Position numbers and translations under genes: made by a program
Assembly (NCBI RefSeq): GCF_900313025.1
Contig: NZ_OMPQ01000012.1
Span: 1 to 64,000 of the forward strand
Length of the DNA stretch: 64,000 bases
Direction: 5' to 3'
Origin: Pseudophaeobacter sp. EL27
Lineage (GTDB): Bacteria; Pseudomonadota; Alphaproteobacteria; Rhodobacterales; Rhodobacteraceae
The notes under the pieces: generated by a model
The model's input: only the letters and a program-made list of their open reading frames with translations
Told to the model about the DNA's origin: nothing
The model's database searches: none
Part shown: positions 1 through 64,000 of the stretch, one piece after another
Layout: each line of letters starts with the position of its first letter
Numbering within the stretch: the stretch's first letter is position 1

Positions 1-1265
1 ATACCGAAGGCCTGGTGACAGGCCTGGCCCGTCGTCTTGGTCCCTATGCCTGGGGGGTCAATGCCTTGGAGATTGACCACGAGGCGTTAAAAATTGGCCA
101 GTTTGCGCTCAAATCCTGTGAGGGCTTGACTCAGGATGGCTGTATTTTTCGGGTGCCTATGGCCGACCCGCATCCCCCGGCACTGGAGGTGCCGACCACC
201 ATCAAGGACTGCGTTGTCTATCTGACCGTGCCGCAGCGCCGTCAGGGCGCCGTCGAGGTGGATCTGAGCGGCGCTGAACGTTCAGCCAGCCGGTTGCGCC
301 CCGAAAGCCAGGAGGTCACGGATGTCACCAGCACCGAGCGCAAGCCGGTGCCGCTGAATGTTGGTAAGATGCGCCTGCAGTTTGCCCTTGGTGTTGACGA
401 TATGGCGGATCTGCTGGCGATCCCGGTGGCGCGTATCATCGAGGTGCGATCAGACAAAGAGATCGTGCTGGATCAGGCCTTTATCCCCTCCTGCCTGGAT
501 GCGCGCGCGGCCTCGGTGCTGCGCGATTTCCTGCGTGAACTCGAAGGGTTGCTGGCGCACCGCATGGAGGCACTGTCAGGTCGTTTGGCCGAGGCAGGAA
601 CGGCCCGTGGCGTAGCGGATGTCTCTGACTTTATGCTGCTTTCGGTGGTGAACCGGATGTTACCGATGATCCGGCATCTGCGTCAGATCGAAAATCTGCA
701 TCCGGAACGTCTGTATATGCTCTGTGCCGGGCTGGCGGGTGAGCTGTCGGGCTATATGGCGACGAATAAACAAGCGCCAGAGCTGCCCTCTTATACCCAT
801 GATGATCTGATGGGGTGTTTTGCGCCGCTCATTCGGGTGTTGCGGCAGTATCTCAGCTCGGTGCTGGAACAGACAGCGATTGCGATCAAACTGGAAGAGC
901 GCAAATACGGCATCTCGGTTGGGGTAATTGCGGATCGCAAATTGCTGGGCAATGCAGGGTTTGTCTTGGCGGTGAGCGCCGATCTACCGGCCGAAGACGT
1001 GCGGCGCCATTTTGCGGGCCAGGCCAAGATCGGCCCGGTTGAGGAAATTCGCCAGCTGGTCAACTCGGCCCTGCCGGGGATCACCTTGCGGCCCCTGCCA
1101 GTTGCTCCGCGTCAGATCCCCTATCATTCCGGTGTGGTCTATTTTGAGATGGATGCCGATAGCCCCTATTGGCGCAAGATGACCACCTCTGGCGGCGTGG
1201 CTGTGCATGTCTCCGGGCAGTATCCGGGGCTGAAGATGGAGCTTTGGGCCATCCGCAACAGTTGA
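1..1265 (+). CDS. tssK: Type VI secretion baseplate subunit TssK (5' truncated)
   Basis: TssK (ImpJ/VasE family) joins the T6SS baseplate wedges to the TssJLM membrane complex in the cytoplasm. The visible protein has the family's N-terminal shoulder region (RRLGPYAWGVNALEID, then a strand rich in LxVP) and the all-helical middle segment (VNRMLPMIRHLRQIENLHP, EERKYGI) that leads to the C-terminal head. The reading frame is open to base 3, and the family usually begins about 30 residues earlier with a WxEGMFLxPQHFQ-type motif, so the GTG at 15 is not the real start. The gene is truncated by the window edge and not broken. It is followed 69 bases later by tssL, which supports the assignment. 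Confidence is high. Confidence 0.93.
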   Translation, partial: TEGLVTGLARRLGPYAWGVNALEIDHEALKIGQFALKSCEGLTQDGCIFRVPMADPHPPALEVPTTIKDCVVYLTVPQRRQGAVEVDLSGAERSASRLRPESQEVTDVTSTERKPVPLNVGKMRLQFALGVDDMADLLAIPVARIIEVRSDKEIVLDQAFIPSCLDARAASVLRDFLRELEGLLAHRMEALSGRLAEAGTARGVADVSDFMLLSVVNRMLPMIRHLRQIENLHPERLYMLCAGLAGELSGYMATNKQAPELPSYTHDDLMGCFAPLIRVLRQYLSSVLEQTAIAIKLEERKYGISVGVIADRKLLGNAGFVLAVSADLPAEDVRRHFAGQAKIGPVEEIRQLVNSALPGITLRPLPVAPRQIPYHSGVVYFEMDADSPYWRKMTTSGGVAVHVSGQYPGLKMELWAIRNS

Positions 1266-1334
1266 GGCAAGCAGGTTTATGAATTCTCCGCTGCGGTGGG
1301 GGGTTTAGGTAATTTGGTGAGTGGGTAAAAGAAC

Positions 1335-2768
1335 ATGGGTGATTATGACGACCCCTTTGCGGAACCGGGTGATACCGATAAAACGGTGATCCGCCCCAAT
1401 CCCGGTGGACGCCGACCTGCAACTGCGCAGCCCTCTCCTGTTGCGGCGCCAGCTTCCGGCGGTGGTCCAGAGAGTGCTGGGGGTGCGGGTGAGGATGCCT
1501 TTGGTGTGCCCCAGGCCGCCACAGCCCAAAGCAGCCAATCTGCCGGCGCCGCCACTGGCAAAGCAACACCCATTGCGCTGACGGGGATGAACCCTCTGGC
1601 GGCCTGTGCCTCGACCCTGTTTGCCCTGATCAGCCGCATTCGCAACCGGGCACAGCATATGGATCCGGATGGGTTGCGCAAAAACGTGGTGGCCGAGGTG
1701 CGCGCCTTTGAAAACCGCGCCTTGCAGACAGGAATTGCAGCGCAGACGGTAAAAGTAGCCCGTTATGCACTTTGCGCGACTTTGGATGACGTGGTGCTGA
1801 ACACGCCCTGGGGCGGGCAGTCCAGCTGGGGGCTACAGTCCATGGTGGGGACTTTTCATCGCGAAACTGTTGGCGGTGACCGGTTTTACGATCTTTTGGC
1901 GCGGCTGGAAAAGGAACCCGGCGCCAATATCGACATGCTGGAGTTTCTCTACATGTGCATGTCGTTGGGATTTGAAGGCCGCTTGCGCATTGAGCAAGGC
2001 GGTCCGGAAAAGCACCTGCAAATTCGAGCCGCCTTGGCCCGTATTCTGCGCAATCAGCGCGGCCCGATCGAGCGGGATTTGTCGCCGCATTGGGAAGGGG
2101 TGATCAAGCCTTTCAAGGTTTTGTCTGCCTGGCGTCTGGTCTGGATCGCCCTGGTGGTTACATCTGTCTTGCTGGTGGCGCAGTTTCTGGGGCTGAGTTG
2201 GGCCCTGTCCAACCAGACCGGAAATGTAGTGGGCCAGTTGAGTATCGTGGATGCAGGGCCACGGGTCGAGTTGGAACGCCGAGCCCCGCCCCCTCCGCCG
2301 CCGCCTCCTATTCAGACGCTCGAAGAACAGGTGGCAAAGGTCGCGGGTTTTCTGGAGCCGGAGATTGCAGAGGGCATCGTTCAGGTTTTCCAGAAGGGCA
2401 ATACGCTGATCATTCGCCTCGCAGGTTCGGGGATGTTTGGCTCTGGCTCTGACCAGCTGAGCAAAGCCTTCAAAACGCCGGTGGCCCGGGTTGCCGAGGC
2501 GCTGAACGGCGAAAAAGGACAGATCATTGTCGCGGGTCACTCGGACAATATCCCGATCCGGTCCTCGCGCTTTCCTTCCAATATGGCGCTGTCACTGGCG
2601 CGGGCCAAATCGGTGATGACGGGCATGGCCCGGGTCTTTGACAACCCTGATCGTCTTTCTGCCGAGGGACGTGCCGAGAAAGAGCCGATTGCCGACAACG
2701 GCACCAAAGCCGGGCGGGCCAAGAACCGCCGTATCGAGATCTTGCTGGTGCAGGAGGTTGACCAATGA
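1335..2768 (+). CDS. tssL: TssL (DotU/IcmH) with C-terminal OmpA-like peptidoglycan-binding domain
   Basis: Inner-membrane component of the T6SS TssJLM complex, 477 aa. Residues 1-80 are a disordered Ala/Gly/Pro-rich leader. Residues about 85-255 are the cytoplasmic helical DotU domain (AEVRAFENRA, YALCATLDDVVL, MLEFLYMCMSLGFEGR). One membrane helix lies near 265-288, then a polyproline stretch (residues about 317-324) and an OmpA/Pal-type domain from about 340 to the end (GHSDNIPI, LSLARAKSV, GRAKNRRIEILL). The OmpA domain would anchor the complex to peptidoglycan; many TssL proteins lack it, so this is the extended form. The start is the ATG after a purine-rich GTAAAAGAAC. The stop overlaps tssM by 4 bases (ATGA), which indicates translational coupling. 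Confidence 0.95.
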   Translation: MGDYDDPFAEPGDTDKTVIRPNPGGRRPATAQPSPVAAPASGGGPESAGGAGEDAFGVPQAATAQSSQSAGAATGKATPIALTGMNPLAACASTLFALISRIRNRAQHMDPDGLRKNVVAEVRAFENRALQTGIAAQTVKVARYALCATLDDVVLNTPWGGQSSWGLQSMVGTFHRETVGGDRFYDLLARLEKEPGANIDMLEFLYMCMSLGFEGRLRIEQGGPEKHLQIRAALARILRNQRGPIERDLSPHWEGVIKPFKVLSAWRLVWIALVVTSVLLVAQFLGLSWALSNQTGNVVGQLSIVDAGPRVELERRAPPPPPPPPIQTLEEQVAKVAGFLEPEIAEGIVQVFQKGNTLIIRLAGSGMFGSGSDQLSKAFKTPVARVAEALNGEKGQIIVAGHSDNIPIRSSRFPSNMALSLARAKSVMTGMARVFDNPDRLSAEGRAEKEPIADNGTKAGRAKNRRIEILLVQEVDQ

Positions 2769-5700
2769 TCCGCCGCTATCTTTTGCCCCTGTTTAGATCG
2801 CTTTATTCGGCGCTGATCCTTCTGGCGATTGCGCTTTCGGCCTGCACCTGGTTCTTTGCGCCCTATATTGGCGGCGCAGAATGGCGTCCCTTTGACAGTA
2901 TCCAGGCGCGGGTGATCACCATTGCGGTGATCTGGATCGTTATCCTTTTCATCATAGGGCTGGTGTTCTGGCTGCGTCGCCGTCGCGACCGGGCGATGGC
3001 TGATGACATGGTTGAGGCGGTGGATATCGTTGATGATGACGATGTGATGCTGGAGGAAATCGGCGAGCTGCGTGGCAAATTCAAACAGGCCATGACAGAG
3101 CTGCGTAAATCCAAAAACGGGCGGCGACACCTGAATGTGCTGCCCTGGTATGTGATCATCGGCCCGCCCGGATCCGGGAAAACCACGGCAATTGTCAATT
3201 CCGGCCTGCAGTTTCCGCTGGCGGACAAGCTGGGCAAGGCGGCAATTGGCGGGGTGGGCGGCACGCGCAACTGCGATTGGTGGTTTACCAATGAGGCGGT
3301 GCTGATCGACACAGCTGGGCGCTACACCACTCAGGAAAGTGACGCTGAGGCAGATAATGCCGCCTGGCTCGGCTTTTTGGGGCTCTTGAAAAAGTACCGT
3401 AAACGCCAGCCGATCAACGGCGCTCTGGTGGCGATCTCGCTGTCGGATCTGTCGCTTCAGGACGAGGTAACGCAGAAATCCCATGCCCAAGCGGTGCGCA
3501 GGCGCCTGTCCGAGCTGCGCGAGCGGCTTGGCGTGCGGTTCCCGGTCTATGTTCTGTTCACTAAGGCGGATCTGATCGCGGGTTTTCAGGAGTATTTTGA
3601 CGCCCTGGGCAAGGAGGAACGCGAGCAGGTCTGGGGCTTTACCCTGCCTCTGATCAAAAGCAAAAAAGACCCTGCAGGGATTGAACATTTCGACGATGAG
3701 TTTGCCGGGCTGCTGGGCCAGATGAACGCCCAACTCTTGGAAAAAATGCAGAATGAGACCGATCACCAACGCCGGGCGTTGGTGGCGGGGTTCCCCTCAC
3801 AGGTGGCCTCGATGCGGGCTGTGGCCAAGGAGTTTCTAACCGAGGTCTTTCAGGACAACCGCTATGAGCAACGTCAGATGCTGCGCGGTGTCTATTTCAC
3901 ATCTGGCACCCAGGAGGGGACGCCCATTGACCGGCTGATGCTGGGCATGGCGCAGACCTTTGGCATTGGCCGACAGGCGATCGGTACCGGGCAGGGAACT
4001 GGGCGCTCGTTCTTTTTGACCCGACTGTTTGAGGGCGTGTTGTTCCCTGAGGCGGGCCTGGTGTCCGCTGATGATAAGGTCGAGCGACGTTATCGCTGGA
4101 CGCGGCGTCTGGCCATCACAGCAACGGTTTTGGTGGCTGCGGCCATGGGCGGAATTTGGGTGAATTCCTATTTTCAAAACGCTGAGTTTATTCGCACGGC
4201 TGAAGCAAAGGTGGTCGATTATCAGGCCAGAGCCGCAACCCTGCCGCCAAGCCCGGTTGGTGATACGGATTTGGTGCCGGTGGCAGAGGCGCTCAATCTG
4301 TTGCGCGATATGCCGGGCAATCCGGTGCTGGCAGATCCAAAGCCCGAGCGCGCGATGACCTATGGGCTGTATCAGGGCGAGGTGATCGGCACCCAAACAG
4401 CGCAGACCTACCGTGCAGCGCTCAATCAACGCCTGCTGCCGCGGCTTCTGGTCCGTTTGGAAGAGCAGATCGAAGGCAATGTGAACAATCCGGATGTGCT
4501 GTATGAAGCGCTGAAAATCTATCTGATGCTGGGTCTGCAGGGGCCAATGAACCCGGATCTGGTCAAGGAATGGATGCGGCTGGACTGGGAGTTGGTGGCC
4601 TATCCCGGCGCCGCGCGCGCGCAGTTGCGCAGTGACCTGATGGATCACATGTCGGCGCTGCTGTCGCAGCCGATGGAAGAAATTGCCCTCAATGGCCCTT
4701 TGGTGGAGCAGGCGCAGAATATCCTGTCGGAGATGCCGCTGGCGCAGCGGGTCTACAACGGTATCGTCAACTCCAATCAGGCAACCAGCCTGCCGAAGTG
4801 GCGGTTGACGGAGATTGGTGGCCCCTCGGTCAAACGGGTTTTAGTGCGCAGTTCCGGCAAGCCGCTGAACGAAGGCGTCGAGGGTATCTTTACCTATGAT
4901 GGCTTTAACAACGTGTTCCTGCCTGAGGCCGTCAGCGTTTCCGAACGGGTCCAGAACGAGGCTTGGGTGCTGGGCGAGCGCGCCGGGGATGGCCAGAGCG
5001 AATCGGCGCTTTTGGCACTCAGCCGCGATGTGCTGGATCTCTACTACAACGACTATATCAGCCGCTACGATCAGGTTTTGGGGGATGTGGACATTGTTCC
5101 GCTGGAATCGCTCAGCCATGCGGTTGAGGTGACAAATGTTCTCTCGGGTCCAACCTCCCCGATCATGAATATCCTGACCGAAATCAGCCGCGAAACCCGC
5201 CTGGCCGAGAACCGTTCAGCTCTGGATTCTGCCTCTCTGAACGAAGGTGTTTCGCAGGTTGTTGGCATCGAGACCCGCTCTGGCCTGTCCATTCAAGGAC
5301 AGATCCTGCTTGAGGCTTTGATCAGCTCTGCCGCCAATGCGCCGGGAGAGGCCCCCAAGCCGCCGGGATCCTATGTTCAGGAACGCTTTCAATGGCTGCA
5401 TGATTTGGTGGTCCGCCTGGAAGGGCAGCCCTCGCGTCTGGACGATCTGATGGGCTCTTTGCAGCTGGTTTACCAAGAGCTGAACAAGATGTCGTTCAGC
5501 GGCGTCGCCTCGGGTGAGAGCGGTCAGGCCTTGTTGCAGTTCCAGCAGACAGCCTCGCGGATTGATGGGCCTATCCAACGTTGGGCAACCCAGATTTCGT
5601 CAGGCTCCTCGGGTATTACATCTGAGGGAACGCGGGCATCGATCAATGCGCGTTGGCAATCTGCGGTATTGCCCTTTTGCCAAAAGGCGCTGGACAACCG

Positions 5701-6337
5701 ATATCCGTTCAATCGCCGTGCCCGCGCCGATGTGGCGATGGCGGATTTTGCAAAACTCTTTGCGCCGGGTGGGCTGATCGACGGTTTTTTTGATGAGAAC
5801 CTGCTCAAATATGTGGATACGCGCAGTCGCCCATGGACCTGGAAACGGGTGAATGACGTTGATCTGGGGATCAGTCAGGCAGTGTTGCAGCAGATGCAAT
5901 ATGCGGCTGAAATCCGGGATGCCTTCTTTAATGGTGCAGCCACTCCTTTGGTGCAATTCCAGATCACACCTAAGGCGCTAGACCCCAAGGCCAAGGAAGT
6001 GTTGTTGGAAATTGATGGCACAAAGGTCAGCTACAATCACCGGATGGGGCAGCCCACGCCAGTTTCTGTGAGGTGGCCAGGATCAGTCGGCCTGGCGCGG
6101 ATCACTCTGCTGCCGCAGCGGCGCGGCAATGAAAACACAATGTCGCGCGACGGGCCCTGGGCCTGGTTCCGGCTGCTTGATGCAGCAGAAGTGCGGCGCA
6201 CCAATGTCAGCGATCGGCGCCGGGTGAACTTTCGCGTAGGTGGCCGACTGGCGCTGTTTGAGCTGCAATCGGGATCGGTGGTGAACCCCTTTGCCTTGCC
6301 TGCCATGGCAAAATTCCGCTGCCCGAAGTCGATGTAA
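2765..6337 (+). CDS. tssM: TssM (IcmF/VasK) T6SS membrane-complex ATPase-like protein
   Basis: Large inner-membrane core of the T6SS membrane complex, 1190 aa, the normal family length. Membrane helices are visible at about 7-27, 50-70 and 449-470. The cytoplasmic loop between the second and third carries a P-loop, GPPGSGKT at about 133-140, and a Walker-B-like DTAGRY near 182-187, so it keeps nucleotide-binding residues that some TssM proteins have lost. The rest (from 470) is the periplasmic IcmF-related region and C-terminal beta domain that contacts the TssJ lipoprotein. It sits between tssL (4-base overlap) and tagF (1-base overlap), all in one operon. No tssJ gene is present in the window. 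Confidence 0.96.
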   Translation: MIRRYLLPLFRSLYSALILLAIALSACTWFFAPYIGGAEWRPFDSIQARVITIAVIWIVILFIIGLVFWLRRRRDRAMADDMVEAVDIVDDDDVMLEEIGELRGKFKQAMTELRKSKNGRRHLNVLPWYVIIGPPGSGKTTAIVNSGLQFPLADKLGKAAIGGVGGTRNCDWWFTNEAVLIDTAGRYTTQESDAEADNAAWLGFLGLLKKYRKRQPINGALVAISLSDLSLQDEVTQKSHAQAVRRRLSELRERLGVRFPVYVLFTKADLIAGFQEYFDALGKEEREQVWGFTLPLIKSKKDPAGIEHFDDEFAGLLGQMNAQLLEKMQNETDHQRRALVAGFPSQVASMRAVAKEFLTEVFQDNRYEQRQMLRGVYFTSGTQEGTPIDRLMLGMAQTFGIGRQAIGTGQGTGRSFFLTRLFEGVLFPEAGLVSADDKVERRYRWTRRLAITATVLVAAAMGGIWVNSYFQNAEFIRTAEAKVVDYQARAATLPPSPVGDTDLVPVAEALNLLRDMPGNPVLADPKPERAMTYGLYQGEVIGTQTAQTYRAALNQRLLPRLLVRLEEQIEGNVNNPDVLYEALKIYLMLGLQGPMNPDLVKEWMRLDWELVAYPGAARAQLRSDLMDHMSALLSQPMEEIALNGPLVEQAQNILSEMPLAQRVYNGIVNSNQATSLPKWRLTEIGGPSVKRVLVRSSGKPLNEGVEGIFTYDGFNNVFLPEAVSVSERVQNEAWVLGERAGDGQSESALLALSRDVLDLYYNDYISRYDQVLGDVDIVPLESLSHAVEVTNVLSGPTSPIMNILTEISRETRLAENRSALDSASLNEGVSQVVGIETRSGLSIQGQILLEALISSAANAPGEAPKPPGSYVQERFQWLHDLVVRLEGQPSRLDDLMGSLQLVYQELNKMSFSGVASGESGQALLQFQQTASRIDGPIQRWATQISSGSSGITSEGTRASINARWQSAVLPFCQKALDNRYPFNRRARADVAMADFAKLFAPGGLIDGFFDENLLKYVDTRSRPWTWKRVNDVDLGISQAVLQQMQYAAEIRDAFFNGAATPLVQFQITPKALDPKAKEVLLEIDGTKVSYNHRMGQPTPVSVRWPGSVGLARITLLPQRRGNENTMSRDGPWAWFRLLDAAEVRRTNVSDRRRVNFRVGGRLALFELQSGSVVNPFALPAMAKFRCPKSM

Positions 6338-7023
6338 TGGCAGCGGGGTTTGGAGCTTTTGGCAAGATGCCCGACGTCGGAGATTTCTTTCGGCTCAACG
6401 TGTCTGGCGGCTTTGTGCGGGTCTGGGACAACTGGCTGCAGCAGTTGCTGATGGAAGGGCAGGCCCAATATGGGGCCGGTTTTGACACCCACTACATGTC
6501 GGCGCCGCTCTGGCGGTTTACCCTGGCGGCTGGCCTGGCTGGTCCTAGCAAGATCATGGGGGTTCTGATGCCTTCGGTGGATCGTGTGGGACGTCGCTTC
6601 CCGCTGACCCTGGTGCTGCCTTTGGACACTCCTGGCCCCCCGGCCTTGGACCATTTGCGCGAAGGTGCGCTGTTCGAAAACCTGGAAGAAATTGCCCTCT
6701 CGACGCTTGAAAACGGCATGACGAAATCGCGGCTTGAAGAAGACCTTCAGGCCATAGAGGTCCCAGGTTTACGGGCCTCGGTGCCGCTGCGGCACGAAGG
6801 GGAGACCCTGGTCCTCACGGGTAGCGGCGGTGATGATGCTTTGGTTGCGACCCATCTTGCAGGGGCTTTGCTGGCAAAACAGGTGCCCGGTGGCGGTGTC
6901 TGGAGCACCCATCTGGAGAGCGGACCACGGATGATGGTCAAAGTGGATTTGCCGTTGGGGCGGGCGGGATCCGGGTTGTTTGACCTGGCAGCACCAATTT
7001 GGCGGGAGGCCCAGCCGATATGA
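6337..7023 (+). CDS. tagF: TagF, T6SS post-translational repressor family
   Basis: TagF-family protein (BMA_A0400 type), 228 aa. The N-terminal signature GAFGKMPDVGDFFRLNV followed by WDNWLQ matches the family pattern GxxGKxPxxGDF...WDxWL. In Pseudomonas aeruginosa TagF holds T6SS off by binding the FHA scaffold, in parallel with the PpkA/PppA phosphorylation switch. Both of those partners are next door here. Only the TagF domain is present; in some alphaproteobacteria the domain is fused to a PppA phosphatase, whereas here the phosphatase is a separate downstream gene. The ATG overlaps the tssM stop by one base, and the stop overlaps pppA as ATGA. It is cytoplasmic and has no signal peptide. 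Confidence 0.9.
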   Translation: MAAGFGAFGKMPDVGDFFRLNVSGGFVRVWDNWLQQLLMEGQAQYGAGFDTHYMSAPLWRFTLAAGLAGPSKIMGVLMPSVDRVGRRFPLTLVLPLDTPGPPALDHLREGALFENLEEIALSTLENGMTKSRLEEDLQAIEVPGLRASVPLRHEGETLVLTGSGGDDALVATHLAGALLAKQVPGGGVWSTHLESGPRMMVKVDLPLGRAGSGLFDLAAPIWREAQPI

Positions 7024-7742
7024 CAGATGTCCGGACTTACCGTTTTGTGGCGCAGACCCATGTGGGGCTGAAACGAAAGGTGAATGAGGATGCATTCCTT
7101 GCTTTGCCGGATCACCACATCTGGCTGGTTTCTGACGGAATGGGGGGGCATCAGGCCGGTGATTATGCCAGCGCTTTGATCGTGGATACGGTGGCGTCAC
7201 TGCCGCTTGGACTCGATCCGGCGGCAAGGATGCATGGGCTGCGGGATCGAATACAGACTGCCCACCGGGCAATTCAGGCCGAGGCACAGGCGCGGGGAGG
7301 GGGCACCATCGGCGCGACGGTTGTGGCTCTTGTGCTGGCAAATGGTCATTTCCTCGGCCTCTGGGCGGGGGACAGCCGTCTCTATCGATTGCGAGATGGC
7401 GTGATCGAGCTTCTGACCAGCGATCACTCTGCTGTGGCTGACTACGTTCTGGCCGGCAAGATGGATTGGGACGAAGCCGATCAACATCCCCATGCCAATG
7501 CGATCACCAGGGCAGTTGGGGTCGGCGAAGAGCTGGAGCTGGATAAGATCCGGGGTGTTGTGGAGGCCGGCGATCGGTTCCTGATCTGTTCAGACGGGCT
7601 GACCAAATACGCAACCTTCCCTATTCTGCAGGAGGTGCTGTCGACAACTCCGCTGGAAACCGTTGGTGATCGCCTGCTGCAAGTAGCCCTGGAGGGAGGC
7701 GGAGCAGACAATATCTCCCACATCGTCGTGGATGTGATCTGA
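7020..7742 (+). CDS. pppA: PP2C-family Ser/Thr phosphatase, T6SS PppA type
   Basis: Metal-dependent PP2C phosphatase, 240 aa from the chosen start. Motifs appear in family order: NEDAF near the N-terminus, SDGMGGHQAGDYAS, GDSRLYRL, DHS, then SDGLTKY and a C-terminal ADNISHIVVDV. The aspartates that bind Mg/Mn are all present. In T6SS clusters PppA dephosphorylates the FHA protein and opposes PpkA. An open frame extends 21 bases upstream, but the ATG at 7020 makes the ATGA overlap with tagF seen throughout this operon, so it was preferred. Soluble and cytoplasmic. It is the last plus-strand gene of the operon and converges with ppkA. Confidence 0.92.
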   Translation: MTDVRTYRFVAQTHVGLKRKVNEDAFLALPDHHIWLVSDGMGGHQAGDYASALIVDTVASLPLGLDPAARMHGLRDRIQTAHRAIQAEAQARGGGTIGATVVALVLANGHFLGLWAGDSRLYRLRDGVIELLTSDHSAVADYVLAGKMDWDEADQHPHANAITRAVGVGEELELDKIRGVVEAGDRFLICSDGLTKYATFPILQEVLSTTPLETVGDRLLQVALEGGGADNISHIVVDVI

Positions 7743-7761
7743 CCGGACCTGTGCGACAAAA

Positions 7762-7793
7762 AAGGTGCTGTTCTAGTGGGAGATCAGCACCTT
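7762..7793 (-). terminator. Rho-independent terminator downstream of ppkA
   Basis: A 9-bp perfect stem (AAGGTGCTG / CAGCACCTT) encloses a 14-base loop. Read on the minus strand the right arm runs into six consecutive T residues, so it fits a terminator for the minus-strand kinase gene that ends about 155 bases upstream. It may also stop plus-strand transcription from the tss operon, although it lacks a T tract in that direction. Confidence 0.6.
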
Positions 7794-7949
7794 CGTTGGC
7801 TGGATGAGGCTTCTGTGAACCCTCTCCATAGCTATGAATTCCGATGTCTCTCTCCAAGAACCTGCAATGGCATGCTCTAGAGCAACTTCAAACGCCTGGC
7901 TTTCTTCCTACTGTGTGCTGGCTAAACCACTTTGAAGATGCAGAGGTGG

Positions 7950-10115
7950 TTACGGCAGGGCCGTTTCCAATATCTTGCTGTCCATTGATAGGATCAACCC
8001 GGCATCCCTGGCGCTGTTCTCCTTGAGAGCCTCGGCAAAACCAACAGCGCTTTCGGAGGTGGGACGCAGCCCGGCGAACAAGGGTTCAGAGGAGTGCAGG
8101 ACCAGAACGCGGCTTTTGCCAAGCGTGCTGTCATCGACGCGGAAGGCGAGGCCGCCGTTCAGAGCGGATTCTGCCAGGGTATAGGCCACGCGCACCGAGA
8201 ATGGCCCAGTAGTGTCACCGCGCAGCTCTGCAATCGAGTTTTTCTGGCGCGAGAGATTAGGTAACAGATGAAAGACGTTACCCGAGACATCCAATATGGA
8301 AACCGTTAGAAAGCCCGTACTGATCGTGGCTGGTAACTCTATGTCGATAACCGGGTTTTCACCGACAAAAAACCGTCCCGACGGGTTGGGCACATTGTCA
8401 TTGCCGGTACTGAAGGCGACATCTATTTCCCCGGTCGGTGCGTTTGGCAGCGCACCTTCAACGACGCAAAGTGAGGGGTTCAGGATCTCAACCTCAAAGG
8501 AAATCTTACGGCTCCCGGCGAGGCGACGCAGCGCATCAAACATCCGAACGCGGGTTTCCGACCCGGCAAGACGGCCCGTAACGGTGATTGTATCCTCGGG
8601 ACCAAAGCCGCCCCCCACCGATCCAGGCGTTACATGCAGGGGGCCACAGTCTTCAAAGCCGCCAATCAGGCCGCGCACCTGGGAAATGGCGAGAACCGGC
8701 AGCCGATAGGTGATCTCTACCGTGCCGTCCAATCCGCCAGGCAACCCGTCTTCAAACTTGGCGTTCAGTGCAGCGGCCAGATCGGGATCACTGGTGATGC
8801 CGCTCAGTTTGGCCTGATTGTCGCTGACCGCGAGACGCCATCGCTGGAGATCAGATAGTGGGGTGAGGGTGGCCAGAATATCCTCCCCCCAACTCTCAGA
8901 AATTGCCCCGCTGGAAAGGGTGATATCAGCCTGTTCCACCAGTGCCACCAGCGCATCCCGGCTGTCTTCAGAGGGCATGTTGCCGATGGCACGGCTTGGT
9001 CCGGTTTTGGTTTTTTCGACAATCAGCGTAAAGGGCTGCGCAACCGGGTAGCGAGGCCCTAACAAGGGATCAAACAGGCCTGAGAAGAAGGCACCGGCGC
9101 CAGCCATGCCGAGGGCAAGAATGGCTATCAGAGCCAGGAGGGGGGCTTTACTGCGGGATGTCTCTGCTTGGGTCGGTTCGCTCTTGCGTGTGCTGGTCGC
9201 TTTTGCCGGGGCCGCAGCGTTTGGGACAATGATTGTCGCCTCATCTGAGGGCGGTTCGGGGAGGGGGGGCGTGGCAGCCTCTGGGTCGCTTTCAACGCGA
9301 TCCAGAAAGGCCAGCACATCCGCCGCACTGCCAAGGCGGCTATTTGGATCAGGGTCGCACATCCGCTCGATCAGCTGCTTGAATGGCGCTGGCAATCCGT
9401 CTGTATCGAGTGGCTTTTGTTTGTTTTCAACCACCTCCATGGGGTTTGCCCCCAGCGAGGGAGAGGCGCCCCGGAAGTTGGCCAGTAAGAGTGCCCCCAG
9501 CGAATAGATGTCAGCACGGGCATCGGTATTGCCTGCCAGTTGCTCTGGCGCTGCATAGGAGTATTTGCCGGCAAATTCATTGCCCACAATGGTTTCTGCT
9601 CCAGGGTTGGTATCCTTGGCAATGCCAAAGTCGATGATCACCGCCTTCGCAGGATCGCCATCGCGCAGGATGATATTGTCCGGGCTCAGATCGCGGTGGA
9701 CGATGTTGCGGGCATGGGCCGCCTTTAGGCCTTCGGCGACCCGGCGGCAGATGATCAAAAGATCAGCGGCCTCCATCGGCCCCTGTTTCAGTTTTTTATC
9801 CAGGCCTGGCCCGTCGATATAATCCATCAACAGATAGATATGGCCATCTGGCGTGCGGTGGTTTTCAGAATAGCGCACAACCGCATCATGGCGAATTTCA
9901 CGGATGTTTTCTTCGCGGGCCATCAGGACTGTGAAGTCCTCATTGCCGGAAAACTCCTGCTTTAGAACCTTGATGGCAACGAGGTTGCCAGAAATCTCCG
10001 AACGCGCCTTGTAGACGTTCGACGTCCCGCCCCGGCCCAGGAGCATTTCAATGCGATAAGTATTGTTGAGCAGATCGCCTGGTTGAAAAAGATCACTGGG
10101 CTGGGAGGTGATCAT
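7950..10115 (-). CDS. ppkA: Transmembrane Ser/Thr protein kinase, T6SS PpkA type
   Basis: Hanks-type kinase of 721 aa. The cytoplasmic kinase domain spans about 18-285, with glycine loop GRGGTSNVY (27-35), ATP lysine K49, catalytic HRD at 140-142, N147 and DFG at 162-164. A Pro/Thr/Ala-rich linker follows, then one membrane helix near 324-345 and a periplasmic C-terminal region of about 370 residues with no domain I can name. The layout matches PpkA, which phosphorylates the FHA scaffold to switch on T6SS and senses an envelope signal through its outer part. In the catalytic loop the usual lysine of HRDLKPxN is replaced by serine (HRDLSPDN). It is transcribed toward the phosphatase gene. A T6SS role is inferred from context. 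Confidence 0.88.
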   Translation of the reverse strand: MITSQPSDLFQPGDLLNNTYRIEMLLGRGGTSNVYKARSEISGNLVAIKVLKQEFSGNEDFTVLMAREENIREIRHDAVVRYSENHRTPDGHIYLLMDYIDGPGLDKKLKQGPMEAADLLIICRRVAEGLKAAHARNIVHRDLSPDNIILRDGDPAKAVIIDFGIAKDTNPGAETIVGNEFAGKYSYAAPEQLAGNTDARADIYSLGALLLANFRGASPSLGANPMEVVENKQKPLDTDGLPAPFKQLIERMCDPDPNSRLGSAADVLAFLDRVESDPEAATPPLPEPPSDEATIIVPNAAAPAKATSTRKSEPTQAETSRSKAPLLALIAILALGMAGAGAFFSGLFDPLLGPRYPVAQPFTLIVEKTKTGPSRAIGNMPSEDSRDALVALVEQADITLSSGAISESWGEDILATLTPLSDLQRWRLAVSDNQAKLSGITSDPDLAAALNAKFEDGLPGGLDGTVEITYRLPVLAISQVRGLIGGFEDCGPLHVTPGSVGGGFGPEDTITVTGRLAGSETRVRMFDALRRLAGSRKISFEVEILNPSLCVVEGALPNAPTGEIDVAFSTGNDNVPNPSGRFFVGENPVIDIELPATISTGFLTVSILDVSGNVFHLLPNLSRQKNSIAELRGDTTGPFSVRVAYTLAESALNGGLAFRVDDSTLGKSRVLVLHSSEPLFAGLRPTSESAVGFAEALKENSARDAGLILSMDSKILETALP

Positions 10116-10241
10116 CGCAGCCTATCCTTGTCCAAAGCCGGTACTTCGTGAAACTGTCCAAACACAGCAAAACATGCTGTGCAAAACCGCGAGGGATGTG
10201 CATCTTCAGGCCGCAAAGGGGCCAGGTTGAATGGCATAAGG

Positions 10242-10826
10242 TTAGCCCAGAGCCTGGAATTCTACACGTCGGTTTTCATCTGCGCGCGGATTGGCTTCGT
10301 TATAGGGGGCGGCCTCTCCCATGCCGATTGCCTTGAGCATGTTTTCCTCTATGCCACAGCTGCTGATCAGATGACGGCGGACTTCCTGGGCGCGCAGCAA
10401 GGAGAGCCGCTCATTGTAGCTGGACGAACCAGAGCTGTCGGTATGGCCGATGATCTGGAAAACCGTCCCCTGCAACGCCTGCATCGAGGCACACATATTG
10501 ACCAGTTTTGGCTGCTGATCTGCCCGCAGTGTGGCGCTGTCAAAATCAAAAGAGATCTGCAGGTTGATCTGTGCCTGGCGTTCAACCGGGGAATATTCCG
10601 CGCTGGCAGCCGCAACAGTAGCGGTTTCCTGATTATCAGAGGCCTGCGGCACGGCAGCAGCAGCACTGCTTGGCGCAATCACCAAGCCGCGGGTCTTTTG
10701 CTGTTGCAGGATTTTGGTAATCTCTTCCACAGACTGACCCGCAGTGCTCTCCTGGGCGTGGGCCCCGGAGGCTGGCAAGAACAGTGCTGAACACACAAAG
10801 GCAGCAATAATACTGTCGCGGACCAT
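10242..10826 (-). CDS. Exported OmpA-family protein
   Basis: Periplasmic or outer-membrane-associated protein with an OmpA-like peptidoglycan-binding domain, 194 aa. The start at 10826 gives a good signal peptide (MVRDSIIAAF... ending in GAHAQ); an upstream ATG at 10856 would bury it behind ten extra residues. After a Gln/Ala-rich linker the C-terminal 110 residues carry the family pattern: FDFDSATL, a GHTDSSGSSSYNERLSLLRAQ core and NRRVEF at the end. It lies upstream of ppkA on the same strand with a gap of about 125 bases, so the two may be co-transcribed. It might anchor or signal cell-wall state to the T6SS; this is inference from position only. Confidence 0.85.
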   Translation of the reverse strand: MVRDSIIAAFVCSALFLPASGAHAQESTAGQSVEEITKILQQQKTRGLVIAPSSAAAAVPQASDNQETATVAAASAEYSPVERQAQINLQISFDFDSATLRADQQPKLVNMCASMQALQGTVFQIIGHTDSSGSSSYNERLSLLRAQEVRRHLISSCGIEENMLKAIGMGEAAPYNEANPRADENRRVEFQALG

Positions 10827-11002
10827 AACTTGTCCCCTATACTGAAAAAACATCACTAGAAAAGACTATACCACATGCGCAGTTCTGCCAATGGGCAGGA
10901 TGGGAATAAGAGTTTTGTCAATTGATGTGATAATTCTGGACAAAGGGCTTTACTCACCTGCCGCCTGGGCCTTGAATGGACAGGTAATGAGTTGAGGGTG
11001 TT

Positions 11003-11842
11003 ATGCGGGTTTTACCAGCTATTATTGTCTGTATCGGGCTGCTCTTGGCACCTGCTGTCTGGATTGGCCTGAAGTGGATGCTGTCCGAAGAGGACTTCCA
11101 GGGGGCCTCGGTTGATTCTACGGCACGGATCGAAATCGAAATGTTGCGCCAGCAAATCGAAGACCTGCAACTGCGCCTGACGGATCTCCAGACCGAAGTC
11201 ACGCGCCTGCCGCTTGCCGGTGGCGCACAGATGGCACCTGCGGCCTCCTCGGCTGAGGCCGAGCGCGAGATCTGGGATCAGACCGAAGGTGCGGATCTGG
11301 ACTACGCACAGGTTGTGTTGATTGCCGATCGGGTGAATGTCAATCGCGGCTTGAAGGTGACGGGTGGCCGATACCTCACAGAGCGACTGGGACGGCCACG
11401 CGAGACCCTGAATGATACCTGCCAACCGATGACCAACCCAGAGTTGAGAGAAAAACTGGTGACAGAACAGGTTGGGCCAATTCGGGTTAGCATGTTGCGC
11501 CCAGCAATCGAGAGCCTGAAAGTGGTGTTTGAGAACATTCGCCAGGCAGATCCGGATCTATACAACCGTATCAATACCGCCGGAGCGCTCTGTGTCCGCC
11601 GTATCCGGGGCACCACCAATTCTCTGTCCACCCATAGCTATGGCTTGGCGGTTGATCTCAATATTGACGGTCAGCTGGATAATTTTACCGATGGGAAAAC
11701 CCAATTGGGGCTGACGATCATGGCTGACTTTTTCTTTGCCGAGGGCTGGGTTTGGGGCGCTGGTTTCCGGCGTGAAGATAGCATGCATTTTGAAATCAGC
11801 CGCCGTCAACTGGATGCCTGGATCGCAGAAGGCCGCCTATAA
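11003..11842 (+). CDS. Membrane-anchored M15 (VanY/DacY-like) peptidoglycan carboxypeptidase
   Basis: Predicted D-Ala-D-Ala carboxypeptidase-type metallopeptidase, 279 aa. An N-terminal membrane anchor (residues 2-25) is followed by a coiled coil (IEMLRQQIEDLQLRLTDLQTEV, about 46-70) and a C-terminal M15_4-like domain. The zinc motif STHSYGLAVD supplies H211 and D218, and SMHFE supplies H262. Two cysteines (in DTCQP and ALCVRR) could form a disulphide, consistent with a periplasmic location. It has its own promoter region, divergent from the OmpA gene. Next to T6SS genes it could trim peptidoglycan to let the trans-envelope complex pass, but it could equally be a general wall enzyme. The family call is firm; the T6SS role is speculative. 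Confidence 0.82.
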   Translation: MRVLPAIIVCIGLLLAPAVWIGLKWMLSEEDFQGASVDSTARIEIEMLRQQIEDLQLRLTDLQTEVTRLPLAGGAQMAPAASSAEAEREIWDQTEGADLDYAQVVLIADRVNVNRGLKVTGGRYLTERLGRPRETLNDTCQPMTNPELREKLVTEQVGPIRVSMLRPAIESLKVVFENIRQADPDLYNRINTAGALCVRRIRGTTNSLSTHSYGLAVDLNIDGQLDNFTDGKTQLGLTIMADFFFAEGWVWGAGFRREDSMHFEISRRQLDAWIAEGRL

Positions 11843-11870
11843 GAGCCTTCCTGCAGATCCGGTCCATTCC

Positions 11871-12464
11871 TCAGGACCGCAGCAAGACCTTGTTTGAGCC
11901 CAAAGCCGCAGCCACCTGTTGGTATTGACTGGCGCGCGTCGCAGACTGTGTTGATGAGCGTAAAAGCTGGGTTTCGGCTTCTTCGAGAATAGCGATTGCC
12001 TGCCTATGCACGCTGGGGCGTCGGCTTGCAGGAACTGCTACCAATGGGCGGGTGGAGCGCTGACCGTCAGCGCTGCTGATGCGGGCGCGTGGAGCGTTAC
12101 GGTCGCTGTTTTCACGCACCAAAAGACGCAGCTCTTCTGCGGTGTCGCGCAAAATCTGCTTCAGTTCTTTGTGACCGTGTAACCCGGAGGCATCCTGACT
12201 GAGTGTTGCAAGACGCTCCGCCAGACAATCCGCGACATAGCTTCCGGCCGCCTTGCACATTGTCTTCATCTGCGAAATACGCGTTGATAACTCAGGGACG
12301 GTCGTGACTTGGGTTGCCGGAGATCGACCCGTTGGGGTTCCTTCATTTGCTGAGTCAGAACCATAGCTGCCGCTATCTCCCGTAACCTGTGCTGACACTG
12401 AGGAGGATATGATCAGCAAAAGGCCCGCAACACAGCCAAGAATTGTTTTTGAAACGGAAACCAT
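11871..12464 (-). CDS. Exported protein of unknown function
   Basis: I do not recognise this protein. From the ATG at 12464, which has AGGAG 8 bases upstream, it is 197 aa with a clear signal peptide (MVSVSKTILGCVAGLLLIISSSVSAQ). An open frame extends 105 bases further, but that start would bury the signal peptide and overlap the upstream gene. The mature part begins Ser/Gly-rich, then is mostly helical with two cysteines (KTMCKAAGSYVADCLAERL) that may pair. The C-terminal third (HRQAIAILEEAETQLLRS) looks like an amphipathic helix. It lies 40 bases downstream of the caspase-like gene on the same strand, so the two probably form an operon and act in the same compartment. Confidence 0.6.
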   Translation of the reverse strand: MVSVSKTILGCVAGLLLIISSSVSAQVTGDSGSYGSDSANEGTPTGRSPATQVTTVPELSTRISQMKTMCKAAGSYVADCLAERLATLSQDASGLHGHKELKQILRDTAEELRLLVRENSDRNAPRARISSADGQRSTRPLVAVPASRRPSVHRQAIAILEEAETQLLRSSTQSATRASQYQQVAAALGSNKVLLRS

Positions 12465-12504
12465 GGCGTAAACTCCTGAAATTTTTACTTTTTTGATGGC
12501 CCAA

Positions 12505-14004
12505 CTAGTCATCCAACCCGTAGGCCCGGCGAATGCCTCGCTGGGTTCCGGGACCAAAATCACCATCAATAGAACCTTGATAAAACTGGTTTTCTTTCAA
12601 TTTGTCCTGCAGTGCCCTGCGGGTGTTCAATGTGAACATATTTGGGCGTTTGCTCAGTAGATCCAAGACATCGGCGCTGCCGGTGCGCAGGGCTGCATAC
12701 AGGAAATGAGCTGCCTCCTCGGGGCCTTTGCCAGGCACCAGACCGTCGTCAATGAGGGCGGCAAAATTGAACTGTGCTTGTGGGTGTCTGAGCTCAGCGG
12801 CCCGCTGGAAAAACCCATAGGCTTTTTGAGGATTAGCCGGCAGGCCAAGGCCGCCCTGATGATGCAGGAAGCCCAGATCGTTGATTGCATCAGCAAAATT
12901 TTGTCCCGCTGCAGCTTGATACAGCTGCAAAGCCTTTTGCGGGTCGGCTGCAACGCCGGTGCCGCGCTCATAAAGTTTGGCCAGTTCAAACTGGGCTTCC
13001 GGTGCCCCTGCATCTGCGGCACGTTGCAGGAAATCAACGGCTGCAACAGGGTCAAATCGGCCCGCATTGGGGTTGAGCCGCATATAGGCCAGCCCCAGCA
13101 TTGATCGTGTATCGCCCTGCTCAGCCAGAGCAAGCAGTTGCTGTTCCTGATCAGGCTTGATTGCGGACCAGGCGTCGGAGGTGCCTGCAGGCAGCGCCTC
13201 GGCGCCCTCCGAACCAGTGGAGGCGAGATAAAAGGGGACCCCGGTCAAAGATCCATAGGTATGGGGTTCCTGCAAGTTGCCGGTTTTTTCCAGAACCAAA
13301 TCGCGCACCTGCCGGAACATCAGGCTGATTTCCAGGCCCGGTTGCGCCATTTTTTGCATCAGAGCCTGTGCATAGGGGCTATTTGTGCCGCTGCCATCCA
13401 GAGCCACCTGACCATCACGGGCTGCAAAGGCCACCAATGTGCCACGGTCAGGATCGACCGCAGCCATGCCACCACCGCCACCACGGGTGTCATTAGATGC
13501 GGTGTCTGACGCATTGGCTTGGCTCAGAGTGAGGGAGTCACCCAAAGGATTGTCCCGGCAGCTGTCGAGGATGACAATCCGCATTTTACGGGCACGATCC
13601 ACCGCGGCCAACAGTTGTTTCAACGAGGCAGATTGGCGCTGTACATCACGGTTGCTGGTGACATTCGCATCCACGGGGATGAGGAAATTTTCACCCTGTA
13701 CTTCGATCCCATGCCCGGCAAAATAGATCAGGGCAAGGTCTGCCACTTCGGAGCGGAACGCAAAGTCATCCAGCAACCCGACCATGTCCTGAGTGGTCGC
13801 ATCCAGCGAAAGGGTGACATCAAAACCAATGTTTTCAAGGCTTTGTGCCATGCCGTTGGCATCGTTGTGGGTGTTCTCCAAAGGCGGCAGATATTGGTAG
13901 TTGGCGATGCCGATAACCAGTGCGATCCGATCCCGCGCCGCCTCTGCGATTTGAGGAAGAGTGAAACAGACCACCGCTGTCAGAATCTTGAAAAACCGCA
14001 CCAT
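12505..14004 (-). CDS. Exported caspase-like (C14) protein with Sel1 repeats and C-terminal PG-binding-like motif
   Basis: About 499 aa from the ATG at 14004, which gives a signal peptide (MVRFFKILTAVVCFTLPQIAEAA). The caspase-hemoglobinase fold follows directly: RIALVIGIANYQYLPPL, DANGMAQSLENIGFDV, then catalytic His in IYFAGHGIE (H98) and catalytic Cys in ILDSCRDNP (C149). Residues about 280-420 hold Sel1-type repeats (GDTRSMLGLAYMR, GAPEAQFELAKLYERG, NFADAINDLGFLHHQGG, RHPQAQFNFAALIDDG). The C-terminus (QFYQGSIDGDFGPGTQRGIRRAYG) resembles a peptidoglycan-binding domain. The dyad is intact, so protease activity is plausible. Bacterial proteins of this layout are common but mostly uncharacterised. 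It lies between T6SS and che genes. Confidence 0.83.
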   Translation of the reverse strand: MVRFFKILTAVVCFTLPQIAEAARDRIALVIGIANYQYLPPLENTHNDANGMAQSLENIGFDVTLSLDATTQDMVGLLDDFAFRSEVADLALIYFAGHGIEVQGENFLIPVDANVTSNRDVQRQSASLKQLLAAVDRARKMRIVILDSCRDNPLGDSLTLSQANASDTASNDTRGGGGGMAAVDPDRGTLVAFAARDGQVALDGSGTNSPYAQALMQKMAQPGLEISLMFRQVRDLVLEKTGNLQEPHTYGSLTGVPFYLASTGSEGAEALPAGTSDAWSAIKPDQEQQLLALAEQGDTRSMLGLAYMRLNPNAGRFDPVAAVDFLQRAADAGAPEAQFELAKLYERGTGVAADPQKALQLYQAAAGQNFADAINDLGFLHHQGGLGLPANPQKAYGFFQRAAELRHPQAQFNFAALIDDGLVPGKGPEEAAHFLYAALRTGSADVLDLLSKRPNMFTLNTRRALQDKLKENQFYQGSIDGDFGPGTQRGIRRAYGLDD

Positions 14005-14072
14005 AGCAAAACCAACGAAAACCAAACAAAACTACAGGTAATCTAGCGTGCTGGGGCAGCAAAGAAAGAGAA

Positions 14073-14105
14073 AAAGCCGTTCAAGCAAAATGCTCAAACG
14101 GCTTT
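14073..14105 (-). terminator. Rho-independent terminator of the minus-strand che operon
   Basis: The arms AAAGCCGTT and AACGGCTTT form a 9-bp stem, extended by a partly paired inner segment (AAGC / GCTC) around a short A-rich loop. On the minus strand the stem is followed by TTTTTCTCTTTCTTT. It sits 40 bases after the stop of the last che gene and before the caspase gene start, so it separates the two minus-strand units. Confidence 0.8.
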
Positions 14106-14144
14106 GAGGTTTGTTTGGGTCTTTTACAGGCCTTAGCCTGTATA

Positions 14145-14471
14145 TCAGGTGGCTACAAAACTGCCAATTTCCCGCAAACGTTCCCGCAATTTCTGCAGCG
14201 TAACTGTTTCTGTTGCGGCTTGAATGTCAGCCTCACCCGTATCCAGAACCTGCGATTCAACCCGTTCATAGAAACTGGCCATCCCTGCAAGCGTCTGCAT
14301 GACCAGGTCGAAGTCCTGCAGAGATTGAGTCTCCTGCCGGGTTGGCTTGGTCCCACGATCAAATATGTCGTGGACCACGTCTTCCAGGGTTTGAACCTTG
14401 GAATACAGCTGTCGCATTTCTCGCGCAGAAATCGCGCTGAGACCGGAAATAGTTTCGTGCTGTCCATCCAT
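14145..14471 (-). CDS. CheT-like small chemotaxis protein with DxxxQ phosphatase motif
   Basis: A 108-aa soluble helical protein at the end of the che operon, 2 bases after a cheY. No domain is obvious at first sight, but residues 51-60 read LQDFDLVMQT. They contain D55-x-x-x-Q59, the catalytic pair of the CheZ-type CheY-P phosphatases; E. coli CheZ has QDFQDLTGQ around its own pair. CheT of Sinorhizobium meliloti is described as a small protein with a predicted DxxxQ helix that dephosphorylates a CheY. Here the position beside a single-domain CheY and the motif agree. The function is inferred from motif and neighbourhood, and overall similarity was not computed. No other CheZ is present. Confidence 0.6.
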   Translation of the reverse strand: MDGQHETISGLSAISAREMRQLYSKVQTLEDVVHDIFDRGTKPTRQETQSLQDFDLVMQTLAGMASFYERVESQVLDTGEADIQAATETVTLQKLRERLREIGSFVAT

Positions 14472-14473
14472 GG

Positions 14474-14860
14474 TTACAGCCGCCCGACGACCTGCTCGAT
14501 CGCCTGTTTCATTGTCGCCACGGTAAAGGGTTTGCGGATGATGTTGTTCAATCCGAGTTTTTTACCGACTTCAATGATTTCCGGCGTTGGTTTGCCGGTA
14601 ACCAGAATAAAGCCAAGCCGTTGTGTTGCCTGATTGCCCCGCACTGCTTGCAGCAGACCCAGACCATCCATGCCGGGCATGTTGTAGTCGGACAAAACCA
14701 GATGCACTGGGGTTGTCGTTAGCTTTTGAAAGGCGGATTGACCATTGTTTTCCACCATGTAGTTCTTGATGCCAAGTTCGTCCAAACACTGGGTAATGAT
14801 ACCGCGGCTTGTGGACATATCATCGACGACCATGACGCGTAGGGAGTCTTTAAGGCTCAT
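14474..14860 (-). CDS. cheY: CheY-type single-domain response regulator
   Basis: A 128-aa receiver domain with no output domain. The acidic pair is D13-D14 (VMVVDDMSTSR), the phosphoacceptor is D58 in VLSDYNMPGMDG, the switch threonine is in LVTGK, and the conserved lysine is in IRKPF. It is the second CheY of the operon. With two CheY proteins, one usually drives the motor and the other acts as a phosphate sink; which is which cannot be told from sequence alone. The adjacent DxxxQ gene suggests that this one is the phosphatase substrate. Translation is close-coupled to the downstream gene, with a 2-base gap. Confidence 0.9.
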   Translation of the reverse strand: MSLKDSLRVMVVDDMSTSRGIITQCLDELGIKNYMVENNGQSAFQKLTTTPVHLVLSDYNMPGMDGLGLLQAVRGNQATQRLGFILVTGKPTPEIIEVGKKLGLNNIIRKPFTVATMKQAIEQVVGRL

Positions 14861-14892
14861 GTCTTTTTCCTCGTGTTGCTCTTGTTGCTCGC

Positions 14893-15759
14893 TTACGGAG
14901 CATCGCCTCCGGCGGGAGTGTTGATGTAGGTTGTGATCCCAGATGTCGTCAGTTTTGCCTCGGCTGGTCCGGACATACGTTCGGAATGGCCGATGAACAG
15001 ATATCCGCCGGGGTTCAAACTACGTTGAAAGGCTTGCCAGACCTTTTGCTGGGTTGGTGTGTCAAAGTAGATGGCCACGTTGCGGCAGAAAATTGCATCG
15101 AACTTACCCTTGAAGGGGAAGGGTTCGATCAAATTCAACACCCCAAAGGTGATCATCGACCTCAGGTTTTCAGGCATGCGCCCGTCCGCTTCCATTTTGG
15201 GAACCAGACTGCGGTACTCAGGCGGGATCTGATCAAGCTCGTCCTGCGGATACTTAGCCGCTTTGGCGAACTGAACCACCTGCGGGTCGATATCCGTGCC
15301 CAGAATCTTGAAGTCATAGCGCCCAATGTCGGGGCACATGCTATGAATGATCATCGCCATCGTGAAGGGTTCGGGCCCTTTGGAACAGCCTGCAGACCAG
15401 ATCCGAACGCGCCCACCGTTGCGCGCCTTTTCGATCAGCGGAGGCAGAACATCGCTGCGCAGCGTTTCAAAGTGGTGCGGCTCGCGGAAAAAATGCGTGA
15501 CATTTGTGGTCAGGAGGGACAGCAGCTTGCTGCGTTCCTGATCACTGTTTTTTCCGTTCAACCGAGCCAGATATTCTTTGAAATCGACAACTTTCTGCTG
15601 CCTCAATTGCCGGGCAAGCCGGGCAGAAACCAAAGGCTTCTTGCTGCTCGACATCGCCAAGCCGAAGTGCTTGTAGGCAAAATCAGCAATTGCCTCAAAA
15701 TCCTGATCCGTCAGGGTAAACCCATCATTGTTGGATTCTATTGCGCCGGCAGCAATCAT
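14893..15759 (-). CDS. cheR: Chemoreceptor methyltransferase CheR
   Basis: SAM-dependent methyltransferase that methylates glutamates of chemoreceptors, 288 aa. The N-terminal helical domain (FEAIADFAYKHFGLAMSSSKKPLVSARLARQLR split over its first 55 residues) precedes the SAM-binding core (RIWSAGCSKGPEPFTMAM), followed by ILGTDIDPQVV, FDAIFCRNVAIYFD and YLFIGHSERM. These are the family's standard blocks. The start codon overlaps the cheW stop by one base (TGATG). It serves adaptation together with CheB and CheD, encoded on the divergent plus-strand operon. Confidence 0.95.
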   Translation of the reverse strand: MIAAGAIESNNDGFTLTDQDFEAIADFAYKHFGLAMSSSKKPLVSARLARQLRQQKVVDFKEYLARLNGKNSDQERSKLLSLLTTNVTHFFREPHHFETLRSDVLPPLIEKARNGGRVRIWSAGCSKGPEPFTMAMIIHSMCPDIGRYDFKILGTDIDPQVVQFAKAAKYPQDELDQIPPEYRSLVPKMEADGRMPENLRSMITFGVLNLIEPFPFKGKFDAIFCRNVAIYFDTPTQQKVWQAFQRSLNPGGYLFIGHSERMSGPAEAKLTTSGITTYINTPAGGDAP

Positions 15760-16238
15760 CAGAGCACCTGCTCCGGAACCGAGATAACCGCATCCAGATT
15801 GATGATCCGCACCATGGTTTCATCATGCGAGATGATGCCTTGGATATACTCCATGGTATTTCGGCTATCGACCGGCGGTGTTTCCTGGATCTCTTCCGGG
15901 TTGATCGAAATGATCTCAGACACGGATTCCGCCAGAAGACCAACGGGTTTGCCCGCAGAGGAGACCACGATCACAACGTTACGCTCGCTGGCTTCTGTTG
16001 TTTCCAGGCCAAAACGGGCCGACAGATCATAGATCGGGATCACTGCCCCTCGCAGGTTCATCACACCCAGAACGTCCGAAGGCGCATGGGGCAGGATGGT
16101 GACTGGGGACCAGCGCCGGATTTCACGGATCTGGGTGATTTTCAGACAGAAGGCCTGCCCGGCGACGGTGAAGCTGACAAACTCGCTAAACTGAGCGTGC
16201 TTAACTTCTTGGTCGTTACTTTTTACTTCAGCTTGCAT
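15759..16238 (-). CDS. cheW: Chemotaxis coupling protein CheW
   Basis: A 159-aa CheW domain protein that bridges receptors and CheA in the array. Recognisable blocks are FVSFTVAGQAFCLKITQIREIRR, the VTILPHAPSDVLGVMNLRGAVIPIYDL core with its conserved NLRG, and the C-terminal IQGIISHDETMVRIINLD. It overlaps the end of cheA by 11 bases and the start of cheR by one base, which is tight operon coupling. Cytoplasmic, at the pole or membrane with receptors. It is the only stand-alone CheW in the window. Confidence 0.95.
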   Translation of the reverse strand: MQAEVKSNDQEVKHAQFSEFVSFTVAGQAFCLKITQIREIRRWSPVTILPHAPSDVLGVMNLRGAVIPIYDLSARFGLETTEASERNVVIVVSSAGKPVGLLAESVSEIISINPEEIQETPPVDSRNTMEYIQGIISHDETMVRIINLDAVISVPEQVL

Positions 16239-18396
16239 TGCTCATTCTCCGCTCGGTATCAAAGGCGCCTGTCGCAGGCGAGGCTGCCAGGATGCTTTCA
16301 GGGTCAAGGATCATCGCGATCTTGCCGTCTCCCAGGATGGTTGCGGCTGCGACGCCGGCAATTTCTCCGCAGACACCGTCCAGACTTTTGATCACGACCT
16401 GACGTTGGTCGTGGATGTCATCCACTGCCAGGGCGCTGCGTTGTCCGGTTTCGGTTTCTACCAGGAGGTAAACGCCGGGAGGTTGGTCATCTTTCTTTTC
16501 AAGGCCCAAGGCACCGGCGACATCACAGATCGGAACAAAGCTGCCGCGGATTGATAGCAATGTGCCATCTGCGCCGAGGTTGTTGATCATGTCATCGTTG
16601 CCGCGCATGGTTTCGACAATCGAGGTGATCGGAACCACCATTGTCTGATCTGCGACCGAAACAACCATACCGTCCATAACCGCAAGGGTGAGGGGCAGAA
16701 TAATTGTGAAGGTAGATCCTTTGCCAGGCGTCGAGGTGATGTTGATCCGACCACCAAGGCCAGTCACCGCATTTTTCACCACATCCATGCCAACGCCACG
16801 ACCGGAGAGGTTGGAAACCTCTTTGGCAGTAGAAAAGCCCGGAGCAAACAGAAGGTTGTCGATCTCACTGTCTGTCAGCTCGGCATTTTCTGGGATCAGG
16901 CCCTTTTCGATGGCAATCTGTTTCACACGCGGGCGATTGACCCCTGCGCCGTCATCTTTGACTTCGATACAGACCGAACCAGAGCGATGCGATGCCGTGA
17001 GACGAATCTCGCCGACCCGCTCCTTGTTGGCACCTTCACGATCTTCGGGTTTTTCAATGCCGTGATCGACCGCGTTCCGCAGGATATGCGTCAGCGGGTC
17101 AGCCAGGCGTTCAATCACCGTCTTGTCGACTTCGGTGTTTTCACCCTCGGTCACCAGCTTACAGGTTTTGCCTGTGGCGCTGGAGGCTTCGCGCACGATC
17201 CGTGCCATCCGCTGAAACAGCGGCTTTACGGGCTGCGCTCGAATGGACATCACGCCTTCCTGGATATCACGGGCCAGATTCTTAAAGCCCTCCAGTTCGG
17301 TTTCAACGTCCCGCACATCGGCCACATCGAGATTGGCAATTTGCTGTGCCAGCATCGAGTGGTTAATGATCAGCTCCCCAACAGCGTTGATAAGCCGGTC
17401 CACCCGCTCGAGATCCACCCGCAGAGTTGGATTTGGCCCACGCTGCTCAGATTTCGCATTCTCGGCTTTTGGGGCCGCAGGCTTAGTGCCGGATGCTTCC
17501 GGTTTTACCTCCGGTGTTGGTGCGGGGGCCGGCTGTTCAAAAGGGGCTGTGGGGGTCTCTTCAACCATGGCTGGGGGCTCCACTACAGGCGTCGGCTCTG
17601 CTGCTGGCGCGCCACCAAAAGCCGCGTCAAGCGCAGCAAGGGCTGCAGCATCCGCTTCTGCGTCACCGGCACCTTCGATTGAAAGTTCACAGAGGCCTTC
17701 AACAAATTCAAAAACAGCTTCCACTGTGGAGCGTGCTTCGGAGGTGACAAGCTTCAGATTCCAGCTCAGATAGCTTTCTTCTGGGTCAATGCTGTCAAAT
17801 CCGGGCAGCTCCATGACATCCAGTTCGATGTCCAGTGTCCCCATCTCTTTAAGAGCTTGGAACAAAAAGATAGGTTCGTTGCCGGTGCTGTACATATCCT
17901 TGAGAGGACGGAAGTGGATCTGATAGGTCTCTTCGGTCGCAACCTCAGGGATATCAATCGCACTTATATCCATCGGACCACCAAGCCCCATGGGCTCAAA
18001 GGTCAGATCTTCTTCCTCTTCAGGAATGTACTTGTCCAGCGCTTCGATCAGCATGTTGTGATGTGCTTGATCTGTCTCACCACCGTCACGGGCGACCGCA
18101 ACCAGGCTGTAAAGATGATCACAGGAGCGCAACAAGAGCTGAATCAGCGGCTCGTCGAGTTCCATCCGATTGGCACGGACTTCATCAAAAACTGTCTCAA
18201 ATCTGTGGGCAAAAGCCACCAACTCGTCCAAGCCAAATGCGCCCGCGCCACCCTTGATCGAGTGAACTGCGCGGAAGACCGCATTGACAACCTCTGGGTC
18301 GTGATCGCCTCCTTCGATGGCACTCAGACCCTCATCCGTCGCTTCAAGGAGTTCTTCGCACTCCTCAAAGAAGGTATCTTGAATGGATCCTGACAT
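16228..18396 (-). CDS. cheA: Chemotaxis histidine kinase CheA
   Basis: A 722-aa hybrid-free CheA. The Hpt domain holds phospho-His H45 in FRAVHSIKGGAGAF. An acidic/Pro-Ala linker with a CheY-binding-like region spans about 120-320 (a long Pro/Ala/Glu-rich stretch near 260-315). The dimerisation segment (VDLERVDRLINAVGELIINHSM) precedes the ATPase with N-box HILRNAVDHGIE and G boxes DDGAGVN and GRGVGMDVVKNAV. The CheW-like P5 domain ends the protein. It autophosphorylates on H45 and passes phosphate to the two CheY proteins and possibly CheB. It is one base after the first cheY and overlaps cheW. All catalytic motifs are intact. Confidence 0.96.
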   Translation of the reverse strand: MSGSIQDTFFEECEELLEATDEGLSAIEGGDHDPEVVNAVFRAVHSIKGGAGAFGLDELVAFAHRFETVFDEVRANRMELDEPLIQLLLRSCDHLYSLVAVARDGGETDQAHHNMLIEALDKYIPEEEEDLTFEPMGLGGPMDISAIDIPEVATEETYQIHFRPLKDMYSTGNEPIFLFQALKEMGTLDIELDVMELPGFDSIDPEESYLSWNLKLVTSEARSTVEAVFEFVEGLCELSIEGAGDAEADAAALAALDAAFGGAPAAEPTPVVEPPAMVEETPTAPFEQPAPAPTPEVKPEASGTKPAAPKAENAKSEQRGPNPTLRVDLERVDRLINAVGELIINHSMLAQQIANLDVADVRDVETELEGFKNLARDIQEGVMSIRAQPVKPLFQRMARIVREASSATGKTCKLVTEGENTEVDKTVIERLADPLTHILRNAVDHGIEKPEDREGANKERVGEIRLTASHRSGSVCIEVKDDGAGVNRPRVKQIAIEKGLIPENAELTDSEIDNLLFAPGFSTAKEVSNLSGRGVGMDVVKNAVTGLGGRINITSTPGKGSTFTIILPLTLAVMDGMVVSVADQTMVVPITSIVETMRGNDDMINNLGADGTLLSIRGSFVPICDVAGALGLEKKDDQPPGVYLLVETETGQRSALAVDDIHDQRQVVIKSLDGVCGEIAGVAAATILGDGKIAMILDPESILAASPATGAFDTERRMSNAS

Positions 18397-18397
18397 T

Positions 18398-18772
18398 TTA
18401 TGCCGCAGCTCCAGTCACGCGCTTTAGCGCAAAGATCAAAGAGGCATCATCAAATGGCTTGGTAATCCAACCGGTTGCACCTGCGTTGCGGGCACGTGCC
18501 TTCATTTCAGGAGCGCTTTCCGTGGTCAGAACCAGGATTGGCACTTTGGAATTGATATCGGTGCCGCGAAGCTCTTCAATCACACCAAAACCGTCAAGGT
18601 TGGGCATGTTGATGTCGGTGATGACCACATCTGGAGCGACATCATCATACATGTCGACGCCTTCGCGGCCGTCTACTGCACTTACATACTCAAAACCAGC
18701 CTCTTCCAGGGTGGCTGCAAGCAGATTCCGGATTGTGCGGGAATCATCGATTGCCAATACTTTGGTTTTCAT
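18398..18772 (-). CDS. cheY: CheY-type single-domain response regulator
   Basis: A 124-aa receiver. The acidic pair is D9-D10 (LAIDDSRTIRNLL), phosphoacceptor D53 in VITDINMPNLDGF, then LVLTTES with the switch threonine and WITKPF with the conserved lysine. This sequence type (KVLAIDDSRTIR, NAGATGWITKPFD) is typical of CheY proteins in alphaproteobacterial che operons and is a candidate motor-binding CheY. Its start overlaps the upstream STAS gene (ATGA), and its stop is one base before cheA. Confidence 0.93.
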   Translation of the reverse strand: MKTKVLAIDDSRTIRNLLAATLEEAGFEYVSAVDGREGVDMYDDVAPDVVITDINMPNLDGFGVIEELRGTDINSKVPILVLTTESAPEMKARARNAGATGWITKPFDDASLIFALKRVTGAAA

Positions 18773-19056
18773 GCTGTTACCTCGTCTTCAAATCGGTTGG
18801 GCTCAAGCCCCAGGAGCGTCAGGGACTTGCGGCAGGAATCGTTGATATTTACTACCGCGAACCCCAGTTCTTCGGAGCGCCACTGTTGTTCGGCGCTGAG
18901 CAGCAATTGCAGGCAGCGCGATGGCATGGCTGCGACTTTGCTACAGTCGATCTCTACTGCTGCGGAGCGTGCCCCGCTCAGAAATGCTGTGAGCGGACTC
19001 AGCTCAGCAAATGCATTTGGCAATTCCAAAAGATGTTTCTGCGTTTCTGTGGTCAT
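18769..19056 (-). CDS. STAS-domain protein, first gene of the che operon
   Basis: A 95-aa single-domain protein with the STAS pattern: a short beta start, SGARSAAVEIDCSKVAAMPSRCLQLLLSAEQQW and then ELGFAVVNINDSCRKSLTLLGL. STAS proteins at the head of che operons occur in several alphaproteobacteria, but their role in chemotaxis is not established. The usual phosphorylated Ser/Thr of anti-sigma-antagonist STAS proteins would lie near DCSKVAAMPS, which contains two serines and could serve, though this is inference. The gene opens the minus-strand operon and overlaps cheY as ATGA, so it is co-expressed with the signalling proteins. Confidence 0.75.
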   Translation of the reverse strand: MTTETQKHLLELPNAFAELSPLTAFLSGARSAAVEIDCSKVAAMPSRCLQLLLSAEQQWRSEELGFAVVNINDSCRKSLTLLGLEPNRFEDEVTA

Positions 19057-19504
19057 CTTCCGCGATTCTCACCCCCATTGTCGGTGACATGTTTGTGTTT
19101 AGTAGCTTCATAGTTAGGCCTTCCAGCTTAACAATTGATTGCTGCCAACCAGGGGAAACGTGGATTTCTTGCAATCTTAGACCTGGGAAAATCGTGAATT
19201 TTTATAAAGTTTTCAGAGCCCTCCCACGTTTAGATTCTAAATCAATTGCTGGATCCAAAAACATCACAGCCAACAGAGCACTGGGGATACCGTATATATA
19301 GGGGCCATTTTTTCACGTTGGGTACGATCAATTTTTTTGGAGTTCAGATCCCTGCCCAGACAATTGATATGAAGCAAAAGAAGAATTGATTTGTAAAATT
19401 GAAACTACTGGTGGGATCCGTAAGCGGCAAATTAACATCTTTTCTGCAATCTGCTCGCCAGTCACTACGCGGTTTGCCGCGCAAAATGCCGCAGGAGAAG
19501 AAAA
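19057..19504. promoter_or_regulatory. Divergent intergenic region between the two che operons
   Basis: This 448-base gap separates the STAS-cheY-cheA operon (minus) from mcp-cheB-cheD (plus) and must hold promoters for both. It is richer in A/T than its flanks, with a TATATATA run at about 19293-19300 and an AGGAG ribosome site just before the mcp ATG. I found no convincing long open frame, RNA gene or clear palindromic operator in it. The exact promoter positions cannot be assigned by eye. Confidence 0.45.
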
Positions 19505-21871
19505 ATGCAGGGCCTCAAGTCTCTCAAGATTGCTCACAAGCTACCACTGTTCGTGGTTGGGTTTGGTGTGTTGCTTACAGCCATTATTGTAACGATCAGT
19601 ACGATCAACTTTCAGAAAAGCGCCTTTCATCAGGCTGAGAACCAATTCGAATCCCTGATTGCTGGTCGTAAAACCGCCTTTCTTTCGCTTATACGCGGGC
19701 TCAATGCGGATTTGTTGACGCTGTCGAGCACACCTTCGACGGCAACGGCAATCCAGCGACTTTCAGCTGCCTGGAGCAATCTCGGCGCTGATGCCCCGGA
19801 TATCGCCCGCAAAGCCTATATCACAGAGAACCCTTTTCCAGCTGGCGAGCGGCACAATCTGGACCGGGGTAAGCAAACGATTCCCTACAACATTCACCAC
19901 TCCAAATTTCACCCTTCATTTCGAACGCTGCTGACCGCAAAGGGCTACTATGATGCCTTCCTGATCAGCATGCCCGGTGACGTGATCTATACTGTCTACA
20001 AAGAAGACGACTATGGCACCAACCTGTTGAATGGCGCCTATAAGGACAGTGATCTGGGTGTTCTATTCCGCAAAGCGTTGGAAACTGAACCTGGCAAGGT
20101 AATCTTCTCCGATGTGGCCCCCTATGCGCCAAGTGCAAACGCGCCTGCTGCTTTTGCAGCAACCAAGGTTGTAGCCCCTTCGGGGCAAACGGTAGGTGTT
20201 CTGATTCTGCAAATCCCAATGCACATGATCAATAGCATCATGAACGATGCTCAGGGTATCGGCGACTCTGTGGAGATCTTTTTGGCGGGGCCCGACCTCG
20301 CTGCACGGTCGGCCTCTCGGTTTGAAAACGGCCATGCGGTTTTGGATCAACTGCCTGTCAACGACTACCTGGTGCAAGCCCAGGAAGGCAACGGCAGCTT
20401 CACCACTGAGGCAACAGGATTGCGCGGCCAACCCGTCGCGTCCTATGCCGAACATATTCCACTGGAAAGTGGCGTCTGGGTTATTGCCATCGAACAAGAT
20501 CGCGAAGAACTTTTGGCGCCCGTTGTGAGAGATCGAAACGTTCTCCTGATCGCTTCGCTGCTTGGGGCGGCCGTGATGTCCGTCTTTGGATGGCTGTTCG
20601 CTGGTCGGATCACCCGTCCTCTGGATCGGATCTGCCGAAATATGGATGCTGTCTCTTCTGGCAATCTGGAAACTGAAGTGCCGGATGCCGAGCGTGGCGA
20701 CGAGATTGGCGAGATAGGCAAAACACTGGTGTCGATGCAGGAAGATCTGCAACAGGCCCGTATTGCTGAAGAACAGCGCGCTGAGCTGCAACAGGAACAG
20801 CAAGTTGTTGTCGAAAGCATGAGCGCCGGTCTTGTCAGGCTTTCTGAAGGCGATTTCTCTTTGCCAATTGAACAGGCCTTCTCTGGTGAGCATGAAAAAC
20901 TGCGTCTGAACTACAATCAGACAATCGAAACGCTCAGCGGAACAGTTTCTCAGGTCATTGACGCCTCTAGCTCCATCCGCAACGGTGCCACTGAAATCAG
21001 CCGTGCTTCGGATGATCTGTCCCACCGGACCGAAAGCCAGGCGGCAACCCTAGAAGAGACAGCCGCAGCACTGGATGAGTTGACCGCCAGTGTGAAATCC
21101 GCCGCCGATGGTGCGCGTAGCGTTGAAGCCACGATGGAAGAAGCCAAGAAAGAGGCTGAAAACACCGGCGAAGTTGTGCAAAGCGCAGTTTCTGCGATGA
21201 CTGAAATCGAGGAGAGTTCGAACCATATTGGCCAGATCATCTCGGTTATTGATGACATCGCCTTCCAAACCAACCTTCTCGCGCTGAATGCCGGCGTCGA
21301 GGCCGCCCGCGCCGGTGAAGCTGGTAAAGGTTTTGCAGTTGTGGCCTCCGAAGTACGGGCCCTGGCGCAGCGGTCCTCTGACGCGGCGATGGAGATCAAG
21401 ACATTGATCAGCGACAGCTCGAAACAGGTTGAGCGCGGTGTTGATCTGGTCGGTAAGGCTGGTGGCGCATTGAACAATATCGTCGAGCGCGTCAGCCATA
21501 TTTCCAAACTGGTTTCCGGTATTGCCGAAGGTGCAGTAGAACAATCCACCGGGCTCAACGAGATCAATACCGGCGTGACGCAGTTGGATCAGGTGACACA
21601 GCAAAATGCCGCCATGGTCGAACAAGCAACCGCAGCAGGCCAATTGCTCAGCACCGACTCCACGCAGCTGGCACAGTTGGTCTCCGCGTTCAGCATCAAA
21701 GGCGGCGCTGAGAGAATTCAGATGCAGTCAGAGGCGCCGGCCTCTCCGGTCCAGCTTCCATCTGCCCATGGCAACGATGATTGGGATCTCGACGAGGTCT
21801 CACCTGCTCCGTCCAGCATGGCAGCTCATGCCGACGGAAACGCCGCAAAGGATCTGTGGCAAGATTTTTGA
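19505..21871 (+). CDS. Methyl-accepting chemotaxis protein with Cache-like sensor and C-terminal WxxF tether
   Basis: A 788-aa transmembrane chemoreceptor. TM1 is at about 13-33, with a periplasmic sensing domain of about 310 residues that looks Cache-like (YYDAFLISMPGDVIYTVYKEDDYGTNLL). TM2 is near 346-367, followed by a HAMP domain (RITRPLDRICRNMDAVSSGNLETEV) and a second HAMP-like stretch (VVESMSAGLVRLSEGDFSLPI). The cytoplasmic coiled coil carries the universal hairpin FQTNLLALNAGVEAARAGE...GFAVVASEVRALAQRSSDAA. The last five residues, LWQDF, fit the W-x-x-F pattern used to tether CheR/CheB. The start ATG follows AGGAGAAGAAAA. It heads an operon with cheB and cheD. The ligand is unknown. 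Confidence 0.93.
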   Translation: MQGLKSLKIAHKLPLFVVGFGVLLTAIIVTISTINFQKSAFHQAENQFESLIAGRKTAFLSLIRGLNADLLTLSSTPSTATAIQRLSAAWSNLGADAPDIARKAYITENPFPAGERHNLDRGKQTIPYNIHHSKFHPSFRTLLTAKGYYDAFLISMPGDVIYTVYKEDDYGTNLLNGAYKDSDLGVLFRKALETEPGKVIFSDVAPYAPSANAPAAFAATKVVAPSGQTVGVLILQIPMHMINSIMNDAQGIGDSVEIFLAGPDLAARSASRFENGHAVLDQLPVNDYLVQAQEGNGSFTTEATGLRGQPVASYAEHIPLESGVWVIAIEQDREELLAPVVRDRNVLLIASLLGAAVMSVFGWLFAGRITRPLDRICRNMDAVSSGNLETEVPDAERGDEIGEIGKTLVSMQEDLQQARIAEEQRAELQQEQQVVVESMSAGLVRLSEGDFSLPIEQAFSGEHEKLRLNYNQTIETLSGTVSQVIDASSSIRNGATEISRASDDLSHRTESQAATLEETAAALDELTASVKSAADGARSVEATMEEAKKEAENTGEVVQSAVSAMTEIEESSNHIGQIISVIDDIAFQTNLLALNAGVEAARAGEAGKGFAVVASEVRALAQRSSDAAMEIKTLISDSSKQVERGVDLVGKAGGALNNIVERVSHISKLVSGIAEGAVEQSTGLNEINTGVTQLDQVTQQNAAMVEQATAAGQLLSTDSTQLAQLVSAFSIKGGAERIQMQSEAPASPVQLPSAHGNDDWDLDEVSPAPSSMAAHADGNAAKDLWQDF

Positions 21872-21952
21872 TTAACCTATCTCGGGGCGTGTGATTGCCC
21901 CGGGACGACCGTAAACTTCGGTTTTTACCGATCAACCTGACTGGATGACACA

Positions 21953-22960
21953 TTGCCGTCTCAGAACTTATTGATCATTACAACTGACCGGGCTTTTGCC
22001 CGCTCCATTCAAAGCCATATGGAAGCCACCTACCCTGGAATGAAGGTGTTTTTGGCCAACAACCTAATGATGGCCTACAATCAGGCAGAGGCTGCGCAGC
22101 CGGTTTTTGCCTTTGTTGAAGATGGCTTTACCAAGCTGCCTGAATTCGAAATGATGCTAGCGCTTTTCTCGGCACTGGACACCCGCTGGGTTGCGGTGAT
22201 GGACAGTGTCGGGGCAACGCCGGCGCGCAAATCCTCTCCCTTGCTGAACGTTGGGGCCGGGATTTTTGAACTGACCAAAACGGATACTCCACAACAGTTC
22301 TCCCAGTATTTTGACATGATGGTCAAAGCCCCAAGGCGTGACCAAAGCGGGGCTGGCAGGTCCAGCCGCGCAGCTGCCGCCCCCGCGACAGACTTCAAGA
22401 AGATCATTCTGATTGGGTCCTCCACAGGCGGGGTCGAGGCCCTGCGCAGCGTTCTTGTTGGCTTTCCTGCGCAATGCCCACCAACATTGATTGTCCAGCA
22501 TACGGGCAAGAATTTTGGCCAGGGGCTGGTTTCCTTGTTGGATCGCATCTGTGCGGCCAAAGTTGTTCCCGCTGAGGACAATATGAAGCTGGAGCCAGGC
22601 CATGTTTATGTCGCAGCGGGTCAACGCCGCCATATGGGCATGACCCAGCGTAAGCCTATGAGAGCACGCCTAAAAGAAGGTCCACCTATTTCAGGTCATA
22701 TTCCTTCTGTTGACGCATTGTTCACCTCTGCCGTGCCATATGGAAAAGAGGTGGTTGCAACCATCTTGACCGGCATGGGCCAGGACGGGGCCAAAGGACT
22801 TTTGGCTCTACGTAATGCAGGGGCAACCACCTTTGCCCAGGATGAGAAATCCTCCGTTGTCTATGGCATGCCACGCGTCGCCTGGGAAACTGGCGCTGCA
22901 GAAAAACAAGTTTCCCTGGCCCGTATGGCCGGGGCTCTATTACAGGCTGCAAAAGCCTGA
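21953..22960 (+). CDS. cheB: CheB methylesterase with degenerate receiver domain (TTG start)
   Basis: Receptor methylesterase/deamidase, 335 aa. The C-terminal catalytic domain is complete: IGSSTGGVEAL with Ser157, IVQHTGKNF with His183, and TGMGQDGAKGL with the catalytic Asp. The N-terminal 120 residues fold like a receiver by pattern but have lost its chemistry. The β1 acidic pair is replaced by TTD (IITTDRAF), and the phosphoacceptor strand reads FAFVEDGF, with Glu56 about where Asp is expected. Control by phosphorylation is therefore doubtful. No ATG or GTG exists in frame near the start: after the stop at 21938-21940 only a CTG at 21941 and the TTG at 21953 are available. TTG was chosen, with low confidence on the exact start. 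Confidence 0.85.
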   Translation: MPSQNLLIITTDRAFARSIQSHMEATYPGMKVFLANNLMMAYNQAEAAQPVFAFVEDGFTKLPEFEMMLALFSALDTRWVAVMDSVGATPARKSSPLLNVGAGIFELTKTDTPQQFSQYFDMMVKAPRRDQSGAGRSSRAAAAPATDFKKIILIGSSTGGVEALRSVLVGFPAQCPPTLIVQHTGKNFGQGLVSLLDRICAAKVVPAEDNMKLEPGHVYVAAGQRRHMGMTQRKPMRARLKEGPPISGHIPSVDALFTSAVPYGKEVVATILTGMGQDGAKGLLALRNAGATTFAQDEKSSVVYGMPRVAWETGAAEKQVSLARMAGALLQAAKA

Positions 22961-22982
22961 GTTACTTGATAAGGAGTGTGCT

Positions 22983-23540
22983 GTGACAACAGTTTTTTCT
23001 AATACTACCTCGGTCACGGTTCTGCAGGGTGAGTACCGGGTCTCAACAGACCCCAAAGTTATGTTCTCTACAGTTCTAGGTTCCTGTATTTCAGCCTGTA
23101 TTTTTGATGCCGAAAATGGTGTGGGCGGGATGAACCATTTCCTGCTCGCCAATGCCAATGGCGGTGACGTAAGCGCCCGCTATGGCATCCACGCGATGGA
23201 GCTTTTGATTAACGGCATTATGAAAAAAGGTGCCCAGAGACGAAACCTGAAGGCCAAGGTTTTTGGCGGCGCAAAAATGTCGGCGAACCTCTCCGATATT
23301 GGCGCTTCTAATGCCGCCTTTGTGCAGCAGTTTCTTCACGACGAAGGTATTCCGGTCATTTCCTCCAGTGTTGGTGGAACCTCTGCTCGGCGCGTACGTT
23401 TTCACGCGGTAACTGGCAGCGCCCAGCAGACACGGGTCGCAAATGACCGCCGCTTGGGCGAACAGGAATTGGCCGCAGCGCGTCCGGCACCAAAGCCGGC
23501 ACCCGCCGCAGCCGATCCGGGTGGTCTGACCCTGTTTTGA
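22983..23540 (+). CDS. cheD: Chemoreceptor glutamine deamidase CheD
   Basis: CheD deamidates receptor glutamines to methylatable glutamates, 185 aa. The catalytic block is FSTVLGSCISACIFDAENGVGG with Cys35 and Thr30, followed by MNHFLLAN with His52, in the family spacing. The body continues KVFGGAKM, IGASNAAFVQQFL and DEGIPVISSSVGG. The C-terminal 35 residues are a Pro/Ala-rich tail not needed for catalysis. The GTG at 22983 was selected because AAGGAG lies 8 bases upstream; the open frame extends 168 bases further but overlaps cheB. It is the last gene before a strong terminator. Confidence 0.93.
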   Translation: MTTVFSNTTSVTVLQGEYRVSTDPKVMFSTVLGSCISACIFDAENGVGGMNHFLLANANGGDVSARYGIHAMELLINGIMKKGAQRRNLKAKVFGGAKMSANLSDIGASNAAFVQQFLHDEGIPVISSSVGGTSARRVRFHAVTGSAQQTRVANDRRLGEQELAAARPAPKPAPAAADPGGLTLF

Positions 23541-23556
23541 CCAAAAGCAAGAAATT

Positions 23557-23596
23557 GCAAAAGCCCGCCCCGTGCAAGATCGGGGTGGGCTTTTGC
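23557..23596 (+). terminator. Strong hairpin terminator after cheD
   Basis: A 16-bp stem (GCAAAAGCCCGCCCCG with CGGGGTGGGCTTTTGC, one G-T wobble) closes an 8-base loop 17 bases after the cheD stop. The right arm contains TTTT within its outer stem, in the usual A-stem/T-stem terminator style. Stability by eye is high. It ends the mcp-cheB-cheD operon and insulates modABC. Confidence 0.85.
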
Positions 23597-23764
23597 TTGT
23601 GTGACCACAGCTTCCAATCTGTAAATGCGCGAATCTGGTTCACTGATCAGCTACATATTTGACTTGCCCAGCGAAGATCTCAGAGCTACCCAAAAGGGGT
23701 CCACTCGTAACAGGCCCGGGGAGGCTCTGATATCACATCCCGCATCCGGTGTTTTCTTGCTGCT

Positions 23765-24508
23765 TTGATCTTTGCAAGCAGCCTTGGCTCTGCCACAGGT
23801 GTTTTGGCGGCTGATGTCACGGTCTTTGCTGCGGCCAGTCTGAAGAACGCTTTGGACAAAATCACCACGTCCTTTGAGGCCCAAACTGGCTACTCCGTCT
23901 CCCTGTCGCTGGCCGGATCATCGCTATTGGCGCGTCAGATTGCGCTTGGGGCGCCGGCTGATATCTTCCTGCCCGCCAGTCCAGATTGGATGGACCACCT
24001 GCAGGAGCAAAACCGTCTGGTTCCTGGCAGCCGTCGCGCACTTCTCAGTAATCGGCTTGTCCTTGTCGCGCCAAACCAGAGCGCACGCGCCATAACTGGG
24101 TTTGAGGATCCAGCCCTCTTCGCGCAGCTTGGGCAGGGGAAATTGGCGATGGCGCTTGTCGAAGCAGTCCCAGCTGGGATCTATGGAAAGTCTGCGTTGG
24201 AAACCCTGGGGCTTTGGCAAGACTTGGCGCCACATATTGCGCAAACAGATAATGTCCGCGCCGCGCTGGCTCTGGTTGCGGCAGGGGCGGCGCCGCTTGG
24301 GGTGGTCTATGCCAGCGATGCGCAGGCCGATCCCCGTGTAACCGTTTTGGCCGAATTCCCCAGCCAGTCCCACGCGCCAATCCGCTATCCGCTCGCCCAG
24401 GTTCAGGGGGCAGGGGGGCCTGCGATTGACGCCTTTTTCATCTATCTGCAAGGCCCGGAGGCGCAAGAGGCCTTTGTCTCCGCCGGCTTTGACGTGATTG
24501 CGGAGTAG
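23765..24508 (+). CDS. modA: Molybdate-binding periplasmic protein ModA (start uncertain)
   Basis: Periplasmic oxyanion receptor for the ModABC importer. The mature part starts ADVTVFAAASLKNALDKI and continues with SLAGSSLLARQIALGAPADIFLPAS and NRLVLVAPN, matching ModA; the LAGSS serines are among the usual molybdate contacts. The start is odd. The frame is open from 23711 but contains no ATG or GTG. TTG at 23765 gives only MIFASSLGSATGVLAA, a leader without basic residues. The in-frame upstream codons encode ITSRIRCFLAAL, which would complete a normal signal peptide and could begin at an ATC (23732) 7 bases after GGGGAGG. It is followed by modB 6 bases later. Confidence 0.88.
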   Translation: MIFASSLGSATGVLAADVTVFAAASLKNALDKITTSFEAQTGYSVSLSLAGSSLLARQIALGAPADIFLPASPDWMDHLQEQNRLVPGSRRALLSNRLVLVAPNQSARAITGFEDPALFAQLGQGKLAMALVEAVPAGIYGKSALETLGLWQDLAPHIAQTDNVRAALALVAAGAAPLGVVYASDAQADPRVTVLAEFPSQSHAPIRYPLAQVQGAGGPAIDAFFIYLQGPEAQEAFVSAGFDVIAE

Positions 24509-24514
24509 CGGAGC

Positions 24515-25207
24515 ATGAGCTGGCTTGGTCCCGAAGAATGGCAGGCGGTTGCGCTGTCTCTCAAGGTCTCGATCTGGGCCAGCCTTCTAACCCTGCCCTT
24601 TGGTATCTTTACCGCCTATGCGCTGGCGCGCTGGCAGTTCCCCGGCAAACAGCTGGTCAATGGGCTGGTGCATCTGCCGCTGATCCTACCCCCGGTTGTC
24701 ACCGGCTATCTGTTGCTGCTTACCTTTGGACCGCAGGCCGGTTTGGGCAGCTTTCTGCAGCAGTTTGGCATTTCCTTTGCCTTTCGCTGGACAGGTGCCG
24801 CCCTGGCCGCAGCGATCATGGGATTCCCCCTGATGGTGCGCGCCATTCGCCTGTCAATCGAAGCGGTAGACCCCAAGCTGGAAGAGGCTGCCGCGACCCT
24901 TGGCGCCAATCCGCTTTGGGGGTTTGCCACCGTGACCCTGCCGTTGATCCTGCCGGGGATCATTGCCGGCGTTGTTCTCGCCTTTGCCAAGGCCATGGGG
25001 GAATTCGGGGCTACCATCACCTTTGTCTCAAACATCCCCGGGCAGACCCAAACCCTGCCCTCGGCGATCTATGCCTTTTTGCAGGTGCCCGGTGGCGAAA
25101 GCGCTGCGCTGCGGCTGGTGGTCATCTCGGTCATTGTTGCCATGGGGGCCCTGATCCTCTCGGAAGTACTGGCCCGCCGCGCCGCCCGACGGATGGGAGG
25201 TCTGTAA
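24515..25207 (+). CDS. modB: Molybdate ABC transporter permease ModB
   Basis: Inner-membrane permease of the molybdate importer, 230 aa with about five or six hydrophobic helices. The cytoplasmic coupling motif EEAAATLGANPLWGFATVTLPLILPGI is the standard EAA loop that contacts ModC. Other family blocks are VHLPLILPPVVTGYLLL and AKAMGEFGATITFVSNIPGQTQTLP. It starts 6 bases after the modA stop, and its TAA overlaps the modC ATG by one base. Function and neighbours agree fully. Confidence 0.95.
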   Translation: MSWLGPEEWQAVALSLKVSIWASLLTLPFGIFTAYALARWQFPGKQLVNGLVHLPLILPPVVTGYLLLLTFGPQAGLGSFLQQFGISFAFRWTGAALAAAIMGFPLMVRAIRLSIEAVDPKLEEAAATLGANPLWGFATVTLPLILPGIIAGVVLAFAKAMGEFGATITFVSNIPGQTQTLPSAIYAFLQVPGGESAALRLVVISVIVAMGALILSEVLARRAARRMGGL

Positions 25208-26310
25208 TGCTGAAGGTCTCACTGCGTCAACCTCTGGGTGGGTTTACCCTGGACCTGTCTTTTGAAGCCCCGGCTGGTGTGACGGTCCTGTTTGGCGGAT
25301 CGGGGTCAGGTAAAACCACCGTGATCAATGCTGTGGCGGGGCTGATGCGTCCCGAAAGCGGGCGCGTGGCGCTGAATGATCGTGTTTTGTTTGACCTGAA
25401 GCAGGGCATTTGGCAGCCACCGCATCGCCGCCGTCTAGGCTATATCTTCCAAGAGGCACGGCTGTTCCCTCATTTGACCGTGCGCCAAAATCTGCTCTTT
25501 GGTCGCTGGTTTGCCCCGCGTGGTGCTGCACGGGAAGATCTGGACCGGATTGTTGCCATGCTGGGTATCGGCGCACTGATGCAGCGCTATCCTGTGGCCC
25601 TGTCAGGTGGTGAAAAGCAGCGGGTTGCCATTGGCCGTGCTCTGCTTTCCAGTCCGGACCTGATCCTGGCGGATGAACCGCTTGCGGCGCTGGATGAGGC
25701 GCGCAAGCAAGAGATCCTGCCCTATTTCGAACGGCTGCGGGATGAGGTGAAGATCCCGATGCTCTACGTCAGTCACTCCGCCGCGGAGGTGGCCCGGCTG
25801 GCCACATCCGTAGTGGTTCTCAAAGATGGCAGGGTGCAGCGCCAAGGCAGCGCCACCGAAGTGCTCGGCGACGATCGGGTGATGCCGACCGGGGTGCGCG
25901 CCGCGGGTGCCTTGCTGGAAGCCCGCCTGTTGCGCCATCACCCAGATGGGCTGAGCGAGCTGGACGCAGGCGGAGTGTCTTTGTTCTTGCCAAAGGTGCA
26001 GCAGGCACCCGGAAGCCTGCTGCGTGTGCGCATCCTGGCGCAGGATGTGATCCTGTCGCGACATAGGCCTGAGGGGCTGTCAGCGCTGAACATCCTGCCC
26101 GCCGAGGTCGAACAGATCCGCAGTGGCAGCGGGCCCGGCGCCATGGTTTCGCTTAAGACCAACGCAGGGCGGGTGCTTGCCCGGATCACCCGGCGCTCGG
26201 CCCAAGCACTGGAGCTTTCCCCCGGTACACCCTGCTATGCCGTGATCAAATCCGTTGCTATCGCCCGCAGCGATGTTGGCGGCACCGCTCCAGTTGAAGG
26301 CTCGTCATAG
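25207..26310 (+). CDS. modC: Molybdate ABC transporter ATPase ModC
   Basis: ATPase of the importer, 367 aa. Walker A GGSGSGKTT is at 30-38, the Q-loop in IFQEARLFPHLTV, signature LSGGEKQR near 132-139, Walker B LILADEPLAALDEA and the H-loop in LYVSHSAAEV. The C-terminal third (about 290-360) is a TOBE/Mop-like domain (LPAEVEQIRSGSGPGAMVSLKTNAGRVLARITRRSA) that binds molybdate and can inhibit transport. The ATG at 25207 overlaps the modB stop; a longer open frame in this phase upstream is a shadow of modB. No ModE regulator gene is present in the window. Confidence 0.96.
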   Translation: MLKVSLRQPLGGFTLDLSFEAPAGVTVLFGGSGSGKTTVINAVAGLMRPESGRVALNDRVLFDLKQGIWQPPHRRRLGYIFQEARLFPHLTVRQNLLFGRWFAPRGAAREDLDRIVAMLGIGALMQRYPVALSGGEKQRVAIGRALLSSPDLILADEPLAALDEARKQEILPYFERLRDEVKIPMLYVSHSAAEVARLATSVVVLKDGRVQRQGSATEVLGDDRVMPTGVRAAGALLEARLLRHHPDGLSELDAGGVSLFLPKVQQAPGSLLRVRILAQDVILSRHRPEGLSALNILPAEVEQIRSGSGPGAMVSLKTNAGRVLARITRRSAQALELSPGTPCYAVIKSVAIARSDVGGTAPVEGSS

Positions 26311-26314
26311 AAAA

Positions 26315-26336
26315 AGGCCACGCCTAAGCGCAGCCT
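26315..26336 (-). terminator. Rho-independent terminator of the LysM-binding-protein operon
   Basis: On the minus strand AGGCTGCGC pairs with GCGTGGCCT (two G-T wobbles, 9 bp, loop TTAG) and the stem is followed directly by TTTTT. It lies 36 bases past the stop of the second LysM gene. It may also receive plus-strand transcription from modC, but without a T tract on that side. Confidence 0.65.
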
Positions 26337-26371
26337 CATGTCAGTATTTTTCAGATCCTAAGTATATCAGT

Positions 26372-27391
26372 TTACTGCAGTTGCGCCCAGAACAGCTCGA
26401 GATGACGAGCAACGATCTCCTCAAACCGGCCTTCTTTCTTCAGCGCCTTCAGACCTGCATTGATCCGATAGAGATGCGAGGTGCCGCGCCAGTGACGCTT
26501 TGAAATCACCACATGCAGCCCTTCTTCAGAGAGCGGGCGCTCCACCGGCAGGATGTCATCCCGCAGCCCTTCCTCGATCAGGGTATTGGCCCCAAGGAAC
26601 AGGTTCACAGTGGCCGCATCAACACGGCCTTCCTTCACCAGATGAAAGCAGGCAGCAGGGGTATCGGCCTGCACTAGGGTGATCTTGCCTTCCGTGAGCC
26701 ACCGACGGCCAGGGCGGTCCAGATCATGGGTGAAATAGCCCTTGGGACGGCACAGGGTCTTGCCTTCCAGATCGCTGTCCTGCGTGTAGGTGAACTCTGC
26801 ATCTGCACGGGCAAAGAGCATGATCGGAATGGTGATCAGTGGCTCGGAAAAGTGGAAATTCACGCAGCGATCATCCTGCGGCGTGGTTTCACAATCCGGT
26901 TTGAACCAGGGGAACCCCATATCAAACTCTTTGTCGTTGAGCTTGGGAAACAAGTGTTTGGACCAGTCGTTCTCCCAGGTGATCGAGTAGGAGACAGGCG
27001 AGGGTGTCAGCTCCATCGCCGCATTGACCAGCTCGGTAATCAGGCCCTGACCCGGCAGGTTCTGGTCGGTGAAGGGGGCAAATCCGCCACCTGTCAGCAG
27101 TTTCATTTCGGCATCATCACGGCGTAATGGTGTTGCATCCGGGGCCGATACTCCCTTGGCGCAGGGAATATACAGCTCTTTGCCGGGTTCCGCGACCGGG
27201 CCCGTCAGGCGGCTCTGGTTGCCATAGTAGATCAGGGTCCAGCGGCCGCGATCCCCATAGTGGTGCTCGGCAATGGAAAACAGGGTGTCACCGGGTTGCA
27301 CCCGGTAATCCACGTCACATATGGCCCAGGCCGCGGCCGGGCTCAGAAAACCTACAGCCAGGGCCAGATAGGTTGATAGCTTTTTCAGCAT
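26372..27391 (-). CDS. LysM-solute-binding (SBP_bac_3-like) periplasmic fusion protein, copy 2
   Basis: A 339-aa exported protein. The signal peptide (MLKKLSTYLALAVGFLSPAAAWA) is followed by one LysM domain (YRVQPGDTLFSIAEHHYGDRGRW...IYYGN), a short linker, and a type-II periplasmic binding fold of about 250 residues (TGGGFAPFTDQNLPGQGLITELV, FDMGFPWFKPDCE, NFHFSEPLITIPIMLFAR, GKTLCRPKGY). The binding part resembles amino-acid-binding proteins of ABC importers, but LysM should hold it on peptidoglycan. Cysteines in CVNF, LCRP and ACFH may form disulphides. AGGAGGGG precedes the chosen ATG; an open frame 27 bases longer exists. It is a tandem paralogue of the gene 11 bases upstream. The ligand is unknown. 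Confidence 0.82.
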   Translation of the reverse strand: MLKKLSTYLALAVGFLSPAAAWAICDVDYRVQPGDTLFSIAEHHYGDRGRWTLIYYGNQSRLTGPVAEPGKELYIPCAKGVSAPDATPLRRDDAEMKLLTGGGFAPFTDQNLPGQGLITELVNAAMELTPSPVSYSITWENDWSKHLFPKLNDKEFDMGFPWFKPDCETTPQDDRCVNFHFSEPLITIPIMLFARADAEFTYTQDSDLEGKTLCRPKGYFTHDLDRPGRRWLTEGKITLVQADTPAACFHLVKEGRVDAATVNLFLGANTLIEEGLRDDILPVERPLSEEGLHVVISKRHWRGTSHLYRINAGLKALKKEGRFEEIVARHLELFWAQLQ

Positions 27392-27402
27392 GACATCCCC
27401 TC

Positions 27403-28485
27403 CTAGAACTCGGCCCAAATGCGCGACAGGTGGTCCTCGATGATGCGCTGATAAGTGCCATCGTCGCGTACGTTCTGCAGGCCTTTGCTGACCAGGGCCA
27501 TCATTTCTTCGGCGCGGGGGTGGGTTTTGTGCACCACAGCATGAATGCCAAGAACTGAGAGTGGCTGCGGCAGAACATTGAACTGATCCGCCAGATCGTG
27601 CTCTTTCATCACGCTGCGGCCAGTAAATTCATTGATCGCCACGGCGTCGGCTTCGCCCTTGGCCACCATGTCAAAGCAGTCTTTGACCGTGTGGGGCGTT
27701 TTCAGAGTGATCTTGTTGTCTGCAACCCAGCGGCGACCAGAGCCATCCAGATCAAAGGTCAGATAGCCATTGGGACGGCAGAGGGTTTTGCCAATGATGT
27801 CCGCATCATCTTCAAAGGTGAAGGGACGATCTTTGTCGACAAACAACAGCATCAGGGTCTCAAACATCGACTCCGAGAACAGGAAGTTCACACAGCGATA
27901 GCTGTCGGGCATGCTGTCACAGTCGGGGCGATACCAGGGAAAGCCTACGTCCAACAGCGCATTGGAAAGCAGCGGATCAAAATGCGATCCCCAGTCGTTT
28001 ACCCAGTGAATGGCAAAGCCTTCCTTTGGGGCGGCCGAGGTCATCACCGCGTCCATCACTTCCGTAATCAACCCGCCGTTATGCGAAGCCTTGGAGGTAA
28101 AAGGAGCGTAGTCATCGCCGGTCAGCAGATTGATTTTCTGCCGGACCGATGCATCGCCGGGAGCCACTTTGACAGGCGCTGCCGCAACCGGAACCGCGCT
28201 GGTAGCCTTGGTTCCGCCTTCCAATCCTGTTGGCAAGCCGTTGATACAGGGCATCCGCAGCTTCATGCCGACGCGAATTGCATTGGGTTTGGGTCCAATG
28301 GCGTCGATGTTTTGTGAATGGATGGTGCTCCAGGTGCCGACATCCTTGTACAATCGGTCAGCGATCAGGGACAGGCTGTCGCCGGATTGTACCTTGTAAT
28401 AGCCGCCACAGGTTTCGGCAGCGACGGATTGTGCGGAAAAAAGGCCAGCAACTGCAAAAGTTGCCGCCAAGAACGTGTTCTTCAT
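27403..28485 (-). CDS. LysM-solute-binding (SBP_bac_3-like) periplasmic fusion protein, copy 1
   Basis: A 360-aa exported protein and close paralogue of the next gene. The signal peptide (MKNTFLAATFAVAGLFSAQSVAA) leads to LysM (YYKVQSGDSLSLIADRLYKDVGTWSTIHSQN), an Ala/Val/Pro linker and the binding domain (LLTGDDYAPFTSKASHNGGLITEVMDAV, LDVGFPWYRPDCD, NFLFSESMFETLMLLF, GKTLCRPNGYLTFDLDGSGRRWV). The shared blocks GFPWxxPDC, CVNFxFSE and GKTLCRPxGY show a duplication. A GGGGGGA site precedes the ATG at 28485; the frame is open further upstream but that would bury the signal peptide. No permease or ATPase gene is adjacent, so a role as receptor or wall-bound scavenger is as likely as transport. 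Confidence 0.82.
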   Translation of the reverse strand: MKNTFLAATFAVAGLFSAQSVAAETCGGYYKVQSGDSLSLIADRLYKDVGTWSTIHSQNIDAIGPKPNAIRVGMKLRMPCINGLPTGLEGGTKATSAVPVAAAPVKVAPGDASVRQKINLLTGDDYAPFTSKASHNGGLITEVMDAVMTSAAPKEGFAIHWVNDWGSHFDPLLSNALLDVGFPWYRPDCDSMPDSYRCVNFLFSESMFETLMLLFVDKDRPFTFEDDADIIGKTLCRPNGYLTFDLDGSGRRWVADNKITLKTPHTVKDCFDMVAKGEADAVAINEFTGRSVMKEHDLADQFNVLPQPLSVLGIHAVVHKTHPRAEEMMALVSKGLQNVRDDGTYQRIIEDHLSRIWAEF

Positions 28486-28645
28486 GTGGTCCCCCCAGGG
28501 ATGTAAAGGTTCCGGTCGCCACGATCTGTGCCGTGTAATTGAATTGAGACCGGTCAAAAGTGTGGAAGAGTGGTTGGATGTCGTGCAGCCGACAACCCAA
28601 GAATTAGGAACCCTTCAGGACGCAGTCCCAAGGGTGGGAGATGGC

Positions 28646-29488
28646 CTATTGACCACCAAACAATGTTAGCAAAGCACCAGTGTTTACCTCACCCGTGCTC
28701 GTCAGCAGAACAGCAGGCACCTCCACTTGCTGTGAACGGTGCGCATCGTTGACCATCTGATCAATATACTGTCGCGATTGCCCCTGCTCGAGCGCTGTCA
28801 GAACCATGGCATAGAGCCCATTGCTCTCTCCCGTGGCGACAGGAGTTGCAGCGACGCCTGTGGACGATGTTTCTGTCGAGCCATTGCGCAGAGCAGCGAG
28901 TGTACCTGCGGTAATATGCGCCACGATGTCGGCACTGTTGCCGCCTGTTGCGGATGTGGTCGCCAGTGCGGAAACTGCTGGCAAAGTGCTGGCTCCGGCC
29001 GCCGAAATCACCGGGTTAAAGCTCTGAGCTGCTACCTGACCTTCGCCCTGCGTCTCACCCTTGGACCCGGAAAACTGCAAGAAGGTCAGGGCGATGGCAG
29101 ATACACCCAAGACAGTTGCCGCAGCGATAAGTTTGATCATTTTCATAGAAGGTCCCTGCGACAGCAATGGTTCAGATTCAATCGACTGTGCCTCACGTGG
29201 GGCTTCGGAAAACCCATCGTTCCAAGGCATCGACGGGGCAGGCGCAGCGGGTGTTACCTCAAGATCGAGACTGTCCGGAGCAACAGTTTCAGGTTCAGAC
29301 ATGACTGTTTCGGGGGGGCTGGCAGTGTCGGCTTTGCCCGTTGCAACCACCTTCAAACCTGGTTTTGGGACAACGCGAATATGTCCCTTGGTAACCACGG
29401 CGTTGAGTTTCACGGGTTTGGCCCCGGAGGCCGCCGAAGAGGTGTCATCTGCGGGAATATCTAAGGACTGTAGCACTGAATCTGTCAC
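28646..29488 (-). CDS. Single-pass membrane protein of unknown function
   Basis: I do not recognise a family. The 280-aa product has a cytoplasmic, Pro/Glu/Ser/Thr-rich N-terminal half (residues 1-113), one membrane helix (MIKLIAAATVLGVSAIALTFLQF, about 116-138) and a periplasmic Ala/Ser/Thr/Gly-rich half. Near its end is a helix (LYAMVLTALEQGQSRQYIDQMVNDA) and a short hydrophobic tail. The first available start is a GTG at 29488, right after a TAA, with AAAGGG almost touching it, so a start further inside is possible. It lies 160 bases upstream of the LysM pair on the same strand and may belong to their operon. The low-complexity composition makes homology hard to judge by eye. Confidence 0.55.
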   Translation of the reverse strand: MTDSVLQSLDIPADDTSSAASGAKPVKLNAVVTKGHIRVVPKPGLKVVATGKADTASPPETVMSEPETVAPDSLDLEVTPAAPAPSMPWNDGFSEAPREAQSIESEPLLSQGPSMKMIKLIAAATVLGVSAIALTFLQFSGSKGETQGEGQVAAQSFNPVISAAGASTLPAVSALATTSATGGNSADIVAHITAGTLAALRNGSTETSSTGVAATPVATGESNGLYAMVLTALEQGQSRQYIDQMVNDAHRSQQVEVPAVLLTSTGEVNTGALLTLFGGQ

Positions 29489-29854
29489 CCTTTAACGCGG
29501 CATACCGGCAAGTCTCGGGGCTGCGTACCAAGAGTTTCGCCGAAGTTAACAATTTATTAACCAATTGCCGAATCAGCGTCAACATGGCGCGGAAGCTTCA
29601 TCTTTCACTCCGAACCTTGTCTCAAAATGATAGAGTGAAAATCGGCCTACCCGTTGCTTTTATTTGGAAAAACAATGGTAAGATTAAGATGTCACCGCAA
29701 GTACTTGTGCTCAAAAGCCACATGTCAACCACAGACTGAGATGTTTGAAAAACATCCCACGGTGGAATTTACTATTCATCAATGCAAGTTAGACGATTTT
29801 CACTTCCCAACCGAAGGCGACAGATAGGGCGCGCAGGATCAGCAGGCCCTATGT
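29489..29854. other. Intergenic region between hutF and the unknown membrane-protein gene
   Basis: This 366-base gap is A/T-richer than its neighbours and should hold the promoter of the minus-strand gene starting at 29488. A weak inverted repeat (ATAGGGC / GCCCTAT, 29824-29852, 15-base loop) lies just after hutF, but no T tract follows it. I see no convincing open frame, RNA or operator. Confidence 0.4.
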
Positions 29855-31225
29855 CTAACCGATTTCAACCAGCAGCTCGGAAATGGCCTGACGATAGCGG
29901 GCGAGAATCTGATCGCGTGCAATATGGCGACCCGCCTGTACAGCATGGCGACCCGCAGACCACAGGTCGGTGACCACCTCGTCCTTGGCAGCAAACACAA
30001 GCCCATCCAAAAGCTGATCATCCGTTAGGGCACAAAGCGAAGGGTGAGTGGCATCAATGGCGACCAAATCGGCCCATTGGCCAATCGCAATCTCGCCAGC
30101 GCTGCGCCCCAGCGCCTGGGCACCACCCTTGGCCGCGCCAGTATACAGCGCATGCCCAACCGAGCCCTCACCCGGCACAAGCACATTGCGCGACAGATCC
30201 CGCAATCGCTGCGAATACTCAAGCGTCCGCAACTCTTCAGTCAGCGAGATCAACACATTGGAATCAGATCCAACGCCAAAGGCGCCACCGGCCTCCAGAT
30301 AGGTGGGCCCATTAAATGGCCCATCGCCCAGGTTGGCCTCTGTTACCGGACATAAGCCCGCCACTGCACCAGAGGCTGCCATCGCGCGGGTCTCCTCCGT
30401 GGTCATATGGGTGGCATGGATCAGGCACCAATTCTGGTCTACTGACGCGTTTTCAAGCAGCCATTCCACAGGACGTGCGCCAAGCCCGGCCTGGACCTCC
30501 TGCACCTCTTTTGGCTGCTCGGCAATGTGGATATGCACCGGGCACTCTTGCGGCTGGGCCTGCAGAACCCGAGACAGGTCATCCGGCGCGGTGGCCCGCA
30601 GGGAATGCGGCGCGATGCCAACCTGACAATCGGCGGGCAGAGAGGATACAGCGCTGCGTGCCTGATCGACCAAATTGCAGAACCGATCAACATCATTTCC
30701 AAACCGCATCTGCCCCGGCTCCAGAGGTTTTTTTCCTACACCAGCATAGCTATAGAGCACTGGCAAATGGGTGAGGCCAATGCCCGTCTGAGCCGCAGCC
30801 GCCATGATCCGGTCCGAATGCTCAGCCAGATTATCGTAGGCGCTGCCGTCCTTTTGATGATGCAGATAGTGGAACTCGCCAACCGAGGCATAGCCAGCCT
30901 CCTGCATCTCCAGAAACACCAGGGCGGCGATGGCCTCGATCTGATCTGGGGTCAGGTGGGCGGTAAAGCGATACATCAATTCGCGCCAGGTCCAGAAGCT
31001 GTCACGCCCCGCCTTGCGGTATTCGGTCATCCCAGCCATGGCTCGTTGAAAGCTGTGGCTATGCAGGTTGGCCAGGGCGGGCAACAGGGTGTCGACCTGC
31101 ACATCTCCCAGCTCTGGCTGCATGTTGCGAGAGATCGCAACAATCCTGCCACCATCCAGTACAAGCCGCACTCGCTCAGCCCAACCGGTGGTCAAAAGTG
31201 CGCGTTTTGCAAAGAGTGTCGTCAT
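29855..31225 (-). CDS. hutF: Formimidoylglutamate deiminase HutF
   Basis: Cytoplasmic amidohydrolase-superfamily enzyme, 456 aa, that converts N-formimidoyl-L-glutamate to N-formyl-L-glutamate plus ammonia in the five-step histidine pathway. Diagnostic sequence: the metal motif NLHSHSFQRAMAGMTE, DSFWTWRE, then GEFHYLHHQ, VQAGLGARPVEWLLE and GSDSNVLISLTEELRTLEYSQRLR. These are HutF blocks and distinguish it from HutI and guanine deaminase. It is transcribed divergently from hutI across an 82-base gap with a perfect palindrome. Its presence together with HutG shows that this organism uses the deiminase/deformylase route and not a single formiminoglutamase. The start ATG follows AGGTGAG. Confidence 0.94.
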   Translation of the reverse strand: MTTLFAKRALLTTGWAERVRLVLDGGRIVAISRNMQPELGDVQVDTLLPALANLHSHSFQRAMAGMTEYRKAGRDSFWTWRELMYRFTAHLTPDQIEAIAALVFLEMQEAGYASVGEFHYLHHQKDGSAYDNLAEHSDRIMAAAAQTGIGLTHLPVLYSYAGVGKKPLEPGQMRFGNDVDRFCNLVDQARSAVSSLPADCQVGIAPHSLRATAPDDLSRVLQAQPQECPVHIHIAEQPKEVQEVQAGLGARPVEWLLENASVDQNWCLIHATHMTTEETRAMAASGAVAGLCPVTEANLGDGPFNGPTYLEAGGAFGVGSDSNVLISLTEELRTLEYSQRLRDLSRNVLVPGEGSVGHALYTGAAKGGAQALGRSAGEIAIGQWADLVAIDATHPSLCALTDDQLLDGLVFAAKDEVVTDLWSAGRHAVQAGRHIARDQILARYRQAISELLVEIG

Positions 31226-31239
31226 CTCTCACCTCATTT

Positions 31240-31253
31240 TATGTCTAGACATA
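31240..31253. promoter_or_regulatory. Perfect 14-bp palindrome, candidate HutC operator
   Basis: TATGTCTAGACATA is its own reverse complement and lies between the divergent hutF and hutI genes. GntR/UbiC-type HutC repressors bind inverted TGTnTA-type half sites, and hutC is encoded at the far end of the cluster. The site is 14 bases before the hutF ATG and 54 bases before the hutI ATG, so one bound dimer could control both. Binding is inferred, not shown. Confidence 0.65.
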
Positions 31254-31307
31254 TGGCATATTGATTTGTACTAGAAAAGAGAGAAATGAACATATTGAGA
31301 GGTCACC

Positions 31308-32519
31308 ATGCTGACTGAGGGCCACGTCTATACCGAACTCCGGGCCGCCACTCTGACCGATGACACCCCCCCCTATGGGTTGGTCGAGGCTGCGGCCATT
31401 GCCGTGGTTGACGGCAAAATCGCCTGGGTTGGCCCGCAAGAAGACCTGCCCGCAATCTATGCCGGGTTGAAGACGTCCTCGCTTGCAGGTCGGCTGGTCA
31501 CTCCTGCTTTGATCGACTGCCACACCCATGTGGTACATGGCGGAAACCGTGCAGCGGAGTTCGAACTGCGCTTGAATGGGGCTTCTTACGAAGAAGTGGC
31601 ACGGGCAGGGGGCGGCATTAACTCCACCGTCACCGCGACCCGCGCCGCCAGTGTCGAGGATCTGATCGCGCAAGCACTGCCCCGTGTGGATGCGATGCTG
31701 GCCGAGGGCGTCACCACAATTGAAGTGAAGTCCGGCTATGGTCTCGACCGCGAGACCGAGTTGAACATGTTGCGCGCTGCCCGCGCCCTGCCAAAACACC
31801 GGCCTGTCCGGGTGGTGACCAGCTTTCTTGGCGCTCATGCGGTGCCTGCTGACTATAAAGACCGCGCCGACGCCTATATCACCGAGATCTGCATCCCAAC
31901 GCTGCGCGCCGCCCATAGCGAAGGCCTGGTGGATGCGGTTGACGGGTTTTGCGAGGGTATTGCCTTCTCCCCAGAGCAGATTGCCCCTGTCTTTGATGCC
32001 GCTCAAGAGCTGGGCCTGCCGGTGAAGCTCCATGCAGAACAGCTGTCCAATCTTGGCGGGGCCAAATTGGCTGCCAGCTACGGCGCGCTTTCGGCTGATC
32101 ATATCGAATACCTGGATAGTGAAGGGGTTGCCGCCCTGGCAGAGGCCGGGACCGTGGCGGTAATCCTTCCGGGTGCGTTTTACACCCTGCGTGAAACCCA
32201 GATGCCACCGATTGAGCTGCTGCGTCAGGCAGGCGTGCCGATGGCACTGGCGACGGATTGCAACCCCGGCTCCGCACCGATGACCTCGCTTTTGCTGACG
32301 ATGAACATGGGCTGCACCCTGTTTCGCATGACCCCAGAAGAGGCCCTGCGCGGTGTCACCATCCATGCCGCCCGCGCGCTTGGCCTGTCTGATTGCGGCA
32401 CCCTCGCAGCTGGCCAACGCGCCGACCTTGCCATCTGGGACGTCAGCCACCCCGCAGAACTGGCCTATCGCATCGGCTTCAACCCGCTTCACGCCCGTAT
32501 TTTTGGAGGCTCCCAGTGA
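31308..32519 (+). CDS. hutI: Imidazolonepropionase HutI
   Basis: Metal-dependent amidohydrolase, 403 aa, that opens 4-imidazolone-5-propionate to N-formimidoyl-L-glutamate. Motifs: the metal-binding [17 protein letters not shown], then [68 protein letters not shown] and [16 protein letters not shown]. All match HutI closely. GAGAGG lies just before the ATG. It is the first gene of the plus-strand hut operon, and its TGA overlaps the hutH GTG (GTGA). Upstream lies the shared palindrome with hutF. Confidence 0.96.
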
Positions 32520-34054
32520 CCACCCTGACCCTCACGCCCGGCAATGTCTCCCTTGCCGAACTCGAACGCGTCTTTCGCGAGGAATGCGCCGTGCGCCTTG
32601 ACGCCGCCTGCCGCCCCGCGGTTGAGGAAGCCCAGAGCCGGATCGAAGCCGCCGCCAACGGCGAGGCCGCCGTCTATGGCGTCAACACCGGCTTTGGCAA
32701 ATTGGCCAGCGTCAAAATCGCGAGCGAGGACACCGCCACCCTGCAGCGAAACCTGATCCTCAGCCACTGCTGTGGCGTTGGCCCTGCAATTCCACGTGCC
32801 CATGCCCGCCTGATGATGGTGTTGAAGCTGCTCAGCCTTGGCCGAGGCGCCTCGGGTGTACGGCTGCAAGTGATCGACCTGCTCGAAGCGATGCTTGAGG
32901 CGGGTGTTACCCCGGTGATCCCGGCACAAGGCTCGGTTGGCGCTTCTGGCGATCTGGCACCACTGTCGCATATGGCTGCGGTCATGATGGGGGAGGCTGA
33001 GGCCGAATTTGGCGGCGCGGTGATGCCTGGTGGTGACGCGCTGAAGGCCGCCGGCCTGACCCCGATTGAGCTGGGCCCCAAGGAAGGCCTGGCGCTGATC
33101 AATGGCACTCAGTTTTCCACCGCCTTTGGTTTGGCTGGCCTGTTTGGGGCCTGGCAGGCGGCGCAAAGCGCCCTTGTGACATCCGCACTGACCACCGATG
33201 CCATCATGGGGTCTACCGCGCCACTGCAGCCCGAGATCCACAGCCTACGTGGCCACCGTGGTCAGATCGAAGCGGGCGTGACCATGCGCGCCTTGCTCGA
33301 GGGCTCAGTTATTCGCGAAAGCCACCGCGACGATGACACCCGCGTACAAGACCCCTATTGCATCCGTTGCCAGCCACAGGTCGTTGGTGCGGCCATGGAT
33401 GTGCTGCGCCAGGCCGCCCAGACACTGGAGATCGAGGCCAATGCCGCCACGGATAACCCGCTGGTGCTGGTTGGCGCTGATCTGATTGTTTCGGGTGGGA
33501 ACTTCCACGCCGAACCTGTTGGCTTTGCCGCTGATATGATCGCACTGGCCATTGCCGAGATTGGCGCCATTGCACAGCGCCGTATCGCCTTGATTGTCGA
33601 CCCGGTGCTGAGCCATGATCTGCCGCCCTTCCTGACCCCAAATCCTGGCCTCAACTCCGGCTATATGATTGCAGAGGTCACCACGGCTGCCCTGATGAGC
33701 GAGAACAAGCATCTGGCCAATCCTTGTGTCACTGACAGCACGCCGACCTCCGCCAACCAAGAGGACCACGTGTCGATGGCCGCGCATGGCGCACGACGCC
33801 TGGGGCAGATGCTGGTGAACCTGGAACGCATCCTCGGGGTGGAGCTGCTCTGCGCGACTCAGGGTGTTGAGTTCCGCGCACCCTTGCCGACCAGCCAAGC
33901 TTTGGAACAGGTCATGCGTAAGCTACGAGAAACGGTGCCGCCCCTGGGAGACGACCGCTACACCGCGCCCGACATCGAGGCGGCTTCGGCCTTGATCATG
34001 AGCGGTGAGATCGCCCATTGCACCGATATCGCCATGCCGGATTTGGCCAAATGA
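32516..34054 (+). CDS. hutH: Histidine ammonia-lyase HutH
   Basis: Removes ammonia from L-histidine to give trans-urocanate, 512 aa. The MIO cofactor forms from Ala143-Ser144-Gly145 in [13 protein letters not shown]. Other blocks are [30 protein letters not shown] and the late [10 protein letters not shown]. The GTG at 32516 overlaps the hutI stop (GTGA) and gives the normal N-terminus MTTLTLTPG. The open frame continues 123 bases upstream, but only inside hutI. It is cytoplasmic and coupled to hutG by an ATGA overlap at 34051. Confidence 0.97.
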
Positions 34055-34854
34055 TGTTCCCGGTTGAAATTCAACAGGGTCACAGCCCTGTTGTGCTAGG
34101 CCTGCCCCATACCGGCACCTATGTCCCAGCGGAGGTTGAGGCGCAGCTCAATACCCGCGGGCGTGGGCTGGATGACACCGATTGGCATATCCATAGGCTC
34201 TATGATGGGCTTTTGGAGGGGGTAAGCACAGTTCGCGCCACCTTTCATCGCTATGTGATCGACGCCAATCGCGACCCCTCGGGCGTCTCGCTTTATCCTG
34301 GGCAAAACACCACCACCCTGGTGCCACTCACGGATTTTGACGGGCAACCCATCTGGAAGCAGGAGCCAACAGCCGCTAAGGTTGAGGACCGCCGTCAGGC
34401 CTATCACGCGCCCTATCACGCCGCCCTGGAGGCTGAACTGCAGCGGGTGAAGGCAGAGCACGGCTTTGCCATTTTATACGATTGCCATTCGATCCGTGGG
34501 GACATCCCCTTCCTGTTTGAGGGCACTCTGCCGGATTTCAACACCGGCACAAACATGGGCCGCACATGCGATCCCGCGATCGAAGAGATCGTGGTCACAG
34601 CCTGCGCCAAGGCCAAAGGCTATAGCGCGGTGCTGAATGGGCGCTTCAAGGGCGGCTGGACCACCCGCCACTATGGCCGCCCTACTGAAGGGCTGCACGC
34701 CATCCAGATGGAACTGGCGCAATCCACCTACCTGACGCAGGAGGCTGCGCCCTGGAGCTATGATCAGGACAAGGCCAATCGCCTGCGCAGCCACCTACAT
34801 GACATTCTCACAAGCCTGGCCAACTGGGCGCCTCAGACCGGAGGAAACACATGA
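34051..34854 (+). CDS. hutG: N-formylglutamate deformylase HutG
   Basis: Zn-dependent amidohydrolase, 267 aa, that turns N-formyl-L-glutamate into glutamate plus formate, the last step of the five-step pathway. Family sequence includes [63 protein letters not shown] and [13 protein letters not shown]. The ATG at 34051 overlaps the hutH stop as ATGA; a second ATG follows at once at 34054. The stop overlaps hutU in the same way. It pairs functionally with hutF at the other end of the cluster. Confidence 0.95.
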
Positions 34855-36533
34855 CCGATCCCCGTAAGAACACCCGCGATATCTTCCCGCCCACTGGCCC
34901 AGAGATCACCGCCAAAAGCTGGCTGACCGAGGCGCCAATGCGGATGCTGATGAACAACCTGCACCCGGATGTGGCTGAAAACCCGCATGAGCTGGTGGTC
35001 TATGGCGGTATTGGCCGTGCAGCGCGCACCTGGGATGATTTTGACCTGATCGTTGATAGCCTCAAGGATCTGGAAGCTGATGAGACCCTCTTGGTGCAAT
35101 CCGGCAAGCCGGTGGCCATCGTCAAGACCCATGAAGACGCCCCGCGTGTATTGATTGCCAATTCCAATCTGGTGCCTCATTGGGCCAATTGGGACCACTT
35201 TAACGAGCTCGATAAAAAGGGCTTGATGATGTACGGCCAGATGACTGCCGGCTCCTGGATCTACATCGGCACACAGGGCATCGTGCAGGGCACCTATGAG
35301 ACCTTTGCCGAAGCCGGACGCCAGCACTATGGCGGAGACCTGACGGGCAAATGGATCCTGACTGGCGGGCTTGGCGGCATGGGCGGCGCCCAGCCGCTGG
35401 CAGCGGTTATGGCCGGGGCCTGCTGTCTGGCAGTCGAGTGCAACCCCGACAGTATCGATTTCCGCCTACGCACCAGATATCTTGATGAAAAGGCCGAGAC
35501 CCTGGACGAAGCACTCGAGATGATTGAGCGCTGGACCGCCGCCGGAGAGGCAAAATCCGTGGGTCTTTTGGGCAATGCCGCAGAGATCTTCCCCGAGCTG
35601 TTGCGCCGCGCCGAAGCAGGCGGAGTGCGCCCAGATATCGTTACCGATCAGACCTCAGCCCATGACCCGATCAATGGCTATCTGCCGCTGGGTTGGGCCA
35701 TGGGCGAATGGAAAACCCGCCGCGAAAGCGACCCTAAATCGGTGGATAAGGCAGCGCGCGCCTCGATGCGGGTGCAGGTGGATGCCATGTGCAAATTCCA
35801 CGCCATGGGTGTTCCCACGGTGGATTACGGAAACAACATCCGCCAGATGGCCCTGGAAGAAGGGCTGAAAAACGCCTTTGACTTCCCCGGATTTGTGCCC
35901 GCCTATATCCGCCCTCTGTTTTGTCGCGGCATTGGCCCCTTCCGCTGGGTGGCGCTGTCCGGCGATCCAGAAGACATCCGCAAGACCGATGCCAAGATGA
36001 AGGAGCTGTTTCCGGACAACACCCATCTGCACAATTGGCTCGATATGGCGGATGAGCGCATTGCCTTTCAGGGCTTGCCGGCACGGATCTGCTGGATTGG
36101 TCTGGGCGACCGCCACAAGGCCGGGCTTGCCTTCAACGAGATGGTCAAGAATGGCGAGCTTTCAGCGCCTGTCGTGATTGGGCGCGATCATCTGGACTCC
36201 GGCTCGGTGGCCTCACCCAACCGCGAAACCGAGGCGATGATGGATGGGTCCGACGCGGTGTCGGACTGGCCACTGCTGAATGCGCTCACCAATACTGCCT
36301 CGGGCGCCACCTGGGTCTCGCTGCATCATGGTGGTGGCGTTGGCATGGGCTTTTCCCAGCACTCCGGCGTGGTGATCTGCGCTGATGGTACCGATGCAGC
36401 GGCCAAACGGCTGGAGCGGGTGCTGTGGAACGATCCGGCTTCGGGTGTGATGCGCCATGCGGATGCGGGATATGAAGAGGCCAAGACCTGCGCCCGTGTG
36501 CACAATCTGCGTCTGCCTGGCATACTGAAATAG
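34851..36533 (+). CDS. hutU: Urocanate hydratase HutU
   Basis: NAD-dependent urocanase, 560 aa, the usual length, converting urocanate to imidazolonepropionate. Typical sequence: [52 protein letters not shown], the NAD-binding [22 protein letters not shown] and [22 protein letters not shown]. It closes the plus-strand operon hutI-hutH-hutG-hutU, with overlapping starts throughout. Only 28 bases separate its stop from the convergent hutC stop, with no strong hairpin seen in that gap. Confidence 0.97.
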
Positions 36534-36561
36534 GAAAACCACTACAGACAGGCGGCGCGGT

Positions 36562-37251
36562 TTAATACCGCGTCGTCATCCGATGCCCCGGGCGGAAGGT
36601 CTGGCGCACAAAGGTAATCGCCTCTCCCTTAAGCCAGGTGGAGCGCTCAACCGTGAACAGGGCCTCACCCTGTGTACAGCCCAGATACTCCGCCAGGTCC
36701 GTCGTGGCCGAGGTGGCAGAAAAGGCAATTTCGGCATCTGAGAAGGGCACCGTTGCAACCAGCCATTCATTGGGTCCCAGTGCGTTGAAATCTGCCTCTT
36801 CGGCCTGTGGCAAAATCGACAGCGAGATCCAGCGGTCTTCATGCTGGTAGGGCAGCCCATCGGCGTAATGCATACAGGTGAGATGCAGGACCATCGTCCC
36901 CTGATCCAGATTCAGACGCGCACAGAGCCAATGAGGTGCGGCCAGTACCGCACGGTTGACCAACGCATAACGATAGGCAGCATTCTGGTTCTCGATCTCT
37001 GTACGGACAATGGGAATGGAAAACCGGGCCTGTCGCAGCGGCGCCTGCCGCACCCGGGTGCCAGCTTTGCGGCGACGTTCAACAACGCCCTCATCTGCCA
37101 GCTCCCGCATGGCGCGGTTGACGGTGGCACGTGCGCAGCCATAGCTTTCGGCCAGATCCAACTCATTGGGTACCAGCCCCCCCGGCGCCCATTCACCCGA
37201 GGTGATTTTCCCCATGATGTCCGCTTTGACATCGCGAAATGTTGCCTTCAT
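36562..37251 (-). CDS. hutC: Histidine utilisation repressor HutC (GntR/UbiC family)
   Basis: A 229-aa regulator with an N-terminal GntR winged helix (KADIMGKITSGEWAPGGLVPNELDLAESYGCARATVNRAMRELADEG, with the family's LPsExeLaxxfgvSRxTVrxAl pattern) and a C-terminal UbiC-type effector domain (YRYALVNRAVLAAPHWL, HLTCMHYADGLPYQHEDRWISL, VERSTWLKGEAITFVRQTFRPGHRM). HutC normally senses urocanate and then releases the hut promoters. The ATG at 37251 gives the standard start MKATFRDVKADI; an 11-residue upstream extension is unlikely. A half-site-like TTGTCTA lies upstream near 37295, weaker than the palindrome at hutF/hutI. Confidence 0.93.
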   Translation of the reverse strand: MKATFRDVKADIMGKITSGEWAPGGLVPNELDLAESYGCARATVNRAMRELADEGVVERRRKAGTRVRQAPLRQARFSIPIVRTEIENQNAAYRYALVNRAVLAAPHWLCARLNLDQGTMVLHLTCMHYADGLPYQHEDRWISLSILPQAEEADFNALGPNEWLVATVPFSDAEIAFSATSATTDLAEYLGCTQGEALFTVERSTWLKGEAITFVRQTFRPGHRMTTRY

Positions 37252-37388
37252 GTCCGCTGCGCCTCTTCTGTTAAGCGCAATCATAAAAGCCTTTTGTCTA
37301 AGTGTATAGGTAGATGATCCGCGCCAAACGGGCAGGGGAGGCGGCCCGCTCTCGTCAACTTCGGGCCACCTGAGGTTCAGTTCATCGC

Positions 37389-38429
37389 TCAGCTCTGCAT
37401 CTTTTTATCCAGCATCGCCTCTTCAGCGATCATCGCTTGCAACTGGCGCCGGAATCGCAGAGGGCCGGCATCAATGCTCAGGTCGATATGCGGCGAGACC
37501 TTTTCATCCATGCCAATCTGCACCTCATCCAGGACCGCGCGGTCTTCCTCAAACGCGACCCTCACGTCTTCGCTCATCATCTCTGAGAGTTCCGCATCAT
37601 CGGGGCGTAGATTGCGCAGCTGGAACCAGTAATACCGGGTCTCTGACTCGGTGGTAGGCGTCATGAAGTTATAACTGTCCATGACAAAGGTCCTGTCATC
37701 CAGCGGCCCATCAGGACCACCAGTACCCGCCGGGGTGAACACGGCCCGGATCAGCGCATGGGCCGGGTAGCGCACCTCGTAGTGCTGCAGGCGATCGCAG
37801 TTGCCGTCAAACTCGATCACCTTCTTATAAAAGGGTGCCGGTTCATGATCCATCATCCAACGGTGAACGATGATCCCCTCATCGGTCTTACTGACCCGCA
37901 GGGGGGTATCCTTGGTGGCGGGCGCGGCAAAGGACGATTGATGAACCCAGGCAACATGGGTCGGGTCCAGCAGGTTGTCGCACATCAGCAGGTAGTTGCA
38001 CTGCAACTCCATCGCAGCACCGCGGTTGATGCCCCAATCGGGGCTGTCAAAGTTGGGAATATCAATAATCTCTTCGATATCGGCGATGGCGGCATTGCCC
38101 ATCCAGATCCAGATCAGCCCGTATTTCTCATGAACCGGGTAGGGTCGCACCTGTGCCGCCGACGGGATGCGGCCGCCGCCCGGGGCCCAGACACATTGCC
38201 CTGCGCAATCAAAGGTCAGCCCGTGATAGCCACATTCAACTGTATCGCCCTTAATCCGGCCTTTGGACAGGGGCAGCTTGCGATGTGGGCAGGCGTCCTC
38301 AAGGGCAATGACTTCGCCTCCCTGGGTTCGAAACATGCAGATCTTTTCGCCCAGGACTTTTACCTGTTGCAACTCAGCGCCAATTTCATCGCTCCAGGCG
38401 GCGACATACCATGCGTTCCTGAGAAACAT
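37389..38429 (-). CDS. Rieske non-heme iron oxygenase, alpha subunit (vanillate demethylase-like)
   Basis: Cytoplasmic Rieske-type oxygenase, 346 aa. The [2Fe-2S] cluster is bound by C47-x-H49 (DACPHRKLPLSKG) and C66-x2-H69 (ECGYHGLTFD). The mononuclear iron site is marked by DNLLDPTHVAWVHQSSF, with the bridging Asp and two His. The short size, FRNAWYVAAWSDE opening and single subunit place it near VanA-like O-demethylases or similar ring hydroxylases. The substrate cannot be told from sequence. A matching reductase is not adjacent. GGAGG precedes the ATG. The neighbouring LysR gene on the same strand upstream may regulate it. Confidence 0.88.
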   Translation of the reverse strand: MFLRNAWYVAAWSDEIGAELQQVKVLGEKICMFRTQGGEVIALEDACPHRKLPLSKGRIKGDTVECGYHGLTFDCAGQCVWAPGGGRIPSAAQVRPYPVHEKYGLIWIWMGNAAIADIEEIIDIPNFDSPDWGINRGAAMELQCNYLLMCDNLLDPTHVAWVHQSSFAAPATKDTPLRVSKTDEGIIVHRWMMDHEPAPFYKKVIEFDGNCDRLQHYEVRYPAHALIRAVFTPAGTGGPDGPLDDRTFVMDSYNFMTPTTESETRYYWFQLRNLRPDDAELSEMMSEDVRVAFEEDRAVLDEVQIGMDEKVSPHIDLSIDAGPLRFRRQLQAMIAEEAMLDKKMQS

Positions 38430-38539
38430 TCGTTTCCTCCAGTTCGGAATTTTACCTGAAGCAATGCTAGAGTTTCAAAGGCAAGGTTACAGCCCTAGAT
38501 TTCTTTACTTTCTTTTAGTTCTTCTAAATCAAAACCAAT

Positions 38540-39436
38540 CTAAGCGCCTGCGAGTACCCACTTGAGAAAGGCCTGCGCCTTTGGATCCTGTAAGACCGCA
38601 GACCCCCAGCAGACATAATAGGGCGCAGGCATCGGTAAGGTGTTTTGAGACAACCGAACCAGGCGGCCGAGCTCCAGATCAAATTCTGCAAAAGACGCCT
38701 GCGCCAGCGCGACCCCCTGGCCACCGGCGGCAGCCTCCAACGCCAGGCTGGAGAGTGAGTGGACCGATTGGGGCGGACGATCAGACACCGCAACACCCTG
38801 ATGAGCCAACCAATCAGCCAGTCTTGGAACCGACGAATAAGTCGGCCCCCAATCAATATCGATCCAGGGCAACTCCCGCAGCTGGTCAGGGTTCCGCGCT
38901 TCAGGGTATTGTCGCAAAAATTCTGGCGAGCAGACCGGAAAACAATGGTCCAAAAACAGAGCCTGTTTATGAGGGAAAGCCTCCGCTGCTGCGCCATATG
39001 TCAGGCGAAACTGCGTCCCGTACTGGTGCGGCTCAGGCTCGGAGTGCGTGGCCTCAAGGTGAATTGCAGCGCCGTCCACCTTGGCCTGGAACCGGTGAAT
39101 CCTCGGATTGAGCCATTTTAAAAGCAGCGTTGGCAGGCCTGAAATTTTGATGTCTGCACGGCTTTGATACTGTGCATAAACTTCTTGCGCGCGGTGCAAC
39201 TGGTCAAATCCAGCTGTGATAAACTGGTGATAGGTCTTTGCCTCCGGCAATAGGGCCGGACGGCCACCTTCTTTTGAATAAAGCGGTTGGCCAAGATGGT
39301 TTTCCAGGATTTTCATCTGCTGACTGACAGCCCCAGCCGTAACCCCAAGCTCCTGCGCTGTAGCAGAAACCGAACCACACCGGCCAAAGACCTCAAATAC
39401 ATGCAGGGCGCGTAGCGGGGGAAGATCAGGTTTCAC
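38540..39436 (-). CDS. LysR-family regulator (GcvA-like)
   Basis: A 298-aa LysR regulator. The N-terminal winged helix-turn-helix reads LRALHVFEVFGRCGSVSATAQELGVTAGAVSQQMKILE. It is followed by an effector domain with the GcvA-like blocks IHLEATHSEP, VCSPEFLRQYPEARNPDQLRELPWIDIDW and GQGVALAQASF. The GTG at 39436 is chosen because AGGAAAGG lies just upstream and MKPDLPPLRALHVFE is the normal family start; an ATG 30 bases earlier remains possible. It lies 110 bases upstream of the Rieske oxygenase gene on the same strand and is the best candidate for its regulator. Confidence 0.88.
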   Translation of the reverse strand: MKPDLPPLRALHVFEVFGRCGSVSATAQELGVTAGAVSQQMKILENHLGQPLYSKEGGRPALLPEAKTYHQFITAGFDQLHRAQEVYAQYQSRADIKISGLPTLLLKWLNPRIHRFQAKVDGAAIHLEATHSEPEPHQYGTQFRLTYGAAAEAFPHKQALFLDHCFPVCSPEFLRQYPEARNPDQLRELPWIDIDWGPTYSSVPRLADWLAHQGVAVSDRPPQSVHSLSSLALEAAAGGQGVALAQASFAEFDLELGRLVRLSQNTLPMPAPYYVCWGSAVLQDPKAQAFLKWVLAGA

Positions 39437-39670
39437 AGGCTTTCCTTTCCTGAGCCTGCATACCACTTCCCGTAGCCTTCAGATATAGTTTTCCTAAATT
39501 TGAAATCCCTCAATACCAACTAACCGTTGTCGCCCTGCGCAGGCTAAAGTGTCACTGCCAAGCCAATGCTCCTCGACTGGGAAACCCACCTGAAGTGGCA
39601 AAACTGCTTGGGTTGCCTTGGGGAGGCGTGTACAACTGCTTCAGTTTTTAGTTATGGTTCCTTATTCAGT

Positions 39671-42007
39671 ATGACTAGTCGTCACCCTGCCTCGCATTTT
39701 GCCACCCGCGATAGCCTGGGGCATTTTGAGCAATTGGCCACACCAATCTGGGTCTTTGACGTCGACAATCATAGGATGTGGTGGGCAAATGCCGCTGGCA
39801 TTATGTTTTGGGAAGCCTCTAGCCTAGAAAACCTGCTGTGCCGGGATTTTTCTACTGACAGCGATATAGTTCGCACACGATTGCACCAGGTTGTGCGCAA
39901 TGGCCCCGGGCAAAAAGGCATCCAGGACACTTGGACGCTCTATCCCAATGACGAACCCAAAAACGTCATTTTGTCCTTTCTTCCTATCACCATCAATCAG
40001 GGTGAAAATGCCGTTCTGATCGAAGTTAAGCAATTTGTTGACAGCACGGTGGATGCGGACTCCCTGCGGATTCTTGAGGCAACTCGCGCCTCAACTTTGA
40101 TGGTCAGCACCTTTTCCGCCGAGGGGCAATTGCTGGCGCAAAATCCAGCAGCGCTGGCCTGCTATGGCCCCCCGAGACCCGGCATAAACGGCAATGAAAT
40201 GGCAAGCCGCCTGAAGGACCCGGATGTCGCCGTGCAGCTGCTGGAAACTGCAAAGAGCGGCAAAAGCCTGGACCTGGAGCAGCTGGTCTGGACACAAGAT
40301 GGTTCCCGTGTGCACCGGATACAGGCGCGACGCGGGCGCGACCCCATTACCGGCGCCTTTGCAACGATTGTCAGCGAAGAAGACGTGACCAAGCAAAACG
40401 CCCTGCGGCTACAGATGCAGGCTCTGAACGCACAGCTTGAACGCAAAGTCGAGGACCGCACACGACGGCTCGATGCCAGCGAGGAACGCTATGCCCTGGC
40501 CACACAATGCGCGGCGGTCTGGGATTGGGACCTGGTGCAAAGCCATCTTTATCTTTCGCCCAGTTTTCTTGAGGCGCTCGAGCTTCCGCCTGACTTTGAA
40601 ACCGACAACTTTCTGGATAACAGCACCGACAGCACAGTCTCTAAAATCCTGCACTCTGAAGATGCTGCCTCTTTCCAGGCAGAAGTGACCCGTCATCTAA
40701 AAGAACCGGAGGTCCCCTTTAGCCATGAACATAGGCTCAAAACCGGATCTGGCGACTATCGCTGGTTCCACGCTCAGGGCAAAGCAATTGTTGGCGCGGA
40801 CGGCAGGGCCACCCGCTCGGTAGGGATCTTGACAGATATCACAGAGAGAAAAGAGCTCGAAGCTTCACTATTGGCCGCCCATCGCGCCGATGCCATTGGG
40901 CAAATCTCTGCAGGAATCGCACATGATTTCAACAACCTGCTCACGGTTATCCTGGGTAATGCAGAGCTGCTGGACATTTCTGACACTGCCAACTCCGAGC
41001 TGGTAGCAGCCATCAAAAACGCCGCCCTGCGCGGTGCTGATCTGACCCGTCATCTGCTTGCTTATTCCCGCAAACAGACCCTCCGCCCCGGGCCAGTGGA
41101 TCTGTCCCGATTGGTCACCAGCATGAGCAAAACCCTGCTGCACAACCTCGGAGAAACTATTGAGGTTGAAACCAGCATTGCCGGTGGATTGTGGTCCATT
41201 CACGCCGATGCAACACAGGTGGAAAGCGCAGTTCTGCACCTCGCCTGTAACGCCCGCGATGCCATGCCACTGGGCGGAAAGCTTGATATCTCCTGCCAAA
41301 ACCACCAGGTTACCGAGGCACAGCTCCTGCCAGGGGCGGGGCACAATTTAAAGCCAGGTGAATACGTCAAAATCCAGATCCGCGATAGTGGTGAAGGAAT
41401 GACACCAGCTACGCTCAACCGCGCCTGCGAGCCCTTTTTCACCACCCGTAAAATCGGGCAGGGCAGCGGGCTAGGGCTTTCCATGGTGTTTGGGTTTGCG
41501 CGACAGTCCGGCGGCGGGGCGGCCCTGTACAGCCAACCTGGTGTTGGCACCAGCGCCTGTCTTTTCCTGCCCAGATCAGTTCTGCAACCAAAAGCAAGCA
41601 CTGAGCCAATGCATGCAGCATCAATCTGCGGCAATGGCGAGAGCATTCACCTATTGGAGGATGACCGAGCTGTTCAAAGCACCCTGCGCGGTATTCTGGA
41701 ATCGCTGAACTACCGGGTCACACAGTCAAGCGATGCGGCGACTGCAATGCATGTTATTTCGCAGGGGCCACTTCCCGCATTGATCCTGGCGGATGTTGTT
41801 TTGCCCGGTGGCGAAAGCGGCGTGGAATTTGTCGAGCGACTTAGAGGTCATTATCCGCAGATCAAAGCGGTTTTGATGTCAGGTTACACCCAGGAAGAGG
41901 CAACGCTGAACGCACTCACTGGCCATGGTCATATCTTCCTGCAGAAACCGATGAACAAGGCCCGGCTGTCGCAGATGCTACATGCCGCGTTGCAGGGCAA
42001 AACCTGA
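39671..42007 (+). CDS. Soluble PAS hybrid histidine kinase with C-terminal receiver
   Basis: About 778 aa and no membrane helix, so a cytoplasmic sensor. Three PAS-like modules seem present: near 15-120 (LATPIWVFDVDNHRMWWANAAG), about 140-245 (LMVSTFSAEGQLLAQNPAALA) and, after a coiled coil, about 285-400 (YALATQCAAVWDWDL ... GILTDITERKELE). The kinase core has phospho-His H418 in AGIAHDFNNLLTVILGNAELL (HWE/HisKA_4-like DFNN type) and ATP motifs NARDAMP, DSGEGM and GSGLGLSMVFGFARQSGG. The receiver has acidic residues in LLEDDRAVQ, phosphoacceptor D708 and QKPM. The start at 39671 is preferred over an ATG 105 bases upstream because the earlier residues fit no domain. The partner is unknown. 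Confidence 0.87.
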   Translation: MTSRHPASHFATRDSLGHFEQLATPIWVFDVDNHRMWWANAAGIMFWEASSLENLLCRDFSTDSDIVRTRLHQVVRNGPGQKGIQDTWTLYPNDEPKNVILSFLPITINQGENAVLIEVKQFVDSTVDADSLRILEATRASTLMVSTFSAEGQLLAQNPAALACYGPPRPGINGNEMASRLKDPDVAVQLLETAKSGKSLDLEQLVWTQDGSRVHRIQARRGRDPITGAFATIVSEEDVTKQNALRLQMQALNAQLERKVEDRTRRLDASEERYALATQCAAVWDWDLVQSHLYLSPSFLEALELPPDFETDNFLDNSTDSTVSKILHSEDAASFQAEVTRHLKEPEVPFSHEHRLKTGSGDYRWFHAQGKAIVGADGRATRSVGILTDITERKELEASLLAAHRADAIGQISAGIAHDFNNLLTVILGNAELLDISDTANSELVAAIKNAALRGADLTRHLLAYSRKQTLRPGPVDLSRLVTSMSKTLLHNLGETIEVETSIAGGLWSIHADATQVESAVLHLACNARDAMPLGGKLDISCQNHQVTEAQLLPGAGHNLKPGEYVKIQIRDSGEGMTPATLNRACEPFFTTRKIGQGSGLGLSMVFGFARQSGGGAALYSQPGVGTSACLFLPRSVLQPKASTEPMHAASICGNGESIHLLEDDRAVQSTLRGILESLNYRVTQSSDAATAMHVISQGPLPALILADVVLPGGESGVEFVERLRGHYPQIKAVLMSGYTQEEATLNALTGHGHIFLQKPMNKARLSQMLHAALQGKT

Positions 42008-42021
42008 AATACCCGACTTGC

Positions 42022-42471
42022 CTAGAGAATATCCAGTGACACCTTGACCCGGTCCATCACCACCGAGGTATTGAACCGGCTGACATTGGATTCATCAAAG
42101 AAGTACTCTTGCGTAAACGCTTCATATTCTTTGACGTCTCTGGTGACGACGATAAGGATGAAATCTGCTGCACCAGTGGCATAGTAACATTGCTGCACCT
42201 CAGGTGCTGCCCGCATACGCTGTTTAAACGCATCCAGATGCATACGGCTTTCACGCTCCAGCACCACCTCGACGATCGCGGTCATCTCGCGGCCCAGTTT
42301 GGCCGGGGACAGCACGGCGATTTCGCTTTGAATAACGCCTGAATCGCGCAGACGCTTCACGCGTTTTTGCACTGCAGGCGGCGACAGCCCCACTTCGGCG
42401 CTCAGCGCATCAGCGGTCAAGCGGGCATTGCCCTGCATCAGTTTCAGTATTTCGAGGTCTTTATCGTCCAT
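42022..42471 (-). CDS. Lrp/AsnC-family transcriptional regulator
   Basis: A 149-aa regulator with an N-terminal helix-turn-helix (LEILKLMQGNARLTADALSAEVGLSPPAVQKRVKRLRDSGVI) and a C-terminal RAM/AsnC ligand domain (MTAIVEVVLERES, VQQCYYATGAADFILIVVTRDVKEYEAFTQEYF). Such proteins usually respond to amino acids and regulate adjacent amino-acid genes. It is 67 bases downstream of the M24 peptidase gene on the same strand, so it could be the last gene of the M20-lyase-M24 group. An Lrp/AsnC regulator next to an M24 hydrolase is also the pattern of ectoine degradation loci. Confidence 0.92.
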   Translation of the reverse strand: MDDKDLEILKLMQGNARLTADALSAEVGLSPPAVQKRVKRLRDSGVIQSEIAVLSPAKLGREMTAIVEVVLERESRMHLDAFKQRMRAAPEVQQCYYATGAADFILIVVTRDVKEYEAFTQEYFFDESNVSRFNTSVVMDRVKVSLDIL

Positions 42472-42538
42472 GGGCCGATAAAGCGCAGAACAAGGTCAAA
42501 GAACAACCATATTCTGCGCGCTATCTCACTGAAACTTG

Positions 42539-43708
42539 CTAAATCACCGGAAGTTCCGGCGCAGCCCGCCTGGTCAGAAGTTCGGCCCCCTGTGCACGGA
42601 TAACGATGTTCTCCTCATGCACCATGATCAAGCTCTCCCCATAGCCCAGGGATGGCTCAAGGGTCAGAACCATGCCCTCTTGCAGCACCGTGGTGTCAAA
42701 GGCCGCATGGGAGGGCTGTTCGGTCAGCTGCATGCCCAGCCCGTGACCCAACCGACCGATGTCGCCGCCTTGGTCGTCAAGCTCTGCAATTACGGACTGA
42801 ATGGCCTGAAACAGATCCCGGCAGGTATTGCCCGGTTTTGCTGCAGCAAGCCCTGCCTCTGTGGCGCGCCACAACACATCATAGGCACGACGGGCCGCAT
42901 CATCTGCTGCTCCGATGGCAAAGTTGCGATCAAAATCACAGAAATAGCCGTCCCATGTGGCACCAGTGTCCAGCATCAACACATCCCCCATCTGCAACGG
43001 GCGACGGGAAGGCGGCGAGATCACATCGACATAACCTCCGGGTCCGGCGCTGCCGACCAGATAGGGCACATCATCCGCGCCCTGCGCCAGAGCCTCGCGA
43101 CGAAAGGCCCGAAACACTTCTTCCAGTGGCATGCCTTCGGAAATCTGTTTTGGGACCTGGTCAAAAGTCGCCGAGCCGATCCCGCAGATATGGGTCAGTT
43201 TTTCGATTTCTGCCTGGGACTTCACCATCCGTAGCCCCTGAACCAACCCAGTTGCATCCGTCAGCTGCAGCCCCGGCAGAGCCTGAACCAGACGCTCCCA
43301 GTCCCCCAAAGGCATCCGCAGCGACGTTTCATGTCCCTTAAGGATACCCAAGCGCGCACCACGCTGTGCCAATGGCGCCAGAAGCTCGCTGAGCAGGCTA
43401 ATGCCATCATCCTGCGGGGCAGGGGCGCTCCAGCTGCGAATATCCTCGATCCAGGTTTGACGCATCAATGCGGCACCGATTTCTGGGATCACCGCGATTG
43501 GTTTGCCTGCAGCCGGGATAAACAAGAACCAGGGCCGAGTCGGACTTTGCCAGAACAGAGTGTTAAAGCCGCTGAAATATCGCACCTCCGGCTCGGTCAG
43601 CAGCAGCAGACCTTCCAGCCCCTGCGCCGCCATAAGCGCCTGCGCTTTTTCGGTGCGGGCCTGAAACTCCGCCTGTTCAAAACCGCGCGTTAAGGCCTTA
43701 CGCTGCAT
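42539..43708 (-). CDS. M24-family metallohydrolase (Xaa-Pro dipeptidase/DoeA-like)
   Basis: A pita-bread-fold M24 enzyme of about 389 aa. The N-terminal creatinase-like domain (KAQALMAAQGLEGLLLLTEPEVRYFSGF) precedes the catalytic domain with the full metal set: two Asp in MLDTGATWDGYFCDFDRNF, His in GRLGHGLGMQLTE, Glu in LTLEPSLGYG and Glu in MVHEENIVI. The family includes Xaa-Pro peptidases, creatinase and ectoine hydrolase DoeA. The ATG at 43708 lies inside the end of the diaminopropionate lyase gene (11-base overlap), which ties it to that enzyme and makes a substrate related to diamino acids more likely than proline peptides. This is inference. Confidence 0.85.
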   Translation of the reverse strand: MQRKALTRGFEQAEFQARTEKAQALMAAQGLEGLLLLTEPEVRYFSGFNTLFWQSPTRPWFLFIPAAGKPIAVIPEIGAALMRQTWIEDIRSWSAPAPQDDGISLLSELLAPLAQRGARLGILKGHETSLRMPLGDWERLVQALPGLQLTDATGLVQGLRMVKSQAEIEKLTHICGIGSATFDQVPKQISEGMPLEEVFRAFRREALAQGADDVPYLVGSAGPGGYVDVISPPSRRPLQMGDVLMLDTGATWDGYFCDFDRNFAIGAADDAARRAYDVLWRATEAGLAAAKPGNTCRDLFQAIQSVIAELDDQGGDIGRLGHGLGMQLTEQPSHAAFDTTVLQEGMVLTLEPSLGYGESLIMVHEENIVIRAQGAELLTRRAAPELPVI

Positions 43709-44891
43709 CGGTTTCCCCCATGATCTGGGCAAAAATAGCTGGATCCGTAACCCCTTCGGAACCGATCAGCAAAACGCGGGAGCCTTCATCCAGCCCCAGG
43801 TTTTGCGACAGCTCAGCGTCCTGACGCGCAGCGATCAAAGCGGCCAAGCCGGCAATGGCGCTTTCGCCTGCTTCAATCGCCTCATCCCCGGGCAGGGGGC
43901 GGGCCAGAAGACGCACAGCAGGGGCCACCAGAGTTTCCGGGATGGTCAGAAAGTCCGAGACCTCCTCAGCCAGGATTTCCCAGGCCATTCCCGAGGGTTC
44001 ACCGCAGGACAGACCCGCCATCAGGGTTTCGGTTTGGATGGCAAAGGTCGTGGCTTCACCGGCGCGACCGCTTTCAAACAGGCAGGCCGCCAATTCAGGT
44101 TCAACAATCACCACCCTCGGGCCCTGCGCGCCCCAGTGCTGGCGCAGACCGGCAACTACGCCTGCTGCCAAGCCGCCAACACCGCCTTGCAGAAACACAT
44201 GGGTCGGGGCCTGCTCCAGGCCTTCGCAGATCTCCTGTGTCATCACGCCGTAACCCGCCATCACATCGCGTGGAGGCTCGGAATATCCCTCCCAAGAGGT
44301 GTCAGAGACCACAAACCAGCCGTTCTCTGCCGCTTCCTGTTTGGCCAGAACGACGGATTCATCATAATCGCCAGTGATACGGATCACTTCGGCCCCCAGA
44401 TCGCGCATGGCTTCCGCGCGTCCTTCGCTAACCTCAGCGTGGATATAGATCCGACAGGGGGCGCCAAAACGCTGACATCCCCAGGCCAGAGAGCGACCAT
44501 GGTTGCCATCGGTGGCAGAGACCAGCGTAATCTGGGCGGCTTCGGCCTTATACTTGCCGGTTCGGATGTCTTCCAACGAGACCTCTTGCCCCAGCTGGGC
44601 CGAGATTTGCCGCCGCAGCACCCGTAGTGCCGCATAAGACCCACCAAGCGCCTTGAAACTGCCTAGTCCAAAACGGGGGCCTTCGTCCTTATACAGAACC
44701 TCTCCAACGCCGATCTTGGCCGCCAAAGCCGTCAGCGAGACCAGGGGCGTAGGCGCATAGCCTTCCCACTGGGTGATTTCCGCGCGGGAGGTGGCAAAAT
44801 CCTGGCGCGACAGCACCCGTTCGACAGCGTCACCGGAACGTTTGTTAGCAGCGACATGGCCAAGCTTTGCGGTAGGAAGAATATCAAACAT
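43698..44891 (-). CDS. Diaminopropionate ammonia-lyase family PLP enzyme
   Basis: Fold-type II PLP enzyme, 397 aa. It has the PLP lysine K80 in RFGLGSFKALGGSYA, the substrate region SATDGNHGRSLAWGCQRFGAPCRIYIH, WEGYSEPPRDVMAGYGVM and the phosphate-binding loop QGGVGGLAAGV. GLGSFKALGG and WEGY are typical of 2,3-diaminopropionate ammonia-lyase (YgeX-like), which yields pyruvate plus two ammonia; threonine-dehydratase-like enzymes of ectoine loci are the main alternative. The ATG at 44891 overlaps the M20 gene stop by 8 bases. An open frame of 60 more residues upstream is M20 shadow. E. coli ygeX also neighbours an M20 gene, ygeY. Confidence 0.87.
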   Translation of the reverse strand: MFDILPTAKLGHVAANKRSGDAVERVLSRQDFATSRAEITQWEGYAPTPLVSLTALAAKIGVGEVLYKDEGPRFGLGSFKALGGSYAALRVLRRQISAQLGQEVSLEDIRTGKYKAEAAQITLVSATDGNHGRSLAWGCQRFGAPCRIYIHAEVSEGRAEAMRDLGAEVIRITGDYDESVVLAKQEAAENGWFVVSDTSWEGYSEPPRDVMAGYGVMTQEICEGLEQAPTHVFLQGGVGGLAAGVVAGLRQHWGAQGPRVVIVEPELAACLFESGRAGEATTFAIQTETLMAGLSCGEPSGMAWEILAEEVSDFLTIPETLVAPAVRLLARPLPGDEAIEAGESAIAGLAALIAARQDAELSQNLGLDEGSRVLLIGSEGVTDPAIFAQIMGETDAA

Positions 44892-46038
44892 CGTTAGTCT
44901 TTCGGCTAGGGAGACGATCACGGACCAGATCTGCCCAAAGGGCAGCACCAATCGGTAAAAGCGCATCGTTGAAATCATAATCGGCGGAGTGAAGTGGCTG
45001 ACCATTGGCGCCGCTCTCTCCATTGCCCAAGAGCAGGAAGCAGCCGGGAACAGCCGCGCAGAAATGAGCAAAATCCTCAGAGAAGCTCATCGGAGGGCGA
45101 TCGGCGATGGTTTCCAGTTTCAGCGCCCGCGACACCCGCCCAACAGCCTCGGTTGGGGTTTTGGCATTCAGGGTCTCGATGAATTCGGTGTCGAAGCTCA
45201 TCTCGGCCGTGATGCCATGCGTTGCGGCGATACCACTGGTGATCTGCCGCATAAAGCGTTCCACCGCCAGGCGGTCTTCAGGCTGGCGCGCACGCACATC
45301 TCCTTTGAGCCGCGTCATACCGGGCAGCACATTGCGCTGGCCATCGGTGATGAATTCAGTGACCGATACCACCGCCCCGGAGGAGGGGGCCAATTTGCGG
45401 GAAACAATTGTTTGCAAGGCGAGAACCATTTCGGCGCCGACGGTGATGGTATCCACCCCGACATGGGGCATCGAGGCATGTCCGCCCTGGCCGTTCAGAG
45501 TAATCTCGAACAGGCTTTCGCTTGCACAGATCTGCCCCTCGCGAGTCGAAACCTGCCCCACCGGCGCACCCGGCAGATTGTGGATTGCATAGACTTCCTC
45601 AAGCTCAAAGCGCTCCAGCAGACCCTCGGCAATCATCGCCTGCGCCCCCAGACCGTGCTCCTCATTTGGCTGGAAAATAAAGACCACAGTGCCATCAAAA
45701 TTGCGGCTTTGCGCCAGTGTTTCCGCCGCGCCCAGCAGCATGGTCATATGCCCGTCATGGCCACAGGCATGCATCACCCCGGCGGTCTGTGAAACATAGT
45801 CTTGATCGCCAATCTCGTGAATTGGCAGGGCGTCCATATCTGCACGCAACCCAATGACCCGGTTGCCGCCACCTGATCTCAACACGCCAATGACGCCAAC
45901 CCCCTCATGAACTTCGAGACCAAGCTGCCGCAACCTCTCAGCCACGCGCGCCTTGGTACGATGTTCTTCAAAGCCAAGCTCAGGCTCTTGATGAAACTGT
46001 TGCCGCATCGCCGTCAGGCGCTTGTGAAATTCATCCAT
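44884..46038 (-). CDS. M20-family amidohydrolase/deacylase
   Basis: A 384-aa M20D-type aminoacylase (hippurate hydrolase/AMA/HIPO family). Metal and catalytic residues are visible in RADMDALPIHE, MHACGHDGHMTMLLG (with Cys92, His94) and FQPNEEHGLGAQAM. The dimerisation lid contains LNGQGGHASMPHVGVDTI. Family members remove acyl groups from amino acids. It leads the minus-strand group M20-lyase-M24(-Lrp). Upstream deacylation followed by lyase action on a free diamino acid would make a simple pathway, but the actual substrate is unknown. The ATG at 46038 was chosen over one 24 bases upstream on family N-terminus (MDEFHKRLTAMRQQFHQEPE). Confidence 0.88.
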   Translation of the reverse strand: MDEFHKRLTAMRQQFHQEPELGFEEHRTKARVAERLRQLGLEVHEGVGVIGVLRSGGGNRVIGLRADMDALPIHEIGDQDYVSQTAGVMHACGHDGHMTMLLGAAETLAQSRNFDGTVVFIFQPNEEHGLGAQAMIAEGLLERFELEEVYAIHNLPGAPVGQVSTREGQICASESLFEITLNGQGGHASMPHVGVDTITVGAEMVLALQTIVSRKLAPSSGAVVSVTEFITDGQRNVLPGMTRLKGDVRARQPEDRLAVERFMRQITSGIAATHGITAEMSFDTEFIETLNAKTPTEAVGRVSRALKLETIADRPPMSFSEDFAHFCAAVPGCFLLLGNGESGANGQPLHSADYDFNDALLPIGAALWADLVRDRLPSRKTNDV

Positions 46039-46240
46039 GAAAGATCCCCATTCTGCTCCCAATTTTAGCCGGAACAGCAGGAGGCTGGCATCAATCTTTC
46101 CACAGATCGGAAGTATTTTCCTCGCCAGCTAGCGGATTCGTGATTGTTTTCAGAAACCCAAAGCCCCAGGAGCACCCGCGCACCTCTAGGGAAACCCTGT
46201 AAACACCAAATAGAAATGTCACTGGCTGCGCAAAACAGGA

Positions 46241-46384
46241 ATGTCACCAAGGGCGCTGACGGTAGCAAGGCTTAGCAGCCCGGAGACCTCAGATATTGAA
46301 GGGCTGAGAAGCCTTGTGGGGAAGTTGGACGACCGAACTGTTGAGGCCATTTCGGTCGTTTTGGAAGCGCTTAAAATTGTGTGA
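46241..46384 (+). CDS. Possible 47-aa small ORF in a 734-base gap
   Basis: An open frame from ATG (46241) to TGA encodes 47 residues. The second half is a credible pair of amphipathic helices (DIEGLRSLVGKLDDRTVEAI and SVVLEALKIV). CAGGA lies immediately upstream of the ATG, a poorly spaced ribosome site. The word AATGTCAC occurs at 46215-46222 and again at 46240-46247, exactly 25 bases apart, and the second copy includes the ATG. It could be a small protein, the 3' remnant of a lost gene, or chance. I do not recognise it. Confidence 0.3.
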   Translation: MSPRALTVARLSSPETSDIEGLRSLVGKLDDRTVEAISVVLEALKIV

Positions 46385-46772
46385 GTGATATAGTGCATAA
46401 TGTTGATTATGTAATATTGAAAGCATCTATCCCAATTTCGACCCCGGCATCATTAACCCATCTCTCACAGAGCACCACCAGCCGGGAAAAGGGGAAAATC
46501 ACCCCGTTTTCATGGCTCAAATTTGCTTCAAATTACCACGAACTCGAACCACACCCCAGCCCCTATCTGTCTGAGCAAACTGTTAACCAGTTGGCACTTA
46601 TTAATAATTCCGAACAGACACTTGATGGTCGACCAAGGTGGTAACACTTCGTCAATAATCCTTATCAATTTGAAAACAAGAGTCAGCTTTTCGCCACATC
46701 TTGTTCCCAAGCTGCACATTCCACGCCTCTAGCCCTGACCTCCAACACAGATCTTTCTGCGAGGAGTAAGTT
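46385..46772. other. A/T-rich intergenic stretch upstream of the ClpP-like gene
   Basis: No convincing gene is present. It begins with a small palindrome (CATAAT-GTTG-ATTATG, 46396-46411) and is visibly richer in A/T than the flanking genes. The end holds AGGAG at 46759-46763, the ribosome site of the next gene, whose promoter must be here. The 46039-46240 part before it, upstream of the M20 gene, likewise shows only fragmented frames. The base composition hints at past insertion or deletion, but no insertion-sequence ends can be named. Confidence 0.35.
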
Positions 46773-47297
46773 ATGAGCAATCTAGCAAAGCACGTGGTCC
46801 TGAAGGCACAAGCCGGAACCGCAGGCCGTCTCAAGCTAGGTTTTGGTGCCCTGACCAAAGCCCTGGCCACAACCGCCGCCGTCACCATGGCGCTGCTTGC
46901 CACCACGGATACAGCCTCTGCCGCCGGGCAGACTCCCTATGTGGTGGGAAATGACCGAGGCGGATTTGTCCGCGACCGTCTTATTGAGTTGCGCAATCTG
47001 CGCTCATCCGGGCGGCAGGTCGAAATCCGCGGCCGCGTCTGCTATTCGACCTGCACGATGCTGCTGGGCCTGCCCAATGCCTGCGTTTCTCCCAATACGA
47101 CCTTCGGGTTTCATGGCCCGTCCCAAAGTGGGCGCCGCCTGTCCCCAGAGAAGTTTGATTTTTATTCGCGCGTCATTGCCGCCAATTACCCACAAGAGCT
47201 AAATGACTGGTACATGCAGACTGGCCGCAAGCGGATCAACAGAATCTACAAAATCAAAGGCAGCCAAATCATCAAGATGGGAGTCCGGGCCTGCTAA
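46773..47297 (+). CDS. Exported ClpP-fold-like protein of unknown function (COG3904-like)
   Basis: A 174-aa protein with a long basic N-region and signal sequence (KALATTAAVTMALLATTDTASAAG, about residues 28-51). The mature part, VEIRGRVCYSTCTMLLGLPNACVSPNTTFGFHGPSQSGRR, resembles the C-x-S-x-C-T ... G-F-H pattern of periplasmic ClpP/crotonase-fold proteins. These are predicted serine-protease-like proteins, but whether the serine here is catalytic is uncertain. Cysteines in CYSTC and NAC plus the C-terminal RAC could form disulphides. The ATG follows AGGAG with good spacing. It has no co-directional neighbour, and the 276 bases after its stop hold no convincing gene. Confidence 0.6.
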   Translation: MSNLAKHVVLKAQAGTAGRLKLGFGALTKALATTAAVTMALLATTDTASAAGQTPYVVGNDRGGFVRDRLIELRNLRSSGRQVEIRGRVCYSTCTMLLGLPNACVSPNTTFGFHGPSQSGRRLSPEKFDFYSRVIAANYPQELNDWYMQTGRKRINRIYKIKGSQIIKMGVRAC

Positions 47298-47573
47298 AAA
47301 CAGCTCTGTACCCTGGGCCAATCCTGACATAGTGGCGCAAAAGTGCCGCGTTCGGTCAGTCGTAGTTGCCCCTATTCGCCATCAGTGGAAACGGCCCAAC
47401 ACTGCCTTTGAGCCGTGTATTCCACAGCACATGAAATTCTGTCCCCAGTCGTGACAGGGCCGTCAGAGGGACGTGAGCATGACGCAAATGAACGGATCCA
47501 TTGGATTGAACAAAGGCAGCGCGCCCTCTCAAAAAAGGAGCGAGACCAGCGGCGCTTGGGCTTGTCGGAAATT

Positions 47574-48716
47574 CTACCCCATCAGGGCCTGATTGAGATC
47601 TGAGATCAGATCATCCACATCCTCGATCCCAACTGAGATCCGCAACAGGCTTTCGGGGATGCCGGTATGGGGTTCGATAGTGTGGCGATGCTCAACCAGG
47701 CTTTCGACCCCCCCCAGCGACGTGGCACGGTGAAACAGGTTCAGACGTCCTGCCACTGCCAGCGCCGCCTCGCGCCCGCCTTTCACCAGAAAGGACATCA
47801 GGAAACCGTAGCCACCTGTCATTTGACGGTTGGCCAGTGCATGGCCTTCATGGCTGGGCAATCCAGGGTAAAGCACATCTTCAACCTCCGGATGTTGGCT
47901 CAGGAATTCGGCCACCGCCATGGCATTGGCACACATCTTCTCTACTCGCAGCGGCAGCGTGCGCATGCTGCGCACCAGTAGCCAGGCCTCAAAAGGCCCC
48001 ATCACCGCGCCGGCCTCGCTGCGGTCCATGCAGATCGCCTCCCAGAGCGGGCTACGCGCGCGGGTGCTCAGCACCCCACCCAACACGTCCGAGTGGCCAT
48101 TGATCACCTTGGTGGCGGAATGCATGACGATATCCGCCCCCATCTCCAACGGTCGGGTCAACAGCGGTGTTGCTGCAGTGCTGTCCACCACCAGACTGGC
48201 GCCCGCCCGGTCCGCACAGGATTTTGCGGCTTTGATATCAACGGATTTCAACCAGGGGTTTGAGGGAGTCTCAACAAACAAAAGCTGTGCATTATGCGCC
48301 GTGCAGACCGCCTCCAAAGCAGCTGTGTCGCTGGCCTCAACCTCGTGCAGGGTGATGTCGCGGCGGGTGCAGAAATCGCGGATCCATTTGGTTGTCCCCC
48401 AGTAGATACCCGATTGCACAATCACCGCACCGCCATTGGGCACGGTGCGAAACACTGCTGCGATAGCCGCCATGCCGGATGGAAACAGCTGGGTATCCTC
48501 AGCGCCTTCAAGCCGCGACAGGATCTCTTCACCCAGACGAACCGCCTCGTTATGGGAGCGCAGATAGACGTTATCCTGATTGACCAGCTGATAATCGCGG
48601 TCGCGCACAAAGGTTGTCGAGGGCTGCAATGGGGGCACCACGCCACCGCTGGCCTCATCGATTGCCCCGGCTGCCTGGGCAGCAATTGTCGCCGGTTTCA
48701 TATCATTGCGCTGCAT
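47574..48716 (-). CDS. Cys/Met-metabolism PLP enzyme (cystathionine gamma-synthase-like)
   Basis: Fold-type I PLP enzyme of the trans-sulfuration family, about 380 aa. Landmarks: GVVPPLQPSTTFVRD, YLRSHNEAVRLGEEILSRLEG, LFPSGMAAIAAVF, the cofactor stacking YWGTTKW, LFVETPSNPWLK, VVDSTAATPLLTRPLEMGADIV, and HSATKVINGHSDVLGG with the PLP lysine. The C-terminal ATSLGGVESLVEHR is the usual family block. Substrate choice among cystathionine synthase, lyase or O-acyl-homoserine sulfhydrylase cannot be settled by eye. The ATG at 48716 has AGGGAG 8 bases upstream; another ATG 30 bases earlier and one 15 bases later are alternatives. Confidence 0.87.
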   Translation of the reverse strand: MQRNDMKPATIAAQAAGAIDEASGGVVPPLQPSTTFVRDRDYQLVNQDNVYLRSHNEAVRLGEEILSRLEGAEDTQLFPSGMAAIAAVFRTVPNGGAVIVQSGIYWGTTKWIRDFCTRRDITLHEVEASDTAALEAVCTAHNAQLLFVETPSNPWLKSVDIKAAKSCADRAGASLVVDSTAATPLLTRPLEMGADIVMHSATKVINGHSDVLGGVLSTRARSPLWEAICMDRSEAGAVMGPFEAWLLVRSMRTLPLRVEKMCANAMAVAEFLSQHPEVEDVLYPGLPSHEGHALANRQMTGGYGFLMSFLVKGGREAALAVAGRLNLFHRATSLGGVESLVEHRHTIEPHTGIPESLLRISVGIEDVDDLISDLNQALMG

Positions 48717-48894
48717 CTCAAAGGCTCCCTGGCTGTATCGCCCCATCTTTGAAGCGCGACCGGGGCAAGTTCAATCGCTTTTGCGCAAAACCCATTGCAA
48801 CGGTGACAGTTCCCTCAAACCTCGCCCTTGCGGTTTTCCTGCGTGCATGGTCCTTTTCCCACAATCTTGTGCCACCCATATGGAGAGCCTGCCA

Positions 48895-49380
48895 ATGCCA
48901 GTAGAAATTCGCCAGGCCCTGCCGCAAGACAGTACCTGCATAGCTAAAATCGCCAATGTTATGATCCGGGACACGTTGTTTACTTTCACCTCGACAGAAC
49001 GCCGGTCCGAAGAGATCGCCGCGCGGCTGCTGAAAGATCCGAGACCCTTTTTGCTGGCAGAGCTCGACGGGCGGATTCTGGGCTTTGCCACCTATGGCGA
49101 TTTTCGCTCTGGTCCCGGGTACCGACACACTCAGGAACATTCCATCCAACTTTTGCTCGAGGCGCAGGGGCACGGGTTGGGGCGGGCGCTGATGGCGCGC
49201 CTGGAAGAGGCCGCCCGCGCCAGGGAGGTGCATGTCCTTGTCGCCGGCATCAGCAGCGCCAACCCCAAAGCCGTCGGCTTTCACAGCGCTATCGGATTCA
49301 CTCAAACTGGCCTGATGCCTCAGGTCGGGCGCAAATGGGGCAAATGGCTGGACCTGATCCTGATGCAAAAGCAGCTGTAA
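48895..49380 (+). CDS. GNAT-family N-acetyltransferase (phosphinothricin acetyltransferase-like)
   Basis: A 161-aa acetyl-CoA-dependent acetyltransferase. It starts with the family pattern IRQALPQDSTCIAKIANVMIRDTLFTFTSTERR, then FLLAELDGRILGFATYGDFR, the acetyl-CoA loop LEAQGHGLGRALMARLEEAAR and VLVAGISSANPKAVGFHSAIGFTQTGLMPQVGRKWGKWLDLILMQK. The last part matches the PAT/Bar-like group (H..GF...G....VG.K.G.W.D). The acceptor is an unknown amine or amino-acid analogue. The ATG at 48895 follows GGAG; the open frame extends 189 bases upstream, but those residues are non-homologous leader. It is divergent from the PLP gene and converges with the aminotransferase. Confidence 0.87.
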   Translation: MPVEIRQALPQDSTCIAKIANVMIRDTLFTFTSTERRSEEIAARLLKDPRPFLLAELDGRILGFATYGDFRSGPGYRHTQEHSIQLLLEAQGHGLGRALMARLEEAARAREVHVLVAGISSANPKAVGFHSAIGFTQTGLMPQVGRKWGKWLDLILMQKQL

Positions 49381-49393
49381 CCCGGTCAGGGCC

Positions 49394-50602
49394 TTAGTGC
49401 AGCTGATCCACCGCCCGCGCCAATCGCGCCAGGGCCTCGCGCAGCTCTGCCATACTGGTCGCGTATGAAATGCGAAAGTAAGGCGTGAGCCCAAAGGCGC
49501 GGCCCGGCACCATGGCCACATCATGCTGTTCCAGCACATAGCTGCAGAAATCCGCATCTGTTTTCAGGGTCTCACCCGCTGGGGTCTGCCGCCCTAACAC
49601 ATCAGCGCAACTGGCAAAGGTGTAAAAGGCACCTTCGGGGCGCGGACAGCTGATGCCATCAATGGCATTCAACCCATCAACCACCAGATCCCGGCGAGCC
49701 TGAAAACTGGCACGTCGCTCAACCAAGACATCTTCTGATCCGTTCAACGCCGCCACGGCCGCCGCCTGGGAAACAGAAGGGGCGCAGGAGGTCGATTGCC
49801 CCTGGATCACCGCCATGGCAGCAATCAGTTCGGCAGGCCCGCCGGCATAGCCAATGCGCCACCCGGTCATCGCATAGGCTTTGGACACCCCGTTGATGGT
49901 CAGACAGCGGGGTTTCAACCGCGGCTCAACCGCTGCGGGGGTGGCAAAATCAAACCCCTCGTAGATGATGTGCTCGTACATGTCATCCGCCATGATCCAG
50001 ACATCCGGGTGCTGCAACAGCACCTCCAACAAGGGCGCATAGTCCTGCGCCGAATAGGCCGCTCCCGAGGGGTTAGAAGGTGAGTTGAACAATACCCAAC
50101 GGGTGCGGGGTGTCATTGCGTCTTGCAACTGCTCTGGCGTCATTCGAAACCCCGTCTCGGCACCGCAGGGCACCAACACAGGCTTGCCACCCGCGAGGGC
50201 AATAATATCCACATAGGAGGTCCAGTAAGGAGCGGGCACGATTACCTCATCCCCCGGTTCCAGACTGGCCATGAAAGCATTGTAGAGCACCTGTTTGGCG
50301 CCGGTGGAGACAATGATTTCATCCAGGCTGTAGTCCAGCCCATGATCACGGGCGAACTTGGCGCTGATCGCCTGTTTCAGCGCCTGGGTGCCGCCCAGAG
50401 CAGTATACTTGGTCTCTCCCGCCCAGATCGCGTCAACCGCGGCCTGTTTGATCGCATCCGGTGTGTCAAAATCCGGCTCCCCTGCGCCCAGTACAATCAC
50501 CGGTCGACCCTGTTGCTTTAGCTCTGCGGCCCGCGCCCCGATTTGCAGAATCTCTGACACCTCGATGGCATCAATGCGGCTGGCCTTGCGAAACTCTGAC
50601 AT
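49394..50602 (-). CDS. Class I/II aminotransferase (aspartate aminotransferase-like)
   Basis: A fold-type I aminotransferase of 402 aa. Family blocks: VIVLGAGEPDFDTPDAIKQAA, TKYTALGGTQALKQAI, IIVSTGAKQVLYNAFMASL, APYWTSYVDI, LFNSPSNPSGAAYS, ADDMYEHIIYEG and the PLP lysine in INGVSKAYAMTGWRIGYAGGP. The C-terminal R-I-S-Y arginine for the substrate carboxylate is present (YFRISYAT). It belongs to the AspC/AspB Iγ group and likely transfers amino groups between aspartate or a related amino acid and 2-oxoglutarate. The start at 50602 (MSEFRKASRIDAI) is preferred over the upstream ATG, since the extra 21 residues match nothing. Confidence 0.9.
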   Translation of the reverse strand: MSEFRKASRIDAIEVSEILQIGARAAELKQQGRPVIVLGAGEPDFDTPDAIKQAAVDAIWAGETKYTALGGTQALKQAISAKFARDHGLDYSLDEIIVSTGAKQVLYNAFMASLEPGDEVIVPAPYWTSYVDIIALAGGKPVLVPCGAETGFRMTPEQLQDAMTPRTRWVLFNSPSNPSGAAYSAQDYAPLLEVLLQHPDVWIMADDMYEHIIYEGFDFATPAAVEPRLKPRCLTINGVSKAYAMTGWRIGYAGGPAELIAAMAVIQGQSTSCAPSVSQAAAVAALNGSEDVLVERRASFQARRDLVVDGLNAIDGISCPRPEGAFYTFASCADVLGRQTPAGETLKTDADFCSYVLEQHDVAMVPGRAFGLTPYFRISYATSMAELREALARLARAVDQLH

Positions 50603-50758
50603 CGGAATGGTCCTATAGCTGAGAGCACTGGCGCCCAGACCCAACGCCCAGACGCTCAACCTCAAAACCTAAGGCCCTCTTGCGCACAGAATACTCCCCA
50701 ACGCGGACCTAACTCATTCCAGAACCGAATGGATCGGCTCGCTTGAGAGCCAGACTAA

Positions 50759-51646
50759 CTACCCGGTTCTCTGCCGCAGCTGCCGGGTGATCCAGATCTC
50801 GAATTTCTGCACCGCATCCGGGGCCGATCCGTGGGGGCGCACCAGATAATACCGCTTGCTTGAACGCAACACCGGCCCCGACAGCTGCAGCAAAGCCCCG
50901 CTGTCCAGCTCATCCGAGACCATGTCAAAGGGCACGATCGCCGCCCCAAGCCCCGCAGTGGCGGCGCCGATTACCATGGAATACTGGTCAAAGTAGCGCC
51001 CATCCTGACGCGGCTGCCCGGCAATCCCAGCCTCCAGAAACCAATCCGCCCAGGCATCACTGCGGCTTTCCAGATGTACCAAAGGCACATCCGTCAATGT
51101 CGCACTATTGCCCAATCCACATTTGGCAAACAGCTCAGGCGCCGCAATTGGCACCATCTGTTCGCCAAACAGCTCCACCATGCGGGCCCCTGGCCAGTTG
51201 TCGCGCCCATAGTGGATCGCCAAGTCAAAGGGGTCGCGGGCAAAATCAAAGGGTTCCAACCGGGTCGACAGGCTCAGTTCAATTTCGGGATGGCGGGCAA
51301 AGAAATCCGGCAATCGCGGGATCAGCCAACGATTGGCAAAGGTTGGCAACACCGCAAGGCGCAGGGCACTGCGCCCGGCCCCGGCTGCCACCGCCTTTTG
51401 CACGGTGGTGCGCAGCGCGCCCAGATCCTGTGCCAGATCCGCAGCCAGACCCGCGCCAGCGGCGGTCAGCACCACGCCGCGCCCCACTCGCTGAAACAGC
51501 GCAAAGCCAAGATCGCTCTCCAGCTCTTTGACCTTTTTGCTGACGGCACTTTGGGTAAGACCAATTTCTTCGCCTGCCGCAGTAAAGCTCTGATGGCGGG
51601 CGGCGCTGTCAAAACAGCGTAGATGGGTGAGGCTAGGCAGGCGCAT
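50759..51646 (-). CDS. LysR-family regulator (GcvA-like), second of an overlapping pair
   Basis: A 295-aa LysR regulator starting MRLPSLTHLRCFDSAARHQSFTAAGEEIGLTQSAVSKKVKELE. Its effector domain includes RLAVLPTFANRWLIPRLPDFFARHPEIELSLSTR, FDLAIHYGRDNWPGARM and TAGLGAAIVPFDMV. It overlaps the 3' end of the upstream LysR gene by 14 bases, so the two are translated together. The upstream extension of 24 residues visible in frame is within that neighbour. Its target is unknown; the divergent amaB-amaA operon beyond the other LysR gene is the nearest candidate. Confidence 0.88.
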   Translation of the reverse strand: MRLPSLTHLRCFDSAARHQSFTAAGEEIGLTQSAVSKKVKELESDLGFALFQRVGRGVVLTAAGAGLAADLAQDLGALRTTVQKAVAAGAGRSALRLAVLPTFANRWLIPRLPDFFARHPEIELSLSTRLEPFDFARDPFDLAIHYGRDNWPGARMVELFGEQMVPIAAPELFAKCGLGNSATLTDVPLVHLESRSDAWADWFLEAGIAGQPRQDGRYFDQYSMVIGAATAGLGAAIVPFDMVSDELDSGALLQLSGPVLRSSKRYYLVRPHGSAPDAVQKFEIWITRQLRQRTG

Positions 51647-52544
51647 CTCTGGTCTCCTCTGCTGCGATCTGGACCAGCAGCCAATTACGAAACTGAATAA
51701 GAGGGTAATCATCGCCAAGTTCTGGTGGCCAGACCAGGAAATACTCCCCCAGCGTTACCGGCGGCCCCTTGATCGCAAGCTGCAAGCGACCTGCCGCAAT
51801 CTCGCTCTCGGCCAGAAAGGTTGGCAGCAGGGCAATCCCCAGCCCATGCACCGCCGCCTGGGTCATGGCAGAGGATTGGTCAAACAACATGCCCTGCAAT
51901 CGCGCGACCTCGACGTCATGCAGCCCAAACCACTGCTCCCAACTGTCGGGATGTGTTTCCAGATGCAACAGCGGGAAGCCCAGCAGATCCTTGGGACTGG
52001 ACAGTTCCGCAGGAACCAGCCCCGGCGCGCAGACTGGCAGTACATGTTTGGGCATCAGGGGCAGATATTCCACCCCCGGCCAGTCACGGGTACCGTAGTG
52101 AATTGCCGCCTGCGCCGTGCCCACCTCAAAACTGAAGGGCAGGTTATGGGTCTGCAAATTGACGGTGATACCAGGGTGCTGACCAACAAAATCCTTCAGC
52201 CGAGGTGCCAGCCAATGCAGACCAAAGGAGGCCAGGATTGACAGGTTCAGGCTGCCCCCATCCGGGTTTGCCCGCAGCTTGATCGAGGCCTGTGCCAGAC
52301 GTGACAGGATCGCGCGGGCCTCTTTGGCATAGTTCGCCCCGCCGGGGGTGAGCTGGAGGCGCATCTGATCCCGCGCAATCAGGTCTACCTCCATCTGCTG
52401 TTCCAACTGTTTGAGCTGACGGCTGACAGCGCTTTGCGTGAGATTGAGATCTTCTGCCGCCGCGGAGGCACTGCCAAGGCGGTCCACGGCCTCCAGTGCC
52501 AGCAAGGACGAGATCGAGGGTAAAAAGCGGCGCGGCGCTATCAT
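51633..52544 (-). CDS. LysR-family regulator (GcvA-like), divergent from amaB
   Basis: A 303-aa LysR regulator with winged helix FLPSISSLLALEAVDRLGSASAAAEDLNLTQSAVSRQLKQLE and an effector domain containing LNLSILASFGLHWLAPRLKDFVGQHPGI, AAIHYGTRDWPGVEYLPLMPKHVLPVCAPGL and LGIALLPTFL. It closely parallels the next LysR gene in block order, suggesting duplication. It starts 144 bases from the divergent amaB gene, the classical position for a LysR activator of lysine or pipecolate catabolism; that role is inferred. Its stop lies inside the next lysR gene. Confidence 0.88.
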   Translation of the reverse strand: MIAPRRFLPSISSLLALEAVDRLGSASAAAEDLNLTQSAVSRQLKQLEQQMEVDLIARDQMRLQLTPGGANYAKEARAILSRLAQASIKLRANPDGGSLNLSILASFGLHWLAPRLKDFVGQHPGITVNLQTHNLPFSFEVGTAQAAIHYGTRDWPGVEYLPLMPKHVLPVCAPGLVPAELSSPKDLLGFPLLHLETHPDSWEQWFGLHDVEVARLQGMLFDQSSAMTQAAVHGLGIALLPTFLAESEIAAGRLQLAIKGPPVTLGEYFLVWPPELGDDYPLIQFRNWLLVQIAAEETRDAPA

Positions 52545-52688
52545 ATGACCTTACCTCATAGCTTTAGAATTTAGTATCATGTGCATTTTCACCGTTCTCG
52601 TGTGATTTACAAGAAAACCTCATGAATCACCAGCGCCAAGACCCCGCACTATGCTCATGGCCTGATAGATCCCCTGAAAGGATAACCC

Positions 52689-54191
52689 ATGCCTCATTCC
52701 CAGATCCTCACCGCAGCTGGCTTTACCGATGAAGAGCTCACTGGCGGCAGCCTCAGCGTCAAAACGCCGGTTGATGGCAGCGAGATCGCCAGCATTGCCA
52801 TGCATACCACAGCCGATGCCCAAGCCCAGATTTCAAAGGCCAAGGAAGCGTTCAAATCCTGGCGTTCCGTTCCCGCACCGCGCCGCGGTGAGCTGGTACG
52901 TCTGCTTGGTGAGGAACTGCGCCGGGAAAAGGAAAACCTCGGGCGGCTGGTGACGCTGGAATGCGGCAAGATCTACCAGGAAGGCCTGGGCGAAGTGCAG
53001 GAGATGATCGACATCTGCGATTTTGCCGTTGGCCTGTCACGCCAGCTTTATGGTCTGACCATCGCCTCGGAACGCCCCGGCCACGCGATGCGTGAAACCT
53101 GGCACCCCATGGGCACCTGCGGTGTGATCACCGCCTTCAACTTCCCCGTGGCCCCCTGGTGCTGGAACGCAGCTTTGGCATTGATCTGTGGCGATCCGGT
53201 GATCTGGAAGCCCTCGGAAAAAACCCCGCTGACTGCCCTTGCCGTGCAAAAGATCTGTGATCGGGTCACTGCAGAATTTGGCTCCGACGCGCCAAAAGGC
53301 CTTATTCAGACCCTCATTGGCGAACGCGATCTGGGCGAGGCCCTCACCGCATCCAAAGATGTGGAGATCATTTCGGCCACCGGATCAGTTCCCATGGGCA
53401 AATCCGTGGCACAGGACATGTCACAGCGTCTGGGCCGCACCATTCTGGAACTTGGCGGCAATAATGCGATGATCGTTGCCCCCTCGGCTGATCTGGAAAT
53501 GGCCTTGCGGGCCATCGTCTTTTCAGCCGTTGGCACCGCCGGCCAGCGCTGCACCTCATTGCGCCGCCTGATCGTACATGCCGACATCTATGACGCCCTG
53601 ATCCCGCGCCTGATCAAAGCCTACGCAGGCCTGCCGATTGGTGACCCGCTGGTGGATGGATCACTTGTAGGCCCCCTGATTGACGATCAGGCCCTGACCG
53701 CGATGGAGGGCGCTCTGGTTCAGGCCAAGGTCGAGGGCGGCACGGTTCATGGCGGCGGTCAGGCACTGGTCGACAGCCACGCCGCCGCAGCCTATGCCCA
53801 TCCGGCGATTGTCGAAATGCCCGGTCAAAGCGCGATCATGCATACCGAGACCTTTGCGCCGATCCTTTATGTCGTAAAATATGAGGATCTGGATCAGGCC
53901 ATCGAGATGCAGAACGAAGTGCCCCAGGGGCTGAGCTCCTGCATCTTTTCCACAGATGTCCGCGAGACTGAATATTTCCTCTCGGCAGCCGGTTCTGATT
54001 GCGGTATCGCCAATGTTAACATTGGCCCTTCAGGCGCCGAAATCGGCGGCGCTTTTGGCGGCGAAAAAGAAACCGGCGGTGGACGGGAAAGCGGCTCTGA
54101 TGCCTGGAAAGGCTATATGCGTCGCCAGACCAACACCGTGAACTACTCGCGGGAGTTGCCGCTTGCACAGGGAATCAAATTTGACATCTGA
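52689..54191 (+). CDS. amaB: ALDH7-type aldehyde dehydrogenase, likely piperidine-6-carboxylate/aminoadipate semialdehyde dehydrogenase AmaB
   Basis: A 500-aa NAD(P)-dependent aldehyde dehydrogenase. Catalytic Cys288 is in GTAGQRCTSLRRL and general base Glu254 in LELGGNNAMIV. The cofactor region contains GVITAFNFPVAPWCWNAALALICGDPVIWKPSEKTP. The NFPVAPWCWNAA and GTAGQRCTSLRR forms are typical of the ALDH7 (antiquitin/AmaB/PcD) group, which oxidises 2-aminoadipate 6-semialdehyde (in equilibrium with piperidine-6-carboxylate) to aminoadipate. The next gene encodes a pipecolate-oxidase-like enzyme that produces this substrate. The pairing supports a lysine/pipecolate role; substrate specificity is otherwise an inference. 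Confidence 0.87.
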   Translation: MPHSQILTAAGFTDEELTGGSLSVKTPVDGSEIASIAMHTTADAQAQISKAKEAFKSWRSVPAPRRGELVRLLGEELRREKENLGRLVTLECGKIYQEGLGEVQEMIDICDFAVGLSRQLYGLTIASERPGHAMRETWHPMGTCGVITAFNFPVAPWCWNAALALICGDPVIWKPSEKTPLTALAVQKICDRVTAEFGSDAPKGLIQTLIGERDLGEALTASKDVEIISATGSVPMGKSVAQDMSQRLGRTILELGGNNAMIVAPSADLEMALRAIVFSAVGTAGQRCTSLRRLIVHADIYDALIPRLIKAYAGLPIGDPLVDGSLVGPLIDDQALTAMEGALVQAKVEGGTVHGGGQALVDSHAAAAYAHPAIVEMPGQSAIMHTETFAPILYVVKYEDLDQAIEMQNEVPQGLSSCIFSTDVRETEYFLSAAGSDCGIANVNIGPSGAEIGGAFGGEKETGGGRESGSDAWKGYMRRQTNTVNYSRELPLAQGIKFDI

Positions 54192-55455
54192 TCTGACCTC
54201 CAGCCTCTGGCACCGAACCTGCCAGGAAAACCCTGTCTCCTCGGTTTTGACCGGGGAGGTCACGGTAGATCTGGTGGTAATTGGCGGCGGTTACACCGGA
54301 TGCTCTGCCGCGTTGAAGGCGGCCGAGATAGGCGCTTCGGTCTGTTTGGTCGAGGCAGAGGTCTTTGGCCATGGTGGATCGGGGCGCAATGTCGGCCTGG
54401 TCAATGCCGGGCTTTGGTTGCCGCCAGAAGATATCAATGACCGTCTCGGCACAGAAGCGGGCAATAGCCTGTCGCAAGCGCTGGGACAGGCACCCGATCT
54501 GGTTTACGGGCTGATCGAGCGCCACGGCATTGCCTGCGAGCCGGTGCGCAACGGCACCCTGCACTGCGCCCATGCCCCCAGCGGCCTGCAGGATTTGCAA
54601 CGCCGGGCCAATCAGCTGCAGGCCATAGGGGCCCCGGTCCAGCTGCTAGATGCAGCCCAGGCGCAGGCCCGCGTGGGCTCAGCCGCCGCCCACGGCGCGC
54701 TGTTTGATCCCCGTGCGGGCACCATCCAGCCCTTGGGATTTGTGCGCGGCCTCGCCCGTGCCGCACTCACTGCAGGGGCGCAACTCTATGACCAAACCCC
54801 GGCCACAGCCATTCAACGCAGCAATGGCAGCTGGCATGTCACAACGCCCAAAGGCAGCATCCGCGCCAAACATCTGGTGATGGCCACCAATGGCTATGCC
54901 CGTGCCATGACAGGCTATGAGGCCCCCGCCATTGTTCCGGTTCACTATTTTCAGGGCGCAACTGCACCGCTTACGCCAGCCCAACAGGCGCTCATCCTGC
55001 CCGGGCTGGAAGGCTGCTGGGACTCTGCCCTGGTCATGTCCTCCTGGCGGATGGATCAGCAGGGTAGATTGGTGATTGGCGCCATGGGCGCATTGGATCA
55101 TTTTGCCAGCGGCATTCACCAAAACTGGCTAACGCGGAAACTCGCCGCTGTTTTCCCAAGTCTTGCCGGGACACAACTGGAAAGCCAGTGGTTTGGCCGT
55201 ATTGCCATGACCCGGGAATACCTTCCCAAGATCGAAAAACTGGACGGCGGCTATGTCAGTTTTGGCTATTCCGGTCGCGGCATCGGGCCGGGAACGCTTT
55301 TTGGCCAACAGATCGCCGAAGCGCTGATTACTGGCGATGAGAGCCTGCTGCCCTTACCCGCAAGTACTGGCCACAGCCTGTCCTTTGCCGGGCTGCGCGG
55401 CGCTTACTATGAAACTGGGGCCACACTGACGCATCTGGTCAAAGACCGGATCTAA
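54181..55455 (+). CDS. amaA: FAD-dependent oxidase, likely L-pipecolate oxidase AmaA (TTG start)
   Basis: A DAO-superfamily flavoprotein of about 424 aa. The FAD-binding βαβ is DLVVIGGGYTGCSAALKAAEIG with GGG at about 35-37, followed by VEAEVFGHGGSGRNVGLVNAG, a family hallmark. The C-terminus contains WFGRIAMTREYLPKIEKLDGGYVSFGYSGRGIGPGTLFGQQIAE. Position directly after amaB suggests oxidation of L-pipecolate to piperideine-6-carboxylate. No ATG exists at the 5' end. TTG at 54181 lies inside the amaB stop region with AGGGA about 8 bases upstream and gives MTSDLTSSLWHRT; another TTG is at 54163. A bidirectional hairpin follows the stop. Confidence 0.82.
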   Translation: MTSDLTSSLWHRTCQENPVSSVLTGEVTVDLVVIGGGYTGCSAALKAAEIGASVCLVEAEVFGHGGSGRNVGLVNAGLWLPPEDINDRLGTEAGNSLSQALGQAPDLVYGLIERHGIACEPVRNGTLHCAHAPSGLQDLQRRANQLQAIGAPVQLLDAAQAQARVGSAAAHGALFDPRAGTIQPLGFVRGLARAALTAGAQLYDQTPATAIQRSNGSWHVTTPKGSIRAKHLVMATNGYARAMTGYEAPAIVPVHYFQGATAPLTPAQQALILPGLEGCWDSALVMSSWRMDQQGRLVIGAMGALDHFASGIHQNWLTRKLAAVFPSLAGTQLESQWFGRIAMTREYLPKIEKLDGGYVSFGYSGRGIGPGTLFGQQIAEALITGDESLLPLPASTGHSLSFAGLRGAYYETGATLTHLVKDRI

Positions 55456-55460
55456 ATTTC

Positions 55461-55492
55461 AATAAGGGTCAGAGTTACCCCTGACCCTTATT
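55461..55492. terminator. Bidirectional terminator between amaA and znuA
   Basis: A perfect 12-bp inverted repeat, AATAAGGGTCAG / CTGACCCTTATT, with an 8-base loop, starts 6 bases after the amaA stop. Plus-strand readout continues TTGATTTT and minus-strand readout ends in a TTATTGAAATTT stretch, so it can serve both convergent genes (amaA and znuA). Confidence 0.8.
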
Positions 55493-55522
55493 TGATTTTC
55501 TGGTTTGGATAGAAACCTGACC

Positions 55523-56638
55523 CTAGTGGCAGTCAGCCATGGCTGCACCAAGCTCTTTCAACAGCGCAGGGTAGAAGCCAGCGCCCAGCTCCAGACCTGT
55601 GCCCAGTGGATCGATGACCACAGTTTTGGCGCCGCTGCCCTCCAGCACAGTTGCCACCATATCAGGGTTGAACTGCGGTTCAGAGAAAACGCAGGAAACC
55701 TGCTTATCTTTCACCACTTGCTGAATCTCTGCAATCCGCGCAGGGCTTGGATCAGAGGCATCCCCCAGAGAAATGGCCCCAGCCGCCTGCAGGCCAAAGC
55801 TGTGCTCGAAATACTGATAGGCATCGTGGAACACCACAAACCCCCCGCTCCGCAGTGGTTCCAGACCCGTCAAGACTTCGGCCTTGGCTGCTTCAATTTC
55901 CTGCTTTCCTGCGGCGGCATTGGCGGCATAGGTGGCGGCGTTTTCCGCGTCATGCTCTGACAGCTCTGCCGCAATCACATCCAGCCAGAGTTTGGCGTTT
56001 TCAGGTGACAACCAGGCATGCGGGTCCAGGCCCTCGTGGTCGTGACCCTCATGGCCGCCATGGTCGTGCCCCTCGTGATCATCGTCATGACCATCTTCAT
56101 GCTCATCCTCATGGGCATGCTCGGCCTCGGCGTGTTCCTCATGGTCATGATCGTCGTGGTCGTCATGCTCAGCGTGATCATCGTGATCGTCATGTTTCTC
56201 ATGGTCGTCGTGGTCATCTCCATGATCATCGTGGTGGTCGTCGTCATGACCCTCTTCTTCACCATGATCATGAGCCTCAAACCCAACGCCTTCACGGAAA
56301 GGTAGCGCCAAGCCACCTTCAAGCTCCAACAGCTCCACAACATGGGCGTCCTTGGCCAGCTCTTCCACCGCGCCTTCCAGCCACGGAGTCAGCGCCTCGC
56401 CCATCCAAAAGACGACATCCGCCCGCGACAAAGCCAGAGCCTCAGAAGGGCGCATGGAATGATGATGCGGCGAAGCGCCCGCTGGCACCACCATGTCAGG
56501 CTCTCCCACGCCCTGCATGACCCGCGCAACCAGACCGTGCACAGGCGCAATATCGGTTGCAACTTTTGGCACATCTGCCAGAGAAACGCCTGCAAACCCC
56601 ATGAGGGCCGCAACAGAAGTCAGAGGAGTTTTAAGCAT
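55523..56638 (-). CDS. znuA: Zinc-binding periplasmic protein ZnuA with extended His/Asp-rich loop
   Basis: Periplasmic zinc receptor of the ZnuABC importer, 371 aa from the chosen ATG, longer than most ZnuA proteins. It has a signal peptide (MLKTPLTSVAALMGFAGVSLA) and Zn ligands in VHGLVARV, GASPHHHSMRPSE, DPHAWLSPENAK and FHDAYQYFE. Between the first and second lobes lies an insert at about 122-207 composed almost only of His, Asp, Glu and Gly, with about 26 histidines by my count. Such loops are known in ZnuA as zinc chaperone or sensor segments, but this one is unusually long and acidic. A Cys pair (SCVF, DCH) may bridge the C-lobe. It is divergent from zur. Confidence 0.94.
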   Translation of the reverse strand: MLKTPLTSVAALMGFAGVSLADVPKVATDIAPVHGLVARVMQGVGEPDMVVPAGASPHHHSMRPSEALALSRADVVFWMGEALTPWLEGAVEELAKDAHVVELLELEGGLALPFREGVGFEAHDHGEEEGHDDDHHDDHGDDHDDHEKHDDHDDHAEHDDHDDHDHEEHAEAEHAHEDEHEDGHDDDHEGHDHGGHEGHDHEGLDPHAWLSPENAKLWLDVIAAELSEHDAENAATYAANAAAGKQEIEAAKAEVLTGLEPLRSGGFVVFHDAYQYFEHSFGLQAAGAISLGDASDPSPARIAEIQQVVKDKQVSCVFSEPQFNPDMVATVLEGSGAKTVVIDPLGTGLELGAGFYPALLKELGAAMADCH

Positions 56639-56648
56639 GGGACTCTCA

Positions 56649-56663
56649 TGTAATTTTATAACA
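56649..56663. promoter_or_regulatory. Zur-box-like palindrome between znuA and zur
   Basis: TGTAATTTTATAACA pairs its outer six bases with one mismatch around TTT, resembling the T-G-T-x-A-T ... A-T-x-A-C-A form of Zur sites. It lies 11 bases upstream of the znuA ATG and 94 bases before zur. A second half-like CATAACATAT is near 56690. With Zn-loaded Zur bound, znuA and the zur-znuC-znuB operon would both be off. Inference from motif and position. Confidence 0.55.
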
Positions 56664-56756
56664 TCGCACGACTTGTTAAACGTCATACCATAACATATCA
56701 AGAGCCGAGTTTACCAAAGGCCAGGCAGCGCCCCTTCTCAGCGGAGACCCAAGACC

Positions 56757-57245
56757 ATGGATTCCATCGGATTTGAGACCCATGACCACGCCAGCTGCAT
56801 TGCTGACTGCATTGAGACAGCGAATGCCCAGTGCAAAGCGCAGGGGCTGCAGTTCACGCCGGTGCGCAAACGGGTTTTGGAAATTCTTCTGCAAGAGCAC
56901 CGCGCGTTGGGAGCCTATGAGATCCTGGATCGGCTGCGCGAAGAAGGGATGGGGTCACAGCCACCTGTGGCCTATCGGGCATTGGATTTTCTGGTGACCA
57001 ACGGCTTTGCCCATAAAATCGAGCGCCTGAATGCCTTTATTGCCTGTACCCATCCCGGCGAAGACCACGCCCCGGCCTTTATGATTTGTCGGATGTGCAA
57101 ATCCGTCGCCGAGGCCCAGACCCTTCCAAGAAATGGACAGTTGGGCAAGGCCGCCCGAGACGCAGGTTTTCAGATCGAACGCACCGTGGTCGAGGCCGAG
57201 GGCCTCTGCCCCAAGTGTCAAAAAGCCGACGCTAAATGCATCTGA
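56757..57245 (+). CDS. zur: Zinc uptake regulator Zur (Fur family)
   Basis: A 162-aa Fur-family repressor. The winged helix is in TPVRKRVLEILLQEHRALGAYEILDRLREEG and PPVAYRALDFLVTNGFAHKIERLNAFIACTHPGE, with the PxVYRAL-type recognition helix. Structural zinc cysteines appear as ICRMCK and LCPKCQ, and H/D ligands in HAPAFMICR. The long N-terminus (DHASCIADCIETANAQC) is Cys-rich. Its gene leads zur-znuC-znuB, and it is divergent from znuA around the candidate box. Its stop overlaps znuC by 10 bases. Confidence 0.94.
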   Translation: MDSIGFETHDHASCIADCIETANAQCKAQGLQFTPVRKRVLEILLQEHRALGAYEILDRLREEGMGSQPPVAYRALDFLVTNGFAHKIERLNAFIACTHPGEDHAPAFMICRMCKSVAEAQTLPRNGQLGKAARDAGFQIERTVVEAEGLCPKCQKADAKCI

Positions 57246-58021
57246 TCTCGCTACAGAACCTTTCGGTCAGCTATGGCGGCAACACGGTTCTATCAAATGT
57301 GACTTTTGGCATCTCTCCGGGTGAGATCGTCACCATCGTTGGGCCCAATGGCTCTGGCAAATCCACCCTGCTGCGCAGCGTCATTGGCGCCCAAGTGCCA
57401 AGCCAGGGCAGCGTGACACGCAGCCCCGACCTGCGCATCGGCTACGTGCCGCAAAAACTGCATATCGATCCCACCCTGCCAATGACGGTGCGCCGGTTTC
57501 TCAGCCTGCCAGACAGGGTGACGAACCAACAAGCGACCAAGGCCCTGGAACAGGCCGGCGCCGGGCAGCTGTCCAACCGTCAGATGGCTGATCTGTCAGG
57601 GGGGCAGTTTCAGCGCGTCCTGCTAGCGCGGGCGCTGCTGTGTCAGCCACAACTGTTGATTTTGGATGAGGCCACCCAGGGGTTGGATCAACCCGGCTCC
57701 GCCGCCTTTTACCAACAAATCGAGAGCCTGCGACAAACTCTGGGCTGTGCAATACTGATGGTCAGCCACGAGCTGCACGTGGTGATGGCCGCGTCAGATC
57801 GGGTGATCTGCCTCAACGGTCATATCTGCTGCGAAGGCGAACCCGAACATGTGGCCTCGGCACCAGAATACCGCGCCCTGTTTGGCAGCGGCACCCAGGG
57901 CGCCCTGGCCCTGTATCGCCACGAACATAATCACAGCCACGACCACAGTTGCGGCCATGATCACGGCCTGGAAGAGGCTATCTCCCAAGCCTCCCATGCC
58001 AGGGAAGAGACCAAAAGATGA
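57236..58021 (+). CDS. znuC: Zinc ABC transporter ATPase ZnuC with His-rich tail
   Basis: ATPase of the zinc importer, 261 aa. Walker A GPNGSGKST is at 36-44, signature LSGGQFQRVLLARAL near 120, Walker B LLILDEATQGLD and H-loop MVSHELHVV. The C-terminal tail, after the ATPase, contains a histidine cluster (HEHNHSHDHSCGHDHG, about 226-241) that could bind zinc in the cytoplasm as feedback. This tail is an addition to the minimal ZnuC fold and is found in some alphaproteobacterial ZnuC proteins. It overlaps zur by 10 bases and znuB by 4. Confidence 0.95.
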   Translation: MHLISLQNLSVSYGGNTVLSNVTFGISPGEIVTIVGPNGSGKSTLLRSVIGAQVPSQGSVTRSPDLRIGYVPQKLHIDPTLPMTVRRFLSLPDRVTNQQATKALEQAGAGQLSNRQMADLSGGQFQRVLLARALLCQPQLLILDEATQGLDQPGSAAFYQQIESLRQTLGCAILMVSHELHVVMAASDRVICLNGHICCEGEPEHVASAPEYRALFGSGTQGALALYRHEHNHSHDHSCGHDHGLEEAISQASHAREETKR

Positions 58022-58845
58022 TCACCCTGTTTGACAGTTTTCTGCTGCGTGCGGCCTTTGCCGGAACTGGAGTAGCGATCGCCGCTGCCCCACTGGGCTG
58101 TTTTGTGATCTGGCGCCGCATGGCCTATTTTGGCGATGCCACGGCGCATGCCTCGATCCTGGGTGTTGCTCTGGCCCTGGGATTTCAGGTCCCGATCTTT
58201 GCCGGTGTGCTGATCATTGCCCTGCTGATGGCCACCGCTGTCTCCAGCTTGAGCGGCCGGGGTTTTGCAATGGATACTCTGCTGGGCGTATTGGCACATT
58301 CATCCCTGGCCTTTGGACTGGTCGCCGTATCCTTTTTGCAGGGCATCCGTATTGATCTGATGGCCTATCTGTTTGGGGACATCCTGGCGGTAAGCCGGAT
58401 GGATCTGGCGGTGATCTGGGGCGGCGCCGCCCTGGTTCTGCTGCTGCTCTGGGCCAGATGGTCCGCTCTGCTCACCGCCACGCTCAGCCCTGATCTTGCC
58501 TATGCTGCAGGGATCAACCCAAAGCGTGAACAACTGGTCCTGACCATTGCCTTGGCTCTGGTAGTGGCTGTGGCCATCAAGGTGGTCGGGGTTTTGCTGA
58601 TCTCTGCCCTGCTGCTCATCCCCGCCGCCGCTGCCCGTCCTTTTGCCACAACACCCGAACGTATGGCCGCGATTGCCGCCGGGATCGGTGCTCTCGCAGC
58701 CCTTGCCGGTCTGCAGCTGTCCTTTATGCTCGACACTCCGACCGGGCCAACTATTGTCTGCGTTGCTGCTGTGCTGTTTGCGCTGACAAATCTGGGTAGC
58801 ACGGCCTATCGCCAGATGGCGGCCAATTCAGACAGGCGAACCTAG
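58018..58845 (+). CDS. znuB: Zinc ABC transporter permease ZnuB
   Basis: An ABC-3 family permease, 275 aa with about eight hydrophobic helices. Family blocks: APLGCFVIWRRMAYFGDATAHASILGVALAL, VLAHSSLAFGLVAVSFL, DLMAYLFGDILAVSRMDL, AYAAGINPKREQLVLTIALALVVAVAIKVVGVLLISALLLIPAAAARPFA. It begins with an ATGA overlap to znuC and completes the zur-znuC-znuB operon. The gene converges with the hybrid kinase gene 16 bases beyond its stop. Confidence 0.95.
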   Translation: MITLFDSFLLRAAFAGTGVAIAAAPLGCFVIWRRMAYFGDATAHASILGVALALGFQVPIFAGVLIIALLMATAVSSLSGRGFAMDTLLGVLAHSSLAFGLVAVSFLQGIRIDLMAYLFGDILAVSRMDLAVIWGGAALVLLLLWARWSALLTATLSPDLAYAAGINPKREQLVLTIALALVVAVAIKVVGVLLISALLLIPAAAARPFATTPERMAAIAAGIGALAALAGLQLSFMLDTPTGPTIVCVAAVLFALTNLGSTAYRQMAANSDRRT

Positions 58846-58861
58846 GTCTGACAGTAAACCA

Positions 58862-61153
58862 TCAGGTCTGGCGCAGCCGAACTTCAGCCCCGAGATCTTG
58901 AGGGTCTTCGATCCAATCGTGTATGGCTGCAAGCAGCGCCTTTTTGCTTATCGGTTTGCTGAGGAAATCATCCATGCCAGCCGCAAGGCATTTTTCACGG
59001 TGGGACTCCAACGCATTGGCGGTCAGGGCGATGATATGACAGCCCGGGCTTTGACTGGCGGATTCAATCTCGCGGATCTTCATCGTTGCCTCGACCCCAT
59101 CCATCACCGGCATCATCATATCCATCAGGACAATATCTGGCCGCACCTCCTTAAACCGCTCGACGGCCTCCGCCCCATTTGCGGCGATAACAATATCAAA
59201 CCCAGCATCCTTGAGCATCCGGGTCACCACCAACTGGTTGGTCCGGTTGTCTTCTGCAATCATCAGCTTGATACAATGGGCCTTCTGCGGGTGCACCGAG
59301 CTGGGAGAGGTGGCGCTCTGCTCTGGTTGCTCATGGCTGTGTGCCCGCCCCAGAACCTGCTTCAACTGCGCCGCGCGCAGGGGCTTATGTATGATATTAC
59401 AGCCCTCCAGCCCAACCTGATCGGGTTGCATCGCCGCGAGATCACCTGACGAGAGCATGACAATTGGCAGTGTCGCAAATTCTGGCATGGCATGAATGCG
59501 CCGCGCCAGTTCACGCCCGTCCATCCCCGGCATTTGGTCTTCCATGATGACAAGATCTAAACGGTCGGAAGTCAGACGCAAATCCAACATCACCTCCACG
59601 GTCTGACTTGCGCTACTGGCCTCAAGACTGTGCATGCCCCAGGCGTTCAACTGTTCCGTCAAAATCAGACGATTCAGCTCCTGACTACCAACAACCAGGC
59701 CCGTCAATCCCTGAAGAGCCAGCGGTTTTACAGGGATCTCTTCAACCTGTTCAGCAAGCGGCAAAGGCAGTTGAACCACAAAAACAGAGCCCTCCCCGGC
59801 TGTGGATTGCACTGTAACCTCCCCCCCCATCAAGGTCAGCAAACGCGCTGAGATAGCCAGGCCAAGCCCAGTACCTTCAAAATTGCGCGTCGCACCACTA
59901 TCCACCTGTTCAAAGGCACTAAAGACCGTATCAAGCCGATCTTCGGGAATGCCTATCCCAGTATCAGTGACGTTGATCGTCAGGCCGTAGCCGTTGGAAT
60001 TTTTCTCACCAGAGACATCAACATAGACATGGCCGATATCAGTGAATTTGACCGCATTGCCAATGATATTGGTAACCACCTGACGGATCCGGCCAACATC
60101 GCCCTCAAAGAACTCCGGCAGCTCGGGATCATATCGCAAGATGATCTCAATCCCCTTGGAAGTGGCCTTGGGTGAGAGCAGAGTGACCACATCCTCGATC
60201 GCGGTCTGTAGATTAAAAGGCGCTAAATCCAATTCGATCTTACCTGCTTCGATCTTGGAAAAGTTGAGGATATCATTGATAATTGTCAGCAGCGCCGCGC
60301 CAGATTTTGAAATGGTTTTCGCATAGAATCTCTGATCCTCATCCAGATCGGTCTCCATGATCAGCTCTGCCATGCCAATCACCCCATTCATCGGCGTGCG
60401 GATCTCATGGCTCATGTTGGCCAGGAATTCCGACTTGGCCTGATTGGCAATGTCAGCTTCTTCGCAGGCCCGCTCCAGAGCCAATTCGCGTTCGTTGCGC
60501 TCAATAAAGGTATCTTCCAGTACACCCACCGAGAAGTTGAGCGCCCAAAACTCCCGCGAGGCGTACCAGGGCAGTTTCCCCACTCGCCCATGTGCACCGG
60601 CTAGAACCTCCGACATCCTGAGGTGGATAGTTTGCAACGGCTGCAAGGCCAGCATGTTCAGCAAACCCAGAATGGCAGCCGACAAAGCGGCAACCGCAAG
60701 AACTGTCCACAAAATCGCATAGCGGACTCTTTCCTGGACCATGGCCTGCCCTTCCAGCATAGACCACTGCACAATCATTGTGCCGAACTTGAACCCTTCC
60801 ATTTCCACCGGTTGTTCATAGGTCACAAATTCTTCCTGTGCCGCCGCCCCCCTTCGCGTGGCAGTGGCAATCATCATGTCCTCGGCATTCAGAATTTGGA
60901 TGGAGCGGATTTTTGGGGTTCGCTCCAAAGCCTCATAAAGCCCGGTTTCCAACACAGGCACATCTTCCACAATGATGGATTCAAGCATCAACCCACTGAG
61001 CAGAGAAATAGTCAGCCCGGCCTGTTCACTCAACTGCTCGCGCATCCGATTGCCTTCGGAGCGCTGTGCAGCAGCACCCACAACCAGCGCAACCAAAAGG
61101 GCGGCCAGCGACAGCGACAGCACGATCTGAAACAGGATACCAGTGCGTTTCAT
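58862..61153 (-). CDS. Membrane hybrid sensor histidine kinase with two receiver domains
   Basis: A 763-aa sensor. TM1 is at about 5-27, followed by a periplasmic segment of about 115 residues and TM2 near 145-170 with a HAMP-like linker. The kinase core has phospho-His H249 in [16 protein letters not shown]-box [11 protein letters not shown] and G boxes [10 protein letters not shown] and [13 protein letters not shown]. Receiver 1 (about 495-620) keeps the phospho-Asp in [12 protein letters not shown] but lacks the N-terminal acidic pair (VVGSQELN). Receiver 2 (about 640-760) is complete ([26 protein letters not shown]). No Hpt domain is attached, so a partner is needed. It lies 18 bases after the PhnD-type binding protein gene. 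Confidence 0.9.
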
Positions 61154-61171
61154 TTCTCTGCTTTTCCAGCG

Positions 61172-62044
61172 CTAAAAGCTACGGCTTTGTTCGATAGCGT
61201 CGCGGATCAGATCGTAGTCGGCATCTTCGCTCGCCAAAAACCCATTCTTGGAAACACGCCGGACAATCTCTTCGTTTTGCGTTGCCAACATGATGTCCTG
61301 CATCGCCTGCACGATCTCACCATCAAGGTCGGCTGCCGCCAGCCAGGGCTTTGTCACATTTTCAAAAGAGAGAAGAACCCGGATAGGAACCCCCTTGGCA
61401 ACAAGTTTTCTATAGGTGCTTTCTTTCAACGCCCCAGCCGCAAACTTCCCGGCGCCAACCGCTTCGCCGACCAAATCATGCCTACCCAGATAGGAAAAAC
61501 TGTGCAGATCCTCGCCTGAAATACCAACATCGAGCAATTGCGCCTGTGCCAAGTACCGTCCGATTGTGGACAGCTCATCCCCAAAGGCGAAGGTCAGCCC
61601 CGCCAGCTCTTCCAGAGATTGGACCGGGCTGTCACGATGAACCACAATTACCCCATTGAACCGCTTTTTGCCCTTCTTGGACTCGATCGCCACGATCCGA
61701 ATCTGCGGATTGAGATCCTTGACCATGACATAGGAGGCTGGGCCAAAACGGGCGAAATCCACTTCGCCTTCGGCCAGCTGGCGAACGCCTTCGGCATATT
61801 CCTTGGCAATCGTCATCTTGATCGTGACTTTTTCTCCCAACCGCTCGGTCATCCGGTCCGCCAAAAAGGTCAGGAAGGGACGATACTTACGTACCGTTTC
61901 GGTCGGTTTGTCAGCCGCATAAGTTCCAAAAGTAAGAGTTATCTCAGCACGCGCATCATTTGGTGCAAAGCTCAACAACCCCAAGACCAGCAAAAGCAGG
62001 CCCTTCTGGGCAAAAGAAAATACAAAGCTATAAAATTGCCGCAT
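61172..62044 (-). CDS. PhnD-type periplasmic binding protein, probable sensor partner
   Basis: A 290-aa periplasmic binding protein of the phosphate/phosphonate (PhnD) type. The signal peptide (KGLLLLVLGLLSFAPNDARA) precedes LTFGTYAADKPTETVRKYRPFLTFLADRM, VRQLAEGEVDFARFGPASYV, GVIVVHRDSPVQSLEELAGLTFAFGDELSTIGRYL and LGRHDLVGEAVGAGKFAAGALKEST. The GPASY and S-G-R-type blocks match the family, although the ligand may not be phosphonate. No ABC permease or ATPase is adjacent. It is co-transcribed with the hybrid kinase, so it likely delivers a ligand-bound state to that sensor. An in-frame ATG 63 bases upstream was rejected because it would displace the signal sequence. Confidence 0.87.
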   Translation of the reverse strand: MRQFYSFVFSFAQKGLLLLVLGLLSFAPNDARAEITLTFGTYAADKPTETVRKYRPFLTFLADRMTERLGEKVTIKMTIAKEYAEGVRQLAEGEVDFARFGPASYVMVKDLNPQIRIVAIESKKGKKRFNGVIVVHRDSPVQSLEELAGLTFAFGDELSTIGRYLAQAQLLDVGISGEDLHSFSYLGRHDLVGEAVGAGKFAAGALKESTYRKLVAKGVPIRVLLSFENVTKPWLAAADLDGEIVQAMQDIMLATQNEEIVRRVSKNGFLASEDADYDLIRDAIEQSRSF

Positions 62045-62267
62045 GGTTGAGCCTCCTGGCTTAGTTGCTGCGTACCGACCACGTTGGTTATGTCTTGTAT
62101 CAACCAATAAGTGCGTTGATCACGTTAATTTTCCTTCACCTCTTCCAGAAAATTTAAGTGAAAACCCGGCTCAAGGTCTACATTTAACCATTCGGTAATA
62201 CTTTGGGTATTTTTTCATAAAATTGTTACAACTATAAAGATCTCCTCAACGGACAACAGGTCACTCA

Positions 62268-64000
62268 GTGCACATACCCTCCTTCTCCCAGAAAAAACGC
62301 AGACAATGCTGCACGTCCCTATCGGCGGCAATTCTTTTGGTTGTACCCCTTGAAGCCCAGGCCATTCCCTCACCCGAGTTGGTCATTGGCTCTGTCACCT
62401 CACTGTCGCAAGTTTTTGCTGTTGGCCTGGCCATGCTTTCCGGTGCAGGCGCAATTGTAGCTTCAAAACTGGGCCTCAAACCCACCGCCGCGGCGCAGCG
62501 CTACCCGGTTAAGCTCATTAGTGCTTTGTCGCTCTTTGTGGCCCTGCTGGCGGCGGCAAATTACTGGCAATTCAACGCACAGAAGACTGCAGAGCAGACC
62601 CGCCTGCAAGCCACTTTGCTGCGCCCTGCACAGTTTGCAGGCACTGAAATCAAGGATGACACCCTAAAAGAAACCAGTTTCTCCAAACAGGAAGGCAATC
62701 CTCTGGCCATCTCTACCGATCAGGCCGCCGCCCTGCTGGCAACCGGAGAGGCCGCTTTCTTTGACATCCGCGAAACCGGCGAAAACGCCATGGGCAGCCT
62801 GCCCGGCGCCGCCCATATCCGTTTCCCTGATTTTCTAGAGTCCCGTCCGCTTCAGCCCGGACAGCGCGCGGTGGTGTTTTGTCACAACGGCAATCGCAGC
62901 TCCGAGACCTGCGCCGAACTTGCCAAGCTGGGCATTGATTGCAGCTTTATTGCCGGGGGCATCGAGAAATGGATCGTCGAAGGGCGCTCCTTCAGCGATG
63001 CTGATGTGCAGACCCTTGCCGATCTGCGCGCCATTCCGGAATATGACAACAAGGATACCCTGCTCAGCACCGCCGACTTTACCGCGCTGGTCGAAACCGA
63101 AGATCTGCAGATCGTCGATACCCGCTACCCCGGTGATTTTGCGGCAGGCCACCTGCCGGGTGCCATCAATATTCCAATCCGCGCCCTACCAACGGATGAG
63201 CTGATGCGCCGCATCGCCGCGCTGGACGACAGGCCAACCGTGGCCGCCTGCTATGATCGACGCAGCTGCTTCATGGGGCAGGTTCTGGGGCTAGAGCTGA
63301 CCCAACAGGGTATCGATTATCAGGGGCGCTACACCCTGCCATGGGAATACTTCATTGCCCCTGCCCCCAAACCCCATGTTCAGGACTGGCTGGCAGAGCA
63401 ACAACAGACCTATTGGCAACAGGCGGTCTCGGCAGTTGCTGCGGCTTTGATCTGGACGCATGAGCGCAGCCACCTCTTGCTTGGGCTATTTGCCCTGTCT
63501 CTGCTGACCCGCCTGCTGGTACTACCTGTGGCGCTCAAATCAGAACGCGACCAGATCATTACCAATGACAGCGCCAACGAACTTGCGGCGCTCAAATCCA
63601 AACTTGCCCAGGATCCCGTGCGCAAGGCCCGTGCCATTCAGGCCTTTTATGCTGCCAAGGGGCTGACGCCTTTGCGCAACCTGACTGCACTTCTGTTTTT
63701 GCCCGTGATGATGCTTGGCGTCTCTGCCGCCGGCGAGGCCAGCGGCTTGCTCTCAATCAACCTGCTCTGGATCGCGGATCTTGGTCTGCCGGATCCGCTG
63801 TTTGCCCTGCCGCTGCTGTTTTGTGGATTGGCGGCACTCTATCTGGTCTGGGCTGTCGCCAAGACGGCGCGCCAGGTCAAGATTTGGCTGTTTCTCGGCG
63901 TGCCCGTGTTGTTTGCAATGGTCTACGGGCTCAGCGCGGCGGCCAATGCCTACCTCTGCTTCAGTCTTAGCCTGTTGCTCCTGCAACGAGCCTATGTGAC
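62268..64000 (+). CDS. Tandem rhodanese-YidC/Oxa1-like membrane fusion protein (3' truncated by window)
   Basis: Open to the window edge, 577 codons visible, GTG start. The N-terminal part has a signal-like stretch (SLSAAILLVVPLEAQA) and two hydrophobic helices (about 45-67 and 84-103). Rhodanese 1 (about 150-245) has active-site Cys in VFCHNGNRSSETC. Rhodanese 2 (about 265-350) has QIVDTRYPGDFAAGHLPGAINIP and VAACYDRRSC. From about 385 the protein becomes membrane-bound and resembles YidC/Oxa1: helix 1 with Arg in LLTRLLVLPVALKSER, a KLAQDPVRKARAIQAFYAAKGLTPLRN hairpin, then LLWIADLGLPDPLFALPLL and later helices. The stop is not reached. I judge the architecture real; it is divergent from the PhnD gene. 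Confidence 0.8.
   Translation, partial: MHIPSFSQKKRRQCCTSLSAAILLVVPLEAQAIPSPELVIGSVTSLSQVFAVGLAMLSGAGAIVASKLGLKPTAAAQRYPVKLISALSLFVALLAAANYWQFNAQKTAEQTRLQATLLRPAQFAGTEIKDDTLKETSFSKQEGNPLAISTDQAAALLATGEAAFFDIRETGENAMGSLPGAAHIRFPDFLESRPLQPGQRAVVFCHNGNRSSETCAELAKLGIDCSFIAGGIEKWIVEGRSFSDADVQTLADLRAIPEYDNKDTLLSTADFTALVETEDLQIVDTRYPGDFAAGHLPGAINIPIRALPTDELMRRIAALDDRPTVAACYDRRSCFMGQVLGLELTQQGIDYQGRYTLPWEYFIAPAPKPHVQDWLAEQQQTYWQQAVSAVAAALIWTHERSHLLLGLFALSLLTRLLVLPVALKSERDQIITNDSANELAALKSKLAQDPVRKARAIQAFYAAKGLTPLRNLTALLFLPVMMLGVSAAGEASGLLSINLLWIADLGLPDPLFALPLLFCGLAALYLVWAVAKTARQVKIWLFLGVPVLFAMVYGLSAAANAYLCFSLSLLLLQRAYV

Follow-up and report, generated by a model that had tools for sequence, protein, structure and literature searches.

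One polypeptide with two rhodanese domains, a YidC/Oxa1-type membrane core and a rifampin-phosphotransferase-like dikinase, and its constant partners, a putative sensor pair

What might a cell do with a single protein in which two rhodanese domains are followed by a membrane part resembling an insertase and, as it turned out, by a dikinase? The question is raised by a gene at the very end of the stretch of DNA analyzed here, 64,000 nucleotides from Pseudophaeobacter sp. EL27 (the window), which comprises bases 1 to 64000 of a contig of 104175 bases and holds only 577 codons of the gene. Open reading frame analysis showed the frame to be free of stops from GTG 62268 to the window end, and when followed further along the contig it ran to base 66278 and encoded 1336 aa in all. 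In Pfam the domains of the full protein come in the order rhodanese (twice), 60KD_IMP/YidC, PPDK_N ATP-grasp, and PEP-utilizers swivel. An earlier note on the window had described an uninterrupted frame with two rhodanese modules and a YidC-type segment, a description confirmed by Pfam and Foldseek, and the motifs it quoted were found and are conserved. That note also called for the sequence past 64000, which we obtained; it adds the dikinase half (PPDK_N 116 bits, PEP-utilizers 48.9 bits), outside the view of the earlier reader. With this half in view, the protein looks less like a regulated insertase and more like a phosphotransferase that spans the membrane. In most of the plasmid rows listed, the protein bears the name "PEP/pyruvate-binding domain-containing protein," which conceals its multi-domain build. 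The features of the locus are collected in Table 1.

Table 1. Features of the fusion gene and its divergent partners in the window
Feature	Position	Strand	Basis
Fusion gene, first 577 of 1336 codons	62268..64000	+	Start GTG 62268; ends at contig base 66278
Signal peptide (predicted), residues 1-32, AXA-type site just before conserved I-P-S-P-E-L	62268..62363	+	Conservation; putative cleavage
Two N-terminal membrane helices (predicted), centers at residues 55 and 88, basic loop between	62403..62567	+	Family-mean hydropathy, charge
Rhodanese domain 1, residues 147-240, loop C205-HNGNRS	62706..62987	+	Pfam, fold, conservation
Rhodanese domain 2, residues ~265-362, loop C328-YDRRS-C334	63060..63353	+	Second Pfam stretch, conservation; limits approximate
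YidC/Oxa1-type five-helix core, residues 385-577, groove-type Arg415 at 63510-63512	63420..63998	+	Pfam, Foldseek, conservation
Periplasmic binding protein of the PhnD/PtxB family, encoded divergently from the fusion	61172..62107	-	Pfam 156 bits, relatives, linkage
Hybrid histidine kinase with HisKA, HATPase_c, and two receivers, encoded 18 bp downstream of the binding protein	58862..61153	-	Pfam, linkage
TTAAC-N6-GTAA, CtrA-like, in the shared divergent promoter region	62184..62198	+	Sole window match, 0.04 expected; conserved

Modules of the fusion protein and their predicted placement

Conservation was read from an alignment of 40 rows (34 full-length frames, L040 to L044, and L070), which include close relatives and are not independent. 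The Rhodanese Pfam profile matched the 1336-aa protein in two stretches with 76.5 bits in all, and the AlphaFold2 model matched the fold of the single rhodanese 3gk5 in Foldseek (TM by target 0.88, rmsd 1.2). The first loop, CHNGNRS, was invariant in all 40 rows, Cys205 included; in the second, CYDRR with Cys328 and the closing C334 were likewise present in 40/40 rows, residue 333 being Ser in 37 and Gly in 3. By these three lines of evidence both domains have a rhodanese fold with an active-loop cysteine, as had been read from the CHNGNRSSE and CYDRRSC stretches. We take the first loop to be of the usual sulfurtransferase type and the second, CYDRRSC, to be unusual against known rhodanese loops. 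Tandem rhodanese sulfurtransferases of the GlpE/SseA type also have the fold twice with a Cys in each loop; the fusion differs from them in its presumably unusual second loop and in that its domains are predicted to be periplasmic and membrane-bound.

The 60KD_IMP profile (PF02096, Pfam cut-off 35) matched residues 406 to 577, scoring 37.9 bits when given the window part and 36.7 bits when given the full protein, and the NCBIfam YidC profile TIGR03592 gave 30.8 bits for the fusion versus a cut-off of 84.3. PF02096 scores of five relatives lay above the Pfam cut-off in L040 (44.7), L028 (37.7), and L051 (37.4) and below it in L041 (32.6) and the two-gene L050 (24.1). In Foldseek searches, an AlphaFold2 model of residues 1 to 577, modest in quality (mean pLDDT 71.6, pTM 0.41), matched the YidC of Bacillus halodurans (3wo6; TM by target 0.70, rmsd 4.3) and that of Escherichia coli (6al2; E 2.7e-07). 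The YidC/Oxa1-like segment proposed in the earlier note was thus recovered by structure and, marginally, by profile, which also disposes of the concern raised there that the membrane part might match no YidC fold.

The groove of YidC has a key Arg, and the E. coli protein carries a P1 domain before the core. Arg415, in the first core helix of the fusion, turned out to be invariant in 40/40 rows together with the flanking P420 and K424. Like the YidC/Oxa1 insertases (PF02096; 3wo6, 6al2), the fusion has the core fold, a groove-type Arg, and a basic predicted cytoplasmic hairpin, and in both an outside segment precedes the core, the rhodaneses occupying the place of E. coli P1. Unlike them, it falls under the NCBIfam cut-off, is joined to rhodaneses and a dikinase, and coexists with an ordinary YidC (210.5 bits, Pfam) encoded in the same genome. 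Given this separate ordinary YidC, a housekeeping role as insertase is improbable for the fusion, and since its YidC-type part barely clears the Pfam cut-off and lies far under the NCBIfam one, that part may be a mere scaffold. In a tree of YidC cores the fusion rows, split rows, and ordinary YidCs fell apart, with sister relations unreadable; two of the nine ordinary-YidC rows (L061 and L066) were in a wrong reading frame and were disregarded.

In the dikinase half, the positions Lys619, Arg674, Glu761, Asp819, Glu821, Gln833, and Arg835, which from family knowledge we take to form the ATP site, were conserved in 40/40 rows. His1287, presumably the swivel histidine, was found in 39 rows with a gap in the remaining one, most probably L027, where the frame diverges close to the end. 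The ATP-grasp and His-swivel domains, each with its residues, place this half in the dikinase family. The C-terminal half was modeled for the L003 orthologue in place of the window protein (756-residue query; pLDDT 86.0, pTM 0.81), and the model has the three-domain fold of rifampin phosphotransferase: the six best Foldseek matches were all structures of that enzyme, 5hv1 first with an E value of 1.3e-27, and PEP synthase and PPDK ranked behind. These six alignments extended over 865 to 918 columns (913 at E 1.3e-27) with 19 to 20% identity, and their whole-chain TM was low (0.30 to 0.38 by query, 0.35 for 5hv1; rmsd 20.8 to 23.6), probably because the domains lie differently.

The curated NCBIfam rifamycin phosphotransferase profile scored 138.8 bits versus a cut-off of 999. 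PEP synthase has a C-terminal PEP-binding barrel (PEP-utilizers_C), for which no Pfam match was obtained up to E 1 across the 1336 aa, and the chain stops after the swivel; we rejected a PEP synthase identity because this barrel is missing. With rifampin phosphotransferase (5hv1, 5fbt) and the PEP synthase/PPDK dikinases the fusion shares an ATP-grasp domain, a central domain, and a His swivel in the same order, as well as the conserved ATP-site and swivel residues; unlike rifampin phosphotransferase, it is membrane-bound by prediction, only 19 to 20% identical, and far under the curated cut-off.

Family-mean hydropathy peaked at residues 24, 55, 88, 412, 481, 522, 548, and 572. The residues A32 (40/40 rows) and A30 (36/40 rows) lie ahead of IPSPEL and are consistent with a signal peptidase-type AXA site. 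With loop limits chosen by us, the loops predicted to lie inside had mean charges of +4.8, +3.6, +3.0, and +5.7 and those predicted to lie outside -1.0, -0.1, +0.1, -2.5, and +0.1. The last five peaks and the inside-positive loops predict a five-helix core with an N-out/C-in orientation, as in YidC. Since the loops are positive inside and neutral to negative outside, a periplasmic location is predicted for the rhodaneses and a cytoplasmic one for the dikinase, an arrangement that the topology of YidC itself also demands.

Distribution and a two-gene form in another class

A scan of genome contigs for the fusion gave 37 loci. Full-length frames of more than 1250 aa, 34 in number with that of the window included, could be aligned; L024, L029, and L039, cut by contig ends, and the split L028 were outside this alignment. 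In the family of the host the fusion was found in 14 of 394 sampled genomes (E ≤ 1e-60), belonging to 13 genera and each with one stop-free place. The class sample had it in 2 of 385 genomes, both from the host's family, and in the phylum sample 5 of 398 genomes matched, 3 of them from that family; the three samples overlap. A match was also found in 82 plasmid records, from Phaeobacter (59), Leisingera (17), Tritonibacter (3), Parasedimentitalea (2), and Ruegeria (1), and in 81 of the 82 one place covered at least 80% of the query. Against these full-length orthologues in genomes and plasmids, the concern of the earlier note that a sequencing or assembly error had joined two genes has a negligible probability and was rejected, even though the metagenome-assembled L028 frame is broken and the single gene is replaced by two in a pair of genomes from another class.

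In the L028 locus (4499-8518) the YidC part and the dikinase are separated by an in-frame stop, with an in-frame ATG 21 bases on; an assembly error, a mutation, and a natural split are indistinguishable here. ParA/ParB-type genes, annotated in relatives, lie at L002 15110-18841, beyond the window, and suggest that the contig of the window is an extrachromosomal replicon. The locus-bearing plasmids of relatives are of about 108 to 115 kb (many in Leisingera), 205 to 291 kb (Phaeobacter), or other sizes. A passage of one paper mentions a phosphoenolpyruvate synthase gene on the Leisingera aquimarina plasmid pAqui_B243 (PMC3910692), and passages of two papers on a 262 kb Phaeobacter inhibens plasmid concern a different gene.

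In the two genomes of another class (L050 and L051), the first gene codes for a similar N-terminus, in which an AxA site is followed by ALPTPDAL, and for a core of the YidC type (PF02096, 24.1 bits in L050 and 37.4 in L051, cut-off 35), and the second for the dikinase half. The two genes overlap by 4 bases; the dikinase gene is whole in L050 but truncated in L051, where the contig stops, and its product scored 312.7 bits against the family profile in one genome and 220.8 bits over the remaining part in the other. The middle segment gave no Pfam rhodanese match in L050 or L051, and a profile of the rhodanese region matched it with an unconvincing 12.8% probability (E 0.0023). Neither the binding protein nor the kinase turned up in the 20 kb surveyed per locus, each contig stopping shortly after the dikinase gene. 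A search started from the product of the first gene uncovered no additional two-gene form in the 398 phylum genomes and no match in plasmids. We would read the two-gene form as this machine divided between two proteins, the whole of which may share an ancestor with the fusion. As it has no recognizable rhodaneses and no sensor pair was found beside it, sulfur handling and the sensor may be non-essential to the basic machine.

The sensor pair, its promoter, and other neighbors

The divergently encoded binding protein scored 156 bits with PF12974 (cut-off 27), which places it in this family. By tblastn it adjoins the fusion in 34 of the 37 genome-contig loci, and the kinase does so in 33. Both are missing from L024, L029, and L039, where the contig end cuts the upstream side, and in L027, also cut upstream by the contig end, there is a partial binding protein and no kinase. 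In L028, L040, and L041 the pair is convergent and lies on the other side of the fusion, so the linkage outlasts rearrangement. in L042 the fusion is flanked, where its contig ends, by a fragment of the kinase, and the pair sits at the end of another contig; L043 has no pair beside the fusion on its 17 kb contig, the pair being on another contig of the same genome (G019). The binding protein was found in 10 of 295 family genomes (E ≤ 1e-25), nine with the fusion and one (G089) in which the pair is present and no fusion was detected at E ≤ 1e-10. The remaining five fusion genomes, searched singly, all had it, bringing the count to 14 of 14 carriers. The binding protein and the hybrid histidine kinase are thus well supported as constant partners of the fusion.

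The nearest solved relatives of the binding protein are phosphonate- and phosphite-binding proteins. Its FGP motif is preceded by Arg in 35/35 aligned rows (RFGPASY), versus Tyr in the three best solved relatives (YFGPLSY), and this Arg may indicate that a different anion is bound. The window protein is devoid of Cys, and none of the 35 aligned rows has a Cys after residue 60. In AioX systems, according to a passage in PMC5908839, a PhnD-family protein senses an oxyanion together with a histidine kinase, with Cys106 as a pocket residue; arsenic sensing of this kind is unlikely here, as the pocket Cys is missing. The PhnD-like domains of the kinases TtrS and ThsS are thought to bind tetrathionate and thiosulfate, respectively (a passage in PMC5408782), and the analogy offers a lead only to such sensing by our pair. 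Like AioX-AioS-AioR and TtrS/ThsS, the window pair combines PhnD-type binding with a histidine kinase, oxyanion sensing being presumed here; it differs from them in having a separate, Cys-free binding protein, a hybrid kinase, and a constant enzyme partner, and in that no response regulator gene lies beside it in the window.

Other neighbors vary; the zinc-permease gene znuB, for example, was found in 27 of 37 loci. In the window the zinc-uptake genes znuA, zur, znuC, and znuB occupy 55523-58845 (from the sequence and the annotation of relatives), and ZnuA has a long His/Asp-rich stretch. A 134- to 143-aa protein that by the look of its sequence resembles a stand-alone response regulator is encoded near the locus, upstream of znuA, in L017, L018, L019, and L020. 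Downstream, at L002 11324-15025 and beyond the window, relatives' annotation indicates an arginine deiminase family protein, a 5-guanidino-2-oxopentanoate decarboxylase, and an aminotransferase, probably an arginine-derivative cluster, present in 3 to 6 of the loci whose neighbors were clustered.

The divergent promoter region holds the element TTAAC-N6-GTAA in 30 of 36 divergent loci (L002, 32 genome-contig loci, and three plasmid loci), which are related and do not represent 36 independent events. Outside those intergenic stretches it occurred once in 807170 bases, inside the L052 binding-protein gene, and it was present in 0 of 1163 overlapping segments of like G+C elsewhere. The exact element was also found in 0 of 22 upstream stretches checked afterwards, comprising five of the six element-less loci and 17 convergent, unlinked, distant, or newly fetched ones, the divergent L044 and L070 included. 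An exact TTAA-N7-TTAA of the TTAAC type lies upstream of the fusion in L023 and L043; a third match, in L027, was a plain A/T run. The whole genome has 6 sites of TTAAC-N6-GTAA versus 29 for the pattern read backwards, and inspection by eye of the frames near the other five revealed no obvious common theme.

CtrA sites are given as TTAAC-N5-GTTAAC in a passage of PMC7232146 and as TTAA-N7-TTAA and TTAACCAT in one of PMC6180460. Differing from the CtrA consensus in one half-site, TTAAC-N6-GTAA is a candidate CtrA site. No Rfam family was matched in the 6.5 kb around the locus. Together, the pair and its CtrA-like divergent promoter (58862-62267) would constitute a dedicated sensor in its own right.

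A proposed mechanism and its alternatives

That one chain combines two rhodaneses, a YidC/Oxa1-type core with a groove-type Arg, and a rifampin-phosphotransferase-like ATP-dependent dikinase is well supported by the findings above. Each module comes from a known family; for their joining we found no known system. No protein with this layout was described in the open-access literature as searched by titles and abstract openings, a scope that holds few subscription journals, which agrees with the statement of the earlier note that no characterized system is built in this way.

The reading we prefer, to which we assign a probability of roughly 0.35, is an enzyme spanning the membrane and served by a sensor of its own that would capture, transfer, and phosphorylate a substrate, with the substrate, the transport, and the catalysis all putative. 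The binding protein would sense an oxyanion and signal through the hybrid kinase, and the periplasmic rhodaneses would pick up a sulfur-bearing group. This group, or a substrate that carries it and is dissolved in the membrane, would pass along the YidC-type groove to the inner face. There the dikinase would phosphorylate it with ATP as the phosphate donor, and a single molecule would thereby couple capture, transfer, and phosphorylation. It is conceivable, if unlikely, that the fusion represents a machine of a new kind for active transport or group transfer, in which the YidC-type core, in place of a classical transporter fold, would ferry a substrate from periplasmic persulfide carriers to the phospho-histidine dikinase in the cytoplasm. 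The substrate, sulfur-bearing or dissolved in the membrane, would be trapped there through phosphorylation, and such a machine would be made as one polypeptide here and in two-gene form in the other class.

A different possibility, which we consider tentative and somewhat on the unlikely side, is a transmembrane signal converter: the rhodaneses would read the periplasmic sulfur or redox state, the core would serve as a scaffold, and the signal would set the activity of the cytoplasmic phosphotransferase, which would yield a metabolite or phosphorylate a partner, for instance the receiver domains of the hybrid kinase. The constancy of the sensor pair, the marginal YidC score, and the unusual CYDRRSC loop are all consistent with it. 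So is the finding that the neighbors common to most loci include, on visual inspection of how their sequences begin, no gene resembling a response regulator; one response-regulator-like neighbor cluster was seen by eye in 4 loci. Against it, the invariance of Arg415, P420, and K424 goes beyond the needs of a plain anchor, and the loop of the first rhodanese is of the ordinary sulfurtransferase type.

The idea of the earlier note, a dedicated insertase whose core inserts or folds one membrane partner while the rhodaneses and the dikinase regulate or modify this client, now appears quite unlikely. The YidC fold, the groove Arg, and the basic predicted cytoplasmic hairpin speak for it, and the ordinary YidC in the same genome would make the fusion a specialized copy; however, among frames of at least 60 aa no obvious membrane-protein client recurs beside most loci, the near-universal neighbors being the binding protein and the kinase. 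The wider suggestion of that note, sulfur chemistry on the periplasmic side coupled to insertion or transport, may still hold. We give equally little credence to a kinase for a membrane lipid or hydrophobic metabolite, in which the core would give the dikinase access to a membrane-dissolved substrate and the rhodaneses would act on the same substrate outside. Rifampin phosphotransferase binds a bulky hydrophobic substrate, and the dikinase fold is nearest to this enzyme, ahead of PEP synthase and PPDK, but none of the four annotated neighborhoods inspected contained a lipid-pathway gene.

If the YidC-type core works as a non-insertase, the range of functions of the Oxa1 superfamily would widen, and if the dikinase phosphorylates what the rhodaneses capture, a new coupling of ATP, sulfur, and the membrane would be at hand. 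The fusion gene is present in the marine laboratory strains Phaeobacter inhibens 2.10 and Ruegeria sp. TM1040, which makes these propositions directly testable.
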